DNA of 64,000 nt from Leadbetterella byssophila DSM 17132. Lineage in GTDB: Bacteria > Bacteroidota > Bacteroidia > Cytophagales > Spirosomataceae. The stretch covers positions 1,736,001 to 1,800,000 of the forward strand of contig NC_014655.1 in assembly GCF_000166395.1 (NCBI RefSeq), given 5' to 3'. Shown here in pieces: positions 1 through 64,000 of the stretch. The notes below the pieces were generated by a model. The model worked only from the letters and a program-made list of their open reading frames with translations, was not told where the DNA came from and did not search any database. A program made the position numbers and the translations under genes. How positions within the stretch are numbered: position 1 is the stretch's first letter; every line of letters starts with the position of its first letter.

Positions 1-536
1 TGAAACCATAGGCCCATACCCCAATAAAAATCCTGAAGGGGTGGTTTTTACTGATATCAGGGGCGACAGAGAAGGGGTACTGATGTATATTGAACTAAGC
101 ATCAAGAATTTTAAAAACTAGTGTAGTCCGCTAGAAGGAGCTTGGGTTGATGTATGGCAATGTGATGCACTGGGCAATTATTCCCAATACGGATCATTTA
201 CTAGTGTACACTGGCTCAGAGGTAGACAAAAAACAAATGCAGAAGGAAAGGTGCGTTTCACCAGCATCTTCCCAGGCTGGTAGAGCTCCACACATTCACG
301 TACACGTGTATTCAGGAGCGGGAAAGTCAATCCTAGTCACTCAAATTGCATTCCCCAAATCCTTATGTGACGAGATCTATACCACTAAATCCCCTTATTC
401 CCAAAAAGGCAAACAGGATACCACTAACGAAGGAGACAATGTTTTTGCAGATGGCTTTGCAGATGAGATGGGCACATTTGCGGGGAATGTCAACGAGGGT
501 ATTACATTAAATCATAACACAGTAGTTTCAGTATAG
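1..536 (+). pseudogene. Decayed intradiol ring-cleavage dioxygenase, 5' end outside window
   Basis: Three consecutive pieces read like one intradiol (catechol/protocatechuate-type) dioxygenase. Frame 2 gives ETIGPYPNKNP and IELSIKN up to a TAG at 119-121. The same frame continues with CSPLEGAWVDVWQCDALGNY to FTSIFPGW and a second TAG at 281-283. The rest, RAPHIHVHVYSGAG to the stop at 534-536, is in frame 3. Family members read PGWYxGRAPHIHV here, so about 8 nt appear deleted at the frame switch. That removes the expected iron-ligand tyrosine, while the His-x-His pair is still visible. The Y-T-S stretch after NYSQYG also looks shortened. Family knowledge: non-haem Fe(III) enzymes cleaving catechol-like rings. 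Inference: a dead gene; a sequencing error could explain one lesion but hardly both. Confidence 0.85.
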
Positions 537-1006
537 TGAAAATTTATACCCGAGAAATGAGAATGGAGGGAATAACCCCTCCATTTGATATGGAGATTCT
601 AGAAAGAAGAATAGAGGACAACTTTAAACCTGCCCCAGGTTGCTTTGTTCTCCCGCTTTCAGGCATGTGGAAATCTCCAAAATTAGGATATTTCAGTATT
701 GGAGAATCGCTATTGGAAGGCGAAGAAAAATGGGGTCTGGTATTGAATTTAACTTCTTCCTCCCTTCCCCAAGGAATATACTCCATAGAAAACCCATGTC
801 CTGGCATTCACTTTGAAAAGTATAAAGGTAGAGAAACACGTTCCAATTTATTTCAAACAGCCATCTGCCTGTATGTACTTGCAGGAGATTTCGATATTTC
901 AGACCGAAATGTTTGTTGGGGAGACTTCCTATTCGTTCGAAAAAAGCAGGAGTTACAAGTGGAATGCTTGTCGGAAATAGGCCTAATACTATACCTTAAA
1001 ATCTAG
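536..1006 (+). CDS. Hypothetical protein, 156 aa
   Basis: I do not recognise this protein. It starts with GTG, whose first base is the last base of the dioxygenase remnant's stop; an ATG lies at codon 8 (557). There is no signal peptide or membrane segment. The C-terminal third (VLAGDFDISDRNVCWGDFLF, then a hydrophobic end) has the alternating pattern of a small beta-sandwich or cupin-like domain, but no metal-binding histidine motif is visible, so that is only a weak suggestion. Its 3' end overlaps the convergent ABC ATPase gene by 18 nt. Since it follows a pseudogene directly, it may itself be non-functional or poorly expressed. Confidence 0.5.
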   Translation: MKIYTREMRMEGITPPFDMEILERRIEDNFKPAPGCFVLPLSGMWKSPKLGYFSIGESLLEGEEKWGLVLNLTSSSLPQGIYSIENPCPGIHFEKYKGRETRSNLFQTAICLYVLAGDFDISDRNVCWGDFLFVRKKQELQVECLSEIGLILYLKI

Positions 1007-1600
1007 AATACTCAGAGTATCTTGACAAAAAGTATACTCTTTGGGTTCATTAGAGGAGATCAAAACGATCTTATGGGGAAGTAATTTTTGAACCTCTTCC
1101 ATATACCATTCATATCCCTTATGATCGATATTTGCGGTAGGTTCATCAAGAATGAGCACTTCATTCTCAGAAAAAAAAGCAAAGCCCAATTTCAGCTTCT
1201 GCTTCATTCCGGAGGAGAAATCCCGAATAAACTTATTGGAATGCTTTTCAAGGTTTAATTTCTCTAGAAAATCAAGAGTAGACATTCCGGAGATCAGTGG
1301 ACGGAATTTTTGATGAAAATCTACACTTTCTTTCAAGGTAAATTCTTCAATCAGTTCTAAATAAGGTGCTGAAATACCTAAGTATTTGTGCCAAACATCT
1401 TCCGGAAGATCATCGTATTCAATTTTCCCCTCATTTAGGGGAATTACACCGGAAATGGCTTTTACGAGAGTACTTTTTCCTGCACCGTTAGGGCCGGTAA
1501 TGGCCACCGGTTTCCCAACGGTGAAGGTATAACTAAGGTCACGAAAGATCCATTCTTTCGAATACTTCTTTCCTGCCTTATGCAAAGTCAATTGCTTCAA
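989..1600 (-). CDS. ABC transporter ATP-binding protein, 203 aa
   Basis: A single short nucleotide-binding domain. Walker A is GPNGAGKST near residue 35, the ABC signature is FSSGMKQK near 128, and Walker B plus the catalytic glutamate are VLILDEPTAN near 150. At 203 residues it is one minimal ATPase half with no fused membrane domain, and no permease gene lies beside it in this window. The ATG overlaps the lpxA stop (ATGA, 1597-1600), so it is translationally coupled as the last gene of the lpx run. Inference: it powers an envelope exporter whose membrane subunit is elsewhere; the substrate is unknown. No terminator is obvious downstream, where it overlaps the convergent gene at 989-1006. 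Confidence 0.85.
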   Translation of the reverse strand: MKQLTLHKAGKKYSKEWIFRDLSYTFTVGKPVAITGPNGAGKSTLVKAISGVIPLNEGKIEYDDLPEDVWHKYLGISAPYLELIEEFTLKESVDFHQKFRPLISGMSTLDFLEKLNLEKHSNKFIRDFSSGMKQKLKLGFAFFSENEVLILDEPTANIDHKGYEWYMEEVQKLLPHKIVLISSNEPKEYTFCQDTLSILDFKV

Positions 1601-2394
1601 GAGATTTCCACGTTTTTAGACACACCGCTTCGGATAATTCCTCTTTCAGAATTACGTATGAAGTTGATGATTTCATCTCTTTCAGGAGTAGCCGGCATTT
1701 CCAGCTCCACTTTATCTAATGCTTCGGAATTATTTAATTTCGAAAGGTAGATGATCCGATATATTTCCTGAATAGAGGCGATAGTATCTGTAGTATAACC
1801 TCTTCTTCTAAGACCGATAGAGTTTATACCAGCGTAAGATAAAGGTTCTCTGGCAGCCTTTACAAAAGAAGGAACATCCTTACGGATCAATGAGCCTCCT
1901 GACACCATCACATGTGATCCAATGTTCACAAACTGATGTATAGCAGAAGTTCCACCTATGATGGAATAATCTCCAATCTTAACGTGACCAGCTATCTGCA
2001 CAGAGTTTGCTATAACTACATTATTCCCGATCACACAGTCATGAGCTACGTGCACGTAAGCCATGATGAGGCAGTTAGAACCCACTACCGTCTTTAAGCG
2101 ATCAGAAGTACCTCTGTTTATGGTGGCACACTCTCTAATCACTGTATTGTCACCGATTTCCACCGTAGTGTACTCTCCGGCAAATTTTAAATCTTGAGGC
2201 TCAGCAGCAATCACTGCGCCCGGATATATTTTACAATTCTTCCCAATTCTGGCACCAGGAAAAATAGTGACGTTAGAACCAATCCAGGTTCCCTCACCTA
2301 TTTCTACATCAGAATGAATAGTAGTGAAAGGTTCAATTACTACATTCTTTGCAATCTTTGCATTCGCATGAACAAACGCCAATGGCTGATTCAT
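1597..2394 (-). CDS. lpxA: Acyl-[ACP]--UDP-N-acetylglucosamine O-acyltransferase LpxA
   Basis: First enzyme of lipid A synthesis: transfers a 3-hydroxyacyl chain from ACP to the 3-OH of UDP-GlcNAc in the cytoplasm. The first ~190 residues are hexapeptide repeats (IGEGTWIGS, IGKNCKIYPGAVI, IGNNVVIANSVQIAGHVKIG) that form a left-handed beta helix. The catalytic histidine is H118 in VHVAHDC, matching E. coli H125. The C-terminal ~75 residues form the usual helical tail (YRIIYLSK). At 265 aa it is a normal family length. It lies 13 nt after lpxC/fabZ and overlaps the ABC ATPase start by 4 nt, consistent with one lpxD-lpxC/fabZ-lpxA transcript. Confidence 0.97.
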   Translation of the reverse strand: MNQPLAFVHANAKIAKNVVIEPFTTIHSDVEIGEGTWIGSNVTIFPGARIGKNCKIYPGAVIAAEPQDLKFAGEYTTVEIGDNTVIRECATINRGTSDRLKTVVGSNCLIMAYVHVAHDCVIGNNVVIANSVQIAGHVKIGDYSIIGGTSAIHQFVNIGSHVMVSGGSLIRKDVPSFVKAAREPLSYAGINSIGLRRRGYTTDTIASIQEIYRIIYLSKLNNSEALDKVELEMPATPERDEIINFIRNSERGIIRSGVSKNVEIS

Positions 2395-2407
2395 ATGGTA
2401 AACTTTT

Positions 2408-3805
2408 TCATTTCTTGACTAAACGTGCGGTCATGGCTACAGAGCACACCAAATTCTTTCCTACCCATGCTTCTCCTGTCATCTTGGCTACGCCCATACG
2501 AATAGGCGAAGAAAGGGTACAACGTATTACTAACGTATCTCCAGGAACTACATTCTTGTAGAACCTGCAATTTTCTATTCCGACCAAATAAGGCCAGTAG
2601 CTTTCCGGCTCACCTGTGGTAGTTAAAACTAACACACCACCCGTCTGAGCTATAGCTTCCACTTGTAGAACACCCGGCATCACCGGATTTTCAGGAAAAT
2701 GCCCCGTAAACTGAGGTTCGTTCATGGTCACATTTTTCACCCCCACAACAGTAGTTCCATCCAAAGATACGATTTTGTCTACTAATTGAAACGGATATCT
2801 ATGTGGTAATAAGCGAGCTATGTCTTGAACCGTAAACACCGGTGCTACATTTGGGTCAAAATTTGGTGCAGAATTCTCACTGGCATCAATCTGCTTTTTA
2901 ATCAATTTTGCCAACTCTACATTCGAATGATGACCAGGTCTAGCCGCTAAAATATGAGCTTTTAAAGGCCTCCCCACTAAAGCTAAATCTCCCATCATGT
3001 CCAGCAACTTATGCCTTGCCGGTTCATTAGGAAACTTCAAAGTCTCAGCATTCAGTATACCAGCTTTCGTCTGTGCAGGCTCTAAAGGACGACCTAATAC
3101 CTCAGAAAGATTTGTAATGGTGTCAGCAGATAAATCCTCCTCTGCAATCACTATCGCATTATCTAGATCTCCCCCTTTGATCAAACCATTTTTATAAAGC
3201 ATTTCAATATCGTGCACAAACACAAATGTGCGACAACGACTGATCTGCTCTTTATATAATTTTAATTCGTGCAACTGCGCATGCTGACTGTGAACTACCT
3301 TAGAATTAAAGTCCACCATAACAGTGAGGCGATAATCATTCAATGGTAAGGCCGCCAGTTCAATGTTTTTATCTAAATTCTTATAATGAATTGCTTCTGA
3401 AACCTCGTAGAAATTACGAATGGCATTCTGTTCCGCAGGAACTGCTTCCAAAATAGCATCCACAAATGGAGCCGAACTTCCATCTAAAATGGGAATCTCC
3501 GGACCTTCTACTTCAATAAGAATATTGTCAATTTCACACCCTACTAAAGCAGAAAGAACATGTTCAACCGTTCCAACTCTTCCTCCGTCTTTTTCCAAAA
3601 CCGTACTTCTACTGGTATCTACTACGTAATCCACCAGAGCCGGAATAAGTGGCTTGTTCTCTAAATCCACTCTTTGGAACACGATTCCCGCATTTATGGC
3701 AGCAGGCTTAAGTGTGATTTTTGTAAACTCACCCGTGTGTAAACCCTTACCCGATAAAGTTACAGACTGGGTTATGGTATGTTGTTTTTGATTCATGCTG
3801 TGCAT
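2408..3805 (-). CDS. lpxC-fabZ: Bifunctional UDP-3-O-acyl-GlcNAc deacetylase / 3-hydroxyacyl-ACP dehydratase (LpxC-FabZ fusion)
   Basis: Two enzymes in one 465-aa chain. Residues ~10-300 are LpxC, the zinc deacetylase and committed step of lipid A synthesis: zinc-ligand histidine in VEHVLSAL (H82), HKLLDMMGD carrying the second His and Asp, and the C-terminal histidine region RPGHHSN. Residues ~318-465 are FabZ, the hotdog-fold dehydratase: PHRYPFQLVD and PGVLQVEAIAQ carry the catalytic His and Glu. The fusion is a known feature of Bacteroidota and couples 3-hydroxyacyl-ACP use in lipid A to chain elongation. The start overlaps the lpxD stop by 1 nt. A second ATG three codons downstream is possible. 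Confidence 0.96.
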   Translation of the reverse strand: MHSMNQKQHTITQSVTLSGKGLHTGEFTKITLKPAAINAGIVFQRVDLENKPLIPALVDYVVDTSRSTVLEKDGGRVGTVEHVLSALVGCEIDNILIEVEGPEIPILDGSSAPFVDAILEAVPAEQNAIRNFYEVSEAIHYKNLDKNIELAALPLNDYRLTVMVDFNSKVVHSQHAQLHELKLYKEQISRCRTFVFVHDIEMLYKNGLIKGGDLDNAIVIAEEDLSADTITNLSEVLGRPLEPAQTKAGILNAETLKFPNEPARHKLLDMMGDLALVGRPLKAHILAARPGHHSNVELAKLIKKQIDASENSAPNFDPNVAPVFTVQDIARLLPHRYPFQLVDKIVSLDGTTVVGVKNVTMNEPQFTGHFPENPVMPGVLQVEAIAQTGGVLVLTTTGEPESYWPYLVGIENCRFYKNVVPGDTLVIRCTLSSPIRMGVAKMTGEAWVGKNLVCSVAMTARLVKK

Positions 3806-4785
3806 TATTTCATTTTGCTTAGGTTAATCATCAACCTAAGGTATTGTTTCAATGGCAATAAAGGATGGCCGGAATATGCTCCTGGTTCTTCAATACTCTT
3901 GGCTACTCCACTCTTCGCACCTATTTTAGTGCCATCTGCTATCTTAATATGACCTACGAATCCTACCTGACCCGCAATCATACAGTTCCTTCCTATTTTA
4001 GTGGACCCCGAAACCCCGGTCTGAGAAGCGATTACGGTATTTTCACCAATCTCTACGTTATGACCAATCTGCACCAAATTGTCCAACTTTACACCTTTTC
4101 CTATCCTGGTGGAACCCATAGTAGCGCGGTCAATGGTAGTGTTAGCCCCAATGCTCACATTATCACCCAAAACTACATTTCCTAACTGAGGAATATCCTG
4201 AAAAACCCCATTCTCATCTGGGGCAAATCCAAATCCTTCAGAACCTATTACCACCCCGGGATGTAGAACACAATTTTCACCTATTACACAGTCATCCATA
4301 ACTTTGGCTCCAGGATGAATAATAGTGCCGGCACCAATCTTAACTCTTAGTCCAATATATGCACCTGCACCTATATTCACTTCAGAACCAATAACCGAGT
4401 GATCCCCGATATATGCTAAGGCATCTACGAATACTTCTTCCCCTAATTCAGCAGAATCCGAAATGATAGATTTAGGATGTATACCTACTTTCTTTACCTT
4501 CAGCATTTGCTGATAAGCAGCCATAAGCTTACTCACAGACAAATAAGGATCCTTAACACGTATAAGACTGGATTTTATAGCGCTTTTAGGAATAAACTCC
4601 TTCGATACGATCACGGCACTGGACTCCGTAGTATATATGTAAGGTTCGTATTTTATATTAGCCAAAAAAGAAATACTTCCTGGCTTCCCCTCCTCAATCT
4701 TGGCAAAATTATCGATCAAAACTTCACCATCACCTTCTACTTCACCTTCGAGAATTTTAGCAATCTGCTCAACAGAAAACTTCAT
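3805..4785 (-). CDS. lpxD: UDP-3-O-(3-hydroxyacyl)glucosamine N-acyltransferase LpxD
   Basis: Third lipid A enzyme: N-acylates UDP-3-O-acyl-glucosamine. Residues 1-100 form the N-terminal uridine-binding domain (MKFSVEQIAKILEG, DNFAKIEEGKPGSISFLAN). Residues ~105-310 are hexapeptide repeats ending in KIGAKSGVAKSI. The expected catalytic histidine is H242 in LVQIGHNVEIG. At 326 aa it is slightly shorter than the E. coli enzyme (341). The gene lies 6 nt after the HD-phosphohydrolase stop and overlaps lpxC by 1 nt, so it belongs to the same transcript. Confidence 0.97.
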   Translation of the reverse strand: MKFSVEQIAKILEGEVEGDGEVLIDNFAKIEEGKPGSISFLANIKYEPYIYTTESSAVIVSKEFIPKSAIKSSLIRVKDPYLSVSKLMAAYQQMLKVKKVGIHPKSIISDSAELGEEVFVDALAYIGDHSVIGSEVNIGAGAYIGLRVKIGAGTIIHPGAKVMDDCVIGENCVLHPGVVIGSEGFGFAPDENGVFQDIPQLGNVVLGDNVSIGANTTIDRATMGSTRIGKGVKLDNLVQIGHNVEIGENTVIASQTGVSGSTKIGRNCMIAGQVGFVGHIKIADGTKIGAKSGVAKSIEEPGAYSGHPLLPLKQYLRLMINLSKMK

Positions 4786-4791
4786 TTAATA

Positions 4792-6075
4792 TTAGTATAA
4801 GTTGTTTTCAGCGCGGTCCGAAATCTCCCGTAAATATACATCATTGGCATAACATAAGTAATTTTTTTCCACAATATTGCTCAAAGCGCGGATGGTCGGT
4901 AATTCTGAAGCCTCGGAGATTTCCATAGTATTACCGTCCTTCCAGAGGATTTTTATGCTTGAATGATGAAGATCATAACCGCTACTCTTGATCTTGCCCT
5001 CACGGTAGAAATACGTTTGATGTTCCTTTGATATCCCGGCCTTATTCAGCTTTTGAATTAGACCCTCTTTGTAGTCCCCCAAATCGTAATTCTTGTCAAA
5101 TTTAATCTTGAAGAGATTCCTATCTAGTAAACTTTTACTCAAAACGGACAAAATCTGGTCTGAATGGTCAGCCCAAATCTTTAATGCAAACCAGATGTCA
5201 TTATCATCTAGCTTTACAAAATCCTCCAGTATAGTAGGATCTTCTTGAATAGTATCCAATGTTATCTCATTTCCTAAAAAACGAAGCAATGACGCCCCCA
5301 TAGGCACACTCTCCGTCTTTAGAAGATCTTTGACTCTTTGAAAAACTTTCAGTAGAACTGTCTCTGCACAAATAGCAGTCTTGTGCAAATACACTTGCCA
5401 ATACATATGTTGACGGGCCACGAGAAAGTTTTCCACACTCATCAGCCCTTTTTCTTCTACGACTAACTCATCATTGGCTACATGAAGCATCTTTATGATG
5501 CGTTCTGCCCCAATCTTTCCTTCCGCCACAGCAGTAAAGAAGCTGTCGCGATTCAGGTAATCCATACGGTCCATATCCAACTGGCCCGAAACCAGTTGGT
5601 GAAAAAACTTCCGGGGATATGATCCGTTAAACATGGCTATTGCCGTGTCTAGTCTTCCTTCAAAGGTTACGTTTAACCGAGCAATCAATAATTCTGAAAT
5701 GCACTCATGGGAAACATTATGAAATAGAGAATGCTCCAGTACATGGGAAAAAGGCCCATGGCCTATGTCATGGAGAAGAATGGCCAAAAGAGCTCCTTCC
5801 TTCTCCTGATCACTCATCTTGACTCCCTTCGCTTCTAAGGATAATAAAGCTTCATGCATCAAATGCATGGCACCCAAGGCATGCTGGAATCTACTGTGCA
5901 CCGCCCCAGGGTAAACCAGCTCAGCTAGGCCCAACTGCTTTATTCTTCTTAACCTTTGAAAATAGGGATGTTCAACTACCCTAAATATGAAATCTCCAGG
6001 TATGGTAATAAAACCATACACCGGATCATTAAATATCTTTCTCTGTTCAGTATTCGATCTTATATGCCCATGCAT
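4792..6075 (-). CDS. HD-domain phosphohydrolase, dGTPase/SAMHD1-like
   Basis: The protein has the HD-superfamily pattern of dNTP triphosphohydrolase-like enzymes: an early histidine in HSRFQHALGAMHL, the metal-binding pair H102-D103 in LLHDIGHGPFSHVLEH, and the distal aspartate in QLDMDRMDYLNRDSF. The opening KIFNDPVYGFI is also typical. Family knowledge: metal-dependent hydrolysis of phosphate esters, often dNTPs; the substrate of this 427-aa Bacteroidota group is not known to me. The ATG at 6075 lies 29 nt inside the fucosidase gene. No later methionine precedes the conserved KIFNDP segment, which supports this start. lpxD follows 6 nt downstream. Confidence 0.9.
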   Translation of the reverse strand: MHGHIRSNTEQRKIFNDPVYGFITIPGDFIFRVVEHPYFQRLRRIKQLGLAELVYPGAVHSRFQHALGAMHLMHEALLSLEAKGVKMSDQEKEGALLAILLHDIGHGPFSHVLEHSLFHNVSHECISELLIARLNVTFEGRLDTAIAMFNGSYPRKFFHQLVSGQLDMDRMDYLNRDSFFTAVAEGKIGAERIIKMLHVANDELVVEEKGLMSVENFLVARQHMYWQVYLHKTAICAETVLLKVFQRVKDLLKTESVPMGASLLRFLGNEITLDTIQEDPTILEDFVKLDDNDIWFALKIWADHSDQILSVLSKSLLDRNLFKIKFDKNYDLGDYKEGLIQKLNKAGISKEHQTYFYREGKIKSSGYDLHHSSIKILWKDGNTMEISEASELPTIRALSNIVEKNYLCYANDVYLREISDRAENNLY

Positions 6076-7390
6076 ATTGGCAAGGATTTGTTTTTGGAGT
6101 TAAGTGTGGTGCTATCACGCGCAATTTCCCTCCTTTGTACTCAAATTTAACCGGACTATCAACACCTAACATGCTTACTTTCTTAGGTTTCTTCGCCCAA
6201 CTGGTCTCTATTACATCTCTCCAATCTGTCGCTATTAGATAATGATCAGATCCTTTTTCTGTAAAAAAGACATTATCCACTTTTGGAGCATCTGCTAATG
6301 CCCTGGTCCCATAGATGGCTTCTCCATTTACTTTTAACCAAGCACCTATCTCTGCTAAACGCTGCTGCATGATCACCGGAATTCCTCCATCCGCTCGAGG
6401 TCCTATGTTTAATAAGAGGTTTCCTCCTTTTGAGACTATCTCTACTAACATGTGAACTAACTTTTCAGCAGAGCTATACATCTCCAGATTTTCATTTCTA
6501 CTGTAACCAAAGGACTCCCCAATGCCTCTACATTCCTCCCATGGTCTGGTGAATTTCACCTTACTCACATCTGCATATTCAGTGGTATAGAAACTACCGT
6601 ACTTACTGCGGGTATCAGACCCCCAGCGGTCATTGATCACAATATGATTCTTAACCTTTGATTCATTGAATAACCAAGCCATAAAAGGCTCAATCTTCCA
6701 GTCCTTTGTAGGCTTATCCCATTCCCCGTCTCCCCATAAGATATCCGGCTCATATTGATCAACTAATTCACGCATCTGCAGCAACATACGCTCTTCTATG
6801 TACTTATCAGGATCTGTTTTATATAAAGGATTAAACCATTCATATAAGGAATAATAATAGCCCATTTTCAGTCCTTTACTCTTCACCGCTTTGGTCAAGT
6901 CACCAAGGAGATCTCGTCTGGGTCCTATATCGCCGGCATTCCAGTTCCAAGAATATTTACTAGGCCACATGGTAAAACCTTCATGATGCTTAGACGTAAG
7001 TACTACATACTTCGCACCTGAATTTTCAAGAATATCTGCCCATTTTGAAGGTTCAAATAACTCCGCCTTAAAATCATGAGCAAACTCTTGGTAGGGTTTT
7101 CCACTATAAACCCTTTGATGAAAATCCACAAATTCTTTATGGATCTTCAATTTGGAATTATTGAGCCTTTCCCAATACCATTCGGAATAGTAACTACCAA
7201 AACCATCAGCATTAGAAAGTGTAGCCCATGCAGGTACTGAATAAAGCCCCCAGTGAATAAAGATTCCAAATTTTGCATCTTCAAACCATGCCGGAGTGGG
7301 CCTCTGATCCAAACTTGACCATTGAGGGGCATATTGGGCTTTAGTGGTAAAAGCAAAAAAGAGTAAAAGGAAGAATAGACTTTTTTTCAT
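6047..7390 (-). CDS. Alpha-L-fucosidase, GH29, exported
   Basis: Retaining exo-fucosidase that removes alpha-linked L-fucose from glycans. A signal peptide covers residues 1-18 (MKKSLFFLLLFFAFTTKA|Q), so it acts in the periplasm or outside. The GH29 core is clear: WFEDAKFGIFIHWGLYSVPA, KYVVLTSKHHEGFTMWPS, and the nucleophile-bearing LWGDGEW with Asp 221, followed by GNLLLNIGPRADG. At 447 aa it fits the catalytic domain plus a small C-terminal beta domain. Its start overlaps the aspartylglucosaminidase stop by 1 nt and its end overlaps the HD gene by 29 nt. The pairing with a GlcNAc-Asn hydrolase suggests glycoprotein glycan breakdown. Confidence 0.94.
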   Translation of the reverse strand: MKKSLFFLLLFFAFTTKAQYAPQWSSLDQRPTPAWFEDAKFGIFIHWGLYSVPAWATLSNADGFGSYYSEWYWERLNNSKLKIHKEFVDFHQRVYSGKPYQEFAHDFKAELFEPSKWADILENSGAKYVVLTSKHHEGFTMWPSKYSWNWNAGDIGPRRDLLGDLTKAVKSKGLKMGYYYSLYEWFNPLYKTDPDKYIEERMLLQMRELVDQYEPDILWGDGEWDKPTKDWKIEPFMAWLFNESKVKNHIVINDRWGSDTRSKYGSFYTTEYADVSKVKFTRPWEECRGIGESFGYSRNENLEMYSSAEKLVHMLVEIVSKGGNLLLNIGPRADGGIPVIMQQRLAEIGAWLKVNGEAIYGTRALADAPKVDNVFFTEKGSDHYLIATDWRDVIETSWAKKPKKVSMLGVDSPVKFEYKGGKLRVIAPHLTPKTNPCQYAWAYKIEY

Positions 7391-8415
7391 TATTTAAAGT
7401 AGGATTTAGATGGATATACTTTGCCATTGCCCGGACTCGTGGTAACAGAATAAACAAAGCCTGGATTCACGGCATAAGATCCATATTCTCCTGCTTTATT
7501 TAGGGCTATAAAGCCCACCTGGAAGTCCCTAGCTTTCTTAGGATTTATTTTCACCAATCTTTCTACGGCTAATCTACATGCCGTTTCAGGTGATTTGCCT
7601 TGTCGCATAAATTCAGTCACCAAGAAGGAACCCGCTATACGGATCACTTCTTCTCCCTGCCCAGAAGACGTTACCGCTCCTACCTCATTATCCACGTAAA
7701 GTCCCGCCCCAATGATGGGTGAATCCCCTACTCTTCCTCTTAATTTGAATCCCATACCAGAAGTAGTACATGCTCCGGAAAGATTACCCGCATTATCCAG
7801 GGCTACTAATCCCATGGTGTCATGATTAAAACTACCGTCTTCAAAGCGTTGAGGCGCAAAAGGACCATTGCCTTTCTGCAAAGCCTTATTCTGCTCTAAT
7901 TCAATATTCTTTATCGGCTTATATTCTGATTTCTTCAACCATTCCTCGTAAGCCCTTTTTGCATCATCTGATAGTACTTTAGGTTCCGGAGTAAATCCGT
8001 TTTTCAAAGCAAAGTCCCGTGCGCCCTCTCCTACCAAAAACACATGAGGGGTGGTTTCCATTACCTTTCTTGCAACAGAAATAGGGTGTTTAATATCTTC
8101 CAAAAATGCCACTCCACCGCAGTTCATCTGATGATCCATGATGGAGGCATCTAAGGTTACGAATCCGTCTCTATCCGGATTTCCACCTAGGCCTACGCAA
8201 CAATTAACCTGATCTTCAATAAACCTTGCACCCTGTTCCACCGCGTCTATAGCCTTCCCCTCCGGATGTTTTAGCACTTCAAAAGCAGCTTCATTCACAG
8301 GAATTCCGCTGTCCCAGGTGCTGATTACAATTGGCTTGCGGACAGACTTGCCCAAAGCCGGAAATGCTACTAATCCCAAAAGGGTTTGAGCTAAGAAACT
8401 TCGGCGATTACTCAT
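7390..8415 (-). CDS. N4-(beta-N-acetylglucosaminyl)-L-asparaginase (aspartylglucosaminidase), Ntn hydrolase
   Basis: Cleaves the GlcNAc-Asn bond left after N-glycoprotein digestion. The precursor self-cleaves before the nucleophile, here Thr 200 in HDTMGLVALD, followed by GACTTSGMGFK and GRVGDSPIIGAGLYVD, which are hallmark family motifs. I place the start at ATG 8415, not further upstream. It opens with MSNRRSFLAQTLLG, a Tat-like twin-arginine export signal, and overlaps the preceding gene by 8 nt. Longer readings begin with a stretch outside the family. 341 aa is normal length. Glycosylasparaginase rather than plain asparaginase is inferred from the motifs and from the adjacent fucosidase. 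Confidence 0.92.
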   Translation of the reverse strand: MSNRRSFLAQTLLGLVAFPALGKSVRKPIVISTWDSGIPVNEAAFEVLKHPEGKAIDAVEQGARFIEDQVNCCVGLGGNPDRDGFVTLDASIMDHQMNCGGVAFLEDIKHPISVARKVMETTPHVFLVGEGARDFALKNGFTPEPKVLSDDAKRAYEEWLKKSEYKPIKNIELEQNKALQKGNGPFAPQRFEDGSFNHDTMGLVALDNAGNLSGACTTSGMGFKLRGRVGDSPIIGAGLYVDNEVGAVTSSGQGEEVIRIAGSFLVTEFMRQGKSPETACRLAVERLVKINPKKARDFQVGFIALNKAGEYGSYAVNPGFVYSVTTSPGNGKVYPSKSYFK

Positions 8416-8821
8416 TGGAATCAATTGGATAAGGTAAATAGATAAATCCGGCAAATTCACCGTCAATAACAAATAGACAGCAATACTCATCGGCGTCTTT
8501 GTAGTTCTCTATAAATAGCTCACGAGACTCTTCCCCTATCATACCTGCCTCCAAAAAATGCTCGAAATAGCTCGCTCTATAATAATATACAGTCTTAAAA
8601 TCAGAAGGTTGAAATAACATGGCTCCTAATTCCACTTCCTTCTCGGATACCACAAAAACAGGATATTTGGAGAATTCTCTTTTCCTGATTTGATAAGAAG
8701 ACTCTTTTAGATGATCAGCCACTTTCAAGAAATCAGAAGATACCTTACCCATCAGTTTGGTATTAATTTCCGGAGAGTTAGCATCGTCCATTAATGTGTT
8801 TTCGTTGCTGTGATTGATCAT
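8408..8821 (-). CDS. Conserved hypothetical protein, 137 aa
   Basis: No recognisable domain. The first ~20 residues (rich in N, D, E) look disordered; ATGs at codons 1 and 11 are both possible. The remainder is a compact alpha/beta protein with an acidic, aromatic C-terminal half (TVYYYRASYFEHFLEAGMIG, FVIDGEFAGFIYLPYP). There is no signal peptide, membrane helix or metal motif. It lies 12 nt after ald and overlaps the aspartylglucosaminidase start by 8 nt, so it is surely co-transcribed. The composition matches the neighbours. Function unknown. Confidence 0.75.
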   Translation of the reverse strand: MINHSNENTLMDDANSPEINTKLMGKVSSDFLKVADHLKESSYQIRKREFSKYPVFVVSEKEVELGAMLFQPSDFKTVYYYRASYFEHFLEAGMIGEESRELFIENYKDADEYCCLFVIDGEFAGFIYLPYPIDSNE

Positions 8822-8833
8822 GATTGCTATAAA

Positions 8834-10045
8834 TTATAATCCTGCTGATAAAATTAGTCCTAAATCCTTGTAACGCATATTAAAACGCTGCGCCAAATTC
8901 AAATGAGTAACACTTCCCTTATGGGTTATCACTCCTTTCATAAACCATTTGTTGTGCGAAATCATTTCATGTATTCCTCCCAGATTCACAGCTTTCATCA
9001 ACAATGGTGCAAAGATATTACTCAATGCCTCACTTGCCGTATGAGAAAAACGAGAAGCTATGTTCGGAACACAATAATGAATAACTCCATGCTTTTTAAA
9101 TACAGGTCTATTATGGGAAGTTACTTCTGAAGTTTCACAACATCCTCCAGTGTCTATGGCTACGTCAACAATGACCGCATTAGGTTTCATCTTAGAAACC
9201 ATCTCTTCCGTGATGACCATGGGAGCAAAACCAAATTCACTTCTCAAAGCACCTACTACCAAATCTGCTTCTTTCAATGCATTCGGGAAATTAACTGAAT
9301 CGATAACGGAGGTATAAATCCGCGTACCTACGGCATATTGTAACCTTCTCAGTCGGTAGATTTGTCGGTCAAAAACCTTAATGTTTGCCCCCAATCCCAG
9401 AGCTGATCTTACGGCAAACTCTCCTACTGTACCCGCACCTACTACCACCACATTTCTTGGAGGAACTCCTGTCACTCCACCTAAGATCACTCCTTGTCCA
9501 CCGTTAGCAGAACTTAAATACTCAGAGCCAATTAATATGGCTGAAGCACCCGCAATTTCAGAAATGGTTCGAATGACAGGAAACTCTCCCGCTTTGTCTT
9601 CAATCAACTCAAAGGCTACAGTAGTAATCTGCTTCTCGTTTAATTTTTTAAAGTAATCTGCACTCAATTTGGGCAGATTTATAGTTGAAATCAAAGTAGA
9701 ACCTGGCTTCAAGTATTCGAATTCTTCCGCCTGTAGGGGCTCAATTTTTAGTATAACATCACTATCAAATACCTCTTTATGGGAGGACAAAATCTCTGCA
9801 CCTGCTTCTGCGTAACTTTGATCACTAAACTGAGCGCCTGCACCTGCACCTGTTTCTACTGCCACTTCAACACCGTTATTGACAAGTACTTCTACTGCAT
9901 CAGGCGTAAGTACTATCCTATTCTCATCAGCAGATAATTCTTTAGGCAATCCTATTCTTATCCTTTGTCCTTTCTTCTTTAAGGCCAAAGGTGATTCCTT
10001 AGGTGTTAATGCGGTTTGCCTAGCCAAGTCCTTCAGTGTGTCCAT
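8834..10045 (-). CDS. ald: Alanine dehydrogenase
   Basis: NAD-dependent reversible deamination of L-alanine to pyruvate and ammonia. The N-terminal domain opens with RIGLPKELSADENRIVLTPD, including the pyruvate-binding Arg/Lys region. The Rossmann domain has VVVVGAGTVGEFAVRSALGL, and the chain continues with VDVAIDTGGCCETSEVTSHN and NIASRFSHTASEALSN. An ATG at 10090 exists in frame but lies inside tsaE. I prefer ATG 10045, one base past the tsaE stop codon, which begins MDTLKDLARQTALTPKE and gives 403 aa. That is longer than the ~370-aa classical enzyme but matches the Bacteroidota form, which has an N-terminal extension. It forms an operon with tsaE upstream and the glycan hydrolases downstream. 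Confidence 0.93.
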   Translation of the reverse strand: MDTLKDLARQTALTPKESPLALKKKGQRIRIGLPKELSADENRIVLTPDAVEVLVNNGVEVAVETGAGAGAQFSDQSYAEAGAEILSSHKEVFDSDVILKIEPLQAEEFEYLKPGSTLISTINLPKLSADYFKKLNEKQITTVAFELIEDKAGEFPVIRTISEIAGASAILIGSEYLSSANGGQGVILGGVTGVPPRNVVVVGAGTVGEFAVRSALGLGANIKVFDRQIYRLRRLQYAVGTRIYTSVIDSVNFPNALKEADLVVGALRSEFGFAPMVITEEMVSKMKPNAVIVDVAIDTGGCCETSEVTSHNRPVFKKHGVIHYCVPNIASRFSHTASEALSNIFAPLLMKAVNLGGIHEMISHNKWFMKGVITHKGSVTHLNLAQRFNMRYKDLGLILSAGL

Positions 10046-10046
10046 T

Positions 10047-10460
10047 TTAGTGTATTGATAGGTGATAGGTGCGTGTATCTGCCGACTCATGCCCTACATG
10101 AATGTGCAGACTAGGTGTAGGTAAAAGAGAGGATATCACTTCCGGCCATTCTACCCAACAACGCTGTCCAGAATCTATATATTCTTCCAAACCCAGATTA
10201 AGTGCCTGCTCAACTGAGTCTAATCTATAACAATCAAAATGATATAGCCCCCCTGAATATTCATTCACATAATTATAGGTGGGTGAAGAGATTTCATCCT
10301 GTATTCCAATGGCCTTTCCCAAGGCTTGGATCAAGGTAGTTTTACCCGCACCTAAGTCGCCGGTAAAAGTCCACACGGGATAAGGTTTACCCATCTCCAG
10401 AATTTCCTTCATCACTTTTCCTAATCCTTCTATACCAATATCATGAAAAGTCTTATCCAT
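10047..10460 (-). CDS. tsaE: tRNA threonylcarbamoyladenosine biosynthesis ATPase TsaE
   Basis: P-loop ATPase that works with TsaB and TsaD in making N6-threonylcarbamoyladenosine at position 37 of ANN-decoding tRNAs. Walker A is GDLGAGKTTLIQALG near residue 35. SPTYNYVNEY and LYHFDCYRL are typical TsaE segments, and the conserved W-E pair is in RCWVEWPEVI. At 137 aa it is a normal length. It is the first gene of the minus-strand run, with a TAAATTTG element just 8 nt upstream of the ATG, so the leader is nearly absent. Confidence 0.95.
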   Translation of the reverse strand: MDKTFHDIGIEGLGKVMKEILEMGKPYPVWTFTGDLGAGKTTLIQALGKAIGIQDEISSPTYNYVNEYSGGLYHFDCYRLDSVEQALNLGLEEYIDSGQRCWVEWPEVISSLLPTPSLHIHVGHESADTRTYHLSIH

Positions 10461-10467
10461 ATTCTTA

Positions 10468-10475
10468 CAAATTTA
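10468..10475 (-). promoter_or_regulatory. Bacteroidota -7 element of tsaE operon
   Basis: TAAATTTG on the minus strand, an exact match to TAnnTTTG. It sits 8 nt before the tsaE ATG and implies a very short or leaderless transcript. It is the only clear match at the head of the 9.5-kb run. A -33 TTG at good spacing was not evident. Confidence 0.55.
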
Positions 10476-10485
10476 GTACGAAATA

Positions 10486-10518
10486 AAAAAGGTTCCCCCT
10501 TTTGAGGAGAACCTTTTT
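10486..10518 (-). terminator. Rho-independent terminator of the TonB receptor gene
   Basis: A 10-bp stem (AAAAAGGTTC with GAACCTTTTT) around a 13-nt loop lies 22 nt beyond the receptor stop. On the minus strand it is followed by a T-rich run. It separates the receptor from the tsaE promoter at 10468. Confidence 0.85.
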
Positions 10519-10540
10519 CATAGGAATGAACTTTCGTCTA

Positions 10541-13500
10541 TTAGTTGAAAGTAATTCTTGCTCCGAATTGCATATAGTAAGTAGAAGAAATACTCACGTT
10601 CTTTCTATATGTTTTTCCGTTGATGATATCACCGTTATTAGAGTTAAGACGGAACGTAGGTTTAACGTTTCCACCCATATTATTAACGTTTGTTGGAGTC
10701 AACAAGTTACCGATAGAAGTATTATAAGTTCCCCATGAAGAGTTCAATAGGTTACCTACATTAAAGATATCGATAAAGATTTGAAGACCATTTCTTGTTC
10801 CAGCTACGTTACGAATTAGATCTTGAGTAAATCTTAAGTCGAACTGATTTCTCCAAGGTAATTTCGCTCCGTTTCTTTCAGCATACTGTCCTTTTCTTGA
10901 TTTCAAATATTTATCGTTTTCGATCAATTCAAAGAAGATTTTAGATTGCTCAGCTGCAGTGTACGCTTTACCACCGTAAGCAGAGTTTCCGGCAGCAATA
11001 TCTATGAAGGTAATTTCTGAAGCATCTTTAGGAACGTAGATCAAATCATTAACTTGTCCGTCTCTGTTAAAGTCAGAAGAATAAGAATAAGAATATCTAC
11101 CTTGGTTATCACCACTATAGAATACAGTAATACCGGTCTTCAATTTACCGATCAACTCCTTGTTGTAAGATACAGATCCTACTACTCTGTGAGGTAGTAC
11201 GTTTGTAGTATAACCCAAAGAAGCATTATTTGAGTTAGTGTAAGTATAAGGAATAGACCAAAGGTTGATGATCTGGTCACCGCTACCATCACCAAAGTTC
11301 TTCGCACCAGCAGCTACATAAGAGATACTTCCGGAGAATCCGTTATCGAAGCTCTTAGTCAACTGCAACATTCCTGACCAGTAATGACCACCTTTATCAT
11401 TGTACATTACTGTGGTATTAAATCCTGTAGTACCGTTAGACACTGGTAAACCAGCAGAGTTTAATTTATTGATGTACTTGTCGGCGTTTGCACTAGGGAA
11501 GATAGGACGGTTATCCGGATATCCTGCTACATTAAGAGCTGTAGGCTCTACTAGGTTCACGTTACGAGCAGCAACTGCATTAAGGTCTTTGTTGTAAATA
11601 CCTTCTACAGTAGCCACAATTCCCCAAGGAAGTTTGATATCCACTGCTAAGCTTGATTTCCAAGTGTTAGGGAATTTCAAATCTTTAGCCATCGCGGAGA
11701 TACCTGAGCTAGGAATAAATGTTCCAGCAGGAGGCAAAACAGCAGGATAGTTAGCTTTAATATCAGGACTGAAGGCAGGAGTGTTCTCTTTTCCTTGCCA
11801 TACTTGGGTAGCTTGTAAAAGACCGGCATCACCAGATTGAGCTACGATCCATACGAAAGGAATTCTACCCGTGAAAATACCTGTACCACCTCTAACCTGT
11901 AGGCTTCTGTCACCTAATACATCATAGTTAAATCCAAATCTAGGAGATACCATTAATGAGTTCTTAGGAAGTTCACCTGTATCTACTTTCTCTCCGTTCA
12001 AGAAGGTTAAACCAGCTACTAGAGGATGAGTTTTGATCTCTTCTACGTTAGGATAAGTAGGTAATTCAAAACGGATACCTCCAGTTAATTTCAAACGATT
12101 ATTAACGGCGAACTCATCTTGTAAGTAAAGTGAAGTCTGACCGAATTTGAAGCTTGGGAAGGCTTGAGAACCATCAGCTGTCATAGGGAAAGTCAAAGCA
12201 TAGTTAGAAGCTTTTCCTCCGTTTACAAACTCATCCCATGAGTCATAAACATAATATCCAGTACCGAAACGTTGGAAACCGTTTTTAGTCAAGCTACTTT
12301 CATATTGAATACCTCCTAATAAAGTATGTCTTCCTACTGTATAGTTTGCATCGTAGTTGAAAGTATAAGTAGTTACATCACGAAGGTTTCCATAAGTAAA
12401 TGGTTCATAACCAAAAGTAGTGATTACCGCATCACCATCTTTGATATCTACTAACGGGAATTCGCCACCACCTGAGGTTCTAGGCTCATATTGGTGTACC
12501 CATGATGCACGTAAAGAGTGGTTAAATGCACCTAAAACTCCGGTATATTCTGCAGTAGCTGAGTATAAGTTTGCTTCCTGGAAATAGTTAGAGTTCATGA
12601 AGTGTAGAGCATTATTGCTCAAACGGTTATTCGCAGAAGAGAAAGATACGTTAGATCCTGAAGTAGAAGAAGAAACCGTTCTTGGTTCAGAGCTTTGTAC
12701 TTGGTTATAACGTACGTTCAATTTATGTTTGTTAGAAATGTTCCAGTCTACACGAGCAAATAATTTGTCGTTATAGCTGTCATTAGAATACCCCTGATAA
12801 GGACCTGTTTCGTAATTGTATTTGTCCTTAAGGAATTTACTTACATTATCAAGGAAATCCGCTGTAGGGCGAGCAATGTTATTCGCAGAACCAAAAGGAT
12901 TAGAAGCTGTAGCTGCTACCTTGGTAGGACCAGGCTCTGTAGTTTTGTTTTGTTCAACGTTTACAAAGAAGAATAATTTATCTTTTACAATAGGACCACC
13001 TAAGCTAAGTCCGTATTGTTTGATATCTAATTTACTTTTAACTACTTCTTGATCTCCAACTTTGCTACCTTGCATACCATCATTTCTGTATGTAGCAAAA
13101 GCAGAACCGAAGAATTCATTTCTACCAGAACGAGTTACTGCGTTTACAGCAGCACCTGTAAATCCAGATTGACGAACGTCATAAGGAGTAACGTTTACTG
13201 AAATCTGCTCTATCGCATCCAAAGAGACAGGAGATCCGCCAGCAGGAATGTTTTGACCAATACCAAACTGGTTGTTAAAGTTAGCACCATCTAAAGTAAA
13301 GTTGTTTGACCTGTAGTTACCACCACCGATAGCCGTTCCGTTTGCTTGAGGAGTCAAACGAGTTAGGTCATTAACGCTTCTTGTGATGGATGGTAAATTT
13401 TCAATCTGAGTACGAGTAACGTTTGTAACTGCTCCCGCGCGATCTGAATTCAACACGCTGTTACGGTTACTTTTTACGACCAACTCATCTAAAGATGTTC

Positions 13501-13849
13501 CTTCTTCTGCAAATGTGTGGTTGATTACATATGGCTGACCCAACTGAAGATATACTTCATCAAATTCTGCCTTCTTGTAACCTACGAAGGAAATCTCCAC
13601 GTGATAAGGACCACCTACGCGCATGTTAGCCAGGTTATATCTACCGCTGGAGTTAGTCAAACCCGAATAAACGGATCCACTAGGAAGGTGCTTGGCAACT
13701 ACAGTAGCGCCAACGCTTGGTTCGCCAGACGGCTCAACAACCAAACCGCTTAAGCTGGAGGTTGTCACCTGAGCAAATCCGCTTAAGGATAAGAACATTC
13801 CCAGCAGGAATACACTCATCACTTTAAGAAAAGTAAACTTTTTGATCAT
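10541..13849 (-). CDS. TonB-dependent outer-membrane receptor with N-terminal carboxypeptidase-regulatory-like domain (Oar-like)
   Basis: Large outer-membrane receptor, 1102 aa, with a signal peptide of ~26 residues (ending SLSGFAQ). Residues ~30-120 form a carboxypeptidase-regulatory-like beta domain (SGLVVEPSGEPSVGATVVAK). Next comes a plug region, ~125-250 (DELVVKSNR, TRTQIENLPSITRSVNDLTR, AAVNAVTRSGRNEFFGSAF), then a long beta-barrel ending in YYMQFGARITFN. The layout matches Oar-like receptors. Family knowledge: energised uptake through TonB; the substrate of this subfamily is mostly unknown, and some transport peptides or signals. It stands alone, without a SusD partner, between its own promoter and terminator. 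It is probably strongly expressed (inference from the clean promoter). Confidence 0.93.
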   Translation of the reverse strand: MIKKFTFLKVMSVFLLGMFLSLSGFAQVTTSSLSGLVVEPSGEPSVGATVVAKHLPSGSVYSGLTNSSGRYNLANMRVGGPYHVEISFVGYKKAEFDEVYLQLGQPYVINHTFAEEGTSLDELVVKSNRNSVLNSDRAGAVTNVTRTQIENLPSITRSVNDLTRLTPQANGTAIGGGNYRSNNFTLDGANFNNQFGIGQNIPAGGSPVSLDAIEQISVNVTPYDVRQSGFTGAAVNAVTRSGRNEFFGSAFATYRNDGMQGSKVGDQEVVKSKLDIKQYGLSLGGPIVKDKLFFFVNVEQNKTTEPGPTKVAATASNPFGSANNIARPTADFLDNVSKFLKDKYNYETGPYQGYSNDSYNDKLFARVDWNISNKHKLNVRYNQVQSSEPRTVSSSTSGSNVSFSSANNRLSNNALHFMNSNYFQEANLYSATAEYTGVLGAFNHSLRASWVHQYEPRTSGGGEFPLVDIKDGDAVITTFGYEPFTYGNLRDVTTYTFNYDANYTVGRHTLLGGIQYESSLTKNGFQRFGTGYYVYDSWDEFVNGGKASNYALTFPMTADGSQAFPSFKFGQTSLYLQDEFAVNNRLKLTGGIRFELPTYPNVEEIKTHPLVAGLTFLNGEKVDTGELPKNSLMVSPRFGFNYDVLGDRSLQVRGGTGIFTGRIPFVWIVAQSGDAGLLQATQVWQGKENTPAFSPDIKANYPAVLPPAGTFIPSSGISAMAKDLKFPNTWKSSLAVDIKLPWGIVATVEGIYNKDLNAVAARNVNLVEPTALNVAGYPDNRPIFPSANADKYINKLNSAGLPVSNGTTGFNTTVMYNDKGGHYWSGMLQLTKSFDNGFSGSISYVAAGAKNFGDGSGDQIINLWSIPYTYTNSNNASLGYTTNVLPHRVVGSVSYNKELIGKLKTGITVFYSGDNQGRYSYSYSSDFNRDGQVNDLIYVPKDASEITFIDIAAGNSAYGGKAYTAAEQSKIFFELIENDKYLKSRKGQYAERNGAKLPWRNQFDLRFTQDLIRNVAGTRNGLQIFIDIFNVGNLLNSSWGTYNTSIGNLLTPTNVNNMGGNVKPTFRLNSNNGDIINGKTYRKNVSISSTYYMQFGARITFN

Positions 13850-14327
13850 AAAACAAATTGATTTGTTTGAAATAGATAAACTCGTTATTTAGCTTGATGC
13901 TAATTATTCTTACTGCAAAAATAAATGGATTTTTTTAAATCCAATAATTAGCACATTTCCTAGGGAAGCATTTAATAATTAGTTAACATTGAAAGTTAGA
14001 CATTTGTCTATATACTTGAATACTAGTTTTTTAACTTTCAAATCCAATATATACAAATGTAACTTATTATTTATCAATTAATTACTAATCACCACCTGAA
14101 CCTTCCTTCCACACTAACTTCGTTATCATCAGAGAGTACTATTGGGGATCATTCGACCGTTAACTCAATTTCCTTTGCAAAATATTTTACAAGCAAATTT
14201 GTATTTTTTTAATATTTTCAAATCCATTTAAGGAAATTTTCCTGTTTTTATTCAAGATTGTGTGGACTTCGCTAAAAAATTAAGTGCTATGACAACTTTT
14301 TTTTATTTAGATATTTATACAAATAAA
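13850..14327. other. 478-nt AT-rich intergenic region
   Basis: No credible ORF or RNA gene. The 100 nt nearest the TonB receptor hold its leader and promoter. The rest (about 13960-14320) is very AT-rich with poly-T and poly-A runs and no clear inverted repeat, until the gpmI terminator at 14328-14352. I see no operator-like palindrome that could be assigned to a regulator. Confidence 0.6.
13916..13944 (-). promoter_or_regulatory. Promoter of the TonB receptor gene
   Basis: TATTTTTG at 13916-13923 is an exact TAnnTTTG -7 match on the minus strand. TTG at 13942-13944 lies 18 nt upstream as the -33 element. The predicted leader is about 60 nt. Confidence 0.65.
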
Positions 14328-14352
14328 AAAACAGGCATAAAATGCCTGTTTT
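14328..14352 (-). terminator. Rho-independent terminator of gpmI
   Basis: A 10-bp perfect stem (AAAACAGGCA with TGCCTGTTTT) and a 5-nt loop, 18 nt beyond the gpmI stop, followed by a T-rich run on the minus strand. Confidence 0.85.
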
Positions 14353-14370
14353 AAGCGTAATTTAGAATGA

Positions 14371-15918
14371 TTATAATAAAACAGAGCCCGTCATCTCCGC
14401 AGGTATATCTACACCTAGTATGCTTAATATAGTAGGAGCAATATCACCTAATTTGCCATTTTTAGGCTGAGCACTGTATTCCGGATCTACCACAATAAAC
14501 GGTACAAGGTTAGTAGAGTGTGCCGTGTTCGGACTTCCATCATCATTGATCATATAATCTGCATTACCGTGGTCAGCTATCACTAAGGAGGTATATCCGT
14601 TCTCAAGTCCCGTTTCCACCACCTCTTTTAAACAACGGTCTACCGTTTCAACGGCTTTAACCACAGCATTAAAATCTCCTGTATGACCCACCATGTCAGG
14701 ATTTGCAAAGTTCAGACATACAAAATCCACCTCTCCCTTTCTAAGATAAGGAATCAAATTCTCAGCAATGTTCTCAGCAGCCATCTCAGGCTTCAAATCA
14801 TAGGTAGCCACTTCTTTTGGAGATGGAGATAGCAAACGAATTTCACCTTCAAAAGGCTCCTCTCTACCACCGGAAAAGAAGAACGTCACATGAGGATATT
14901 TCTCTGTTTCGGCTGTCCTTATCTGCGTTTTACCCGCCTTTTCCAAAACCTCTCCTAAAGTATTGGTCAAATTATCCTTTTCATATATCACTTTCACCCC
15001 CTTGAAAGCCTCATCGTACTGGGTCATGGTAATATAATACAGAGACAAAGTCTTCATATTATACTCCGGGAAGTCTTGCTGTGTTAAAACCTCCGTAATC
15101 TCTCTTCCCCTGTCTGTCCTAAAATTGAAGCACAATACCACATCCCCATCCTGAATCTTGGCAGTGGGCTCACCTTCCTCATCCACCACCACAATAGGCT
15201 TCAAAAACTCATCCGTAACATCTGCAGCATAAGACGCCTCCAAAGTGGAAAGTATTTCATCAGATTTCACATAAGCCTCTCCTTCACCTTTCACCATGGC
15301 ATCATAAGCCAAACGCACTCTATCCCAACGTTTATCTCTGTCCATGGCATAATATCTACCCACTAAAGAGGCAATCTTGGCATTCTTACCTACCAAATGT
15401 TTCTGAAGATCTTCTATGTATCCTTTTCCGGATCTAGGGTCTGTATCCCTACCATCCATAAAAGCATGTATAAACGTATTTGCAACTCCCGCATTATGGA
15501 AAATATCAACTAGACCTTTCAAATGATACAAATGTGCATGCACACCACCATCTGAACATAAACCCATCAAGTGTACAGCTTTCCCTTCTTTGAGTGCATA
15601 GTCAATGGCTCCCAATACTACAGGTTCCTTAGCTAATTTTCCTTCCTCTACTGCTACATTGATCTTCTCCAGCTCCTGAAAAACCACACGTCCGGCTCCT
15701 AAATTCGTATGCCCTACCTCAGAATTACCCATCTGACCAGGTGGTAAACCTACAGCCCTACCACTAGCCTCTAAAGTGCTGTGGGAATAAGTACTCATCA
15801 AATGTTTAAAATAAGGAACGTTTGCCTTCTCTATAGCTGAACGCCATTCTTCACCCGGCTGAGGCAACCCCCAACCGTCCAGGATAACCAATATAGCTTT
15901 CTTATTCACTTTAATCAT
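14371..15918 (-). CDS. gpmI: 2,3-bisphosphoglycerate-independent phosphoglycerate mutase
   Basis: Glycolytic interconversion of 3- and 2-phosphoglycerate by a two-metal phosphatase/transferase mechanism. AILVILDGWGLP carries the first metal aspartate; the phosphoserine is S66 in GQMGNSEVGHTNLGAGRV. FMDGRDTDP and LVIADHGNADYM hold further metal and substrate ligands. At 515 aa it is a normal length. It is monocistronic: promoter TAGATTTG at 15931, 13 nt before the ATG, and its own terminator at 14328. The adjacent MBOAT gene is divergent. Confidence 0.97.
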   Translation of the reverse strand: MIKVNKKAILVILDGWGLPQPGEEWRSAIEKANVPYFKHLMSTYSHSTLEASGRAVGLPPGQMGNSEVGHTNLGAGRVVFQELEKINVAVEEGKLAKEPVVLGAIDYALKEGKAVHLMGLCSDGGVHAHLYHLKGLVDIFHNAGVANTFIHAFMDGRDTDPRSGKGYIEDLQKHLVGKNAKIASLVGRYYAMDRDKRWDRVRLAYDAMVKGEGEAYVKSDEILSTLEASYAADVTDEFLKPIVVVDEEGEPTAKIQDGDVVLCFNFRTDRGREITEVLTQQDFPEYNMKTLSLYYITMTQYDEAFKGVKVIYEKDNLTNTLGEVLEKAGKTQIRTAETEKYPHVTFFFSGGREEPFEGEIRLLSPSPKEVATYDLKPEMAAENIAENLIPYLRKGEVDFVCLNFANPDMVGHTGDFNAVVKAVETVDRCLKEVVETGLENGYTSLVIADHGNADYMINDDGSPNTAHSTNLVPFIVVDPEYSAQPKNGKLGDIAPTILSILGVDIPAEMTGSVLL

Positions 15919-15930
15919 ATTTTAATAAGG

Positions 15931-15938
15931 CAAATCTA
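15931..15938 (-). promoter_or_regulatory. -7 element of gpmI
   Basis: TAGATTTG on the minus strand matches TAnnTTTG and lies 12 nt before the ATG at 15918, implying a leader of only a few nucleotides. Confidence 0.5.
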
Positions 15939-16084
15939 CGAAAAATTATGGGCTCAATAGCCCATAAAGCACCTATTTCCCATCCTTCCAACTTTTTTTC
16001 CCTTCCCTAACCGAACGCAATATTTTCCATAATCAAAATTCTATCCGTATTTTGCAGGCTTAAACGGACTATTCCTGAGTAAAT

Positions 16085-17512
16085 ATGGTATTCAGCTCTT
16101 TTGAATTCTTCCTATTCTTTCCTATTGTAACATTTTTATATTTTACAATTCCACACAAATACCGCTGGCTACTACTCTTGATATCTAGTTGTGTATTCTA
16201 TGCCTTCTTTAAATGGGAGTATATACTCATCTTGTTCTTTACTATAGTAGTGGACTATTTCGCTGCCATTTGGATTGATAAATCTCAGGGAAAACAGCGA
16301 AAATGGGCTTTGGCCATAAGCTTAATAGCCAATATTGGAGTTTTGGCACTCTTCAAGTACTACTACTTCTTAATAGACAACCTAAACAGTGTCACCTTTA
16401 GGATCAATGGTACAACCTACCAGCCTCTTTGGCATTTTATCTTACCTATAGGCCTCTCCTTCCATACCTTCCAGGCCATGAGTTACACCATTGAAGTGTA
16501 CAGAGGTCACCAAAAAGTAGAAAGGAACTTTGGTATATATGCACTATATGTGATGTTTTATCCGCAATTAGTTGCTGGGCCCATTGAAAGACCACAAAAT
16601 ATCTTACACCAATTCTACGAAAAGTTTGAGTTTGACCAAGCCAGAGTAGTTTCCGGGCTACGGCTCATGCTATGGGGATTCTTCAAAAAAATGGTAGTGG
16701 CAGATAACTTTGCTACTTATTCAGACACCGTTTTTAATAATGTCCACCAGTATCAAGGTTTACCCTTAATCGTGGCCATCCTTTTTTATAGTGTACAAAT
16801 CTATTGTGATTTTTCCGGCTATTCTGACATCGCCATTGGTTCTGCCCGAGTGATGGGCTTTAAGTTGATGACCAATTTTAAACGGCCCTATTTCTCCAAA
16901 AGTATAGCCGAATTCTGGAAAAGATGGCACATCTCTCTATCCACTTGGTTCAGAGATTACTTGTATATTCCACTCGGCGGAAGTAGAGTTGCCATTCCCC
17001 GTTATTACCTTAATATCTTCATTGTCTTTATGGTAAGCGGACTATGGCACGGGGCCAGTTGGAACTTCGTGATATGGGGAGCTCTACACGGCATCTACCA
17101 GATCGTGGGACATTTCACTAAAGATATCCAACAAAAAATCTTCCAACCTCTCGGAAAACTAGGTGGGATCTTGGAAAACTGGATTACCGTAGCATTAGCT
17201 GTCTTTGCTTGGATATTCTTTAGAGCTGCTACCTTTCAGGATGCTAAATATTTTGCAACTCACCTATTCTCTAAAAGTACGCATTCTTTGAATGAGATTA
17301 TACAAATCATAACACCAAATAACCTGGTCACTCTGGCTATAGGATTTTCTATCCTCTATTTAGTAGACAGAAAACAAGAACAAACCAATGTAGGTGCCTG
17401 GGTGGATACACTACCTAAATGGCAAAGATGGGGCATTTATTATTTCTTCACTTTCGCCATCCTAACATTTGGTTATTTCGGAGCCGTTCAATTCATTTAT
17501 TTTCAATTCTAA
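16085..17512 (+). CDS. MBOAT-family membrane O-acyltransferase (AlgI/DltB-like)
   Basis: Polytopic inner-membrane acyltransferase of about 11 helices. It carries the core MBOAT signatures FWKRWHISLSTWFRDYLYIP (H282) and SGLWHGASWNFVIWG (catalytic H322), plus QIYCDFSGYSDIAIG and QLVAGPIERP. Family knowledge: AlgI- and DltB-type MBOATs move acetyl or D-alanyl groups across the membrane onto envelope polymers, with a periplasmic SGNH partner. The next gene fits that partner and starts 3 nt after this stop. At 475 aa it is typical. The acceptor polymer is unknown; no alginate genes are nearby. Confidence 0.92.
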   Translation: MVFSSFEFFLFFPIVTFLYFTIPHKYRWLLLLISSCVFYAFFKWEYILILFFTIVVDYFAAIWIDKSQGKQRKWALAISLIANIGVLALFKYYYFLIDNLNSVTFRINGTTYQPLWHFILPIGLSFHTFQAMSYTIEVYRGHQKVERNFGIYALYVMFYPQLVAGPIERPQNILHQFYEKFEFDQARVVSGLRLMLWGFFKKMVVADNFATYSDTVFNNVHQYQGLPLIVAILFYSVQIYCDFSGYSDIAIGSARVMGFKLMTNFKRPYFSKSIAEFWKRWHISLSTWFRDYLYIPLGGSRVAIPRYYLNIFIVFMVSGLWHGASWNFVIWGALHGIYQIVGHFTKDIQQKIFQPLGKLGGILENWITVALAVFAWIFFRAATFQDAKYFATHLFSKSTHSLNEIIQIITPNNLVTLAIGFSILYLVDRKQEQTNVGAWVDTLPKWQRWGIYYFFTFAILTFGYFGAVQFIYFQF

Positions 17513-17515
17513 TCC

Positions 17516-18517
17516 ATGGACAGGAAGTTTCTGCAATTCATACCTAAAGTATTACTATTTGGCTTACCATTCATTCTGTTAGCCTTGAGTTACTTTATAT
17601 TTGACCCCTTCCATGTGTTGAAGAATTATCAACATTATGGAAGCAACTACCTCAAGACTTTTAATAGAAACCGCCTAAGTACTCAAACTTACCTCAACTA
17701 CAAAGACAGAGAGGGCTTTGATTCTTTCATCTTTGGAAGTTCTAGATCGAGTGCTTTCCAAACACAAGACTGGGCGCCCTATTTAAAAGGGGGAAAACCT
17801 TTCCATTTTGACGCATTTAATGATAATATTTCTGGAATAAGGGGTAAGTTAGAGTTTATAGATAAAAACGGCTCCTCCATCAAAAACGCCTTGATCATCA
17901 TAGATCCTGATACCTTCAGCGAACAATATGATGAGTCTGAATCCATAGTACACCACAAAGATTACAGATGGACGGATGAGAGCGCCCTATCTTATCATAC
18001 CCGCTTCTTTAAGGCTTACTTCAAAAAGAAATATTTCATATCATACCTAGATTTGAAGATATTCAATAACTATCGTCCGGCATATATGGATGAGTTTTTC
18101 AAATTCAAGTACTACTATACCACACCTGAAAATAACTTTCTATTCCCTGAAAACATAGAAAAAATAAAAGCCGACTCATTAACTTATTACCAGGACCCTG
18201 AATTCTACGGGAGAAAACAAAACCCACCTATGATGGACAGACAAATCATGAAACACCATTTGCCTGACCTTAGAAAAATAGACTCTCTATTCAAAAAACA
18301 TGGGACCCACTATAAAATCGTCTTAGGGCCAACTTTTGACCAAAGAGACTACCATCCCATTGATATACAAATACTAAATATTTATTTTGGTAAGAATAAT
18401 GTATATAACTTTACTGGTAAGAATTATATAACTGATGATATCCGAAACTACTACGAGATATCGCACTATAAACCCATTGCAGGAAAGATGATCCTAAGGG
18501 ACATCTATACTGAATAA
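17516..18517 (+). CDS. Membrane-anchored SGNH/DltD-like partner of the MBOAT protein
   Basis: 333 aa with one N-terminal hydrophobic helix (~residues 12-28, LLFGLPFILLALSYFIF) and a periplasmic remainder. FDSFIFGSSRSSAF near residue 73 resembles the GSS/GDS nucleophile block of DltD/AlgX-like SGNH proteins. The expected Asp-x-x-His block is not clearly assignable; DQRDYHP or ISHYKP near the end are candidates. The position 3 nt after the MBOAT gene supports a role in handing the acyl group to its acceptor (inference). A glycosyltransferase-like gene follows after 7 nt. The protein is divergent enough that enzymatic activity is uncertain. Confidence 0.65.
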   Translation: MDRKFLQFIPKVLLFGLPFILLALSYFIFDPFHVLKNYQHYGSNYLKTFNRNRLSTQTYLNYKDREGFDSFIFGSSRSSAFQTQDWAPYLKGGKPFHFDAFNDNISGIRGKLEFIDKNGSSIKNALIIIDPDTFSEQYDESESIVHHKDYRWTDESALSYHTRFFKAYFKKKYFISYLDLKIFNNYRPAYMDEFFKFKYYYTTPENNFLFPENIEKIKADSLTYYQDPEFYGRKQNPPMMDRQIMKHHLPDLRKIDSLFKKHGTHYKIVLGPTFDQRDYHPIDIQILNIYFGKNNVYNFTGKNYITDDIRNYYEISHYKPIAGKMILRDIYTE

Positions 18518-18524
18518 CTATAGA

Positions 18525-19913
18525 ATGAACCAAAAGATTTTATTTGCCCTTTTTGTTACATACGCCATCATAGGCTCCATTTTTCATGACCTTTGGAGAG
18601 ATGAAACTCATTCCATGGCCATTGCTGCATTCAGTGAAAACCCCATTGAACTGTGGAAAAATATCCGCTATGAAGGACATCCTATAGGATGGTACATTAT
18701 TCTGTTTGCTATTTTCAAATTGGGTATAGGAATTAACGGAGTCTATATATTCCATACTGCTTTGGGTATATTAGCCGGCTACCTCATCGTATTTAAAATA
18801 GAAATTCCATTCATTCAAAAGGTTTTCTTATTGTTCGGTCTTTTACTGGGCCACGAATACCTCTTCTATTTGAGGAACTATATTGTACCAATAGTCATCT
18901 TTCTGTATCTGATTTCTAGAGAGCAAAAAGGACTTAGAAATATCCCTATATATAGTCTGCTACTTTCTGTGGCCGCGCAATTTAATATTTACGCTACCAT
19001 CTTTTCTATCTGCCTGGGCATCTACTTCCTTTTTAGCACCGAAAACAGATGGAGATATTGGCCGTATTACTTGATATTTACTGCATCTCTTGTCTTTTGT
19101 GCCATTACCGTTATTCCTCCGAATGACTCCGGCCTAGAATCTTCCATTGATGTAAAAATCCTGCTTATTCTCCTCAGAGAATATTTCCAGGGATGGGTGC
19201 TGGCTGGTGATGTGACTACTTATGTGACCTGGCGCTCTGCATACCCCTCTGTGTTCTGGTATATTCTACCAGCAATCACCTACCTGCTTTTTATTTGGGA
19301 AACCTATAAGAATAATAGAAATTTGGCTATGGTACCTATATTCTTTTTTATTGGAATAGCCATCTTGTTCATATTAACACACTACCTTGTATATGCCAAT
19401 AGACATACGGGAATTATGCTGATTATGATGTTATTCATTTTGGCTATCTCTCGTAAAAACAAGTATACCAGCTACTATTTCACCTTTATTTTAATCATAG
19501 AATCTTTTGTAGGCCTTAAAACATATATCCGTGGCATAATACTTCCAGAATCTCACACTTTGGCCGTGCATGAATATTTAACCGAGAATCACCCGGATGC
19601 CTTTTTAACGGGCTATGAAGATTTTATAGTTGAAGGTATAGGATTCCTTCAGGGCAAAGAGATTTACACCTATTCAAAGAAAATAACCCAGCCGTATGCA
19701 GTTTGGGATAAGGATTCCGACTGGTTTAACCAGGAAACCACTCCACAGGTGATTCGAAAACAATTTGATTCCTTAAAAACCCAGCATCCTAATGCCTTAC
19801 TGATTTATAATTTACAAAGAGATACCTCAGGAATTGGACTTACCCCCATCAAGATATTTCACACCGAAATTCTTGACCCCGCAAGAGCTGAATATTTCGC
19901 CATCTATCAGTGA
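18525..19913 (+). CDS. Polytopic GT-C-type glycosyltransferase-like membrane protein
   Basis: 462 aa with about 10-11 membrane helices. The first periplasmic loop carries FHDLWRDETHSMAIA, where the acidic pair D26-E27 is the expected catalytic/metal motif of the GT-C fold (ArnT/PMT, GT39-like), and YEGHPIGWYIILFAIFKLG follows as in that fold. The C-terminal ~90 residues form a soluble periplasmic domain. Family knowledge: such enzymes use polyprenyl-phosphate sugars. Co-transcription with the MBOAT pair suggests decoration of the same surface polymer. The 3' end overlaps the convergent gene by 7 nt. Confidence 0.72.
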   Translation: MNQKILFALFVTYAIIGSIFHDLWRDETHSMAIAAFSENPIELWKNIRYEGHPIGWYIILFAIFKLGIGINGVYIFHTALGILAGYLIVFKIEIPFIQKVFLLFGLLLGHEYLFYLRNYIVPIVIFLYLISREQKGLRNIPIYSLLLSVAAQFNIYATIFSICLGIYFLFSTENRWRYWPYYLIFTASLVFCAITVIPPNDSGLESSIDVKILLILLREYFQGWVLAGDVTTYVTWRSAYPSVFWYILPAITYLLFIWETYKNNRNLAMVPIFFFIGIAILFILTHYLVYANRHTGIMLIMMLFILAISRKNKYTSYYFTFILIIESFVGLKTYIRGIILPESHTLAVHEYLTENHPDAFLTGYEDFIVEGIGFLQGKEIYTYSKKITQPYAVWDKDSDWFNQETTPQVIRKQFDSLKTQHPNALLIYNLQRDTSGIGLTPIKIFHTEILDPARAEYFAIYQ

Positions 19914-21313
19914 TTCGCCAGATAACGCTGATAAAAACTATCTTCCTTGCTGGAGTATTGAATCAATTCCTGATGATGAGCGTATTTTTTAAAATACTCA
20001 TAAATGGTAGCATTGTCATCATGCTTGAAGATCTCCTTCTTAGGTTCTAATTGAATCAGCTCGTTCTGCGTCAACTTCTCTCCTACTATAAACAAGGAGA
20101 AGAAAAGATCAACACATAATAGTATGATCAACAAATATTTCCCTTTCAGACTTTTCCACTCTTGAACAATGCACCATAAGATAATGAGGAAGAAAACGAT
20201 AGCATTCCTAGAGTATAAGTCATTATAAACCCCAACTCTAAACATAGACAGGATAAACATGGCACTTAATGCCATCCACGCCCATCTTTTGTTAACCTCA
20301 TCCTTCACTACCCAATAAATGAACAGCCCAAATACAATCACTTGAGGAAAAATCTGGCCTGCCCACACCGGAATCCGGGTAGCCCTGCCCTTACTCAGGA
20401 GCAAAAACTCACTTACTCCTCCCCCATTTGAACTCTGATAAAATAAGGCAATGGGTATTACCAGCATCAAATAAGGAAGAGCGTACAGGACAATACCTGG
20501 AAATTCTTTCAAACGATCACTAGACCATATTCCCCCTAATATGACTAAAGCCATTCCAATAGCAGGAAAAACTCCCCATGTAAGACTTAATACAAATGGG
20601 AATACCACCCATTTCAAAGGCAGTCCGTTTCTAAATAGATAAATAAAAATACTTAATACTAAAGCAGTAGGGAGAAACTGATTAGGGACCCAAGCACTTT
20701 GCTCAAACAAACTACCCATAAAAACGGGCCATTCATGCTGTGGAAACGAACCTAATTTATGAAATACTTGAGAATTAAAGAACACCCCTGATTCTCCCAT
20801 CAACAGGAACAAGGCCACTTTTTTCCAGGAGCGACTCAATAAAAGGTAGGCCCAGGTTAAAACCAAAACATAACCTATGCTTCCCCAAACTAGGATCACC
20901 CAGTTCTGGTACCCCCCTAAACTTTTCATTACAAAGGCAGGAACTAAATAGAAGGAGAAATAATAGATAACCTCTTTGTTATTATATTCATATAACAAGG
21001 GCCAAGGCGCCTCCACCAAGTTGAAAAACTTAGCATTGTGACCCTGAAAATCTATGGCCTGAGCCACATAGTTTCCAATCCCTGCCAGTAATGTCCATAA
21101 GATTCCTATAAGAATTAAGCTTAACCATTCCTTCTGACCTAAGCCTGCGGAAGTCCCAGAAAGCTCATATTTCTGTCGGTAAGTGAAAAAGCCCAAGGCC
21201 AAAACCAATATCGGTCCTATAGGAAACCTAAACCAGTAAAAGAAGAACAGTAGATTGGGTAAAAGCAAATAGCATACTGAGGCCAGTATCAGGTTACGAT
21301 AGAGTTTCGGCAT
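19907..21313 (-). CDS. Polytopic membrane protein, unknown function
   Basis: About 468 aa with roughly 11-12 hydrophobic helices (RNLILASVCYLLLPNLLFFF, LILIGILWTLLAGIGNYV) and a hydrophilic C-terminal tail (~60 aa). A TTG at 21331 is a possible start, but ATG 21313 directly follows the upstream stop and begins MPKLYRNLILA, so I prefer it. The architecture resembles GT-C or O-antigen-ligase-like proteins, but I see no diagnostic acidic motif in the first loop. It sits at the end of the helicase-EEP-membrane run, and its 3' end overlaps the GT-C-like gene. A role in envelope glycan assembly is only inferred from that neighbour. Confidence 0.65.
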   Translation of the reverse strand: MPKLYRNLILASVCYLLLPNLLFFFYWFRFPIGPILVLALGFFTYRQKYELSGTSAGLGQKEWLSLILIGILWTLLAGIGNYVAQAIDFQGHNAKFFNLVEAPWPLLYEYNNKEVIYYFSFYLVPAFVMKSLGGYQNWVILVWGSIGYVLVLTWAYLLLSRSWKKVALFLLMGESGVFFNSQVFHKLGSFPQHEWPVFMGSLFEQSAWVPNQFLPTALVLSIFIYLFRNGLPLKWVVFPFVLSLTWGVFPAIGMALVILGGIWSSDRLKEFPGIVLYALPYLMLVIPIALFYQSSNGGGVSEFLLLSKGRATRIPVWAGQIFPQVIVFGLFIYWVVKDEVNKRWAWMALSAMFILSMFRVGVYNDLYSRNAIVFFLIILWCIVQEWKSLKGKYLLIILLCVDLFFSLFIVGEKLTQNELIQLEPKKEIFKHDDNATIYEYFKKYAHHQELIQYSSKEDSFYQRYLANH

Positions 21314-21314
21314 G

Positions 21315-22142
21315 TCATTTTTTGATTTCAAGATCCACCACTACAGGAAGGTGGTCAGAAGGGAATTTTTGTTGGTAGCTATCCGTCAGAGTAGCGTACT
21401 TCTTGACTTTAAAATGTTCTGAAACAAAGATATAATCAATCCTATCTTTCAACGCAGCATCATATTTGAAGGCATTAAACGTACCTATAGGTCCATAAGG
21501 AGGCATCTCGCTAGCATTGAATGTATCATTATAGTGCTGAGAAATATACACTACTTGTTCTGTATCAGGAGTTGAATTCAAGTCTCCCATGGCTATAACA
21601 GGTAACTTTCCCGCTATCTCTTTCATCTTAGCTACCAAGAGTTTACCTGAATTCCTTCTGGCTTCTACCCCTTCGTGATCAAAATGAGAGTTAAAAACAT
21701 AAAACTCCTTTTTAGTAACTAGATCCTTGAACCTAGCCCAGGAACAAATTCTGTTGCAACATCTGGCATCCCAGCCTTTCCCCGGTACATCAGGCGTTTC
21801 ACTATACCAAAAATCTCCGGACTTTAACAGTTTGAACCTAGAGGTCTTATAAAGTATAGCCGAATGTTCTCCCGCAGATTTCCCGTCCTCTCTTCCTGAA
21901 CCCGTATAGGCGTATTCTTTCATTCTCAGCATGTCATCCAACTGATCCTTAAAAGCCTCTTGCACTCCTACTATGTCAAAATCATGATATCGAATAAGTT
22001 CATTTACCTTATCCTTTCTCAGATTCCAATTATTCACCCCGTCATTCGCCCTATTCATACGGATATTATAAGACGAAATCCTAAGATTCTGCGCAGATGC
22101 CTGAACAGATAAAAGCAAGATTAGAATAAAAAATCCTCTCAT
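21315..22142 (-). CDS. Exported endonuclease/exonuclease/phosphatase-family protein
   Basis: EEP (DNase I-like) fold, 275 aa, with signal peptide MRGFFILILLLSVQASA. Visible motifs: ISSYNIRMNRANDG, DIVGVQEAFKDQ (metal-binding Glu), VFNSHFDHEG, VIAMGDLNSTPDTE, RIDYIFVSEHF and SDHLPVVVDLEI (catalytic Asp-His). Family knowledge: Mg-dependent phosphodiesterase or phosphatase; exported Bacteroidota versions may act on nucleic acids, phosphosugars or sphingolipids, and the substrate here cannot be told. The start overlaps the helicase stop (ATGA), so they share a transcript. Confidence 0.88.
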   Translation of the reverse strand: MRGFFILILLLSVQASAQNLRISSYNIRMNRANDGVNNWNLRKDKVNELIRYHDFDIVGVQEAFKDQLDDMLRMKEYAYTGSGREDGKSAGEHSAILYKTSRFKLLKSGDFWYSETPDVPGKGWDARCCNRICSWARFKDLVTKKEFYVFNSHFDHEGVEARRNSGKLLVAKMKEIAGKLPVIAMGDLNSTPDTEQVVYISQHYNDTFNASEMPPYGPIGTFNAFKYDAALKDRIDYIFVSEHFKVKKYATLTDSYQQKFPSDHLPVVVDLEIKK

Positions 22143-24412
22143 AAGATTCTAAGTTTAGCAAAACTCAAAAGTAAGGTTTTTTCTCCTTCCCTTTCAAATA
22201 AGATATGTGCTTTTGTACTACCGGAGAATGCTTCCAATTTTTTCACCTCACCAAATCCAAATTTTTGGTGTTCTACTTTATCCCCAACCTTCAACTTTGA
22301 GGTATCTGAAGGTTCAAAATCCGCGGATGGCACATGTGCCTGAACAGGTGGCTGGACGGGCTTCAGGGCGTTAGCTGAGGCACGCTTCACCGGCTCACCT
22401 ATCACCACCGGTCGCGTAGCCTGTTTCTTCGGAGCAAAGGAGGGCTCAAAGGTTTGAGGTATACCTTTGTCGCCAAACCTCAAATACCTGCTATCTATTT
22501 CCTCTAAAAATCTACTAGGCTCACAGTACGTTAATTTACCCCAAGTATACCGTTGCTGAGCATAACTCAGGGTCAACTGTTTCTCAGCTCTGGTTATGGC
22601 AACGTAGAAAAGTCTCCTTTCTTCTTCTAAATCATCCCGGCTTTTCAGCATCATTTGAGAAGGGAAAAGATTCTCTTCCAATCCCACCACAAACACATGC
22701 TTAAATTCAAGACCTTTTGCTCCGTGTATGGTCATCAGAGTTACCTTTTCAGCATCTCCATCATCGTCTTCATCAGCCGTGGTCAAAAGAGAAACAGTTT
22801 GTAAGAAGGAGCTTAATGACTTATCTTCATTTTCATCATTATCTACAAAACTGCGAATGGAGTTCAACAACTCTTGCACGTTTTCGTGTCTGGCTACACC
22901 TTCCACGGTCTTATCCATGTATAATTCATGAAGAAGTCCACTGGTTTTCGCTACGTGCATAGCTAAGGTATGGGCGTCTTTACCTTCCTCCATCATCACC
23001 GTATAGCTCTTGATAAGATCTGCAAATCCTGCCACGGCATTGGCGGTACGCCCTTCCATATAGAATTGTATATTACTAACGATGTTCCAAATGGAGGTCT
23101 GGTGTTCAGAAGCTAAAACTATGATCTTAGCTACGGACGTATCCCCTATCCCTCTTTTGGGAGTGTTAATAATACGTTTAAACGCTTCTTCGTCCTGCTG
23201 ATTAACGGTAAACCTTAAATAAGCCAGGATATCTTTGATCTCCTTTCTTTGGTAGAAAGAAAGACCTCCAATGATCCTGTATGGAATATCTATCTTTCTT
23301 AAGGCCTCTTCAAATGCCCTGGATTGAGCATTGGTTCTGTATAGAATGGCAAAATCTGAATTCTTTAGTCCTCTTAATCTCCCCTCGAAGATCTCATGAG
23401 CAATCAATCTGCCTTCTTCGTTATCAGACATTGCGCGGATAACTTCTATCTTCTCTCCTTCTTCGTTATCAGAAAATATATTCTTTTCTAATTGGGCCTT
23501 GTTCTTAGCGATTACTGAGTTTGCAGCATTCACTATGTTCTTTGTAGAACGATAGTTTTGCTCCAATTTTACCACCTTTAGATCCGGATAATCCTTCTTA
23601 AAGTTTAGGATATTTTGAATGTTAGCACCACGGAAGGCATAAATACTTTGAGCATCATCCCCTACCACGCAGATGTTTTGGCTTACGGCAGCAAGTTTTC
23701 TGGTTATCAAATATTGGGAAATGTTCGTATCCTGAAACTCATCCACCATTACGTGTCTGAATTTATGCTGATACTTATTTAATACGTCCAAATGATCTCT
23801 AAACAATACATTCGTATTAAATAGGAGATCATCAAAATCCATGGCATTTGCAGAAAAACAACGTAAGGCATAAGTCTTGTAAATCCGTCCCAACTCCGGC
23901 ATTTGTGCAGCAATATCCTCTGCCGCAAAACTAGGATTTTCATTATACATTTGCCAAGAGATCAGATTGTTCTTAGCAGCGGAGATACGGTTCAAAACGT
24001 AATTGGGCTTATAAGCTTTATCGTCTAAACCCATTTCTTTGATGATGGAACGCAGTAAGGATTTACTATCGTCCGTATCGTAGATGGTAAAGTTTGATGT
24101 GTAACCCAACTTATGCCCGTCAAATCTTAGGATCTTAGAAAAAACCGAGTGAAAGGTACCCATCCACAAGTTCTTAGCTTCCGGACCTATGACCTTTTCT
24201 ATACGATGCCTCATTTCTTCTGCAGCCTTGTTCGTAAAGGTCAGTGCCAAAATATTAAAAGGATCTACCCCTTTTTCGATTAGATAGGCAATTCTATAAG
24301 TTAAAACCCTGGTTTTACCGGATCCTGCTCCGGCTATAATCATTAAAGGGCCATCAATATGTGTTACGGCCTCCCTTTGAGGCTCATTCAATCCAGCTAA
24401 ATAATCTTTCAC
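22139..24412 (-). CDS. uvrD: UvrD/PcrA-type superfamily 1 DNA helicase
   Basis: ATP-dependent 3'-5' DNA helicase for repair and replication conflicts. SF1 motifs in order: NEPQREAV (Q motif), IIAGAGSGKTRVLTYRIA (Walker A), LALTFTNKAAEEMRHR (Ia), VMVDEFQDTN (II), VVGDDAQSIYAFRGA (III), KLEQNYRSTKNI (IV), VTLMTIHGAKGLEFKHVFVV (V) and YVAITRAEKQLTLSYA (VI). The C-terminal ~110 residues hold a Pro/Ala linker and a Tudor-like tail (KVGDKVEHQKFGFGEVKKLE) that contacts RNA polymerase in PcrA. 757 aa. The start codon is GTG, supported by the conserved MKDYLAGLNEPQ opening. Confidence 0.96.
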   Translation of the reverse strand: MKDYLAGLNEPQREAVTHIDGPLMIIAGAGSGKTRVLTYRIAYLIEKGVDPFNILALTFTNKAAEEMRHRIEKVIGPEAKNLWMGTFHSVFSKILRFDGHKLGYTSNFTIYDTDDSKSLLRSIIKEMGLDDKAYKPNYVLNRISAAKNNLISWQMYNENPSFAAEDIAAQMPELGRIYKTYALRCFSANAMDFDDLLFNTNVLFRDHLDVLNKYQHKFRHVMVDEFQDTNISQYLITRKLAAVSQNICVVGDDAQSIYAFRGANIQNILNFKKDYPDLKVVKLEQNYRSTKNIVNAANSVIAKNKAQLEKNIFSDNEEGEKIEVIRAMSDNEEGRLIAHEIFEGRLRGLKNSDFAILYRTNAQSRAFEEALRKIDIPYRIIGGLSFYQRKEIKDILAYLRFTVNQQDEEAFKRIINTPKRGIGDTSVAKIIVLASEHQTSIWNIVSNIQFYMEGRTANAVAGFADLIKSYTVMMEEGKDAHTLAMHVAKTSGLLHELYMDKTVEGVARHENVQELLNSIRSFVDNDENEDKSLSSFLQTVSLLTTADEDDDGDAEKVTLMTIHGAKGLEFKHVFVVGLEENLFPSQMMLKSRDDLEEERRLFYVAITRAEKQLTLSYAQQRYTWGKLTYCEPSRFLEEIDSRYLRFGDKGIPQTFEPSFAPKKQATRPVVIGEPVKRASANALKPVQPPVQAHVPSADFEPSDTSKLKVGDKVEHQKFGFGEVKKLEAFSGSTKAHILFEREGEKTLLLSFAKLRIL

Positions 24413-24435
24413 CTATCAAAAATCTAAACTTGATA

Positions 24436-24443
24436 CAAAGATA
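24436..24443 (-). promoter_or_regulatory. -7 element of the uvrD transcript
   Basis: TATCTTTG on the minus strand, an exact TAnnTTTG match 23 nt before the GTG at 24412. It is divergent from the sigma-factor promoter at 24567; about 120 nt separate them. Confidence 0.5.
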
Positions 24444-24566
24444 GCTATTCCTATGTAAACCACCTTACCCATATTTTTCAAGTGGCGCATAGGCAGTTCA
24501 GGCCCAAAAAATTCCACTTCGGCTCAATTTTCTCCTGTTTTGCATGAAAGACATCAAATATTCAAG

Positions 24567-24574
24567 TATTTTTG
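24567..24574 (+). promoter_or_regulatory. -7 element of the ECF sigma gene; decides its start
   Basis: TATTTTTG is an exact TAnnTTTG match. A TTTG at 24539-24542 lies 24 nt upstream, slightly long for a -33 element. A TTG at 24572 that would extend the sigma ORF lies inside this element, so transcription should start after it. The ATG at 24593 is the better translation start. Confidence 0.55.
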
Positions 24575-24592
24575 CACAAACCATCAAATTAC

Positions 24593-25195
24593 ATGGAGGA
24601 AGAAGAAATAGAAGTAAGTAAACCCAAATATACCGATGAAGAAAAGCATCGGATATTCAATCAAGAGTTTATGCCACAGATAGACTCCATGTACAACTTT
24701 GCCTATCGTTTAACGAATGATGAAGACGATGCGAATGACTTGTTGCAGGACACCTACATGAAGGCATTTCGTTTTATCAACTCGTTCCAACAAGGCACAA
24801 ATGCCAAAGCTTGGTTATTTAGAATCCTTAAAAACAGCTTCATAAACGACTACCGAAAGAAGAGCAAAGAGCCTTCAAAAATTGATTATCAAGAGGTAGA
24901 AACCGTTTATAATTCCAATGAGGATGCGGAGGTGGAAAGTACTACAGATCTGCGCATTGAGGCCGTCCAGGACCTTATTGGAGATGAAGTAGCCACTGCT
25001 CTAAACAGCCTTCCTGTAGACTTCAGAACCGTCATCATACTATGTGACATCGAAGGCTTCACTTATGAGGAAATGGCTAAGATTCTAGACATCCCTATAG
25101 GTACCGTTCGTTCAAGATTGCACAGAGCCCGGAACTTATTGAAGGAGAAATTGCGTTCTTATGCAAAGTCCATGGGATATAAAGAATTGAGATGA
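24593..25195 (+). CDS. ECF-type RNA polymerase sigma factor
   Basis: Sigma-70 family, group IV. Region 2 is YNFAYRLTNDEDDANDLLQD...KAFRFINSF, with the aromatic/basic DNA-melting segment WLFRILKNSFINDYRKK. Region 4 is FRTVIILCDIEGFTYEEMA with the recognition helix GTVRSRLHRARNLLKE. With ATG 24593 it is 200 aa, normal for an ECF factor. The next gene, 18 nt downstream, encodes a small Cys-rich putative anti-sigma, and the shared terminator at 25524 closes the unit. Close SigR/RpoE-type homologues respond to thiol or redox stress; that is an inference here. Confidence 0.93.
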   Translation: MEEEEIEVSKPKYTDEEKHRIFNQEFMPQIDSMYNFAYRLTNDEDDANDLLQDTYMKAFRFINSFQQGTNAKAWLFRILKNSFINDYRKKSKEPSKIDYQEVETVYNSNEDAEVESTTDLRIEAVQDLIGDEVATALNSLPVDFRTVIILCDIEGFTYEEMAKILDIPIGTVRSRLHRARNLLKEKLRSYAKSMGYKELR

Positions 25196-25213
25196 TACTA
25201 AACCTTTTTAGCA

Positions 25214-25504
25214 ATGGCTTCTAGCAATCAGGAACACAATAAGTGTGTAGAAAAAATGGTACAGTCCGTTTTAGACGGCTCTAAGACCATTGAAGAATTT
25301 AAGGCTCGCATGGAGGAGTGCGAGGAATCTCCTGAAACCACGGATGAACTAGAAAAAATCATTCGGGATTGCCTCAAAAACAAAGTAGAACGTAAATGCT
25401 GCCCTGAAAAGATCGTTCAGGAATTAAAATTAAAAATTGGTATTGGAGTTCTTTTAGCTATAGGTTTAGCACTTAACTTGAAAGTAATACAAGATATCTT
25501 ATAA
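25214..25504 (+). CDS. Putative Cys-rich anti-sigma factor, 96 aa
   Basis: Small protein encoded directly after the ECF sigma gene. It has H8-x2-C11, C36, C53 and adjacent C62-C63 in RKCCPEKIVQELKLKI, then a hydrophobic C-terminal stretch (IGIGVLLAIGLALNLKVI) that could be a short membrane anchor. The CCPE..Q.LK..I tail resembles the end of RsrA/ChrR-type zinc anti-sigma proteins, but the canonical HxxxCxxC motif is not present, so zinc binding is uncertain. Gene order and terminator support the role. Alternative: an unrelated small regulator of the sigma operon. Confidence 0.65.
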   Translation: MASSNQEHNKCVEKMVQSVLDGSKTIEEFKARMEECEESPETTDELEKIIRDCLKNKVERKCCPEKIVQELKLKIGIGVLLAIGLALNLKVIQDIL

Positions 25505-25523
25505 TCATATTTTAGATCGATAT

Positions 25524-25550
25524 AAAGAACCACCTATCAGGTGGTTCTTT
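25524..25550 (+). terminator. Rho-independent terminator of the sigma/anti-sigma unit
   Basis: A perfect 12-bp stem (AAAGAACCACCT with AGGTGGTTCTTT) around a 3-nt loop, ending in TTT, 19 nt past the anti-sigma stop and 13 nt before gmk. Confidence 0.85.
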
Positions 25551-25563
25551 AGCATTTATAACA

Positions 25564-26166
25564 ATGAAAGGAAAAGCCATCATATTCTGCGCTCCATCCG
25601 GGTCAGGAAAAACTACCCTTGTTAAACATTTATTGTCGCAATATTCTAATTTAGGTTTCTCTATTTCTGCCTGTACACGTGACAAAAGAGGGAGAAATGA
25701 GATTCACGGAAAAGACTACTATTTCCTTTCCATTGAAGAATTCCAAGAGAATATCCGCGCCAATGCCTTTGTAGAATGGGAAGAAGTTTATCCAGGTGGA
25801 TATTATGGCACCTTAAAATCAGAAGTAGAGCGCCTTTGGAATGAAGGAAAAAACGTCATCTTTGACGTAGATGTGAAAGGAGGCCTTAAATTGAAGGAAT
25901 ACTTTGGAGAGGATGCCTTGGCCATCTTTGTAAAGGTTCCATCCATAGAAGAACTTGAAGCTCGCCTCAGAAGCAGAGGCACGGAAACGGAAGAAAGCCT
26001 TTCCAAAAGATTATATAAAGTCAAATTCGAAATGTCATTCCAGGATAAATTTGACGTGGTTCTTTTAAACGATAATTTGGAAGAATCTCAAGAGAAAGCA
26101 GAAAACCTCTACACCACTTTCCTGGAGGGAAATCTAAATCTAGATGAAAAACCTTTGAGGGTATGA
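25564..26166 (+). CDS. gmk: Guanylate kinase
   Basis: Phosphorylates GMP to GDP using ATP. P-loop [15 protein letters not shown] near residue 10; GMP-binding region [20 protein letters not shown]; lid region [17 protein letters not shown]. At 200 aa it is a normal length. It starts after the upstream terminator, and its stop overlaps the nadD start (ATGA, 26163-26166), so the two are translationally coupled. I found no strong TAnnTTTG element in the short gap before it. Confidence 0.96.
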
Positions 26167-26735
26167 AAATAGGTTTGTTCTTCGGTTCATTTAATCCTAT
26201 ACACGTAGGACATCTGATCATTGCGGATACTATGGCTACGGATACCGACTTAGACAGAGTCTGGTTTATCGTATCGCCTCAAAATCCTTTCAAGAAGAAC
26301 AACTCTCTCCTCCATGAGTTTGATAGGTATACTATGGTGGAGAGAGCTATTGCAGATAATTACCGTCTAAAAGTTTCAGATATAGAATTCACGCTCCCTA
26401 AACCAAGTTATACCATTGATACATTAACTGTCTTATCAGACAAGTATCCGGAGCATGAATTTGTGCTAATCATGGGGGAGGATAATTTGGTACAATTTGA
26501 GAATTGGAAGAACTATCAGAAGATTCTGGAATTCTTTACGATCTATGTATATCCAAGGCCAAATACTCCTGCGCATCAATTCCACGATCATCCAAAGGTA
26601 AGATTCATCCAGGCACCTCTATTAGATATCTCTGCCACTTACATTAGGAAGCGGATTCAAACACATCAAGAGATCAAATATCTGGTAACAGAGCCTGTGG
26701 AAGCTTTGATCCGACTAAAGAAGTACTATCAATGA
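26163..26735 (+). CDS. nadD: Nicotinate-nucleotide adenylyltransferase
   Basis: Adenylates nicotinate mononucleotide in NAD synthesis. Nucleotidyltransferase motif [16 protein letters not shown] near residue 8 (HxGH) and the second signature [10 protein letters not shown] near the C-terminus. [20 protein letters not shown] is typical of NadD. At 190 aa it is a normal length. It is coupled to gmk by a 4-nt overlap. The 3' end overlaps convergent coaX by 7 nt, so the two transcripts must be complementary at their ends. Confidence 0.95.
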
Positions 26736-27487
26736 GTTTGACCGTAGTAATACATACCCTTTAAGGTAAGGTCAGGTTGAATATCTACGAATATGTTTTG
26801 AAGTTCTGTAATGGTTCCGGATAATCCGCCTGTAGCTAAAACTTTTAATTCTCTTCCAAATTCCTCACGAATCTTCTGCACCAATCCTCTTACTAAAGAT
26901 TCGTACCCGAAATAGATCCCACTTTGGATAGAATGAAGGGTATTCTTTCCCACTACCGACTTTGGCTTTTCTATCCTAACCTCGGGAAGTAAAGAAGTAG
27001 CTGAAAAGAGCGATTTAAGGGCGGTATTTAATCCCGGCACTATGGAAACACCCTGAATAACACCCTGACCGTCAACTAAAGTAAAGGTTAGAGCCGTTCC
27101 AAAATCCACCACCAAACAGTCCGTCTTATGCTCCGTATAAGCGGATAAGGCATTTAAAAACAAGTCAGACCCTAATTCCTCCGGCATGTCTATGTTAATT
27201 TTCAGGACATGACTTTTTGAAGGGGCTACCACTAAGGCACGCAGCTTCAGAAATTTTTCACAAAAACTAGTAAAGAACGGAGTAAGAAGGGGGACAACGC
27301 TGGAAATCACTGCTTTTTTTATAGAGCTCTTCTCAATATTATGTTCTAGCATAAAATTAAGAATACGGTATTCAAAGAACACAGAATTCTCGCTCTTCAA
27401 GGAACGGATCCTGAATTTATGCCTAAGATTCTCACCTTCAAAGAATCCCACTACGGTATCCGTATTTCCAACGTCAAAAACTATCAT
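26729..27487 (-). CDS. coaX: Type III pantothenate kinase
   Basis: First step of coenzyme A synthesis, phosphorylating pantothenate. ASKHA-fold motifs: FDVGNTDTVVGFFEGE (phosphate 1), CLVVDFGTALTFTLVDGQG (phosphate 2), GVSIVPGLNTALKSLFSAT and VLATGGLSGT (adenosine). At 252 aa it is normal for CoaX. Unlike the bacterial type I enzyme it is usually not feedback-inhibited by CoA (family knowledge). It appears monocistronic; the gap to the divergent DUF177 gene holds the latter's promoter. Confidence 0.94.
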   Translation of the reverse strand: MIVFDVGNTDTVVGFFEGENLRHKFRIRSLKSENSVFFEYRILNFMLEHNIEKSSIKKAVISSVVPLLTPFFTSFCEKFLKLRALVVAPSKSHVLKINIDMPEELGSDLFLNALSAYTEHKTDCLVVDFGTALTFTLVDGQGVIQGVSIVPGLNTALKSLFSATSLLPEVRIEKPKSVVGKNTLHSIQSGIYFGYESLVRGLVQKIREEFGRELKVLATGGLSGTITELQNIFVDIQPDLTLKGMYYYGQTH

Positions 27488-27646
27488 ATTTTACATGAAA
27501 TCACCGCCAATATAAAAGAGAAAAATATAAGTATTGCTATAAACCAAAATAAACCTTTGTGAGCAGTACTCCCTATGATAAAGAGATACTCTCCTACTGG
27601 AATGCATTTTATCCCTCCAAAACTTTTAGAAATGAAAAAAAGGAAG

Positions 27647-27654
27647 TAAATTTG
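27647..27654 (+). promoter_or_regulatory. -7 element of the DUF177-rpmF-plsX-fabH cluster
   Basis: TAAATTTG, an exact TAnnTTTG match, 10 nt before the GTG start at 27665. It predicts an almost leaderless mRNA for the first gene of the cluster. Confidence 0.55.
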
Positions 27655-27664
27655 CGTCCTTTCT

Positions 27665-28225
27665 GTGAAGAGTGTGAACAAGGAGATCTCTAAATATGAT
27701 ATTCTGATTCATGGGCTGGAAGATAAGACTTACACCTATGAATTCGAGGGAAACGATGATTTCTTTCGCGAATTTGAGCAGGAAATAATTGAAGGTGGAA
27801 CTTTCAAGGTTAAAGTAACTTTAGACAAGAATGCCACATTTATAAAAGTAACTTTAGATATAAAATCTAAATTACGTTTAGAATGTGATAGAAGTTTAGA
27901 GACTTTTGAAGAGGAATTTAATTCTGAAGCCGTACATATCTACAAATACGGTAGTGTGGCGGAAGAGATGACAGAGGAGATGGAGGTAATACCTTTTGGT
28001 ACCCCAAAACTAAATCTGGCTCAGCTCATCTTTGAATATATTCTACTTCAAGTACCGGTAAAGAAGCTTCATCCACGCTTTAGAACAGAGGATGGAGACG
28101 AAGAGGGAACTATGGTTTATATAGACCCTAGCTTCCAAAAAGAAGAACAAGAGGAAATACAAGACCCACGGTGGGCAGCATTAATAAATTTAAAACAAAT
28201 ATCAGAAAGCAATGGCACATCCTAA
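27665..28225 (+). CDS. DUF177 (YceD-like) protein
   Basis: 186-aa protein of the YceD/DUF177 family, which sits directly before rpmF in most bacteria and is linked to 23S rRNA or ribosome assembly (family knowledge). Features: [20 protein letters not shown] at the start, a beta-rich centre with [15 protein letters not shown] (one cysteine where other members carry a C-x-R-C pattern), and the acidic tail [12 protein letters not shown] that is diagnostic. The start is GTG at 27665. Its last 14 nt overlap rpmF, so the two are tightly coupled. Confidence 0.88.
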
Positions 28226-28397
28226 GCGAAAGATATCGAAAACGAGAAGAGACAAGCGTAGAACGCACGATACACTTACCTTGAAGCAGTTGTCAGTTGA
28301 CGCTACAACAGGTGAAATTCACCGTCGTCATACCGCTCACGTTAGCGAAGGTAACCTTTACTACAGAGGTAAATTGGTAGTAGAGAACTATCAATAA
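28212..28397 (+). CDS. rpmF: 50S ribosomal protein L32, cysteine-free form
   Basis: 61-aa L32 with the standard N-terminus [19 protein letters not shown]. The zinc-ribbon cysteines found in many bacteria are absent: where CxxCG would stand the sequence reads [12 protein letters not shown], and the second pair is also replaced. Cys-free or reduced-Cys L32 is common in Cytophagia and Flavobacteriia as far as I know, so this is probably the normal form here. It overlaps DUF177 by 14 nt and precedes plsX, the classic rpmF-plsX-fabH order. Confidence 0.96.
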
Positions 28398-28410
28398 AAA
28401 AATTAAATAC

Positions 28411-29358
28411 ATGTCGATGAAAAGAATTGCAGTCGATGCAATGGGAGGAGACTATGCCCCCAAGGCGGTAGTTGAAGGTGCTGTAATGGCAGCTTCTGAA
28501 CTTCCTGAGGATTATCAGATTGTTTTAGTCGGCAGAAAGGATGCAATGTTAGAGGTGCTACGTCCTTTGACGTACAGAGCGGGTTCTATTGAGATGGTAG
28601 AGGCTGCTGACGTCATTGAGATGGGAGAACATCCTACTCGGGCATTTGGACAAAAACCCAATTCCTCCATAGGGGTTGGGTTTAAACTTTTAAAGGAGGG
28701 GACTGTATCAGCATTTTGCTCAGCCGGAAACACGGGAGCTATGATGGTAGGGTCTCTGTTTACTTTAAAGACCGTTGGTAATATCCAACGTCCACCTATT
28801 GCAGGATACTTACCCTTAAAAGGGGGATCATACGGGATCATGCTTGACATAGGAGCTAATGCAGACTGTAAGCCGGAGGTCCTAAATCAATTTGCTGAAT
28901 TAGGAAGTACTTACGCAAAATATACCCTGAACCTGGAAAATCCTCGCGTAGGCCTTTTGAACATAGGCGAAGAGGAAGAGAAAGGTAATACAGTGGCTCA
29001 AGCCACCTACCAGTTGTTAAAGAACAACAAAAAGATTCAATTCATAGGAAACGTGGAAGGCCGTGATATTTTCAATGGCAAAGCAGACGTAATCGTAACG
29101 GACGGTTTTACCGGAAACATCATCTTTAAGATGGGTGAGTCCATGTATGAACATGCTTCCTCTGTAGGAATAGAGGACGAATTGATTGATAGGATGAACT
29201 ACGAGGTGGTAGGAGGCTCTCCTATTATCGGTATTAACGGTAATGTAATTGTGGGACATGGAATCTCCAGCCCTACAGCCGTAAAGAATATGATCCGTTT
29301 GGCTCAACGTCAAATTGAATCTCAAGTTGTAGAAAAAATCAAAGAGGCTTTTGCCTAA
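28411..29358 (+). CDS. plsX: Phosphate acyltransferase PlsX
   Basis: Converts acyl-ACP to acyl-phosphate, feeding PlsY in phospholipid synthesis. Typical motifs: [77 protein letters not shown] and [18 protein letters not shown]. At 315 aa it is a normal length. The ATG at 28411 is followed by MSMKRI; a second ATG two codons later is equally possible. It links ribosome protein supply (rpmF) and fatty acid initiation (fabH) in one transcript. Confidence 0.97.
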
Positions 29359-29375
29359 ATCGAAAAGTTAATCCC

Positions 29376-30362
29376 ATGGGTTTAAGAGCGGCGATAACAG
29401 GTGTTCACGGATATGTACCTGATTATGTACTAACTAATGCCGAGTTAGAACAAATGGTGGACACCAATGATGAGTGGATCACTACCCGTACCGGCATCAA
29501 AGAAAGAAGAATTCTAAAAGGAGAAAAACAAGGAACCTCCGTGCTTGCTACTGAAGCAGTAAGAGGTCTATTGGAAAAAACCGGCACATCCCCAAAAGAC
29601 ATTGACCTGGTGATCTGCGCTACGGTAACTCCTGATTATATGTTCCCTTCCACTGCAAATCTTGTTTGTACTAATTTAGGTATTCCTAGCATTTGTAGTT
29701 TTGACCTGTTAGCAGCTTGCTCAGGTTTTATTTATGCCCTAACTACCGGAGCACAGTTTATTGAATCCGGACGTTATAAGAAGGTCATAGTGATAGGTGC
29801 AGACAAAATGTCTTCTATCATTGATTACCAAGACCGTACCACCTGTGTCTTATTCGGTGACGGAGCTGGAGCTGTATTATTGGAACCAACTACCGAAGAC
29901 TTAGGAATCGTAGATTTCTTATTACATTCTGATGGTAGCGGTGGTGAGTATTTGATGATGAAAGGAGGAGGAAGCGTTTACCCTGCTTCTCACGAGACCG
30001 TAGATGCCCGTATGCATTATATCAAACAAGAAGGTCCTCAAGTATTCAAATTTGCCGTTACAAACATGGCTGAAGCGGCAGCAGCCATCATGGAAAGAAA
30101 CCAGTTGACTAGCGAAGACGTAGACTGGCTCGTTCCACATCAAGCTAATAAACGTATCATAGACGCTACCGCTAAAAGAATGGGCATAGGCGAGGATAAG
30201 GTCATGCTTAACATTCAAAAATACGGAAATACTACTGCAGGTACCATTCCTTTATGTCTATTTGATTATCAAGATCAACTGAAAAAAGGAGATGATTTAG
30301 TGCTTGCAGCCTTTGGTGGTGGATTCACCTGGGGATCTATGTATATAAAATGGGCAATTTAA
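29376..30362 (+). CDS. fabH: Beta-ketoacyl-ACP synthase III
   Basis: Starts fatty acid synthesis by condensing an acyl-CoA primer with malonyl-ACP. The catalytic triad is visible: C115 in [13 protein letters not shown]255 in [10 protein letters not shown] and N285 in [11 protein letters not shown]. At 328 aa it is a normal length. It starts 17 nt after plsX. In Bacteroidota FabH often accepts branched primers, giving iso fatty acids (family knowledge; not provable here). Confidence 0.97.
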
Positions 30363-30371
30363 TATACAACT

Positions 30372-31007
30372 ATGAGAAAAATAATCTTATCAACTTTACT
30401 GTGCATGGCCCTTACCCATGTTCAGGGACAAAACATACGAACCTTTAATAACTTAGAATTATCTTCGTCTTTTTCGAAGAATACGAACCAGTTCGCTTTG
30501 TATTGGGGTGAATCATTTCAAATGAAGAAACCGGTTCCTTTCCGATTTTCAACGGGATTAAGATTGTCTTTTAACAATAGAACAAAAGGCATATACCCTG
30601 TAGATGAAGGAACTAATTTCAGTCAAATAGCTTTTGATAAGCGCCCAAGGTATACTACCTTTGCTTTGCCTGTAGGTGTAGAATTCTTTTACAAAGACAT
30701 AGCCATAGGAGCATTCCAAGAATTGGTATCCTTAAGTGGAAAGAAAAAATACGATTCCACTTATACCTCATTAGCTGCAAAAGAAACTTTGAGAACCCAA
30801 GGGTTTTCTCATGTTTTCGGAGCTAAACAAAATTTAACAGGAGGAGTATACCTGGTTTATACCTTTAATGATTCCTTCTCTATTAAAGCCGGATATAACC
30901 GCATCTCCTCTACCTTTACTAGACGTAAAGAGGAAAAAGAGCTGGGTTATGCCCGCCTGAACGAAGACACCTTTACACTAGGAATACGATTAAATATTGA
31001 AAAATAA
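30372..31007 (+). CDS. Predicted outer-membrane beta-barrel protein
   Basis: 211 aa with signal peptide MRKIILSTLLCMALTHVQG. The rest alternates hydrophobic and polar residues in strands of about ten, each ending in aromatic residues (FRFSTGLRLSFNN, IAIGAFQELVSL, LTGGVYLVYTFNDSFSIKAG, LNEDTFTLGIRLNIEK), as in small 8-10-stranded barrels (PorT/OmpW-like size). No family is recognised with confidence. It starts 9 nt after fabH and ends 2 nt before efp, so it is co-expressed with envelope lipid synthesis. Confidence 0.72.
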   Translation: MRKIILSTLLCMALTHVQGQNIRTFNNLELSSSFSKNTNQFALYWGESFQMKKPVPFRFSTGLRLSFNNRTKGIYPVDEGTNFSQIAFDKRPRYTTFALPVGVEFFYKDIAIGAFQELVSLSGKKKYDSTYTSLAAKETLRTQGFSHVFGAKQNLTGGVYLVYTFNDSFSIKAGYNRISSTFTRRKEEKELGYARLNEDTFTLGIRLNIEK

Positions 31008-31009
31008 AG

Positions 31010-31579
31010 ATGGCAACAACAGCAGATTTCAGAAACGGACTTGCCCTGGAGTGGAATAACGACCTTTTTACCATAGTAGAATTTCAACATGTAAAACCAG
31101 GTAAAGGCGGGGCCTTTGTTAGAACCAAATTAAAAAACATCAAAACCGGTAGAATCTTTGAAAACACTTTTACTGCAGGTGAAAAAGTGACTACTGCTCG
31201 TATTGAAAGACGTACCTTCCAATACCTGTACAAAGATGAATTAGGCTATAACTTCATGGATAATGATACCTTCGAACAAATCTCACTTGAAGAATATATG
31301 GTTCCTCAGGCAGATTTGATGAAAGAAGGCTCAAATGTAGACATCCTCATCCATGCAGAAACAGAAACTCCTCTATCTGTAGAAATGCCTGCTTATGTGG
31401 AATTAAGAGTAACTTACACTGAACCAGGTGTAAAAGGTGATACTGCTACTAACGCCAGCAAACCGGCTACGGTAGAAACAGGTGCTACCATTAAAGTGCC
31501 TTTATTCATCGATAACGATGAATTGATTAAAGTGAATACTTCAACGTATGAATATGACTCCCGCGTAAAGGAGAAATAA
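31010..31579 (+). CDS. efp: Elongation factor P
   Basis: Rescues ribosomes stalled at polyproline. Three beta domains in 189 aa: KOW-like domain 1 (residues ~1-65), OB domains 2 and 3. The loop-tip lysine is K32 in PGKGGAFVRTK, the site that other bacteria modify with beta-lysine or other groups. No modification enzyme gene (epmA/epmB) or EarP is seen in the window. The C-terminal signature DSRVKEK is close to the family's usual GEYxxR end. It sits between the OMP gene and accB. Confidence 0.97.
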   Translation: MATTADFRNGLALEWNNDLFTIVEFQHVKPGKGGAFVRTKLKNIKTGRIFENTFTAGEKVTTARIERRTFQYLYKDELGYNFMDNDTFEQISLEEYMVPQADLMKEGSNVDILIHAETETPLSVEMPAYVELRVTYTEPGVKGDTATNASKPATVETGATIKVPLFIDNDELIKVNTSTYEYDSRVKEK

Positions 31580-31580
31580 G

Positions 31581-31588
31581 TACCTTTG
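31581..31588 (+). promoter_or_regulatory. -7 element before accB
   Basis: TACCTTTG, an exact TAnnTTTG match, directly after the efp stop and 27 nt before the accB ATG. It suggests accBC can be transcribed apart from the upstream cluster. Confidence 0.5.
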
Positions 31589-31615
31589 TTACATAAACAT
31601 TGAAACAATCCCGAT

Positions 31616-32077
31616 ATGGATACTAAAGAAATTCAAAAGCTGATCGAGTTTATTTCTAAAACAGACCTCAGCGAAGTAAAAATTGAAACTTCTGACCTGA
31701 AAATTCAGGTTCGTCGTGGAGGTGGAGAAGCAATCAAAGTAGTTCCTGCTGCTGCTCCGGTAGTTTATGCTGAACCTGCTGCTCCCGCACCAAAAGCTCC
31801 TGAAGTAAGTGCAGCTCCTGCTCCTAGCTCAAGCAAAGTAGTAGAAATCAAAGCTCCGATGATCGGTACTTTCTATCGCTCTGCAGGTCCGGATAAACCA
31901 CCATTTGTAGAAGTTGGTGACGAGGTGTCCAGCGGTAAAGTAATATGCATTCTAGAAGCCATGAAGCTGTTCAATGAAATTGAATCAGAAGTGTCTGGTA
32001 AGATTGTTAAAATACTAGTGGATGACGCCACTCCGGTAGAATACGACCAGCCTCTGTTTTTAGTTGAACTAGCTTAA
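31616..32077 (+). CDS. accB: Acetyl-CoA carboxylase biotin carboxyl carrier protein
   Basis: Carries biotin between the carboxylase and carboxyltransferase subunits of acetyl-CoA carboxylase. The N-terminal ~35 residues form a helical segment, followed by an Ala/Pro-rich linker (residues ~43-72), then the biotinyl domain with LEAMKLFNEIE; the biotinylated lysine is K117. The PxIGTFYRSAG loop typical of BCCP thumb regions is present. At 153 aa it is a normal length. accC follows 11 nt downstream. Confidence 0.97.
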   Translation: MDTKEIQKLIEFISKTDLSEVKIETSDLKIQVRRGGGEAIKVVPAAAPVVYAEPAAPAPKAPEVSAAPAPSSSKVVEIKAPMIGTFYRSAGPDKPPFVEVGDEVSSGKVICILEAMKLFNEIESEVSGKIVKILVDDATPVEYDQPLFLVELA

Positions 32078-32088
32078 GTTAAAATCTT

Positions 32089-33432
32089 ATGTTTAAAAAA
32101 ATTCTTATAGCCAACAGGGGGGAAATTGCCCTGCGCATTATCCGCACCTGTAAGGAGATGGGGATCAAAACGGTTGCCGTATATTCTACAGCAGATAAAG
32201 ACAGCTTGCACGTACGTTTCGCTGATGAAGCCGTATGTATAGGACCAGCTCCAAGTAAGCAGTCTTACCTAAACATGCAAAGCATTATATCTGCAGCAGA
32301 AATTACAAATGCCGACGCCATCCATCCAGGATATGGCTTCCTTTCTGAAAATGCAGAATTCTCCCGCATCTGTGATGCGTACAAAATAAAATTCATTGGT
32401 GCTTCTGCCGAGCAAATCAACCAAATGGGCGATAAAGCTACTGCGAAGGAAACCATGAAAAAAGCAGGTGTACCCGTTATTCCAGGTTCTGACGGACTTC
32501 TATCTTCAGTGGAAGAAGGAAAAGCCCTAGCAGAGGAAATTGGTTATCCTGTGATCATCAAAGCTACTGCCGGTGGTGGCGGTAGAGGTATGAGAATCAT
32601 TCGTCATGCAGACGAGTTCCAAAAACACTGGGAAGATGCTAAGATGGAATCAGGTGCAGCCTTCGGAAATGACGGCCTTTACCTTGAGAAATTCATCGAA
32701 GAACCGCGCCATATCGAAATTCAGATCGTAGGTGACCAGTACGGCAACGTATCCCACCTATCTGAACGTGATTGCTCTATACAGAGAAGACACCAAAAGC
32801 TGATAGAAGAAACTCCTTCCCCAATAGTTTCTCCTGAATTAAGAGAACAAATGGGTGCAGCAGCCGTAGCCGGAGCGAAAGCAATTCGCTACGAAGGTGC
32901 CGGAACTATAGAATTCTTAGTGGACAAATACGGCAAGTTCTATTTCATGGAAATGAACACCCGTATTCAGGTAGAACACCCTATCACGGAAGAAGTGACC
33001 GGATTTGACTTGATCAAAGAACAAATCAAGGTAGCCGCAGGTGAGCCGGTATCTGGTACGCATTACTACCCTAACCAGTACGCTATGGAGTGTAGGATCA
33101 ATGCTGAAGATCCTAAAAATGGCTTCCGCCCTAGCCCCGGTGTTATTAAACAAATTAATCTACCGGGAGGACATGGAGTACGCGTAGACTCGCATGTATA
33201 TGCAGGATATGTGATCCCTCCTAACTATGATTCCATGATCGCGAAACTAATCGTTTCCGCGCCTACAAGAGAAGAAGTAATCGTAAGAATGAAACGTGCA
33301 CTGCAAGAGTTTTTCATTGACGGAATCAAAACTACCATTCCTTTCCATTTGAAGATGATGGACGATGAAACCTTTAAGTCCGGATATTTCAATACCGGTT
33401 ATTTAGATAATTTCGATTTCTCCGACTTATAA
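32089..33432 (+). CDS. accC: Acetyl-CoA carboxylase biotin carboxylase subunit
   Basis: ATP-grasp enzyme that carboxylates BCCP-bound biotin with bicarbonate. [15 protein letters not shown] opens the pre-ATP-grasp domain; the Gly-rich loop [50 protein letters not shown] and RINAEDP follow in order. At 447 aa it is a normal length. It is the last gene of the + cluster; a shared terminator at 33436 follows. The carboxyltransferase genes (accA/accD) are not in the window. Confidence 0.97.
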
Positions 33433-33435
33433 TAG

Positions 33436-33462
33436 AAATGGCCTGTTTAAAACAGGCCATTT
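33436..33462. terminator. Bidirectional terminator between accC and the DUF2853 gene
   Basis: A 10-bp GC-containing stem (AAATGGCCTG with CAGGCCATTT) with a TTTAAAA loop. A- and T-rich flanks on both sides let it serve accC (+) and the convergent DUF2853 gene (-). Confidence 0.85.
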
Positions 33463-33467
33463 TCATT

Positions 33468-33809
33468 TTATTTAGAGTATAAACTTTCCTTTCCGAACTT
33501 CTTAGCTAACCAAGCGTAAACCACCACTCTATATTTATTACGATTGCTGGTTCCCAATTTTACCATCGCCTCATCAATAGCAGCATCTAATTCGGGACCA
33601 TCCTTCAATCCTAACTTTTTGATCAAGAAGTTATTTTTTACGGTTTCTTTTTCTTTTGAATCTGATCCTGAAACTTTAGAAGAATCAGCATTATAAATAG
33701 ATGGCCCTAATGATTTAGCCACTGCTACGATCAACTCATCACTTAATCCTAGTCCTAATTCAGAATTTTGTGCCTTGTACAGGGCCACGTTTTCGTCAAA
33801 TTTGCTCAT
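33468..33809 (-). CDS. DUF2853 family protein
   Basis: 113-aa, mostly helical, cytoplasmic protein. The opening SKFDENVALYKAQ, the LKLGLKDGPELDAAIDEAMVKLG centre (here IKKLGLKDGPELD) and the C-terminal NRNKYRVVVYAWLAKKFGK are recognisable as DUF2853. Function is unknown; homologues are widespread in Bacteroidota and some Proteobacteria. There is no signal peptide. It appears monocistronic, with the shared terminator 5 nt away and a 50-nt gap to the upstream gene. Confidence 0.82.
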   Translation of the reverse strand: MSKFDENVALYKAQNSELGLGLSDELIVAVAKSLGPSIYNADSSKVSGSDSKEKETVKNNFLIKKLGLKDGPELDAAIDEAMVKLGTSNRNKYRVVVYAWLAKKFGKESLYSK

Positions 33810-33859
33810 TTCTTAATAGTTAAAAGGTGAAAAATACTTACAATTTAGAATATTTGAAA

Positions 33860-34690
33860 TTATATCCTACTCTTATATGAATAAAATTTACGCGAATTCC
33901 ATCTTCCCTGTATTCCAAAAACCAGAGAGCCCATATTCTCGCTAACCTTGAAATTTAGTGGGTATCTACCCCCTAAGTACTCTACGGAAAATTGATGGGA
34001 TAAATAATCCGGCTTCCTAAATATACCTTTAAAAAACACTAAAATCTCTAACCTCTCCGTAATATTTCCTTTTAGCTCCGCGATTACCTCTCCATATATA
34101 GGACTTCGAGAATGGTTCAAAGTAACATAGAAATGCGATAAACTTTGACTTTGTATCTCTTCATTCACGTCAGTCTGAAATTCCCCAAATGCCTTTGGAT
34201 TAGAATGCACCAAAAAACCTGCACCAAGCCCTAGATTAACATAGGCATTATTCGTCACTCTATTTAAATTTAACACCTTACGTTTAACCGTTACAGGAAG
34301 GTAAAGTTGTGTACTATTCATCCCTATCCCGAAACCAGGATAATCAGGTGTGGAATAAACTCTGGAACTAAAATTATTCTTAGTTTGAACTATCCCTGTC
34401 TCGAAAAAATATGTATTGTTCAGATTAAAACCAATTATTCCTTCCAGCCAACCCTTGAAAGAAGTATGATTCATTCCAAAATTCTCAAACCCACTACTTT
34501 CCCCATTATAGGATTTACGTAAAGCACCACTAGCCCCTACATAAAAGGTAGTGAATTTGGATTCAAGATTAGGAAGGTTCTCTATTTCATGGCTCACTTT
34601 CCTATGGCTAAAATCCTTATAATACTCCTCCTCTTGCGCTATACATTTTAAGCTAAAAAAAAGGGCGCAGAGAATTAATGGGAACTTCAT
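33860..34690 (-). CDS. Predicted outer-membrane beta-barrel protein
   Basis: 276 aa. Signal peptide MKFPLILCALFFSLKCIA before QEEEYY. The mature part has repeated amphipathic strands with aromatic ends (TTFYVGASGALRKSYN, WLEGIIGFNLNNTYFFETG, LYLPVTVKRKVL, AYVNLGLGAGFLVH, GSLVFGIQGRWN), typical of small Bacteroidota porin-like barrels. The C-terminus YSYKSRI does not end in phenylalanine. No specific family recognised. The start lies 57 nt from the divergent small membrane protein gene. Confidence 0.7.
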   Translation of the reverse strand: MKFPLILCALFFSLKCIAQEEEYYKDFSHRKVSHEIENLPNLESKFTTFYVGASGALRKSYNGESSGFENFGMNHTSFKGWLEGIIGFNLNNTYFFETGIVQTKNNFSSRVYSTPDYPGFGIGMNSTQLYLPVTVKRKVLNLNRVTNNAYVNLGLGAGFLVHSNPKAFGEFQTDVNEEIQSQSLSHFYVTLNHSRSPIYGEVIAELKGNITERLEILVFFKGIFRKPDYLSHQFSVEYLGGRYPLNFKVSENMGSLVFGIQGRWNSRKFYSYKSRI

Positions 34691-34700
34691 GACTCAAACT

Positions 34701-34730
34701 TTGAAATTTTTAAATTTAGGTTTATTTTTG
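34701..34730 (+). promoter_or_regulatory. Promoter of the 56-aa membrane protein gene
   Basis: TTTG/TTG ending at 34703 and TATTTTTG at 34723-34730 with a 19-nt spacer: both Bacteroidota promoter elements at good spacing, 16 nt before the ATG at 34747. Confidence 0.65.
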
Positions 34731-34746
34731 TAAAAAATTAACAACC

Positions 34747-34917
34747 ATGAGCAAAATATCATCTCACGTGCCTTCTTGGGCAATGCTTGTAATATACTTA
34801 CTGTGCTTGGTTATCTTAGCAGTTTTTGGTGACCTTTTTACATTTATCGTAGGTACCTTCATTCTGTCTATCGTATTTAGAAACGGATATAACCGTACAC
34901 ATTTAGAAGATCATTAA
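34747..34917 (+). CDS. Small membrane protein, 56 aa
   Basis: ATG at 34747 to TAA at 34915-34917. Reads MSKISSHVPSWAMLVIYLL, then a second hydrophobic block (TFIVGTFILSIVFRNG), ending YNRTHLEDH. Two close membrane helices joined by a short FGDL turn, with a basic C-terminal tail. Although short, it has its own promoter with both elements and a strong terminator 25 nt after the stop, so it is very likely expressed. I do not recognise it. Two-helix membrane proteins of this size are often stress-related or modulate larger membrane complexes (inference). Confidence 0.75.
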   Translation: MSKISSHVPSWAMLVIYLLCLVILAVFGDLFTFIVGTFILSIVFRNGYNRTHLEDH

Positions 34918-34942
34918 TCGTATATATATATACGTTCCAAAG

Positions 34943-34973
34943 AGCCTGACCCTGAAAGTCAGGCTTTTTTTTT
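34943..34973 (+). terminator. Rho-independent terminator after the 56-aa gene
   Basis: An 8-bp GC-rich stem (AGCCTGAC with GTCAGGCT), a 7-nt loop and a run of nine T. Preceded by a TATATATATATA tract at 34921-34932. Confidence 0.9.
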
Positions 34974-35004
34974 GTTTTGACTGTAAAATAGCCTAGGGTT
35001 TCCT

Positions 35005-35012
35005 TATATTTG
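35005..35012 (+). promoter_or_regulatory. -7 element of the phosphohexomutase gene
   Basis: TATATTTG, an exact TAnnTTTG match, 25 nt before the ATG at 35038. A TTTTG at 34975-34979 is a loosely spaced -33 candidate. Confidence 0.5.
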
Positions 35013-35037
35013 AACCCAACTTTTATTCTAAATTACT

Positions 35038-36801
35038 ATGTTAAAACAGCTGAAACTGGATGCTGCGGCAGAAAAAAATATAAAAACATGGTTACGCGGT
35101 AAATATGATCAAGATACTAAAGATCAACTTCAGCAGTTGATTGATTCCGGTAACGTAACTCAACTTACAGATTCATTCTATAAAAATCTGGAATTTGGCA
35201 CGGGTGGTATGCGCGGAGAGCTGGGGATTGGTAGTAACCGCATGAATAGATATACTGTAGGTGCAGCTACTCAAGGGTTAGCAAACTACCTCAATAAGGT
35301 TTTTGAAGGACAAGAGATCAAAGTGGCTATTGCCTATGATAGCCGAAACTACTCTCCGGAATTTGGTCAAATAGCAGCTGATATACTCTCAGCAAACGGC
35401 ATCACCGTTTACCTTTATAAGGCCCTTAGACCTACTCCCCAACTTTCATTCACCGTTAGAGAATTAGGCTGTAATGCAGGTATTGTTATTACTGCATCTC
35501 ACAACCCTAGAGAGTATAACGGCTACAAGGTGTACTGGAATGATGGTTCGCAGGTAGTGGCTCCGCACGACAAGAACATAGTGGCAGAAGTGAATGCCAT
35601 TACGAATGTCAAAGACATCAAGTTCAGAGGAGTTAAGAAAAGAATAAAAAGCATAGGAGAAGCCCTTGATAAAAAGTACCTGAAAGCAGTTAAAAGCATA
35701 GCTGTTTCTCCTAGAACCATAAAAAAACAAAAGGACCTAAAGATAGTATTCAGCCCTATCCACGGAACCGGGATAACCATGGTTCCTGCGGCTTTGGCTC
35801 AGTTGGGCTTTGAGAACGTAACCGTCGTTGAAGCCCAGGCCACTCCTGATGGCAACTTCCCTACCGTAGTTTATCCCAACCCGGAAGAGAAAGAGGCCAT
35901 GACCATGGCTTTGGAATTAGCTAAAAAAATAGATGCTGACCTGGTGATTGCCACTGATCCTGATTCAGACCGCGTAGGTATGGGAATTAAAAACCCCGAA
36001 GGAGAATGGGAACTTCTAAACGGTAATCAAGCTGCCAGCTTAATCATCTATTACCTACTTAAAGCCTGGAAAAAGGCAGGAAAACTGACCGGAAAAGAGT
36101 TTGTAGCCAAAACTATAGTGACTACAGACCTGATAGACGCCATGGCAGAAAAAGCCGGAGTTAAATGCTATAACACATTAACCGGATTCAAATACATAGC
36201 TCAGGTTATCCGCGAAAAAGAAGGTCAGGAAACCTTTATAGGAGGTGGAGAAGAAAGCTATGGTTATTTGATAGGCGACAAAGTACGGGATAAAGATGCC
36301 ATTGCCTCTTGTGCCATGATTGCTGAACTTACCGCATTCGCCAAACAGAAGGGAATATCATTATTTGATTTCCTATCTGAAATGTACAAACAGTTTGGTT
36401 TCTACTATGAAGGCCTGGTATCAGTAACCAAAAAAGGTAAAACTGGTGCCGAAGAGATCCAGCAAATGATGGCTGATTTTCGTGCAAATCCTCCTAAATC
36501 CATTGCAGGTTCTAAAGTGATCAGAATGGATGATTATAAGAGCTTACAAAGAAAAGACTTCAAAACAGGTGAGGTTACGGAAATCCCGGGTGGAAAATTA
36601 GGAATAGAAAACTCTAATGTTTTACAATTCTTTACCGCTGATGGGACCAAGTTTACTTGTAGACCTTCCGGAACTGAACCTAAAATCAAGTTTTATATCG
36701 GTGTTAAAGGAAAATTAAAGAACAAGAGTGAATTCTCTTCAACTCTGGCATCACTTAAAGAGAAAGTAGCCTCAATAGTGACAGAATTAAACCTGGGGTA
36801 A
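35038..36801 (+). CDS. Phosphoglucomutase/phosphomannomutase-family phosphohexomutase
   Basis: Four-domain alpha-D-phosphohexomutase, 587 aa, of the long PGM2-like type. The active-site phosphoserine loop is TASHNPREYNGYKVYW near residue 146, the metal loop is TDPDSDRVGMG near 310, the sugar-binding GGGEESYGYL near 400, and the phosphate-binding loop CRPSGTEPKIKFYIG near 545. It interconverts hexose-1- and hexose-6-phosphates (glucose and/or mannose), supplying sugar nucleotides for envelope glycans. The 3' end overlaps the convergent HsdR-N-like gene by 15 nt. Confidence 0.93.
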   Translation: MLKQLKLDAAAEKNIKTWLRGKYDQDTKDQLQQLIDSGNVTQLTDSFYKNLEFGTGGMRGELGIGSNRMNRYTVGAATQGLANYLNKVFEGQEIKVAIAYDSRNYSPEFGQIAADILSANGITVYLYKALRPTPQLSFTVRELGCNAGIVITASHNPREYNGYKVYWNDGSQVVAPHDKNIVAEVNAITNVKDIKFRGVKKRIKSIGEALDKKYLKAVKSIAVSPRTIKKQKDLKIVFSPIHGTGITMVPAALAQLGFENVTVVEAQATPDGNFPTVVYPNPEEKEAMTMALELAKKIDADLVIATDPDSDRVGMGIKNPEGEWELLNGNQAASLIIYYLLKAWKKAGKLTGKEFVAKTIVTTDLIDAMAEKAGVKCYNTLTGFKYIAQVIREKEGQETFIGGGEESYGYLIGDKVRDKDAIASCAMIAELTAFAKQKGISLFDFLSEMYKQFGFYYEGLVSVTKKGKTGAEEIQQMMADFRANPPKSIAGSKVIRMDDYKSLQRKDFKTGEVTEIPGGKLGIENSNVLQFFTADGTKFTCRPSGTEPKIKFYIGVKGKLKNKSEFSSTLASLKEKVASIVTELNLG

Positions 36802-37218
36802 AGGAAGCTCTCTTATCTGAGTAGTTTTTTGATTTTCAAAATCTATATGAAAACAAAAGGTAGAGGAACCATTAGTTACGCATAAATAAGGAGCCTGTAG
36901 GTTTACATTATACCTACTGGCCTGTTCCACTACCTTAGAAGTTATTTTAACGTCTGCAGCCTTACATTCTACCAGCATGTAAGGCTGTCCTTTTTGATCG
37001 AAGACCAAGATATCTGTTCTTTTCGCCAATCCGTGGTAAGAGGTAGGAAGTTCTGTCCTAAGTAGAGACAGAGAATAACCTAAAACATCCAAAAGATAAT
37101 GAATGAAGGTTTGCCTGACCTTTTCTTCGGGGGTTAACACCAAATATTTTTTCCTAGTAAGATCAAAAACATAGGTCACATCCCCTACTGTTTTCAGTTT
37201 CAATCCATTTCTTTTCAC
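36787..37218 (-). CDS. HsdR N-terminal-like (PD-(D/E)XK) protein, stand-alone
   Basis: 143 aa resembling only the nuclease-domain module of type I restriction subunit R. EEKVRQTFIHYLLDVLGY is the domain's opening helix, followed by KRTDILVFDQKGQPYMLVECKA, where D69, E84 and K86 form the PD-(D/E)XK catalytic pattern. No helicase part, HsdM or HsdS is present nearby, so this is not a restriction system. Stand-alone proteins of this kind are frequent in Bacteroidota near DNA-replication genes (recollection), with unknown function. It may be a nuclease in repair (inference). Confidence 0.8.
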   Translation of the reverse strand: MKRNGLKLKTVGDVTYVFDLTRKKYLVLTPEEKVRQTFIHYLLDVLGYSLSLLRTELPTSYHGLAKRTDILVFDQKGQPYMLVECKAADVKITSKVVEQASRYNVNLQAPYLCVTNGSSTFCFHIDFENQKTTQIRELPLPQV

Positions 37219-37285
37219 GCGCTCGGGAATTTTTTCACCAACAAATTGGTTCTATACCTTAATATAAAATTCAAACCTCAAATAT

Positions 37286-38059
37286 ATGCAGACTAAAGAA
37301 CAAATCGTACAAAACTGGCTTCCTCGTTACACAGGAACACCTCTAGAAGAATTTAGACCCTACATCCTCCTCACTAACTTTTCGAATTATGTAGAAATGT
37401 TTGCAAAGAAGTTTAAGGTTGAAGTTAGAGGAATTGGGAATGCCATGCAGACGGCCTCAGCAGGAAATATCACCATCATCAACTTTGGAATGGGAAGCCC
37501 TATGGCTGCTACAGTCATGGATTTACTAACTGCCATTAACCCTAAAGCCGTATTGTTTTTAGGGAAATGTGGTGGCCTTAAAAAAACAGCTTTGGGGGAT
37601 TTCATTCTTCCTATAGCCGCAATCAGAGGAGAAGGTACCTCAAATGATTATGCTAAACCTGAGATTCCGGCCCTCCCCTCTTTCCGTTTACAAAGATCCG
37701 TTTCAGAAATGATCGTTAAGCACAAGATGGATTATTGGACCGGTACCGTTTACACCACTAACCGTAGAGTGTGGGAACACGACGAGGAGTTTAAAGCTTA
37801 TTTGAGAGAGATCAGAGCCTTAGGTATTGATATGGAAACTGCCACGATTTTTATCGTAGGATTTATGAATTCCATCCCTCACGGAGCTTTACTTTTAGTA
37901 TCTGATAACCCCATGACACCAGAGGGCGTAAAAACAGAAGCCAGCGATAAAAAGGTTACCGCCAGCTTCGTGGAAAAACATTTACAAATAGGAATTGATG
38001 CCTTAGATGAACTTGCTAACAGTGGGGCATCCGTGAAACATTTACGTTTCGAGAATTAA
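37286..38059 (+). CDS. amn: AMP nucleosidase, short form
   Basis: Hydrolyses AMP to adenine and ribose 5-phosphate. 257 aa, corresponding to the C-terminal catalytic (purine nucleoside phosphorylase-like) domain of E. coli Amn; the short form is usual in Bacteroidota. Features: LLTNFSNYVEMFAKKF, ITIINFGMGSPMAATVMDLL, LFLGKCGGLK, IDMETATIFIVGFMN (ribose-binding Met-Glu) and LLLVSDNPMTPEG (catalytic Asp). The 3' end overlaps the convergent TPR gene by 4 nt with no terminator visible. Confidence 0.92.
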   Translation: MQTKEQIVQNWLPRYTGTPLEEFRPYILLTNFSNYVEMFAKKFKVEVRGIGNAMQTASAGNITIINFGMGSPMAATVMDLLTAINPKAVLFLGKCGGLKKTALGDFILPIAAIRGEGTSNDYAKPEIPALPSFRLQRSVSEMIVKHKMDYWTGTVYTTNRRVWEHDEEFKAYLREIRALGIDMETATIFIVGFMNSIPHGALLLVSDNPMTPEGVKTEASDKKVTASFVEKHLQIGIDALDELANSGASVKHLRFEN

Positions 38060-39393
38060 TTACAATAATCTTTGATCAAGGTATATGCGTTGGCATAACC
38101 TAATTCACCCGCTCTACTTAAATCTACGCAGCCTGCATTTGTTTCGCCAATGGATACTTTGATCAAACCTCTTACATAATAAGCTTCCGGATATGCCGGA
38201 TGCAATTTTAATGCACTTCCGAAGTCAATAACCGCTTCCGTTTGCATACCCATGGCAGACTTGGCCATTCCCCTAACAAAGTATGCTTGAGGGTAAATGG
38301 GATTGATTTCAATGGACTTATTCAGATCAGAAAGGGCATCCTTGGTGTTATTCCCTCTTAATTGTGCTAAACCTCTAACAAAGTATCCCTCTGAAAGGTC
38401 TTCTGATAAAGCAGGTATAGGAAAAGTATAGGTTACCGCTTCACGTAATTTATCTAGCTGGGCCTTTGACAAGGTTACATATTGATTTTTGACATCCTTA
38501 GTTGATGATTTTGTGTCCAAAATCTTCCCTAAATCATCTATAGCAATCTTATGATTATATAGCATAGTTAAGGCGAAAGCTCTTCCATAGTAAGCTTCTT
38601 TTAGATTGGGATCTAGTCTTAAAGCACTATCAAAATCAATCTTAGCTCCGTTAAAATCTCTCAGCCTACTTTTAGCAAAACCTCTTAAGGCAAACCCCTC
38701 AGCACTTTGAGCATCCATCTTTATGGCTTCATTCAAATCCCCCAGAGCTTTTTCAAATTCTTCCACTTTGATATAATTCTTACCTCTCTCTAAGAAGGGT
38801 TGAGGACGTTTATTGTTCGATTCAATAGCAGAAGAATAATCGGCTATGGCACCTTTATAGTCTCCCATCTTTGCTTTACATAATCCTCTACTATAAAAGG
38901 CTTGGAATTTTTCTTGAGCAGATGGGTTTAGTTCCACCACCTTATTAAAGTCTCTAACGGCTAAAGGAAGATCATTTAACTTAGCAAACAGAACTCCTCT
39001 TTGAAGGTAAGATTGAACATCTTTTGGCGATAGCTCAATGGCAATATTAAAATCCTGAAGAGCGGCTCCATTTTCGTCCTGGCTACTCTTACTTATAGCT
39101 CTGTAGTGATAGGAAAGGGCATCCTTCGGAGAAATCTGAATAGCCCTGTCAAAATCTGAAATGGCCCCTCTATGGTCTTTCAGTGCTTGTTTAGCTAAGC
39201 CTCTATTGAAATAACTGCTGGCATTATCCGGATTCATGTTAATGGCTGTACTAAAAGCAGAGATAGAGCCCAGATAGTCTCCAGATTTACTTTTACTCAC
39301 TCCTAAATCAAAGTAATCAGAAGCGGTTTGTTGGCCGTAGGAATTCAATGCTGCCGAAAGCAGTATGGCTATATAAATTTTTTTCATGGGCAT
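38056..39393 (-). CDS. Exported tetratricopeptide-repeat protein
   Basis: 445 aa with signal peptide MPMKKIYIAILLSAALNSYG. The mature chain is almost entirely TPR units of 34 residues, about eleven copies (for example AISAFSTAINMNPDNASSYF, AISDFDRAIQISPKDALSYH, ALSDLNKSIEINPIYPQAYF). A ~45-residue non-TPR insert (DIKNQYVTLSKAQLDKLREA region) splits the array after the eighth unit. Family knowledge: TPR scaffolds mediate protein-protein contacts; in the periplasm they may help envelope assembly. The binding partner is unknown. The nearest upstream gene, xerD, ends 51 nt before its start. Confidence 0.88.
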   Translation of the reverse strand: MPMKKIYIAILLSAALNSYGQQTASDYFDLGVSKSKSGDYLGSISAFSTAINMNPDNASSYFNRGLAKQALKDHRGAISDFDRAIQISPKDALSYHYRAISKSSQDENGAALQDFNIAIELSPKDVQSYLQRGVLFAKLNDLPLAVRDFNKVVELNPSAQEKFQAFYSRGLCKAKMGDYKGAIADYSSAIESNNKRPQPFLERGKNYIKVEEFEKALGDLNEAIKMDAQSAEGFALRGFAKSRLRDFNGAKIDFDSALRLDPNLKEAYYGRAFALTMLYNHKIAIDDLGKILDTKSSTKDVKNQYVTLSKAQLDKLREAVTYTFPIPALSEDLSEGYFVRGLAQLRGNNTKDALSDLNKSIEINPIYPQAYFVRGMAKSAMGMQTEAVIDFGSALKLHPAYPEAYYVRGLIKVSIGETNAGCVDLSRAGELGYANAYTLIKDYCN

Positions 39394-39444
39394 GAGATTA
39401 TTGAACCTTAAAATTACAAGGTTTTCATACCTACACCAAAAAAA

Positions 39445-40335
39445 CTATGCTCTAGGGTGAAATTCACGAAGAGTTTGTTGCAAGAAAGCACGATCTAAGT
39501 GGGTATAGATCTCAGTGGTCAAGATACTTTCGTGCCCTAGCATTTCCTGAACTGCCCGTAGGTCAGCTCCACCTTCTACCAGATGGGTAGCAAAACTATG
39601 TCTTAGCGTATGAGGAGAAATGGTTTTCTGAATACCTGCAGCCTCCGCAGCATTTTTTACTACATAGAAAACCATGACTCTGCTTAGTGCGGCTCCTCTT
39701 CTATTGAGGAATAGATGATCCTCGTATCCCTTTTTTATATCCAGGGAAGGCCGAACTAAGGTCTTGTATATTTCAGTATAGTGTATGGCTTGTTTACCAA
39801 TGGGTACTAGTCGGGTCTTACTCCCCTTTCCCCTTACCTGCAAATAACCCTCTTCAAAAAAACAGCGAGAGATCTGCAGATTAACTACTTCAGAAACCCT
39901 CAAGCCTGAACTATAGAGCACTTCTAACATGGCCCTGTTTCGGGTTCCCTCCGGAGTTGAAAGATCAATACCTTCCAATAAGGCCTCCACCTCCTTTACT
40001 TGCAGTACCTCAGGAAGCTTTCGAATCAATTTTGGCCCTACGAGAAGAGCCGTGGGATCTGTATCTCTAATTTTTTCTAGTCGGAGGAATTCAAAGAAGG
40101 CTTTAATTCCACTTAGCATTCGGGCTTGAGTAGAACTTGAAAGTCCCATCTCAGAGATAGTTTCTATGAATGCATATAAATGATCCTCTTCTACGGTATT
40201 GGGTGCAACCTTTCCATCTAAAAAGGAGGCCAGTGCTCCTAAATCGCGTAAATAACTTTCCACGGAATTTGGTGCAAGCCCCCTTTCTAATTTCAAATAA
40301 TTCTTAAAAGCTCGAATTGCCTCCGGCCACAGCAT
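39445..40335 (-). CDS. xerD: Tyrosine recombinase XerD
   Basis: Resolves chromosome dimers at dif with XerC and FtsK. 296 aa: SAM-like N-terminal DNA-binding domain (FKNYLKLERGLAPNSVESYL) and catalytic domain with R146 (SSGLRVSEV), K170 (VRGKGSK), H242 and R245 (SPHTLRHSFATHL), H268 (LGHES) and nucleophile Y277 (TTEIYTHL). All catalytic residues are intact. The context is housekeeping: the ATG base overlaps the OsmC stop, and pepP lies upstream. There is no flanking integrated element, so a chromosomal Xer rather than a phage integrase is favoured. Confidence 0.93.
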   Translation of the reverse strand: MLWPEAIRAFKNYLKLERGLAPNSVESYLRDLGALASFLDGKVAPNTVEEDHLYAFIETISEMGLSSSTQARMLSGIKAFFEFLRLEKIRDTDPTALLVGPKLIRKLPEVLQVKEVEALLEGIDLSTPEGTRNRAMLEVLYSSGLRVSEVVNLQISRCFFEEGYLQVRGKGSKTRLVPIGKQAIHYTEIYKTLVRPSLDIKKGYEDHLFLNRRGAALSRVMVFYVVKNAAEAAGIQKTISPHTLRHSFATHLVEGGADLRAVQEMLGHESILTTEIYTHLDRAFLQQTLREFHPRA

Positions 40336-40751
40336 TAGTTCTGCCAGTTGAATATAAATTCTTGTTCAATATCCGGATGTAGACTTAAGGCTACCGGACA
40401 GGTTCTCCCTACTCTCTCATATCTCTCTTTTTCTTCTGCTGATAATACAGGTTCTGAAATCAGGGAGAACTCCACTTTGACCTTAACTATCCTTCTTGGA
40501 GCATCTGCACTCATCACTTTAGTGATGCTTACTTCGCTACCTTTAAATTCATGTCCTGCCTTTTCTGCTGCTATACTCATAACAGTCATGGCGCATGCTC
40601 CTAATGATGTGGCCGTTAAATCAGTAGGTGAGAATGCCTCACCTCCTCCGTTATTATCTACCGGCGCATCTGTTTCTATACTTTTACCTGAAGCTAAGTG
40701 GGTAGCTACATTATTCAAGCCCCCTTTATAAACGATCTTTGCAGTACTCAT
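40335..40751 (-). CDS. OsmC-family protein
   Basis: 138-aa OsmC/Ohr-fold protein. Two reactive cysteines are visible, in TATSLGACAMTVMS and GRTCPVALSLHP, as needed for thiol peroxidase activity against organic hydroperoxides; the YhfA/OsmC-like subgroup is the better match by size. It overlaps the pepP stop (40748-40751) and shares its last base with the xerD start, so it is translationally embedded in the operon. The exact peroxide substrate cannot be told. Confidence 0.9.
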   Translation of the reverse strand: MSTAKIVYKGGLNNVATHLASGKSIETDAPVDNNGGGEAFSPTDLTATSLGACAMTVMSIAAEKAGHEFKGSEVSITKVMSADAPRRIVKVKVEFSLISEPVLSAEEKERYERVGRTCPVALSLHPDIEQEFIFNWQN

Positions 40752-42001
40752 ATCATTAAATTTTCTATGTCTTCTATCTCAATAGGTACATGGGCCATTA
40801 GGTCCACATTTCCTGATTCTGTAATCAGTATATCGTTTTCTAAACGTATACCTATGCCTTCCTCTTGAATATAAATTCCAGGTTCTAAAGTTAGCACCAT
40901 TCCCGGGGCAAATGGAGTTTTCTTTTCTCCTACGTCATGTACGTCTAGTCCTAAGGAATGAGAAACCCCATGAGGCAGATATTTCTGGGCAGCATTGGGG
41001 TGTGCCCCGGGCTTGATCAGGCCTAAGTGTACTAACTCTTCTCTTAGCAGTCGCATGGCTTCAGCTTTCATCTGAACCACCGTATTCCCTATAACCATCT
41101 GTTCTCTCAAGGCCTTGAATATTCGAAGGACTGAGCTATACACTTCTGCTTGCCTTTCCGTGAAATTCCCGTTGACCGGCAGGACTCTGGTCATATCTGC
41201 CTTATAGTTACCATACTCCGCACCGAAATCTATCAAAAGAAGATCTCCGTCCTTACATTGAGCATTATTATCCACATAATGAAGCACACAAGCATTAGCA
41301 CCCGTAGCCACGATAGGAAGAAAGGCATGATGCCTAGATCTCCTCATCAAGAATTCATGGCTAATTACAGCTTCTACTTCAAACTCGTACCTTCCCGGTT
41401 TAAGGAATTTAGCCGCCCTCTTAAGTCCCGCGTAAGTAGTGTCTATGGCCTTTTGAATATATTCTATCTCCGTAGCACTTTTTATCATCCTTTGGGCATC
41501 TAAAATCTTAGAAGGATTCTGAAGAATTACGTTGGGATATTTCTCAAGCAATAGCTCTCTAGTCCATGCTGCTCTCGACCTAAAACTAGGAAAACGATCT
41601 TCCTGGGTAAGGTCCGTATAAAAATAGACTTCACTTTTGATCTTTTGATCAAGAACTTCCCAAAATGCCTCAAGCCACTCCACTCTGCGGATTCCTGATA
41701 CTTGAGTTCCTTCTGTTCTACTAAGTTTTTCACCTTCCCAGATCTTAATCTGTTCTGAGGTTTCTGTCAAGAATAATATTTCTTCCCCTCCCTTCTCCAA
41801 GATTAAATAACCTTCCTCTTGATCTATTCCGGTCAAATAAAAGAAGGCATTGTTCTGGATGAAGCCGTAGGTTCCGTCAGCATTGGATGGTAACAAATCA
41901 TTACCTGTAACTATCACGAGGGCTCCATCCGGTAACTGTTCTAAAAATTTCTTCCTGCGCAGCACATAATGTGCTGCATCTAATCTTTCGTATCTCATCA
42001 C
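40748..42001 (-). CDS. pepP: Xaa-Pro aminopeptidase (aminopeptidase P, M24B)
   Basis: Removes N-terminal residues preceding proline. N-terminal creatinase-like domain (residues ~1-170; YERLDAAHYVLRRKKFLEQL, NNAFFYLTGIDQ) and pita-bread domain with metal ligands: LLIDFGAEYGNYKADMTRVLP (two Asp), LPHGVSHSLGLDVHDVG (His), MVLTLEPGIYIQ (Glu) and IGIRLENDILIT (Glu). At 417 aa it is normal for PepP. It overlaps DUF1460 upstream (41998-42001) and OsmC downstream by 4 nt each. Confidence 0.95.
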   Translation of the reverse strand: MMRYERLDAAHYVLRRKKFLEQLPDGALVIVTGNDLLPSNADGTYGFIQNNAFFYLTGIDQEEGYLILEKGGEEILFLTETSEQIKIWEGEKLSRTEGTQVSGIRRVEWLEAFWEVLDQKIKSEVYFYTDLTQEDRFPSFRSRAAWTRELLLEKYPNVILQNPSKILDAQRMIKSATEIEYIQKAIDTTYAGLKRAAKFLKPGRYEFEVEAVISHEFLMRRSRHHAFLPIVATGANACVLHYVDNNAQCKDGDLLLIDFGAEYGNYKADMTRVLPVNGNFTERQAEVYSSVLRIFKALREQMVIGNTVVQMKAEAMRLLREELVHLGLIKPGAHPNAAQKYLPHGVSHSLGLDVHDVGEKKTPFAPGMVLTLEPGIYIQEEGIGIRLENDILITESGNVDLMAHVPIEIEDIENLMI

Positions 42002-42786
42002 TGCTTCGTCACTCGAAAAATCATGATTCCGGAGTGCTTTTTAATCCTATTTAAATATTGTTCCAAAGTTTCTTGCGAAACTACGACCTTCTTTTCTTCC
42101 AGGGATGCATGAAGCAAATGCCACTTCCCTTTTTTCTGAACAGCAATACCCTCATGGTTCACATCTAAACCCTTAACGTTAGAAGTAAAAGCTATGATGT
42201 CACCCTCCTTAATTTGGCTTTCAATAGCCTTAAACTTTTCCTTTGGAACATAATAAAAAGGCCCTTCATTCAATTCCTCCTCAGAGGCTTGAATCTCCTT
42301 ATACACCTTTTCATCTGCTAAGGCAGGATATAGTTTTCTATTATTAGACATAAAGTGGATGGGCTTGTCCTGCACCTCTCCTATGTCTTCTGTAATATTC
42401 ATCAAGAAGCCATTTTCCGTAGCCTGCCTTGCCCAGTCCAGAAAGTAATGCATTCGAGAACCGTAACCGTCTATAACTCCATTCCTATATCTTAACACTT
42501 GCAGATATTCCCTATATATATCCCAGCCCGCTTCCGCATTATGTTTAGCTAGTGAGATTGCTAATACATTTTCTACCAAGGTAAAGCAGTCAAACTCCTC
42601 CAAATTAATAACCAAAGCTTCAGGAGACTTCTCTAGCGTAGCTGCTACATACGGTTTACCTAAGAAACCAGTGGCCACATCTATCATGGTAGCACTCATC
42701 TTTTCTTTAGGAGGCTTTTGAAAGATTTCATTCATTTGTGCCAGAGAAGCAAATGAACAGAAGAAGAAAAACAAAAATAGACGCAT
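41998..42786 (-). CDS. DUF1460 protein, N-acetylmuramoyl-L-alanine amidase-like, exported
   Basis: 262 aa with signal peptide MRLFLFFFFCSFASLAQ. The DUF1460 pattern, an NlpC/P60-related papain-like fold, is clear: FLGKPYVAATLEKSPEALVI, NLEEFDCFTLVENVLAIS (candidate nucleophile Cys in FDCFT), GSRMHYFLDW and LDVNHEGIAVQKKGKWHLLH (candidate His). Family knowledge: a structural study of a Bacteroides member supports peptidoglycan amidase activity. It probably trims or recycles peptidoglycan in the periplasm. It follows the Lrp gene after 8 nt. Confidence 0.85.
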   Translation of the reverse strand: MRLFLFFFFCSFASLAQMNEIFQKPPKEKMSATMIDVATGFLGKPYVAATLEKSPEALVINLEEFDCFTLVENVLAISLAKHNAEAGWDIYREYLQVLRYRNGVIDGYGSRMHYFLDWARQATENGFLMNITEDIGEVQDKPIHFMSNNRKLYPALADEKVYKEIQASEEELNEGPFYYVPKEKFKAIESQIKEGDIIAFTSNVKGLDVNHEGIAVQKKGKWHLLHASLEEKKVVVSQETLEQYLNRIKKHSGIMIFRVTKQ

Positions 42787-42794
42787 ATTAAGAC

Positions 42795-43253
42795 TTAAAT
42801 TAATGGAGCTGATCTATTCAAAGACTCGTCCAAAGAAATAATGGTTTCCGTACGCTGGATACCAGGCAACTTCTGTATTTTTTCAGCCAAAACATCTCTA
42901 AGGTGAGTGGTATCTCTACAGATCAACTTGACAAACATACTATAATTTCCCGTAGTATAATTGATACTCACAATTTCCGGAATCTGCATCAGTTCATTCT
43001 TAGCATGTTCATATAATTCCGGCTTATCCAGATATATCCCTAAAAACGCCGAAATATCCCAGCCTAGTCTCTTCACATCTATCTTGATGCTTGAACCTAC
43101 GATAATACCGGAATTCTCCATTTTTTTAACGCGTGCGTGAACTGCTCCCTGCGATAAATTCACCTTTTCACCAATTTCTTGATAAGATAACTTAGCATCT
43201 TCTAAGAGAATCCTAAGGATCTTATAGTCCGTTTCATCTATGTTCTCCTTCAT
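42795..43253 (-). CDS. Lrp/AsnC-family transcriptional regulator
   Basis: 152 aa. N-terminal winged HTH (DETDYKILRILLEDAKLSYQ, EKVNLSQGAVHARVKKMENSG) and C-terminal RAM/AsnC effector domain (SAFLGIYLDKPELYEHAKNE, VSINYTTGNYSMFVKLICRD). Normal length. It is the first gene of the minus operon Lrp-DUF1460-pepP-osmC-xerD, so it may autoregulate that operon; the amino-acid effector is unknown. The TAAATTTG element at 43283 lies 29 nt upstream. A second, different Lrp-family gene occurs at 59691. Confidence 0.93.
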   Translation of the reverse strand: MKENIDETDYKILRILLEDAKLSYQEIGEKVNLSQGAVHARVKKMENSGIIVGSSIKIDVKRLGWDISAFLGIYLDKPELYEHAKNELMQIPEIVSINYTTGNYSMFVKLICRDTTHLRDVLAEKIQKLPGIQRTETIISLDESLNRSAPLI

Positions 43254-43382
43254 TTCTTTAGTTATTAGATTTTATCAATGGTCAAATTTAAATAATATTT
43301 TGCAATAAAACACTTAAACTATATAAATTATTAAAATACTATTTTTTTTCAACAAACTCTTTAACATATCAGAAAAACACCT
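43254..43382. other. AT-rich divergent intergenic spacer
   Basis: Between the Lrp gene and the + strand RNA unit. Very AT-rich with poly-T and poly-A tracts and no ORF. It carries the minus-strand -7 element at 43283-43290. With the RNA unit and its terminators (43383-43693), it explains the 440-nt protein-free stretch here. Confidence 0.55.
43283..43290 (-). promoter_or_regulatory. -7 element of the Lrp-DUF1460-pepP-osmC-xerD operon
   Basis: TAAATTTG on the minus strand, an exact TAnnTTTG match, 29 nt before the Lrp ATG. A TTG lies only 12 nt upstream, too close for a standard -33. Confidence 0.5.
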
Positions 43383-43390
43383 TACCTTTG
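43383..43390 (+). promoter_or_regulatory. -7 element of the structured RNA gene
   Basis: TACCTTTG, an exact TAnnTTTG match, about 37 nt before the acceptor-like stem at 43427. Predicted transcription start near 43397. No good -33 TTG was found at 17-23 nt. Confidence 0.55.
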
Positions 43391-43426
43391 TATTGTAATT
43401 GAAACGGCGAGTAACGCTCTAAATAC

Positions 43427-43587
43427 TGTAGGATGACGAAACTGGCAGCCGTGCCCTCCTGTCTCGGGGGTGATGACAACAGGATAAACGTAGTGTAAGC
43501 CGGACAGGTTTAGTCTCGACTGGGGTTGACCACCAAAGTTGCACTATGGCTAACTGCATCGTGGGCGGTTCGACTCCCCCTCCTACA
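43427..43587 (+). ncRNA. Structured tRNA-like RNA of ~160 nt, identity unresolved
   Basis: A perfect 7-bp end stem pairs TGTAGGA (43427-43433) with TCCTACA (43581-43587). Inside, in tRNA order, come TG at positions 8-9, a D-arm-like hairpin (ACG/CGT stem, 11-nt loop containing CTGGCAG), and an anticodon-like hairpin (CCCTC/GGGGG, loop CTGTCTC). A T-arm-like hairpin with loop TTCGACT follows, its stem GGCGG/CCCCC having one C-C mismatch. Between the last two lie about 90 extra nt with their own pairing (CGTAGTG at 43489 with CACTATG at 43542). There is no encoded CCA. No tmRNA tag or G-U acceptor pair is seen, so tmRNA is unlikely. Candidates: a Y-RNA-like (YrlA) tRNA mimic, an inserted or degenerate type II tRNA, or a new family. 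It has its own promoter element and terminators. Confidence 0.65.
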
Positions 43588-43594
43588 GCACGTG

Positions 43595-43624
43595 AATAGC
43601 ATGGATGCGTCCATGCTATTTTCC
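43595..43624 (+). terminator. First Rho-independent terminator of the RNA gene
   Basis: A perfect 11-bp stem (AATAGCATGGA with TCCATGCTATT), TGCG loop, followed by TT and a T-rich stretch. It begins 7 nt after the acceptor-like stem, giving a transcript of roughly 230 nt. Confidence 0.85.
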
Positions 43625-43659
43625 CATTGTTTTTTAGTTTGTTGATGAAGTATAGTCAT

Positions 43660-43697
43660 ACACACAGTCTCCGCTTGAAGATTGTGTGTTTTTTTAT
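43660..43697 (+). terminator. Second terminator, abutting the hexosaminidase 3' end
   Basis: An 11-bp stem with one G-T pair (ACACACAGTCT with AGATTGTGTGT), an 8-nt loop, then TTTTTTTAT on the + strand. Oriented to stop + transcription before it runs antisense into the hexosaminidase gene. Confidence 0.75.
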
Positions 43698-45880
43698 TCT
43701 AAGCTTATCTCATCTAAAAAAACCCAGGTAGGTAAACCTTCAAATGCATGACCTACTGGCCAAGGTCCGGCATTCTTTGCCTCCACCTTTATATATTTTA
43801 CTTTCTTTCGCTTTAACTTCACTAAGACTTCACCTGCACCTTCTTTAGAAATGGGAGTAGTACTACCTAAGCTTTCGTACTTTTGCCCATCTTTAGAACC
43901 ATATACATTAACCAAGGCAGGCATTTTGATCCAGGAACCTTCTTCCACCAATACTCCAAGAACTAATTTCTTCACCTTTTGAACATCCTTTAGCTCCAGA
44001 TAAATATTGGCATCTTTTCCTTCAAAACCCACCCATTCATCAAAGTTCTTTATATCTCCCCTCTGACCGTCTGTGAGTAACCCCTTATATACTTCCCTCC
44101 GAGGTGTTTGCCCATAACTATAGGTCAAACCGGTCACTAAGGATGGCACATATTTTGTCCTATAGATTTTACTTCTTTCTTCTCCCATGAATAATGCCGC
44201 CTCAATCTCCTGTTCACCTTTCAAAGGAATGGGCCCCTCATACGTTTTTGCCCCTCCCCAAAGTTCCCCTGGTGATTTGTATTTTATAGTCCCTAAAGGG
44301 ACACTAGGAATCAAAGCCAACTTCAAGCCATCCTCTTGAACAACCTTAAACTTAACATTCAGATAAGATGAAGAGGCTCTCAAGTCCGGCCACTGCTTCA
44401 AACGCTCATAAACCCTAAGCGCGAAATCAGAATAGCCTGTCTTTTTTTTACTCCATCCCAGTTCAGCTACCGCTAATATCCGCGGAAAAAGCATATACTC
44501 CACCTGAGCTTCTGTCCGAATATACTCTGTCCATAAGTTGCCCTGCACCCCAAGTATATTCTCGGCTTCTTCAAGGTCAAAACTATAGACCTTTTCTAGA
44601 GGAAGAAGACTCCCATTAGCCAAAGGTTCCATCTCCTTTGGTCCCTGATAATAATCCAAATAGAAATGTGAAGTAGGGCTCATGATGACCTTATGGCCCT
44701 CCTTCGCCGCTTTATAGCCATGCTCTGTACCTCTCCAAGACATAACTGTGGCACCCTCAGGCGTCCCTCCCTCCATGATCTCGTCCCAACCAATAATCCT
44801 CCTACCTTTGGAAACTAAAAACGTAGAGATTCTTTTGATGAAGTACGACTGCAATTCATTTTCATCCTTCAAACCTTCTCTTTTGATCAAATCCTGGCAA
44901 TAAGCTGATTGCTTCCAGGTCACTTTTGGAGCTTCATCTCCTCCTATATGTATATAAGCAGAAGGAAAAAGATCTACTACCTCCTCCAATACACCTTCTA
45001 AAAATTGGAACGTTTGTTCTGTAGGGCAAAAGATATTCTCTTCCACTCCCCAACCTGTCCAAACCTCGTATGGTCCACCCGTGCACCCCAATTCCGGATA
45101 GGCCGCTAATGCCGCCTTAGCATGTCCGGGCATCTCAATCTCCGGAATAACTGTAATATTCTTTGAAGCGGCATATTTTACCACTTCCCTAATCTGATCT
45201 TGCGTATAAAACCCGCCATATGGTTTCTCTTCGTATCCCGCTTCCTCAGTATGCCCTAGCAGCGTTCTCTTCCTTATGCTACCTATCTCAGTAAGCTTAG
45301 GATATTTCTTGATCTCAATCCTCCAGCCTTGATCATCCGTCAAGTGCCAATGAAAGGTATTAAGCTTAAATGCTGAAATAACATCTAATAGTCGCTTGAT
45401 ATATTCCACCGAATAAAAATGACGGGCTACGTCTAACATGACCCCTCTATAGGCAAATCTGGGGGCATCTTTTATCCATAGAGCAGGAATTTGCACCAGT
45501 CGAGTACTCCTGTCCACCGGCACCGCTTGAATAAGCGTCTGAACCGCATAAAAAAATCCGGAGTAACCGGATGCTTTGATAAGGATCTTATCAGAAGAAA
45601 TATCTAATGTGTATGCCTCCTGCGGCAAGCTATAATCAACGGTTACTTGGATTTGGTTTTCCCTCTTGGCTTGAACCTTAGGAATACTTACACCTGAAAG
45701 TTGATTGATCTTATGAAGCAGGGGAGATAGAGCATCTTCCCCTGTTTTATTTTCAGCAAAGAATGTAGTTTCCGCATTAAATGTAAATTCTCCTTTTTTG
45801 GGGAGCACTACCTCCGGTTGTGGCAAAAAATGTTGAGCCTGACAGAGTACACTTAATAAACAGAATAGTATTATTTTCAT
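43694..45880 (-). CDS. Beta-N-acetylhexosaminidase, GH20, exported
   Basis: Releases terminal GlcNAc/GalNAc by substrate-assisted catalysis. 728 aa: signal peptide ~1-16 ([16 protein letters not shown]), GH20b domain ~20-140, GH20 barrel ~142-500 with [40 protein letters not shown] and the catalytic pair D315-E316 in [13 protein letters not shown]. The C-terminal ~200 residues form a beta-sandwich resembling a discoidin/F5-8C carbohydrate-binding module ([18 protein letters not shown]). The start overlaps the ribBA stop by 4 nt, an unusual partner for a glycosidase. Likely periplasmic. Confidence 0.94.
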
Positions 45881-47082
45881 TGGGCGAGTATGGAATGCCC
45901 TAATTTATCACGTTTTGTTGACAAATAGAAAGCATTATGCGGATTTGGTGCAATTTCTATGGGCACATTCTCCACAATCTCTAATCCATATCCTATCAAA
46001 CCGGCCCTCTTGCGTGGGTTATTAGACATTAGACGTAACTTCGTCACCCCTAAATCTCTTAATATCTGAGCACCCACTCCGTAATCTCTTTGGTCTGCTT
46101 TAAACCCTAATTCAAGGTTAGCTTCCACGGTATCTCTACCTTGCTCTTGAAGTTTATAAGCCTTGAGTTTATTCAGCAGACCTATCCCTCTACCCTCCTG
46201 ATTCATATAGACTATAACACCCTTTCCTTCTTTCTCCACTTTAGCCATGGCTGCATGAAGTTGAGGACCACAGTCGCATCTACAGGAACCAAAGATATCG
46301 CCGGTAACGCAAGAAGAGTGTACACGCACCAGTACAGGCTCATTTTCCTCCCAAGTACCCTTGATCAGAGCCAGGTGCAATTGGTTATTATCATTCTGAC
46401 GGAAAGCGATTAATTCAAAATCCCCAAACTCAGTAGGCATTTGCACACCAATCTCTCTAGTAATCAAGCTTTCATTCTTTAAGCGGTAAGCAATCAGATC
46501 CTTGATAGAGACTAATTTTAGACCAAATTTATCCGCGATTACCCTACATTGTGGTAATCTGGCCATAGTTCCGTCTTCGTTCAGAATCTCAATCAAAACC
46601 CCTGCAGGTTCTAAGCCTGCTAGCCTGGCAAAATCCACTGCGGCCTCTGTATGTCCTGCTCTACGAAGCACTCCACCATCTTGAGCCATAAGTGGGAAAA
46701 TGTGACCTGGCCTTCCTAGATCTTCCGGCTTTGTATCTTTATTTACTAAAGCTTGCAAAGTTTTAGCTCTATCAGAGGCTGAAATACCTGTGGTACATCC
46801 ATGACCTAATAGGTCAACAGACACCGTAAATGCAGTTTCATATTCTGCGGTATTTCGATTAACCATGGGATTCAACTCCAATTCATGGCAACGCTGTGCC
46901 GTTAATGGCGCACACATTAGACCCCTCCCCTCTTTCACCATGAAGTTCACCATTTCCGGTGTTACCTTTTCAGCCGCGCAGATAAAATCGCCTTCGTTTT
47001 CTCTGTCTTCGTCATCTACGACAATAATGATTTTTCCGTTACGGATATCTTCTATTGCCTCTTCAATACTGTCCAAAACCAT
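45877..47082 (-). CDS. ribBA: Bifunctional 3,4-dihydroxy-2-butanone 4-phosphate synthase / GTP cyclohydrolase II
   Basis: Supplies both precursors of riboflavin. Residues ~1-200 are Rib[19 protein letters not shown] (Mg-binding acidic loop), [11 protein letters not shown] and [17 protein letters not shown]. Residues ~205-401 are RibA: zinc-ligand cysteines in [36 protein letters not shown] and [13 protein letters not shown]. 401 aa is the usual fusion length. TAAATTTG at 47100 lies 17 nt before the ATG, and I see no FMN riboswitch in the short leader. Overlaps the hexosaminidase start by 4 nt. Confidence 0.97.
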
Positions 47083-47099
47083 AAACCTTAGTTTTTATG

Positions 47100-47107
47100 C
47101 AAATTTA
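47100..47107 (-). promoter_or_regulatory. -7 element of ribBA
   Basis: TAAATTTG on the minus strand, an exact TAnnTTTG match, 17 nt before the ATG at 47082. The leader is far too short to hold an FMN riboswitch. Confidence 0.5.
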
Positions 47108-47216
47108 CCTGCAATTTTAGTACTTTTGACCCCCATTTAGGGAAAGTTATGCGGGTGTAACTTTTCTACTACTAAAACCCTTATTTTGGTATAAAAGTTT
47201 ATCTTATTTACAAGTT

Positions 47217-47747
47217 ATGAAAAAGTTATCCATGGAAGAGCTTGGAAGAATTTCTGTAGATGAATTCAAGGCCGTTGAGAAGTTGAATCTGGACCTTATT
47301 TTGGATGACATCAGGTCTATGTCTAATGTAGGTTCAATCTTCCGAACTTCAGATGGATTTCGGGTAGGCAAGCTTTACTTATGTGGAATAACCGCCACTC
47401 CGCCTCACAGGGAAATTGAAAAAACTGCCCTAGGTGCTACGGCATCAGTAGATTGGGAATACAAAGAAGATGCACTTGCTTTGGTTAGAGCATTAAAACA
47501 AGCAGGATATAAGATTTTAGCACTGGAACAAGCTGATAATAGCACGTACTTACAGAATTTTCGACCAATCAAAGATCAAAAGTATGCTCTTATCCTAGGA
47601 AACGAAGTCTTTGGAGTAAATGAAGAACTGATTGCAGAAGCAGATGAGGTGATTGAGATCCCTCAGTTCGGCACGAAACACTCTTTTAATGTGAGCGTTT
47701 CGGCCGGGATGTTCCTTTGGGATTATTTCGCGAAGAGTATAGGATAA
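47217..47747 (+). CDS. TrmH/SpoU-family RNA 2'-O-methyltransferase
   Basis: SPOUT-fold SAM-dependent methyltransferase, 176 aa, only the catalytic domain. Motif 1: LILDDIRSMSNVGSIFRTSD. Motif 2: YALILGNEVFGVNEELI. Motif 3: VIEIPQFGTKHSFNVSVSAG. The knot-forming order is intact, with the catalytic Arg in IFRTSD. The target (tRNA or rRNA ribose) cannot be decided; the short form without an N-terminal RNA-binding domain resembles TrmL/TrmH-like tRNA enzymes. Its last 25 nt overlap the convergent acetylesterase gene. Confidence 0.9.
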   Translation: MKKLSMEELGRISVDEFKAVEKLNLDLILDDIRSMSNVGSIFRTSDGFRVGKLYLCGITATPPHREIEKTALGATASVDWEYKEDALALVRALKQAGYKILALEQADNSTYLQNFRPIKDQKYALILGNEVFGVNEELIAEADEVIEIPQFGTKHSFNVSVSAGMFLWDYFAKSIG

Positions 47748-50071
47748 GTTTTTGACTTTCCGTCAAATTTTAACCTTACCAAATACTTACCTTGTAGGTT
47801 CTTAGATGTTAAATCTACTGTACGTGGGTAAGATACACGGTCAAAAACGGTATGGTAAACTTCTCTACCTCTTAAATCATAGACCGTGAAATCCACATTT
47901 TCTCTTTCCCCGTCTGAAGTCACATTTAGTACTCCCGTAGAAACAGGGTTAGGGTATAAACTAAAACCGGTCAAATTATTGGGGTCTTCAGCTAAGAATA
48001 CGTCAGAAATTTCAGAAGTACATGCCACGGATCCTCCCACCGGAGTCTGGTAGGTATGAATACCTTTAACCTGATAATTGCCAGGCTGCTGCATGTGCAA
48101 AAGATTCCCGGTTTCTCCCTCGATCTTTGTACCTGTAAAGCTCCAATCAAATGTAACCTCAGGGTCAGGAGAATCTGCTCTTAGGTAGAATGGACCACTG
48201 TAAGACAAGGAAGGCTTACCCGGGTTAGGATAGAACTCGTATGCTAAATGATCTGATTCCGGACTAGGACAGTTAGGTAAACTATACAAAGTAGCACTTA
48301 CAAAAGGAGAATCATTACTTCTTAATGTAATTTGATTCGAAGTGGCACCTGTGTTCCATTTGATATCTGCACCTTGCACATTAGTAATGGCCACTGTTAT
48401 ACTTTCTCCATCACATTTGAACCCTCCTCCATCTAAAAACATCAGCTGAGGTTTAGCCGGCGGAGCCTTGAAACTTACGTTATAGTTTTGAGTACTATTG
48501 GAATAACAGTTTTGATCTGAACGATATTGAGCGGAGAAATTACCAGGGTTACGCACATTCAAGGTATTTCCAGTGGCTCCGGTGTTCCAGTAAACCTGAT
48601 ATTTTGAGGTAGGAACTACTAGACGAACATCTTTCCCTTCACATCCTACCAATCCATCAGGTGCAGTGATGGATGGAATAGTTTTCAGGAACACATCACT
48701 TACATTAATGACGTTTGAACGAAGAATATTACCTACGTTATCTTTTACCGTCACTTGGTAAGTACCCCCTCCGCTATATACTTCATGACCACGATCTCCT
48801 GATGTCCAATAATATTCACTGTATAGATTATTCAAAGTCAATCTTACGTTTGACCCCGAATTACAATAATGCTGAATCTTCGGCACATCCTTAGCAAAGA
48901 TGGGATTGGCAGAAGAGAAGAAAGCATCCGTCAAGGCGGCATCCCATGCCTGAGCTAATTCAGTCAAACCAGGGCTGTTAGGCGCATTCTGGAAGTGACC
49001 ACCGTCATACCTATTCGGCTGAATACCATCTGTACTTGGACCTGCATAAACTCCGGCTACACTATTGATAACCATGTTTTGGCCTTCAATTACCCTATTG
49101 TCTTCCGTTCCTTGGTATCGAGAAGCTCGAGCCACCACCCATGGAATAAAAGAGCCAATATCCTGACGCGACTTATCAATGATATAACTTAAATTATTAA
49201 AATACTCTCTCGGAGAAAGACCCACTCCGTTAGTAAATCTATCATACTCTCCCTGATGCCACAGCACTGCTCTGAAACCTAAGAGGGCATTGAAAGATTG
49301 TAATGTAACTTTAAAACCTCTATAAGGTGCTCCACTTTCCAGCTCAGTACCAAAGGTTTCATTATACGCTGGAATCCCCATAGCTGAGCGTACCCAGTTA
49401 GTAGAAGAGGTGCCGGTAACAGCTGCGTTAAAGAATAACACAGGGACATTTAAACGCTGAACTAAGCGATCACCTAATTCTCCCCAACAATACGCCGTAT
49501 ATCCAGTAGGTCCTATAGTACCATAGGCCTCAACCTTCCCAAATGAGAAATTATCTAGAATATTAGGTAAGTTCCTATACTGATCTGTTACGTAAGTATC
49601 AAAATAATGAGGAAGATAAGCATTTACTCTATCATCATTTGCACTTTTAGGATTAGGAGAGACTCCATAACCTTGAGCGTTTGATTGACCTGCTATAACA
49701 AAGACTTCACCTATGCCCACTCTTTCCAAGGTTTGACGGAAAACTTCAGTATTATTCCTAATACCTCTGACTTCCAATCTATACCAACCGCCTTGATTAG
49801 TGATCTTTCCGGAATAAGCTTGACCGTCTACTCTATTATCAATGACTTGCCAGTCAGTAGCTACCCCTTGGTTGATCACCCTTGGAGTCAAGCGAGCTTC
49901 CACTCTGTCACAGTCTTGAGCTACTCTTCCATAAACGTTGATGGAACCTACGTTTAGGTTATTCCTTTGGAACACCATACGTTCAACAGGAAAGTCAATA
50001 GTAATTTGAGCCCAAGCACTAGTTCCCAATAGGAAGAAGAACATGAACGCAAAAATCTTTTTATAAGTCAT
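47723..50071 (-). CDS. T9SS-secreted SGNH acetylesterase-like protein (sialate O-acetylesterase family)
   Basis: 782 aa. Signal peptide MTYKKIFAFMFFFLLGTSAW ending near AQ. Residues ~120-375 form the catalytic SASA-type domain: VFVIAGQSNAQGYG with nucleophile S130, LWHQGEYDR, and GGHFQNAPN with a candidate His. Residues ~385-690 are Ig-like/PKD-like modules with recurring WNTGAT and WTSGD blocks (PIWNTG-type repeats). The last ~75 residues are a type IX sorting domain (FSLYPNPVSTGVLNVTS, TVYDLRGREVY, LQGKYLVRLKFDGK). Inference: exported across the outer membrane and removes O-acetyl groups from sialic acid or plant or host polysaccharides. Overlaps the convergent methyltransferase by 25 nt. 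Confidence 0.88.
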   Translation of the reverse strand: MTYKKIFAFMFFFLLGTSAWAQITIDFPVERMVFQRNNLNVGSINVYGRVAQDCDRVEARLTPRVINQGVATDWQVIDNRVDGQAYSGKITNQGGWYRLEVRGIRNNTEVFRQTLERVGIGEVFVIAGQSNAQGYGVSPNPKSANDDRVNAYLPHYFDTYVTDQYRNLPNILDNFSFGKVEAYGTIGPTGYTAYCWGELGDRLVQRLNVPVLFFNAAVTGTSSTNWVRSAMGIPAYNETFGTELESGAPYRGFKVTLQSFNALLGFRAVLWHQGEYDRFTNGVGLSPREYFNNLSYIIDKSRQDIGSFIPWVVARASRYQGTEDNRVIEGQNMVINSVAGVYAGPSTDGIQPNRYDGGHFQNAPNSPGLTELAQAWDAALTDAFFSSANPIFAKDVPKIQHYCNSGSNVRLTLNNLYSEYYWTSGDRGHEVYSGGGTYQVTVKDNVGNILRSNVINVSDVFLKTIPSITAPDGLVGCEGKDVRLVVPTSKYQVYWNTGATGNTLNVRNPGNFSAQYRSDQNCYSNSTQNYNVSFKAPPAKPQLMFLDGGGFKCDGESITVAITNVQGADIKWNTGATSNQITLRSNDSPFVSATLYSLPNCPSPESDHLAYEFYPNPGKPSLSYSGPFYLRADSPDPEVTFDWSFTGTKIEGETGNLLHMQQPGNYQVKGIHTYQTPVGGSVACTSEISDVFLAEDPNNLTGFSLYPNPVSTGVLNVTSDGERENVDFTVYDLRGREVYHTVFDRVSYPRTVDLTSKNLQGKYLVRLKFDGKSKTYPILFAK

Positions 50072-50120
50072 GAAGTTCAGTATTATTTTAGTTTAAAAAC
50101 TGTCTTATTTTAGGGTAGGA

Positions 50121-51140
50121 TCAGATTCCGGAGAATTGCGACAAAAAGCGCTTCTCATTCTCGAAGAACAAACGCAAATCATTGATCCCGTATTTCAACA
50201 TAGTTATTCTTTCAATTCCCATACCAAAAGCAAATCCGGTATATTCTTCCGGATCTATGCCACAGTTCTGTAGCACATTTGGATCCACCATTCCTGAGCC
50301 GGCAATTTCCACCCAACCGGTATGCTTACATATATTACATCCATCACCTCCACAAATAAAACAGGTCACATCTATCTCAGCACTTGGCTCAGTAAACGGA
50401 AAATATGAGGGTCTTAGACGGATTTGAGTATCCTTTCCAAACATTTCTTTTGCAAAGTGTAAGAGAGTATCTTTCAAGTCTTTAAAAGAGACATTCTTAT
50501 CTACATACAAACCTTCCACTTGGTGGAATTGACAGTGTGCACGAGCAGAAATAGCTTCATTTCTATATACTCTACCTGCCATGATGGAACGAATAGGAGG
50601 CTTCTTTCTATCCATCAAACGAATCTGCACATTAGAGGTATGTGTACGTAACAATAGATCTTCCTTAGCGGTCTCCCCTTTTTGCACGAAGAAAGTATCT
50701 TGCATCTCCCTTGCAGGGTGATTTTCCGCAAAGTTCAATGCAGAGAAATTATACCAGTCTGATTCAATTTCCGGACCATCTTCTGCACTGAAGCCCATTC
50801 TTGAAAAGATCTCAACAATACGCCTTCTGATTAAGCTTAGGGGATGTATGCTTCCCACGGAATCCGGAATAATCGGCAAGGTCAAATCCTCATCTGGAGC
50901 TTCAGATCCTTGAGCTCCGGAATTTTCCTGCAACTGCTGAAATTTAGCTTCTAACTCATTTTTAAGTACATTCAATTGCTGCCCCATCTCACGCTTGAGA
51001 TCCGGACTCACTTTTTTGAATTCCTCAAAAAGACCATTAAGTTTTCCTTTCTTACTTAAAAAGGTCAACCTGAACTGCTCAGCGGCTCCAGAACCAAATT
51101 CTTCAGCCTCTTTCCGTATTTTATTTATGCTCTCTAACAC
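50121..51140 (-). CDS. pheS: Phenylalanine--tRNA ligase alpha subunit
   Basis: Class II synthetase catalytic subunit, 339 aa. N-terminal coiled-coil tRNA-binding arm (residues ~1-90: KKGKLNGLFEEFKKVSPDLKR). Motif 2 region VYRNEAISARAHCQFHQVEG; motif 3 GFAFGMGIERITMLKYG. An unusual four-cysteine ribbon-like insert CFICGGDGCNICKHTGWVE precedes motif 3; this insert is familiar in several PheS groups. pheT is not in the window. Its own promoter element lies 20 nt upstream. Confidence 0.96.
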   Translation of the reverse strand: MLESINKIRKEAEEFGSGAAEQFRLTFLSKKGKLNGLFEEFKKVSPDLKREMGQQLNVLKNELEAKFQQLQENSGAQGSEAPDEDLTLPIIPDSVGSIHPLSLIRRRIVEIFSRMGFSAEDGPEIESDWYNFSALNFAENHPAREMQDTFFVQKGETAKEDLLLRTHTSNVQIRLMDRKKPPIRSIMAGRVYRNEAISARAHCQFHQVEGLYVDKNVSFKDLKDTLLHFAKEMFGKDTQIRLRPSYFPFTEPSAEIDVTCFICGGDGCNICKHTGWVEIAGSGMVDPNVLQNCGIDPEEYTGFAFGMGIERITMLKYGINDLRLFFENEKRFLSQFSGI

Positions 51141-51160
51141 CCCTTGAAATTTTCAGTCCG

Positions 51161-51168
51161 CAAATATA
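51161..51168 (-). promoter_or_regulatory. -7 element of pheS
   Basis: TATATTTG on the minus strand, an exact TAnnTTTG match, 20 nt before the ATG at 51140. Confidence 0.5.
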
Positions 51169-51230
51169 CTATATCACGGAAATTTTTAAATAAAACGCTT
51201 GAAGTTTGTGCCTTAATGCTCTTAGTCTCC

Positions 51231-51986
51231 CTATTTTATTAATTGGTATTTCTTAGCGGCAGTTTTTCTGGAATAAAAATCAAAATGCCACCATTCTGAG
51301 GTTATAGGGGTAAATCCGGCATCCAGCATAATAGACCTTAAAAGGATGCGATGGTTTAATTGGCGTAGACTTAATTTTCCTTCATTTAGCATTTTTCTTT
51401 CTAAACGAGGATAGGCTAAATCTCCAAAATAATCATAGGGAGTACCCATATCCAAGGGTTTTCCCGTTTGTGTATCAAATAGGGTAAGATCTACTGCACA
51501 TCCATAATTATGGATAGAAGCTTCTTCAGGGTCGGCCAAATAATTCTTTCTGTCTTCTAGGGATAGAGTATCTAAAGAAGCCCATAGCGTTTCTTGCACT
51601 TCTAACGGGCGGGCAGCATCATAAACCAATAGCCTTAAATGAGGATAATCTTCCCTCAACTTTTGGCTTGCCTTAACCAATGCCAATGCCGCTTCTTCCT
51701 GCAAGAAGGCTAATTCCAGGTTTCCATACAAGTCTGTACCTGAGAAGTTATCCGTTGAACTGTACTTTAGTTCTACTTTGATCTCCGGATCTAATTCTTG
51801 GAGGTCCAATAAACCCTGCTCACGCATCAGAACTTCATAGGGACTTAAGCTGAGGTTCTCACTTTGAGGGAAAAGTTCATTCACTTCCTCCGGACTCAAG
51901 GCACGCGGCAATACCACGGGCTCCTCACAGCTCACTCCCATAGTACACCACAAGCAGAAAAGTGTAATGTGCGTTTTTAGCCTCAT
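51231..51986 (-). CDS. D-alanyl-D-alanine dipeptidase (VanX-like, M15D), probable lipoprotein
   Basis: Zn-dependent peptidase that splits D-Ala-D-Ala. 251 aa. The first 20 residues end in MGVSC, a lipoprotein-like signal with Cys 20, then EEPVV. The catalytic region has SIHNYGCAVDLTLFD (SxHxxGxAxD, zinc His/Asp) and SEWWHFDFYSR (catalytic Glu, zinc His). VYDAARPLEVQETLWASL is also typical. Family knowledge: VanX gives vancomycin resistance in Gram-positives, but Gram-negative homologues (DdpX) recycle D-Ala-D-Ala. No vanA/vanH genes occur here, so recycling is favoured. Confidence 0.9.
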   Translation of the reverse strand: MRLKTHITLFCLWCTMGVSCEEPVVLPRALSPEEVNELFPQSENLSLSPYEVLMREQGLLDLQELDPEIKVELKYSSTDNFSGTDLYGNLELAFLQEEAALALVKASQKLREDYPHLRLLVYDAARPLEVQETLWASLDTLSLEDRKNYLADPEEASIHNYGCAVDLTLFDTQTGKPLDMGTPYDYFGDLAYPRLERKMLNEGKLSLRQLNHRILLRSIMLDAGFTPITSEWWHFDFYSRKTAAKKYQLIK

Positions 51987-52065
51987 TCCAGAGTAAAGAA
52001 ATCAAAGTTTAAAATTAGCACATACCGTGCTATATTTACGCAAAATATTTAATAAATCCTCTTAA

Positions 52066-53301
52066 ATGGCCTTAAATTACATTTGGGTAGGCTTCTTTAT
52101 AGTTGCCTTACTCGTAGCCCTAGCAAAATGGTTATTCCTTGGAGATACCCTGATTTTTAAACAATTGGTAGAAGGAATGTTCACTTCAGCTGAAAGTGCA
52201 GTGATGAATATAGCTTTACCCCTAGCAGGAGTAATGACCTTCTTTTTGGGTATCCTGAAATTAGGAGAAGAGGCAGGAGTGATCAGAGTTTTGGCCAAGC
52301 TAATTTCCCCTTTCTTTTCACGATTATTCCCGGAGGTTCCAAAAGACCATCCGGCTAACGGACAAATGATCATGAACTTTTCCGCAAACATGTTAGGACT
52401 GGACAATGCCGCCACTCCCTTTGGCCTAAAAGCCATGCAAAGTTTGCAGGAATTAAATAAAAAGCCGGATGAAGCCTCTAATGCACAGATCATGTTTATG
52501 GTCTTACACAGTGCCGGTCCTGTTTTGATCCCCATCTCCATCATGGCCCAAAGAGCCATTTATAATGCAGCAGATCCTTCAGATATCTTCATCCCTGCCT
52601 TGATCTCTGTGTATATGGCTACCTTTACCGGCTTACTATTCGTTGGAATAAAACAAAAGATCAACTTTTTCGATAAGGTATTGTTTTCTTGGTTAGTTGG
52701 ACTCACCGCTTTTGTAGGATTTATACTTTGGTACTTCTCCAGATTATCTAAGGAGGAGATAGAAACCGTCTCTGGAGTTATATCAAACCTCATTCTTTTC
52801 CTTTTCGTCACAGGTTTCGTAGGTGCCGCATTCTATAAGAAAGTGGATGTGTTTCCAAAGTTTGTAGAAGGTGCCAAGGCAGGATTTGAAACCTCCGTAA
52901 AAGTGATGCCTTATCTGGTAGGAATGTTAGTTGGTATTAGTGTCTTCAGAGCTTCTGGAGCTTTAGATTACATTGTAGAATTCCTTAAATGGATGTTCAG
53001 CTTTACAGGCATCAATACGGAATTTACTCATGCCCTTCCTACCGCCTTAATGCATCCATTAAGCGGCAGTGGTTCCCGAGCCATGATGATAGAAGCCATG
53101 AAAGAATATGGCGTGGATTCATTCATCGGAAGACTATCCTGTGTATTCCAGGCTTGCTCTGATACAATACTTTATATACTAGCATTATACTTCGGTAGTG
53201 TTAGCATTAGAAATACAAGATATACCCTATGGGCAGGATTACTGGCTGACTTGGCCGGTGTAGTGACCGCAATAGTGGTCTCTTACATTTTCTTCTATTA
53301 A
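52066..53301 (+). CDS. Fused SpmA/SpmB-type nucleoside-recognition (Gate) membrane protein
   Basis: 411 aa with about 9-10 membrane helices. Two Gate domains in tandem. Domain 1 corresponds to SpmA (ESAVMNIALPLAGVMTFFLG, MNFSANMLGLDNAATPFGLK); domain 2 corresponds to SpmB (GAKAGFETSVKVMPYLVGML, LPTALMHPLSGSGSRAMMIE, QACSDTILYILALYFGSV). In Bacillus SpmA and SpmB are separate proteins for spore-core dehydration; the fused form is common in non-sporulating Bacteroidota, where it is likely a small-molecule transporter of unknown substrate. It is monocistronic, with a bidirectional terminator after it. Confidence 0.9.
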   Translation: MALNYIWVGFFIVALLVALAKWLFLGDTLIFKQLVEGMFTSAESAVMNIALPLAGVMTFFLGILKLGEEAGVIRVLAKLISPFFSRLFPEVPKDHPANGQMIMNFSANMLGLDNAATPFGLKAMQSLQELNKKPDEASNAQIMFMVLHSAGPVLIPISIMAQRAIYNAADPSDIFIPALISVYMATFTGLLFVGIKQKINFFDKVLFSWLVGLTAFVGFILWYFSRLSKEEIETVSGVISNLILFLFVTGFVGAAFYKKVDVFPKFVEGAKAGFETSVKVMPYLVGMLVGISVFRASGALDYIVEFLKWMFSFTGINTEFTHALPTALMHPLSGSGSRAMMIEAMKEYGVDSFIGRLSCVFQACSDTILYILALYFGSVSIRNTRYTLWAGLLADLAGVVTAIVVSYIFFY

Positions 53302-53308
53302 GCATAAA

Positions 53309-53340
53309 AAAATCCCGTTTTACCTACCAAACGGGATTTT
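53309..53340. terminator. Bidirectional terminator between the SpmA/B fusion gene and argS
   Basis: A 12-bp perfect stem (AAAATCCCGTTT with AAACGGGATTTT) and an 8-nt loop, flanked by A-rich and T-rich tracts. It serves the + gene ending at 53301 and argS ending at 53366 on the minus strand. Confidence 0.88.
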
Positions 53341-53365
53341 CTATAATTTCATATCTAAGAATAAT

Positions 53366-55126
53366 TTACATCTTCTCCGGAACTTCTATTCCAAGCAACT
53401 TCATTCCTTTCTTAATCACTTCAGCCACTTGCTCAATCAGAGATAATCTAAAGTTTTTAAGCACTTCATTCTCCTCGTTTAATACCGAATGTCTAGAATA
53501 GAAAACATTAAAGGTTTTAGCTAACTCATACACGTAGTTTGCTATCACGGCCGGAGAGTACTCAGCTGCTGCTGCATCAATGATCTTTCTGAAATCCTTC
53601 AGTAAAAAGATCACTTCTATTTCTTCTGCATTTACATTAGTGATATCTGCAGGCATTGGGAACTGATCCTTCCCTGATTTTCTAAGAATAGACTTTATCC
53701 TTGCGTGAGTATACTGAATAAAAGGACCTGTATTTCCCTGGAAGTCAATAGACTCTTCCGGATTGAACAACATCCTCTTCTTAGGCTCTACTTTCAGTAG
53801 ATAGTATTTCAAAGCGCCTAATGCTACCATACGGTAAAGTTCTTCCAGTTGGCCCTCAGAGAACCCTTCTGTCTTGCCTTTCTCTTCGGTGATGCTCTTT
53901 GAGGTTGCAATCATGTCTGAAACCAACTCATCTGCGTCTACTACAGTACCTTCCCTACTCTTCATTTTGCCTGATGGCAAGTCCACCATACCGTATGAAA
54001 GGTGATATAGTCCGTCAGCATAAGGACGACCCAATCGCTTCAAAATGGCAAAGAGCACTTTGAAGTGATAGTCTTGCTCATTACCCACCACCCAAATGGA
54101 CTTCTCCGAATGGAAATCCTGGAACTTAAGATCAGTAGTTCCTAAGTCCTGAGTGATATAAACACTGGTTCCATCTCCGCGCAGAACTAATTTATGATCC
54201 AGACCCTCATCTGTTAAATCTATCCAAACGCTATTGTCTTCCTTCTTGTAGAAAACCCCTTTGGCTAGGCCTTCTTCTACTATATCTTTACCTAAGAGAT
54301 AAGTATCTGATTCGTAATAGGTTTTGTCAAAGTTCACCCCTATGGTTTTATAGGTAAAATCAAAACCTTCATAAACCCATCCGTTCAGTTTTTTCCATAA
54401 CTCTATAATCTCAGCATCTCCATTTTCCCATTTAACTAACATCTCCTGGGCTTCCACCAGGATGGGTGCTGTCTTTTTTGCTTCTTCTTCAGACACTCCC
54501 TCGGCAACCCATTCTTCTATCTCTTTCTTGTAGTGCTTGTCAAACTCCACATAATACTTACCTACAAGATGGTCTCCTTTTAAACCTGAAGATGCGGGAG
54601 TTTCTCCATTACCATAGCGTTGATATGCCACCATGGATTTACAGATATGAATACCTCTGTCATTTACCAAACAAGCTTTAGTAACTTCATAACCTGCCTC
54701 CTTCAATATTTCGGCCACCGAATATCCCAGGAAGTTATTTCTCAAGTGGCCTAAGTGCAGGGGTTTATTCGTATTAGGGGAAGAGTATTCCACTAATACA
54801 TTTCCTTTGGAAGCTTCTGGATTTTGACCCTCTTTTACTCCTCTGAAAACTTGAATCCAAGCCTCATCTTTCAAGGTAAGATTTAGAAAGCCTTGAACTA
54901 CTGTATAAGAAAGTACATATGGGGAATTTTGGATCAAATAATCACCAAGAAGTTGACCAATTTCTGCCGGGGATTTCCTGGCTAATTTTACCAGACCGAA
55001 GAAAACGTAGGTATAATGACCTTCAAAGTCCTTACGGGTAGGTTGTAGAGTCACCTTATCCTGATGACCAAATATCTCAGCCACGGCCTTTTCAATCTCC
55101 GCTGCCAGTACTAATTCTATATTCAT
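53366..55126 (-). CDS. argS: Arginine--tRNA ligase
   Basis: Class I synthetase, 586 aa. Add-1 N-terminal domain; HIGH-type motif as PLHLGHLRNNFLGY; KMSKS-type motif as SGKMKSREGTVVDADELV; C-terminal anticodon-binding DALR domain (FLLKDFRKIIDAAAAEYSPA, YELAKTFNVFYSRHSVL). A TTG two codons upstream is possible, but ATG 55126 is preferred and gives MNIELVLAAEIEKAV. Its stop lies 26 nt from the shared terminator. Divergent from yicC across a ~90-nt gap holding its promoter. Confidence 0.96.
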   Translation of the reverse strand: MNIELVLAAEIEKAVAEIFGHQDKVTLQPTRKDFEGHYTYVFFGLVKLARKSPAEIGQLLGDYLIQNSPYVLSYTVVQGFLNLTLKDEAWIQVFRGVKEGQNPEASKGNVLVEYSSPNTNKPLHLGHLRNNFLGYSVAEILKEAGYEVTKACLVNDRGIHICKSMVAYQRYGNGETPASSGLKGDHLVGKYYVEFDKHYKKEIEEWVAEGVSEEEAKKTAPILVEAQEMLVKWENGDAEIIELWKKLNGWVYEGFDFTYKTIGVNFDKTYYESDTYLLGKDIVEEGLAKGVFYKKEDNSVWIDLTDEGLDHKLVLRGDGTSVYITQDLGTTDLKFQDFHSEKSIWVVGNEQDYHFKVLFAILKRLGRPYADGLYHLSYGMVDLPSGKMKSREGTVVDADELVSDMIATSKSITEEKGKTEGFSEGQLEELYRMVALGALKYYLLKVEPKKRMLFNPEESIDFQGNTGPFIQYTHARIKSILRKSGKDQFPMPADITNVNAEEIEVIFLLKDFRKIIDAAAAEYSPAVIANYVYELAKTFNVFYSRHSVLNEENEVLKNFRLSLIEQVAEVIKKGMKLLGIEVPEKM

Positions 55127-55147
55127 ATCCAAATTTCAATTTCGCTG

Positions 55148-55155
55148 CAAAATTA
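55148..55155 (-). promoter_or_regulatory. -7 element of argS
   Basis: TAATTTTG on the minus strand, an exact TAnnTTTG match, 21 nt before the argS ATG at 55126. Confidence 0.5.
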
Positions 55156-55219
55156 CACATTTCCCACGGCAGCTCGTATTTTTATCCTTAGATTTACAGC
55201 AAACTATACTGACTTTTTT

Positions 55220-56104
55220 ATGTTGCAATCCATGACCGGCTTCGGTTCGGTACAAAAAGAGACCGCCAAGCAGACCATTGCCGTAGAAATTAAATCCCTG
55301 AATTCTAAATTCACAGATATTTACTGCAGGCTACCAAAAAGTTTATCCTCGAGAGAAATAGAGATAAGAAATCTGCTTCAGAAGGAATTAGAGAGAGGAA
55401 AAATTGATATCACTTTAAACCTTATACCGAAAGAAGATGCCCTTGCATCTACTTTAGTCAATAGAGCCTTAGTAAAGGCCTACTTCAAGGATTTGATGCA
55501 AACTGCGGCCGAGTTAGATTTTGAGGCTAGTCCTACGGAAGTTTTACGCATGGCCACGATGATGCCTAATGCATTTAATAATGGCATACAGGATGCAGAA
55601 GAAGCAGAAGAAGCCTGGAATGAAGTTTTGGCCGTAGTAAAGGAAGGCATAAAGAAATGCCAAGAATTCCGCATCAGAGAAGGTCAAGGCACCAAATTGA
55701 AGTTTATTGAATACATCAACAATATCAAATCATTGTTGGAAAAGGTCATAGAGCAAGACGCGAAGAGAATTCCCAATACCCGAGAAAAGATTCAAAGAGC
55801 TATTGGCGACTTTGTAAACTCAGAGAACTTTGACAAAAACAGGTTTGAACAAGAACTGATTTACTATATTGAGAAATTCGATATTTCCGAGGAGAAGGTC
55901 CGACTAAACGCGCATTTAGAGTACTTCATCAAAGAGCTAGAAGGAAATTCCAATGGTAAGAAATTGAACTTCATCGCTCAGGAGATTGGTCGGGAGATTA
56001 ACACCATAGGATCTAAGGCAAATGATGCAGAGATCCAAAGACTGGTGGTTCAAATGAAGGATGAACTGGAGAAAATAAAGGAACAAACTTCCAATATCCT
56101 ATGA
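55220..56104 (+). CDS. yicC: YicC-family endoribonuclease
   Basis: 294 aa. N-terminal YicC domain (LQSMTGFGSVQKETAKQTIAV, EIKSLNSKFTDIYCRLPKSL) and C-terminal DUF1732 (NFDKNRFEQELIYYIEKFDI, RLNAHLEYFIKELE, KKLNFIAQEIGREINTIGSKA). Family knowledge: YicC/MCPIP-like bacterial protein recently shown to cleave structured RNA; it acts in the cytoplasm. Normal length, all conserved blocks present. The stop overlaps the DUF4126 start (ATGA, 56101-56104). Confidence 0.94.
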   Translation: MLQSMTGFGSVQKETAKQTIAVEIKSLNSKFTDIYCRLPKSLSSREIEIRNLLQKELERGKIDITLNLIPKEDALASTLVNRALVKAYFKDLMQTAAELDFEASPTEVLRMATMMPNAFNNGIQDAEEAEEAWNEVLAVVKEGIKKCQEFRIREGQGTKLKFIEYINNIKSLLEKVIEQDAKRIPNTREKIQRAIGDFVNSENFDKNRFEQELIYYIEKFDISEEKVRLNAHLEYFIKELEGNSNGKKLNFIAQEIGREINTIGSKANDAEIQRLVVQMKDELEKIKEQTSNIL

Positions 56105-56649
56105 TAACGGGATTAATGCTCGGACTGGGACTAAGTGCCAGTTCGGGCTTTAGAATCTTTATTCCCTTACTTGTTTCAAATTTAGCAGCCAAATTTGGCT
56201 GGGTCTCCATCAGTCCGGATTTCGCCTGGATGGCTTCAGACCATGCTACTATTATTCTTTTAGTGGCAACTGTCGTAGAAATAGCAGCCTATTACATTCC
56301 TTTTATAGATAATCTTCTTGATTCCCTTGCTTTACCGGCATCAGTCATTGCAGGCACACTTTTGACCTCACAGTTTTTAAGTATTACAGACCCTATACTT
56401 CAATGGGGATTGGCACTTATTGCAGGGGGTGGAGTAGCCGGAAGTGTACAGGCAGGTACTAGTCTGCTCCGACTAGGCTCCAGTAAGTTTACGGTGGGCA
56501 CTGGAAACTCCATAGTCTCCACAGGGGAGAATATCATTTCTTCTATCCTATCTGTCTTTTCCATTATTTTACCTGTTCTTACCGGCTTGATGGTAATAGG
56601 ACTTCTATTTCTTTTGCTTAGGAGGAAAGTCAGTTCCAAAAAGAGCTAA
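56101..56649 (+). CDS. DUF4126 membrane protein
   Basis: 182 aa with about five hydrophobic segments (ATIILLVATVVEIAAYYIPF, WGLALIAGGGVAGSVQAGTS, ILSVFSIILPVLTGLMVIGL) and a Lys-rich C-terminal tail. LGLSASSGFRIFIPLLVSNLA at the N-terminus and the LDSLALPASVIAGTLLT block identify DUF4126. Function is unknown. Coupled to yicC by a 4-nt overlap. The downstream region has an inverted repeat but no clear terminator. Confidence 0.85.
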   Translation: MITGLMLGLGLSASSGFRIFIPLLVSNLAAKFGWVSISPDFAWMASDHATIILLVATVVEIAAYYIPFIDNLLDSLALPASVIAGTLLTSQFLSITDPILQWGLALIAGGGVAGSVQAGTSLLRLGSSKFTVGTGNSIVSTGENIISSILSVFSIILPVLTGLMVIGLLFLLLRRKVSSKKS

Positions 56650-56723
56650 ATAGTTAATAATCAACATAAAATACCAATAGGTGTTTTCACGGTTTTACCC
56701 CCGTTAAATAACCCATTTTTTCA

Positions 56724-56768
56724 CGCTAGCTGGCTTAAAAGCGGTTTTCCAACTAAAGAGAGCTAGCG
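56724..56768. repeat. Inverted repeat upstream of the signalling locus
   Basis: CGCTAGCT at 56724-56731 and its inverse AGCTAGCG at 56761-56768, separated by 29 nt. It lies between DUF4126 and the lipoprotein-like gene. It could be an operator for a dimeric regulator or a loosely looped hairpin; the loop is too long and no T-run follows, so it is not a typical terminator. Confidence 0.5.
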
Positions 56769-56842
56769 GTGGATTGACAGTTTAGGTAAAATTGCAGTAA
56801 CTTGCGACTATAATATTATAGGAACCTAAAAACTGCAAGCCA

Positions 56843-57523
56843 ATGAAAAGACTCCTTATTTTTTCCAATCTAATTACTGCCGGACTTCTAGGCATGTTTG
56901 TCATGAAGAGCTGCGCTCCAAAAGATGCAGCTGATGAGGCTATTAGTGGAAGATCAGGTACTCTAAAAAACACTCAATTAGTGATGGACTACTCAAATGT
57001 TCCTGGATTCAAATCCATGAGTATTCCTCAAGCCATGTTACTAAAAAAGAACTACATGGAAAATGTGGCTCCGGTGGTTAATAAAGCACTGGGATTAGAG
57101 AACACAGAATCGCTCTACTACACTTTAGAAGAACTAAAGAACATGATCTGGACCATTGAGTACTACGCAAAAGCTTCAGGTAAAAATGTAAAGTCTGAAG
57201 ATTTAGGTGTACATGTACATTTTGGACAGTATCCAAAAAATGACCTTTTGAAGCATTTTCCCCAGTTAGAGAAAATTGGTGGAGCAGATAACAAGGCTGG
57301 TAAAACTACCATCTTCTTTGTTCCTACCATCATCCAAAATGGTAAACGCTTCGAGTTTAATCCTAAAAAGAACTACTTAGAAATTAGCTCCGGAAGATCT
57401 AAAGCTTTCAAAAAGCTATCAGAACACCACAAGAATGACCTAGCCACATTCAAACTAGTGGATTATGATGAAGATTCTCCTATTCCGGACTTTGCTAACA
57501 TTCAGCCACCGTATAGAGAGTAA
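56843..57523 (+). CDS. Exported or lipid-anchored protein of unknown function, 226 aa
   Basis: N-terminus MKRLLIFSNLITAGLLGMFVM followed by KSC; a lipobox-like Cys 24 would be position +1, though Lys at -2 is atypical, so an uncleaved anchor is possible. The mature part is soluble, alpha/beta, with EDLGVHVHFGQYPKN and TTIFFVPTIIQNGKRFEFNP. I do not recognise the family. It starts the unit lipoprotein-membrane protein-kinase-regulator, ending 6 nt before the next gene, so it may be a periplasmic input or output component of that pathway (inference). Confidence 0.7.
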   Translation: MKRLLIFSNLITAGLLGMFVMKSCAPKDAADEAISGRSGTLKNTQLVMDYSNVPGFKSMSIPQAMLLKKNYMENVAPVVNKALGLENTESLYYTLEELKNMIWTIEYYAKASGKNVKSEDLGVHVHFGQYPKNDLLKHFPQLEKIGGADNKAGKTTIFFVPTIIQNGKRFEFNPKKNYLEISSGRSKAFKKLSEHHKNDLATFKLVDYDEDSPIPDFANIQPPYRE

Positions 57524-57529
57524 GAAATA

Positions 57530-58189
57530 GTGACCTTTTTAAGAGATTTCTTCTTTGTTTACGTACTGATTGTTGGTGCTTTTGGACTCATTAAGACAAA
57601 AAATGCTGCCAAAAGTTATTGGACTACATTTCCATGGTTCCTACTCCTTGTAGGAGCCATGGATGGGTTTGGCTTATATATAAATGAATTTTTATCTAAA
57701 GAATATCCAAAGTTAAATTTCTACTATTATCAACTATTAGTTATACCCCTCCAAGTAATCTACTACATGTGGATTATTAACAATAACATTATCTCGAAGA
57801 AGAGATTATTCATAATTGGCTCCATAATATTCTACTTATCTGCAATCGTAGAAGCATTTAGTTTATTCAAAACAGATGGCTATTTTTTTAATAGTGTTTC
57901 CTACATGATTGCAAACGTGATAATGTTAGCTAATATCTTACGCTATTTTTATCAACTAAGTAAAAGTGACAGAATACTGATCTTTTACAAAGAAAGAATG
58001 TTTTGGGTTTGTTTGGGTCTATTGATATTCTGGTTAGGAGCGCTTCCTTTCTTTGGAATTTTCAATTACCTACTTAAACACTTCCATGCCATATTTATAG
58101 TCTATTTCAACGTGATCCTAATATTCAACTATCTCATGTACACTTGTTTTCTGGTTAGTTTCTTATGGACGGAGAGAGAGAGATCATAA
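57530..58189 (+). CDS. Seven-helix membrane protein, possible sensor partner
   Basis: 219 aa starting with GTG. About seven hydrophobic helices (FFFVYVLIVGAFGLI, TFPWFLLLVGAMDGFGLYI, YYYQLLVIPLQVIYYMWII, LFIIGSIIFYLSAIVEAF, MFWVCLGLLIFWLGAL, IFIVYFNVILIFNYLMYTCF) and very short loops, like the 7TM sensory modules that are fused to kinases in other bacteria. Its last 25 nt overlap the histidine kinase gene, which itself has just one helix. Inference: the sensing half of a split 7TM-kinase. Alternative: an unrelated small membrane protein. Confidence 0.65.
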   Translation: MTFLRDFFFVYVLIVGAFGLIKTKNAAKSYWTTFPWFLLLVGAMDGFGLYINEFLSKEYPKLNFYYYQLLVIPLQVIYYMWIINNNIISKKRLFIIGSIIFYLSAIVEAFSLFKTDGYFFNSVSYMIANVIMLANILRYFYQLSKSDRILIFYKERMFWVCLGLLIFWLGALPFFGIFNYLLKHFHAIFIVYFNVILIFNYLMYTCFLVSFLWTERERS

Positions 58190-58929
58190 GTTTTATCATT
58201 TTAATCAATCTGATTCTATTCGTCTTCATCGTCGGATTGATCTATTTTATTTCCCAATTCAGAAAACGGAAAGTGCTATATGATCAACAACTAGCACATA
58301 TAAAAATGGAATACGAGAAAGCAAAACTTCAAATTGAAGTAGATGCACAGAAAGAAACCATGAAGAAGATAGGTAAGGAAATCCACGATAGTGTGGGACA
58401 GAAACTTACCCTCGCCTCTATTTACCTTAAAAAAAACGGAGCTATGCAGGTGGCAGCTCCCTTAAATGAAATCAGTGAACTAATTGACGAATCCCTTACA
58501 GAACTTCGGCAATTGTCCCGTACGCTTGTAAACCCAAAACAATATCAAACACGCTTACAAGATTTAATCCTTTTAGAAACTAAACGCATTCAAAACATCA
58601 ATGGAATCTCTGTCCACGTACATCAAAACGGAGATTACGAACTTTCTGAAGATACCAAGCATAATATCCACAGAATCATACAGGAATTCTTACAAAACAG
58701 CATTAAACACGCTAAATGTAACAACATTTATATTGAACTTAACTTTAGCGACCACCAATTAATGGTACAATGTAAAGATGACGGTGTAGGTTTTGATATG
58801 CAAAAGAATGCAGGGCCGGGCGTGGGAATCATGAACATCAAAAAGAGAATCAGTGAGATGATGGGTCAAGTTGAATTTTTCTCCAAAAAAGGAGAAGGTA
58901 CCCGACTTACTTTTTACGTTCCCTATTGA
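58165..58929 (+). CDS. Sensor histidine kinase, HisKA_3 (NarX/DesK-like) type
   Basis: 254 aa. One membrane helix (residues ~8-30, SFIILINLILFVFIVGLIYF), a short coiled-coil (~38-65), DHp domain with phospho-accepting H74 in KKIGKEIHDSVGQKL, then a HATPase_c domain: N box EFLQNSIKHAKC, G1 DDGVGFDMQ, G2 GPGVGIMNIKKR. No periplasmic sensor domain, so input probably comes from the overlapping membrane protein gene. Partner regulator is the LuxR-type gene 102 nt downstream. ATG chosen as the only methionine before the helix. Confidence 0.92.
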   Translation: MDGEREIISFIILINLILFVFIVGLIYFISQFRKRKVLYDQQLAHIKMEYEKAKLQIEVDAQKETMKKIGKEIHDSVGQKLTLASIYLKKNGAMQVAAPLNEISELIDESLTELRQLSRTLVNPKQYQTRLQDLILLETKRIQNINGISVHVHQNGDYELSEDTKHNIHRIIQEFLQNSIKHAKCNNIYIELNFSDHQLMVQCKDDGVGFDMQKNAGPGVGIMNIKKRISEMMGQVEFFSKKGEGTRLTFYVPY

Positions 58930-58938
58930 TTTTTTTTA

Positions 58939-58963
58939 TACCTTCGCTTCTCATATGAAGGTA
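58939..58963 (+). repeat. Hairpin before the response regulator
   Basis: TACCTTC and GAAGGTA form a 7-bp stem with an 11-nt loop, following an 8-T tract. It lies 9 nt after the kinase stop. It may protect or attenuate the mRNA between kinase and regulator; there is no T-run after it, so it is not a classic terminator. Confidence 0.45.
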
Positions 58964-59020
58964 AAGTGCCCTTCATGTGTGAGTGTAATACCTTAGTCAT
59001 ACCCTAGGAAAATACAATTA

Positions 59021-59027
59021 AAAGGAG
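59021..59027 (+). promoter_or_regulatory. Strong Shine-Dalgarno site of the response regulator
   Basis: AAAGGAG 4 nt before the ATG at 59032, a near-perfect Shine-Dalgarno sequence. Most genes of this window lack one, as is usual in Bacteroidota, so this gene may be translated by a different or stronger initiation route. Confidence 0.6.
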
Positions 59028-59031
59028 CCAA

Positions 59032-59688
59032 ATGAAAACAAAAGTAGTCATTGTGGATGATCATAAGTTGATTGCGAAAGCCATAGGATCCATCGTGAAT
59101 GATTTTACTGATTTCGAAGTAATGTACGAAGTAGAGAATGGAGTTGAATTAATAGAAAAATTCAAATCTCCCGACAAGCTACCTGATATAGTACTGCTGG
59201 ACATTTCCATGCCCGTGATGGATGGTTTCGAAACTGCTAAGTGGATCACTAAAAACCATCCAGATATCCTCGTTATGGCCCTCTCTATGCAGGATGACGA
59301 GCAAAGTCTCTTTAAGATGATTAATAACGGGGCAAAGGGATTTATGCACAAAAACATTCACCCACAAGAACTAGAGATTGCCCTTAAAACGCTTCTTCGC
59401 GAAAAAATCTACTTCCCAGGATGGGCCACACAAAAACTCTACTCCAGTATAAACAATCCTGCACCCTCACCTACTTACGAAATCACTCCTAGAGAAGAAG
59501 AATTCCTCAAGTACGTTTGCCAGGATCTAACATATAAAGAAATTGGTGAAAAGATGAACTGCAGCCACCGTACCATAGACGGCTATAGAGATTCTTTGTT
59601 TACAAAATTAGGAATCAACTCTAGAGTAGGTCTGGCTCTGTTTGCCGTAAAACACAAATACTTTAACCCGGACGATTTCAAGATTTAA
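59032..59688 (+). CDS. LuxR/NarL-type response regulator
   Basis: 218 aa. Receiver domain with acidic pair D9-D10, phosphorylation site D57 in IVLLDISMPVMDGFE, Ser and Lys switch residues in MALSMQDD and KGFMHK. The C-terminal LuxR HTH (residues ~150-210) has ITPREEEFLKYVCQDLTYKE and HRTIDGYRDSLFTKLGINSR. Paired with the kinase upstream: typical NarL-like output. The 3' end lies 2 nt from the convergent Lrp gene. Targets unknown. Confidence 0.94.
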   Translation: MKTKVVIVDDHKLIAKAIGSIVNDFTDFEVMYEVENGVELIEKFKSPDKLPDIVLLDISMPVMDGFETAKWITKNHPDILVMALSMQDDEQSLFKMINNGAKGFMHKNIHPQELEIALKTLLREKIYFPGWATQKLYSSINNPAPSPTYEITPREEEFLKYVCQDLTYKEIGEKMNCSHRTIDGYRDSLFTKLGINSRVGLALFAVKHKYFNPDDFKI

Positions 59689-59690
59689 AC

Positions 59691-60149
59691 TTATTCTCCA
59701 AGTACAGAGGACATCTTTGCCTCTGTTATCACAAAATTAGACTGTGCCTCCCCAATATTAGGCAAAGCAGCCAGTTTATTTAGAATAAAGTGCTTGTACT
59801 CGTCCATATCGCTCACTATCACCTTCAACAGGAAGTCTGATTCACCGGATATACAAAAACACTCCACTATTTCCGGAATACTCTGTACATCCTCTTCAAA
59901 CCGCTTCAAATACTCTTGGCTGTGTTCTTTTAAGGATACCTTCACAAAGACCATCAGATCCTTCTTCAACTTCTTAGGATCAAGTTCTATGGTATATCTT
60001 TTGATCAATCCATCCCTACGTAATCGTTTGATACGTTCATGTACCGGTGTAGTGGTAAGATTTAGCTCATAGGCTATCTGACGGTTTGTAGCTAAACCAT
60101 CTCTTTTTAATATCTTAAGAATCTTGAGATCTACAGGATCTATAACCAT
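59691..60149 (-). CDS. Lrp/AsnC-family transcriptional regulator (second)
   Basis: 152 aa. HTH: DPVDLKILKILKRDGLATNR, ELNLTTTPVHERIKRLRRDG. Effector domain: MVFVKVSLKEHSQEYLKRFE, VECFCISGESDFLLKVIVSD. Normal family size. It differs clearly from the paralogue at 42795 in both halves, so this is not a recent duplication. It lies 109 nt upstream of proC but in the same direction, so regulation of proline or other amino acid genes is possible (inference). Confidence 0.93.
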   Translation of the reverse strand: MVIDPVDLKILKILKRDGLATNRQIAYELNLTTTPVHERIKRLRRDGLIKRYTIELDPKKLKKDLMVFVKVSLKEHSQEYLKRFEEDVQSIPEIVECFCISGESDFLLKVIVSDMDEYKHFILNKLAALPNIGEAQSNFVITEAKMSSVLGE

Positions 60150-60258
60150 ACGCTTTTTTTGTGAAGATAAATTTAAGCAGATTTTCTATTAAACAGGAAT
60201 ATTTATAGAAACTTGTTCTTCCAAAATGCTGATTTGGCTAATTTCCTAGAATTTTAGG

Positions 60259-61062
60259 CTATTTCTTAGACAATTCTCTAGAACGTTCCTCTGCTTTCAA
60301 TATACCGGCCTGTAAAGCCTCTCCTAAGCCCCTTTCCTCAAATGTTTTAAGCGCTGCTTCCGTAGTGCCTCCTTTCGAAGCTACTGCGGATATAAGCTCG
60401 TCTAAACTCTTTTCAGCATTATTGATCAAATGGTAGGACCCTAACATGGTTTGTTTGACCAATAATCTTGCTAAGCCTTCATCAAAACCCATATCCATGC
60501 CCGCCTGCACCATATGTTTTACCAAATAGTAAAAATAAGCCGGACCACTACCACTCAGAGCCGTCACCGCATCAAGCAAAGATTCATTCTCAAGATATAC
60601 GGATCTACCGGTGGCATTGATTAGGTTATCTATCCTCTGCAACTTCTGAAAACTGATTCCTTCCGCTGCACAATACCCTGTGATACCCTGCCCTAACATG
60701 GCCGGAGTATTTGGCATAGCCCTTACTACCCATTGATGCTCTAATTCGTCCTGAATCCTAGCCATGGGGATACCTGCCATAATAGACAAGACCACTTGGC
60801 TATCCTTAAGATACTGCTTCAAGTCCGGAGCAACAGAGGAAAAGTCCTGAGGCTTAACAGACAAGATCACAAGGTCTACCTCCCCCAGATTTAAGCCAAT
60901 GGTATCTACAACTACACCTTCCTTTTCCTTCTTTAGTACTTCTGACCTCTCCTTACTCTTTTCTATCAACAATAGATCCTCCTTCTTCACCAAATCATAT
61001 TGTACAAAAGAACGGGCAAAGGCCATTCCCATATTTCCGCAGCCTACTATCGCAATTTTCAT
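60259..61062 (-). CDS. proC: Pyrroline-5-carboxylate reductase
   Basis: Last step of proline synthesis, NADPH reduction of P5C. Rossmann start MKIAIVGCGNMGMAFARSF, VILSVKPQDFSSV, MPNTPAMLGQGITGYCA, DAVTALSGSGPAYFYYLV and GGTTEAALKTFEE. I take the ATG at 61062, whose sequence overlaps the TlpA-like stop (ATGA) and gives 267 aa; an ATG at 61074 is less likely. The neighbours upstream (TlpA-like, gatB) are on the same strand and tightly spaced. Confidence 0.95.
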   Translation of the reverse strand: MKIAIVGCGNMGMAFARSFVQYDLVKKEDLLLIEKSKERSEVLKKEKEGVVVDTIGLNLGEVDLVILSVKPQDFSSVAPDLKQYLKDSQVVLSIMAGIPMARIQDELEHQWVVRAMPNTPAMLGQGITGYCAAEGISFQKLQRIDNLINATGRSVYLENESLLDAVTALSGSGPAYFYYLVKHMVQAGMDMGFDEGLARLLVKQTMLGSYHLINNAEKSLDELISAVASKGGTTEAALKTFEERGLGEALQAGILKAEERSRELSKK

Positions 61063-62186
61063 TGTGCCAGCCATTGAGATATTTCTTCAACTACTGCTTC
61101 ATCCGAACCAGCAAAACCCCTACTTACATGAAGGAATTTACCTTCTTTATCTATAAAAAACTTCGTAGGAATAGATTCCACCCCATAAAGAAAAGCCACT
61201 TGATTACCTACATCCATCACGGTTTGTAGAAATTCAAACCCCCTTCTTTTTACAAAATTATCTACATAGGAATTCGTATTTTCCGCCGGGACACGTTCAA
61301 ATGTATTGATATATACAAAAGCTACATCTTCTCTATCCTTAAACTTCTCCATGGCCTTTTTCATACCAGGAAAAGACATAATACATGGTCCGCACCAAGT
61401 AGCCCAGAAATCAAGAATAACCGTCTTACCTCTAAGATCTGATAACCTTACTTCTTTCCCATTCAAATCCTTTAATGCAAAATCAGGAGCAGGAACACCT
61501 GGTACTCCCATACGGGATTTATTCACTTGCTGAACGAAGACCATTGCTAATTTCGAGCTATTCTTCTCTGCCATCAATTTCTCAGCCAATTCCGCCTGAT
61601 ATTCACCGGACACGGATGCGTCTAAAAAATTATTGGCAGCTAAAATACCCGCAGATGAGGTACCTAAGCTCTTTACTTTGTCAAGTATATTTTGATTATG
61701 TTCCTTTAATAGGTTCAAATACTGATCCCTTAATTTTTGTCTAGAACTCTCATTAGAAGTAGATTTGAACTTAGTGTCTATTTCTCTCACCTTATTGGTA
61801 AACACGATGTGATCGCTTTGTAATTCCTGAAAGACTTTCATTGTCGGCGATCCGTCTATAACTGCTTTCGCCGCTTTATCATCATCTACTATACCATCAG
61901 CTACAACATTGATCTTCTCTCCTCCGTCCAAAAGCAGACCGATCAATTGCTCATTTCCTATATTCAACTGGTAAATTCCAGGTTCCTCAATTTGCGTTTT
62001 GAAGAGAAAAGGTTCCGCCTTGATCTCCACGCTGTCCTTCTTCTCTGCAAAGCCTCTATCATTCAATTGCTCCAGATATACCTTGCCCTTTGCTTCCTTA
62101 TGGGTCAACTTTATTTGAATCTCCACAGGAAGATTTTGTGCGAAGGCATTTACAGCCACCAAACACAGGAGAATGAGTTTCTTCAT
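61059..62186 (-). CDS. TlpA-like thioredoxin-fold protein with N-terminal DUF4369-like region, exported
   Basis: 375 aa with signal peptide MKKLILLCLVAVNAFAQ. Residues ~20-130 form a beta domain of DUF4369 type (GKVYLEQLNDRGFAEKKDSV, GIYQLNIGNEQLIGLLLDGG). A helical linker follows, then a thioredoxin-like domain from ~230: VPAPDFALKDLNGKEVRLSD, and the redox pair C265-C268 in FWATWCGPCIMSF. Family knowledge: periplasmic thiol reductant in cytochrome c maturation or disulfide control. Gene order gatB-TlpA-proC is tight (1-nt gap and 4-nt overlap). Confidence 0.9.
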   Translation of the reverse strand: MKKLILLCLVAVNAFAQNLPVEIQIKLTHKEAKGKVYLEQLNDRGFAEKKDSVEIKAEPFLFKTQIEEPGIYQLNIGNEQLIGLLLDGGEKINVVADGIVDDDKAAKAVIDGSPTMKVFQELQSDHIVFTNKVREIDTKFKSTSNESSRQKLRDQYLNLLKEHNQNILDKVKSLGTSSAGILAANNFLDASVSGEYQAELAEKLMAEKNSSKLAMVFVQQVNKSRMGVPGVPAPDFALKDLNGKEVRLSDLRGKTVILDFWATWCGPCIMSFPGMKKAMEKFKDREDVAFVYINTFERVPAENTNSYVDNFVKRRGFEFLQTVMDVGNQVAFLYGVESIPTKFFIDKEGKFLHVSRGFAGSDEAVVEEISQWLAQ

Positions 62187-62187
62187 C

Positions 62188-63636
62188 TTATTTTAATTTT
62201 TCGATTAAAAGCTTATTTACTTCTTTAGGATCTGCAGAACCGCCTGAGAGCTTCATCACCTCACCTACAAATAATCCCAACAGACCCTTCTTACCTTTTT
62301 TATATTCTTGCACCTTTCCACTGTGCTTCTCTAAAACTTCATCAATCCAAGTACCCAAACTCCCGGAATCCTGAGTCAACACCCAACCGTTTTCTTCGGC
62401 AATGGTCATCACAGCCAATTCAGGAGTCTCTTTCAAATGATTTAAAACCTTCTGGGCTGCAGTATGACTTATGGCGCCGCTTTCTACCGCATGAATCAAC
62501 TCAGCCAGTTTCTTAGGCCGTATAGGATAGTCAGATATTCCAATTGTAGACTCATTCAATTCCCCGCGAATAGTAGACGTTAACCAATTGGCCACCGCCT
62601 TTTTATTTTCAGTATATTGGCAAGTTTCCAAATAGTAATCACTCCACTCCTTCTCCTCTGCCAATACAAAAGCCTGATCTGCTAATAATCCATCTTCACT
62701 TACAAATCTATCAAACAATTCCACTGGTAGAGCGGGCAATTCAGCCTTATACTTTAGAAGTTCTTCTTCCAAAATTTCTATGGGAGCAAGATCTGGCTCT
62801 GGGAAATAACGATAATCATTGGCAGTTTCTTTTACCCGCATTCCCTCTGTTACCCCAGTTTCCGGTATAAAAGTTCTGGTTTCCTGTATAATTTGATCAC
62901 CCTTACTCAAGATTTCCGACTGCCGTTTCACTTCATATTCTGCCGCTCTTTGAAGAAAACGTATAGAGTTCATGTTTTTGATCTCCACTTTTGTGCCCAA
63001 TTCAGAACTACCTTTTGGCTTTAACGATACGTTTAAATCTGCACGAAGAGATCCTTCTTCCATGTTTCCGTCACTAATCCCTAAATTACGTACTATTCTC
63101 CTAATTTCGGCAAGATAACCTGCGGCTTCCTCAGGAGAACTTATGCAGGGATAAGAAACAATCTCCAATAAAGGAGCCCCTGCCCTATTGTAATCTAATA
63201 AAGTACCATCTATACCATGTACGGATTTCCCTGCATCTTCTTCCATATGGATATGATGAACTTGGACAGTGTGCTTTTTATATTCCCTACCCTCCTTTAG
63301 CATGAAGGATACAGCACCTCCAACACAAACAGGCCTTGCATCCTGAGTAATTTGATAACCTTTAGGTAAATCCGGATAGAAGTAGTTTTTACGATCAAAA
63401 TAGTTAATCTTATTGATTTCCGAACCAAAGGCCAAACCTAGCTTCACAGCGCTTTCTACCACAGCCCTGTTAGTTCGCGGCAAAACCCCTGGATGCGCTA
63501 AAGTTAGCACACTGATATTTTGATTTGGATCATCTCCAAAACTATTATGATCTGAAGCAAATATTTTACTCTTTGTATTTAATTGGCAATGCACCTCTAA
63601 ACCGATCACCACATCAAACTCCATTTGTATTTTCAT
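62188..63636 (-). CDS. gatB: Aspartyl/glutamyl-tRNA(Asn/Gln) amidotransferase subunit B
   Basis: tRNA-binding kinase subunit of GatCAB; it activates misacylated Glu-tRNA(Gln) for amidation. 482 aa: EFDVVIGLEVHCQLNTKSKI, YFYPDLPKGYQITQDARPVC, GAPLLEIVSYPCISSPEEAAG, DLNVSLKPKGSSELGTKVEI and DYRYFPEPDLAPI; C-terminal YqeY/helical tail (residues ~300-482). gatA and gatC are not in the window. TATTTTTG lies just 7 nt before the ATG. An alternative ATG four codons downstream would give MEFDVV, also plausible. Confidence 0.96.
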   Translation of the reverse strand: MKIQMEFDVVIGLEVHCQLNTKSKIFASDHNSFGDDPNQNISVLTLAHPGVLPRTNRAVVESAVKLGLAFGSEINKINYFDRKNYFYPDLPKGYQITQDARPVCVGGAVSFMLKEGREYKKHTVQVHHIHMEEDAGKSVHGIDGTLLDYNRAGAPLLEIVSYPCISSPEEAAGYLAEIRRIVRNLGISDGNMEEGSLRADLNVSLKPKGSSELGTKVEIKNMNSIRFLQRAAEYEVKRQSEILSKGDQIIQETRTFIPETGVTEGMRVKETANDYRYFPEPDLAPIEILEEELLKYKAELPALPVELFDRFVSEDGLLADQAFVLAEEKEWSDYYLETCQYTENKKAVANWLTSTIRGELNESTIGISDYPIRPKKLAELIHAVESGAISHTAAQKVLNHLKETPELAVMTIAEENGWVLTQDSGSLGTWIDEVLEKHSGKVQEYKKGKKGLLGLFVGEVMKLSGGSADPKEVNKLLIEKLK

Positions 63637-63642
63637 TTTTTA

Positions 63643-63650
63643 CAAAAATA
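63643..63650 (-). promoter_or_regulatory. -7 element of the gatB-TlpA-proC transcript
   Basis: TATTTTTG on the minus strand, an exact TAnnTTTG match, only 7 nt before the gatB ATG at 63636. If used, the mRNA would begin at or very near the start codon, which would favour the inner ATG at 63624. Confidence 0.5.
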
Positions 63651-63677
63651 AGCTGTTTCCCAAGGATTAAAAACAAA

Positions 63678-63701
63678 AAAGCTGACCATCAGGCCAGCTT
63701 T
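63678..63701 (-). terminator. Rho-independent terminator after gldN
   Basis: On the minus strand, AAAGCTGGCC pairs with GGTCAGCTTT (10 bp, one G-T) around TGAT, followed by a T-run. It lies 22 nt past the gldN stop and before the gatB promoter. Confidence 0.85.
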
Positions 63702-63723
63702 CCCGTATTTTTTCAAAAGAATA

Positions 63724-64000
63724 TTAATTCTCCCAAAGATTACTTTCTTCTTCCATGATTTTATACTCCCATTCTTGAGATTTTAACAAAGCCTCACGAG
63801 GATTCTTATAGATCTGATCCAAATACCTGTTCCTAGGATCTGAAGTACGTACTATTCTACCACTGAACAAACGAAGCTCTATGGCATCCGCATAGTTCAT
63901 GTGTTTAGCAGTGTTCTCTTCGTTAAACCACAAACAATTTGGATTCAAACGAAAATACGACTCTAATTCTTTGTACTTAAAGGAAGCTAAATCTCTTTCA
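63724..64000 (-). CDS. gldN: Gliding-motility/T9SS protein GldN, C-terminal fragment
   Basis: The reading frame is open to the window edge, so only the last ~91 residues are seen (from ERDLASFKYKELESYF to EESNLWEN). MNYADAIELRLFSGRIVRTSD, LDQIYKNPREALLKSQEWEY and the SNLWEN end resemble GldN, the periplasmic ring partner of GldK in the type IX secretion system. It has a terminator just past its stop. gldK, gldL and gldM would be expected upstream (higher coordinates, outside the window). It fits the T9SS cargo protein encoded at 47723. Confidence 0.78.
   Translation of the reverse strand, partial: ERDLASFKYKELESYFRLNPNCLWFNEENTAKHMNYADAIELRLFSGRIVRTSDPRNRYLDQIYKNPREALLKSQEWEYKIMEEESNLWEN

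Follow-up and report, generated by a model that had tools for sequence, protein, structure and literature searches.

A conserved tRNA-like RNA family of Bacteroidota, often divergent from an asnC-type gene, is a candidate carrier for asparagine synthesis

In E. coli, the regulator AsnC activates asnA, and the two genes stand in a divergent arrangement. Other bacteria make asparagine on a tRNA; in Bdellovibrio bacteriovorus, as excerpts of the published account present it (PMC4206432), this goes together with GatCAB and AsnRS and with the absence of AsnA and AsnB of the E. coli type. Bacterial GatCAB recognises the U1-A72 pair, and the same excerpts discuss why bacteria having both AsnRS and GlnRS keep this enzyme, a non-discriminating AspRS being required for the route (PMC4206432). 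tRNA-shaped RNAs that stand apart from the ordinary set are also on record. tRNA-Other of Bacillus cereus, in the available part of its description, lies at a genomic island and is poorly charged with lysine in vitro (PMC3399842), and the allo-tRNAs, in excerpts of PMC7609411, have acceptor and T stems of 8/4 or 9/3 bp and are found in Clostridia, Proteobacteria and Acidobacteria. Here we describe an RNA family of Bacteroidota that invites comparison with each of these systems.

The RNA gene lies in a 64,000-nt stretch of Leadbetterella byssophila, hereafter the window, in whose numbering all coordinates are given (Table 1); the genome is a single contig of 4,059,653 bases. It sits between the gene for an AsnC-type regulator and a large gene (43694-45880, minus strand). 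The promoter element, the end stem CTGTAGG/CCTACAG, the three arms in tRNA order and the two terminator-like hairpins pointed out in the initial annotation are all in the sequence. The 7-bp end stem exists, and the tRNA register shifts the acceptor stem to UGUAGGA/UCCUACA (43427-43433/43581-43587), with G73 at 43588 and C74 at 43589. It is also correct that no full CCA is encoded, C74 being present all the same. This ending is not unusual, since 23 of the 26 tRNA genes examined among those of the same genome (L102-L142) likewise encode N73 and C74 and no further CCA. The supposed C-C mismatch in the T stem is more plausibly a single bulged C, the window's family having one additional base there in the alignment. 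The initial annotation named neither the AsnC-type neighbour nor the Asp identity positions or U1-A72.

Table 1. Features of the RNA locus in window coordinates
Feature	Position	Strand	Evidence or remark
AsnC-type regulator gene, Lrp/AsnC family, 152 aa	42795..43253	-	divergent from RNA; PDB and E. coli comparison
TAnnTTTG element TACCTTTG, presumed Bacteroidota-type promoter	43383..43390	+	enriched upstream of copies
tRNA-like RNA, position -1 to C74	43426..43589	+	BLASTN, alignment, covariation, covariance model
Acceptor stem 5' strand UGUAGGA (U1-A7)	43427..43433	+	U1, G2, U3 invariant, 87/87
D arm, 3-bp stem, Leu-like loop with G18 G19	43436..43452	+	alignment, covariation
Anticodon arm; loop CUGUCUC at 43459-43465	43454..43470	+	covariation, comparison with own tRNA-Asp
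Long variable arm: basal stem, internal loop GAUAAA/CUAA, distal stem, motif GGRUNGACCAC	43472..43560	+	covariation
T arm, 5 bp with one bulged C, loop UUCGACU	43563..43580	+	alignment, covariation
Acceptor 3' strand UCCUACA, discriminator G73, encoded C74	43581..43589	+	A70, C71, A72, G73, C74 each 87/87
Terminator-like hairpin and short T run	43595..43622	+	by eye; paired in fold
Conserved downstream motif TTTTTAGTTTGTTGATGAAGT	43631..43651	+	38/188 distinct copies
Second terminator-like hairpin and T run	43660..43689	+	terminator scan
gatB, GatCAB subunit	62188..63636	-	TIGR00133, 507.6 bits; ORF

The signals flanking the RNA recur in its relatives. A TAnnTTTG element, which we take to be a promoter of the Bacteroidota type, occurs in the segment 15-75 nt upstream of 106 of the 188 distinct copies, against a mean of 7.4 in shuffled sequences and 6 on the other strand. 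A run of at least five T lies within 120 nt downstream of 163 of the 188 (shuffled mean 78; runs of five A, 74). The more distal hairpin of the window was the sole one listed by a terminator scan (1 found, 0.2 expected); the proximal one was read by eye and is paired in the predicted fold. TTTTTAGTTTGTTGATGAAGT, which has a single copy in its own genome, was found with at most two mismatches within 250 nt downstream of 38 of the 188 distinct copies. In the window it lies beyond the RNA's own terminator and is followed by the second one, and it may belong to a second small transcript. Beside one copy (L086:1165-1660), tandem repeats of about 170-180 bp, noticed by eye, contain the copy's 3' flank and terminator.

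BLASTN with a 246-nt query found the RNA in 43 of 59 genomes, its own included. A covariance model built from 29 copies (alignment A1) was then run on 15 of the 16 BLASTN-negative genomes and revealed two members, in G055 (109 bits) and G041 (95 bits); in each of the other 13 the best match was an ordinary tRNA-Leu, as identified by ARAGORN. The sixteenth genome, G047, holds a 78-nt member that lacks the long arm (L097, 67.6 bits). Across the phylum the model places the RNA in 41 of 395 genomes, namely 40 at 88 bits or more, the window's own included, and G047. Matches at E≤0.01 occur in 377 of the 395; the weaker ones listed match ordinary class II tRNAs in size, and the strongest of these (L101, 63.3 bits) is a tRNA-Leu, as is every one of the 14 sub-threshold matches examined. 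Genomes are called RNA-negative when they have no model match of at least 85 bits, a definition that diverged copies could escape (the armless L097 scores 67.6) and under which the best match was identified as tRNA-Leu for the 13 rescanned genomes.

Among named genome records, of which 80 out of at least 120 were listed, the RNA occurs in records that are Bacteroidota by title, except for one Ignavibacteriales and one styled 'bacterium' only. Genera with the RNA among the matches listed include Spirosoma, Dyadobacter, Cyclobacterium, Algoriphagus, Echinicola and Fulvivirga, and further taxa are Pedobacter, Mucilaginibacter, Chitinophaga and Saprospiraceae; for several of these genera the phylum is presumed. 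The collection comprises 193 distinct sequences, 78-212 nt in length, and several genomes carry tandem or additional copies. In the Rfam check that the initial annotation had proposed, no family reached its gathering score in the window, and ARAGORN made no call on the RNA. One Rfam match at E≤10 fell within 43000-44000 (0.72, at the terminator, far under the gathering score), and six relatives gave seven matches, every one below the gathering score. We found no description of the RNA in open-licence PMC papers, preprints aside. tmRNA, named beforehand as a family whose match would refute the proposal, was rejected: there is no Rfam or ARAGORN tmRNA match at the RNA, and the tmRNA of this genome is a separate gene (G000:876405-876782). 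The existence of a conserved RNA family with no Rfam match is firmly established, in line with the early suggestion of a tRNA mimic or an undescribed family, and the function proposed for it below is likely.

The molecule forms a cloverleaf with a 7-bp acceptor stem, a D stem of three pairs and anticodon and T stems of five pairs each. A long variable arm lies between the last two, which are 92 nt apart in the window copy. The covariation expected in relatives was found. In alignment A1, 94.4% of the cloverleaf cells pair, compared with 47-58% in slid controls, and 20 of the 38 pairs and 123 cells are changed on both sides, compared with 37.5 cells in shuffles. Covariation extends to the D and anticodon stems, the latter with compensation in L049 and L051. 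A set of 103 distinct rows found by pattern gave 95.6% pairing, with 26 pairs and 522 cells changed against 142 in shuffles; this alignment was fitted to the model, its anticodon arm is partly dictated by the search pattern, and 9 of its 103 rows are also in the other two alignments. The elbow positions U8, A14, A15, U48, G53, U54, U55, C56 and A58 are invariant (87/87), and the D region is identical at 16 of 20 positions to that of the genome's own tRNA-Leu(UAG), and at 8 of 20 to that of its tRNA-Asp.

Single-sequence folding gave no signal (z -0.70 and -0.28), and the window copy, folded freely for minimum energy, pairs the D/anticodon region otherwise, at -53.7 kcal/mol versus -45.0 with the cloverleaf enforced. 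This alternative, which RNAalifold also offers, was set aside: its two differing helices have 0 compensatory changes, and it breaks in one or two rows, which the alignment identifies as L049 and L051. There may nevertheless be a structural switch between the cloverleaf and the alternative fold. Mimicry of the anti-Shine-Dalgarno sequence by CCUCCU of the anticodon stem was likewise discarded, since L049 and L051 have lost CCUCCU. Long-arm copies share GGRUNGACCAC in their distal variable arm (91 of 193 distinct sequences), possibly a protein-binding or tertiary element. Six tandem pairs (L070, L077, L078, L197, L200, L219) join a long-arm copy that has this motif to a short copy that does not, and in L148 both copies have it.

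The acceptor end and the anticodon loop carry marks of two enzymes. Excerpts of a survey of bacterial tRNA identity give G73, G10, G34, U35, C36 and C38 as the aspartate set, with G34, U35, C36, C38 and G73 as its strong determinants, and G1-C72 as the first pair of tRNA-Asp (PMC9976931). We counted these positions in 87 copies (85 distinct; alignments A1 and A2, gathered by BLAST or the model with no loop pattern). U35, C36, C38 and G73 are each present in 87/87 and G34 in 82/87, the exceptions being A34 in L049 and L097, C34 in L089 and L090, and U34 in L079; outside the set, L266 also has A34. G10 is found in only 16/87 and the G1-C72 of tRNA-Asp in 0/87. The RNA carries nearly the whole putative recognition set of bacterial AspRS, G10 being the exception. 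Its first pairs are U1-A72 and G2-C71, each in 87/87, and in the pattern-found set of 105 U1-A72 occurs in 104, with U1 in 104, G2 in 105 and U3 in 103. Among 26 tRNAs of the same genome (of 43 matches over the cut-off), only those for Asn and Gln start with U1-A72, and the normal tRNA-Asp(GUC) present there has G1-C72.

The loop of the RNA, CUGUCUC, is one letter apart from the CUGUCAC of that tRNA-Asp. Position 37 is U in 76, C in 7, G in 4 and A in none of the 87 copies, and U33 is kept in 75. Since no copy has A37 and U33 is not strictly kept, normal decoding is unlikely, which agrees with the earlier doubt that this could be a working tRNA. Invariant AspRS positions beside variable positions 33 and 37 suggest a loop fixed for AspRS and looser for the ribosome; most copies keep U33 and GUC, however, so that GAC might still be decoded.

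The neighbouring protein has E. coli AsnC as its best PDB match (2cg4, E=2.1e-29, compared with 1.8e-12 for Lrp, 2gqq) and is 39.6% identical to it. The NCBIfam AsnC equivalog is its top model, under the cut-off (149.7 of 227 bits), and E. coli AsnC outscores Lrp in 122/122 loci having the gene. By these scores, the predicted regulator is AsnC-type rather than Lrp. An asnC-type gene is divergent from the RNA in 40/42 order-level, 26/42 phylum-level and 51/80 named loci, three sets that overlap, with at least 7 loci in common; the distance, measured from the AsnC match, is 122-397 bp. In 2/42, 16/42 and 29/80 loci, respectively, no AsnC-like gene was found in the stretch examined around the RNA. 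Eight RNA-positive genomes with no adjacent asnC have an AsnC-type gene elsewhere (47-57% identity). At 23 loci of asnC-like genes, in RNA-negative genomes or genomes having the RNA elsewhere, no RNA copy was found alongside at E≤1. Among the 20 RNA-negative genomes surveyed, an AsnC match of at least 45% identity occurs only in G051, G060, G178 and G083, all of which have AsnB, and four other AsnB genomes have no such match. The 18 loci of asnC-less RNA copies that were read showed no neighbours shared across families. Near two such copies (L064, L069) lies a gene that by eye resembles peptidyl-tRNA hydrolase ArfB.

GatB was surveyed with TIGR00133 in 80 chosen genomes whose RNA status came from BLASTN and the covariance model, the presence of GatCAB being judged from GatB alone. 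It was found in 39/39 RNA-positive and 11/41 RNA-negative genomes (Fisher 4e-13, a value inflated by relatedness). Most of the contrast lies at class level (17/17 versus 1/28). Within families it is 2/2 versus 0/3 (f22) and 11/11 versus 0/2 (f23), and inside the window's order 21/21 versus 10/13 (p=0.048), a weak contrast that lowers the odds of the interpretation below and of its broader form. Three RNA-negative genomes of the window's family (G023, G028, G030) have as their only GatB match a divergent one of 354-367 bits, lying within an open frame of 876-1106 aa and possibly part of a fused amidotransferase. In the window itself the gatB gene is 19 kb away from the RNA, and close to gatB stand another Lrp-family-like gene (59691-60149) and a proC-like gene (names by eye). 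The nearness of gatB to the RNA looks accidental; in G013 and G222 the two are far apart.

In 40 of the 80 genomes we searched with a concatenated query of E. coli AsnRS, GlnRS, AsnB and AsnA at E≤1e-50, a threshold that weaker AsnB types would escape. The 20 RNA-positive genomes had AsnRS in 20 (weakly in G330, 41%), GlnRS in 12, AsnB in 0 and AsnA in 4 (G045, G047, G218, G222); the window's own genome has AsnRS and GlnRS, and neither AsnA nor AsnB was found there at this threshold. AsnB was present in 7 of the 9 RNA-negative, GatB-negative genomes; in the 11 RNA-negative, GatB-positive ones AsnB was found in 1 and AsnA in 0, 10 being without both. AsnB and the RNA are thus mutually exclusive in this 40-genome sample (0/20 versus 8/20, p=0.003, relatedness overstating the p values), while for AsnA or AsnB the counts are 4/20 and 8/20 (p=0.30), and among RNA-negative genomes of the window's order AsnB occurs in only 2/11. 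Ten genomes that have GatB and lack the RNA, AsnA and AsnB mean that the RNA is not the sole answer to the asparagine gap, and in the 8/20 RNA-positive genomes where GlnRS was not found, Gln-tRNA could explain GatCAB. Two AsnA-bearing genomes, G047 and G222, have an RNA that has lost G34, that of G047 also being without the arm. The AsnA-bearing G218 and G045, however, have a normal RNA loop, and in G053 (L049) G34 is lost with AsnA and AsnB absent, so that a link between AsnA and loss of G34 is suggestive at most.

The RNA family with its structure and identity positions, its linkage to AsnC, its co-occurrence with GatB and the lack of E. coli-type AsnB are observed, and they point to a model, to which we give a probability of roughly 0.55, in which the RNA would be a dedicated tRNA, largely withdrawn from decoding, that serves AspRS and GatCAB as the carrier for making asparagine. 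Its own promoter would drive transcription of the RNA, controlled by the divergent AsnC-type regulator, and the transcript would mature as tRNAs do, G73-C74 being encoded and the remaining CCA added. AspRS would then read G34-U35-C36-C38 and G73 and load aspartate; GatCAB would read U1-A72 and amidate it to asparagine on the RNA; and the asparagine would be released or passed on, feeding AsnRS. We infer all these steps, release being the least supported. The non-A37 loop and the large variable arm may keep the Asn-loaded RNA off Asp codons; were it to decode GAC, asparagine would be misplaced for aspartate, which would explain the altered loop. A separate RNA with an Asp anticodon would also mean that a non-discriminating AspRS is no longer required. 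In its broader form, the proposal is that many Bacteroidota make free asparagine on such an RNA, a recyclable cofactor of AspRS and GatCAB whose gene stands where E. coli has an asparagine synthetase gene beside asnC; to this we would give slightly less than even odds. Physiology fits, since an excerpt of PMC7311316 tables Echinicola vietnamensis and a Pedobacter strain as making all 20 amino acids, and the RNA is found in these genera. Counting against an asparagine cofactor are the scarcity of G10 (16/87), the lack of G1-C72, and the loss of G34 in 5/87 copies and in L266.

Other uses of the same features have to be weighed. Scaffold tRNAs occur in transamidosomes, and the RNA could bind AspRS and GatCAB there and aid amidation of Asp-tRNA(Asn) while carrying no amino acid itself, as its recognition marks for both enzymes, its co-occurrence with GatB and the six tandem pairs of a long motif-bearing and a short motif-less copy would allow. 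We consider this unlikely, since the invariant G73-C74 and intact acceptor end suggest that charging matters, an AspRS able to charge tRNA-Asn would be needed, and the 78-nt L097 does without the arm. Somewhat less probable still is a purely regulatory sensor, in which the RNA or its Asp/Asn charge would inform the AsnC circuit of Asp/Asn status and play no part in biosynthesis. The tight divergent linkage, at many loci, to an AsnC-type gene would suit it, as would the restriction of AsnC matches of at least 45%, among the 20 RNA-negative genomes, to four that all have AsnB; such a sensor does not predict the absence of AsnB, nor the presence of GatB in 39/39, and many RNA copies have no adjacent asnC.

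Just below the sensor we place an unusual additional tRNA-Asp that reads GAC codons during translation. The GUC anticodon of most copies, U33 in 75/87, the AspRS determinants and the ARAGORN call of tRNA-Asp for L097 favour it, but position 37 is never A, positions 33 and 34 drift in some copies, U1-A72 replaces G1-C72 in 87/87 beside a normal tRNA-Asp(GUC) in the window's own genome, and a role in translation leaves asnC, GatB and AsnB unexplained. It is very improbable that the RNA is a serine acceptor or has some other class II use, with SerRS reading the long arm and G73. Of the features common to bacterial Ser identity in the excerpts of PMC9976931, it does have G73, G2-C71, mostly R4-Y69 and the long arm; A72, however, stands in place of C72 in 87/87, the D region resembles that of tRNA-Leu, SerRS would not explain the invariant U35, C36 and C38, and L097 has no long arm. 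The bacterial Y RNA proposed in the initial annotation fares worst. Y RNAs of the YrlA group hold a tRNA-mimicking domain and bind Ro60/Rsr (TROVE) proteins. Only tRNA mimicry speaks for such a relationship here, and we give it hardly any credence: PF05731 (TROVE) has 0 matches in the genome at E≤0.001, with a positive control in Deinobacterium, Rfam 15 gives no match at the gathering score, and the entire molecule is one cloverleaf, where a Y RNA has a tRNA-like domain. An allo-tRNA was rejected on its 7/5 stems, which are not 8/4 or 9/3, and on the extra pair -1:73, which fails in 8/29 copies.

If asparagine is indeed made on this RNA, the family would be new and have a role in metabolism, and it would help to explain why some bacteria that have AsnRS and GlnRS keep GatCAB: a cell with an ordinary, discriminating AspRS could make asparagine on RNA via a separate carrier that the ribosome uses poorly. 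For annotation, it would indicate a possible route to asparagine in several genera where the RNA was found, among them Spirosoma, Dyadobacter, Pedobacter, Mucilaginibacter, Chitinophaga and Algoriphagus.

The RNA resembles several described systems in part. With the allo-tRNAs, as far as the excerpts go, it shares a long variable arm and an anticodon mismatched to its class II body, GUC being common among them, but it has 7/5 stems and comes from Bacteroidota (PMC7609411). Like tRNA-Other in the available description, it is tRNA-shaped and probably not for decoding; it differs in its link to asnC, its intact elbow and its Asp and GatCAB marks (PMC3399842). From tRNA-Leu, whose class II body, 3-bp D stem and D loop it shares, it departs in G73 (A73 in its own genome's tRNA-Leu), U1-A72, the U35-C36-N-C38 loop and a usually much longer arm. 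The locus recalls the asnC-asnA pair of E. coli, with an AsnC-type regulator divergent from a presumed asparagine-making gene, except that the RNA gene stands in place of the gene for the AsnA enzyme. In tRNA-dependent asparagine synthesis, as excerpted for Bdellovibrio bacteriovorus, we find the same combination of GatCAB and AsnRS, with no E. coli-type AsnA or AsnB found at E≤1e-50 (16/20 RNA-positive genomes here), the same U1-A72 pair and the same order of Asp, then Asn, on the RNA, which in our case is predicted (PMC4206432). Compared with that pathway, the Bacteroidota would use a separate RNA with an Asp anticodon and a decoding-poor loop beside a normal tRNA-Asn, and a separate RNA of this kind would suit a discriminating AspRS.
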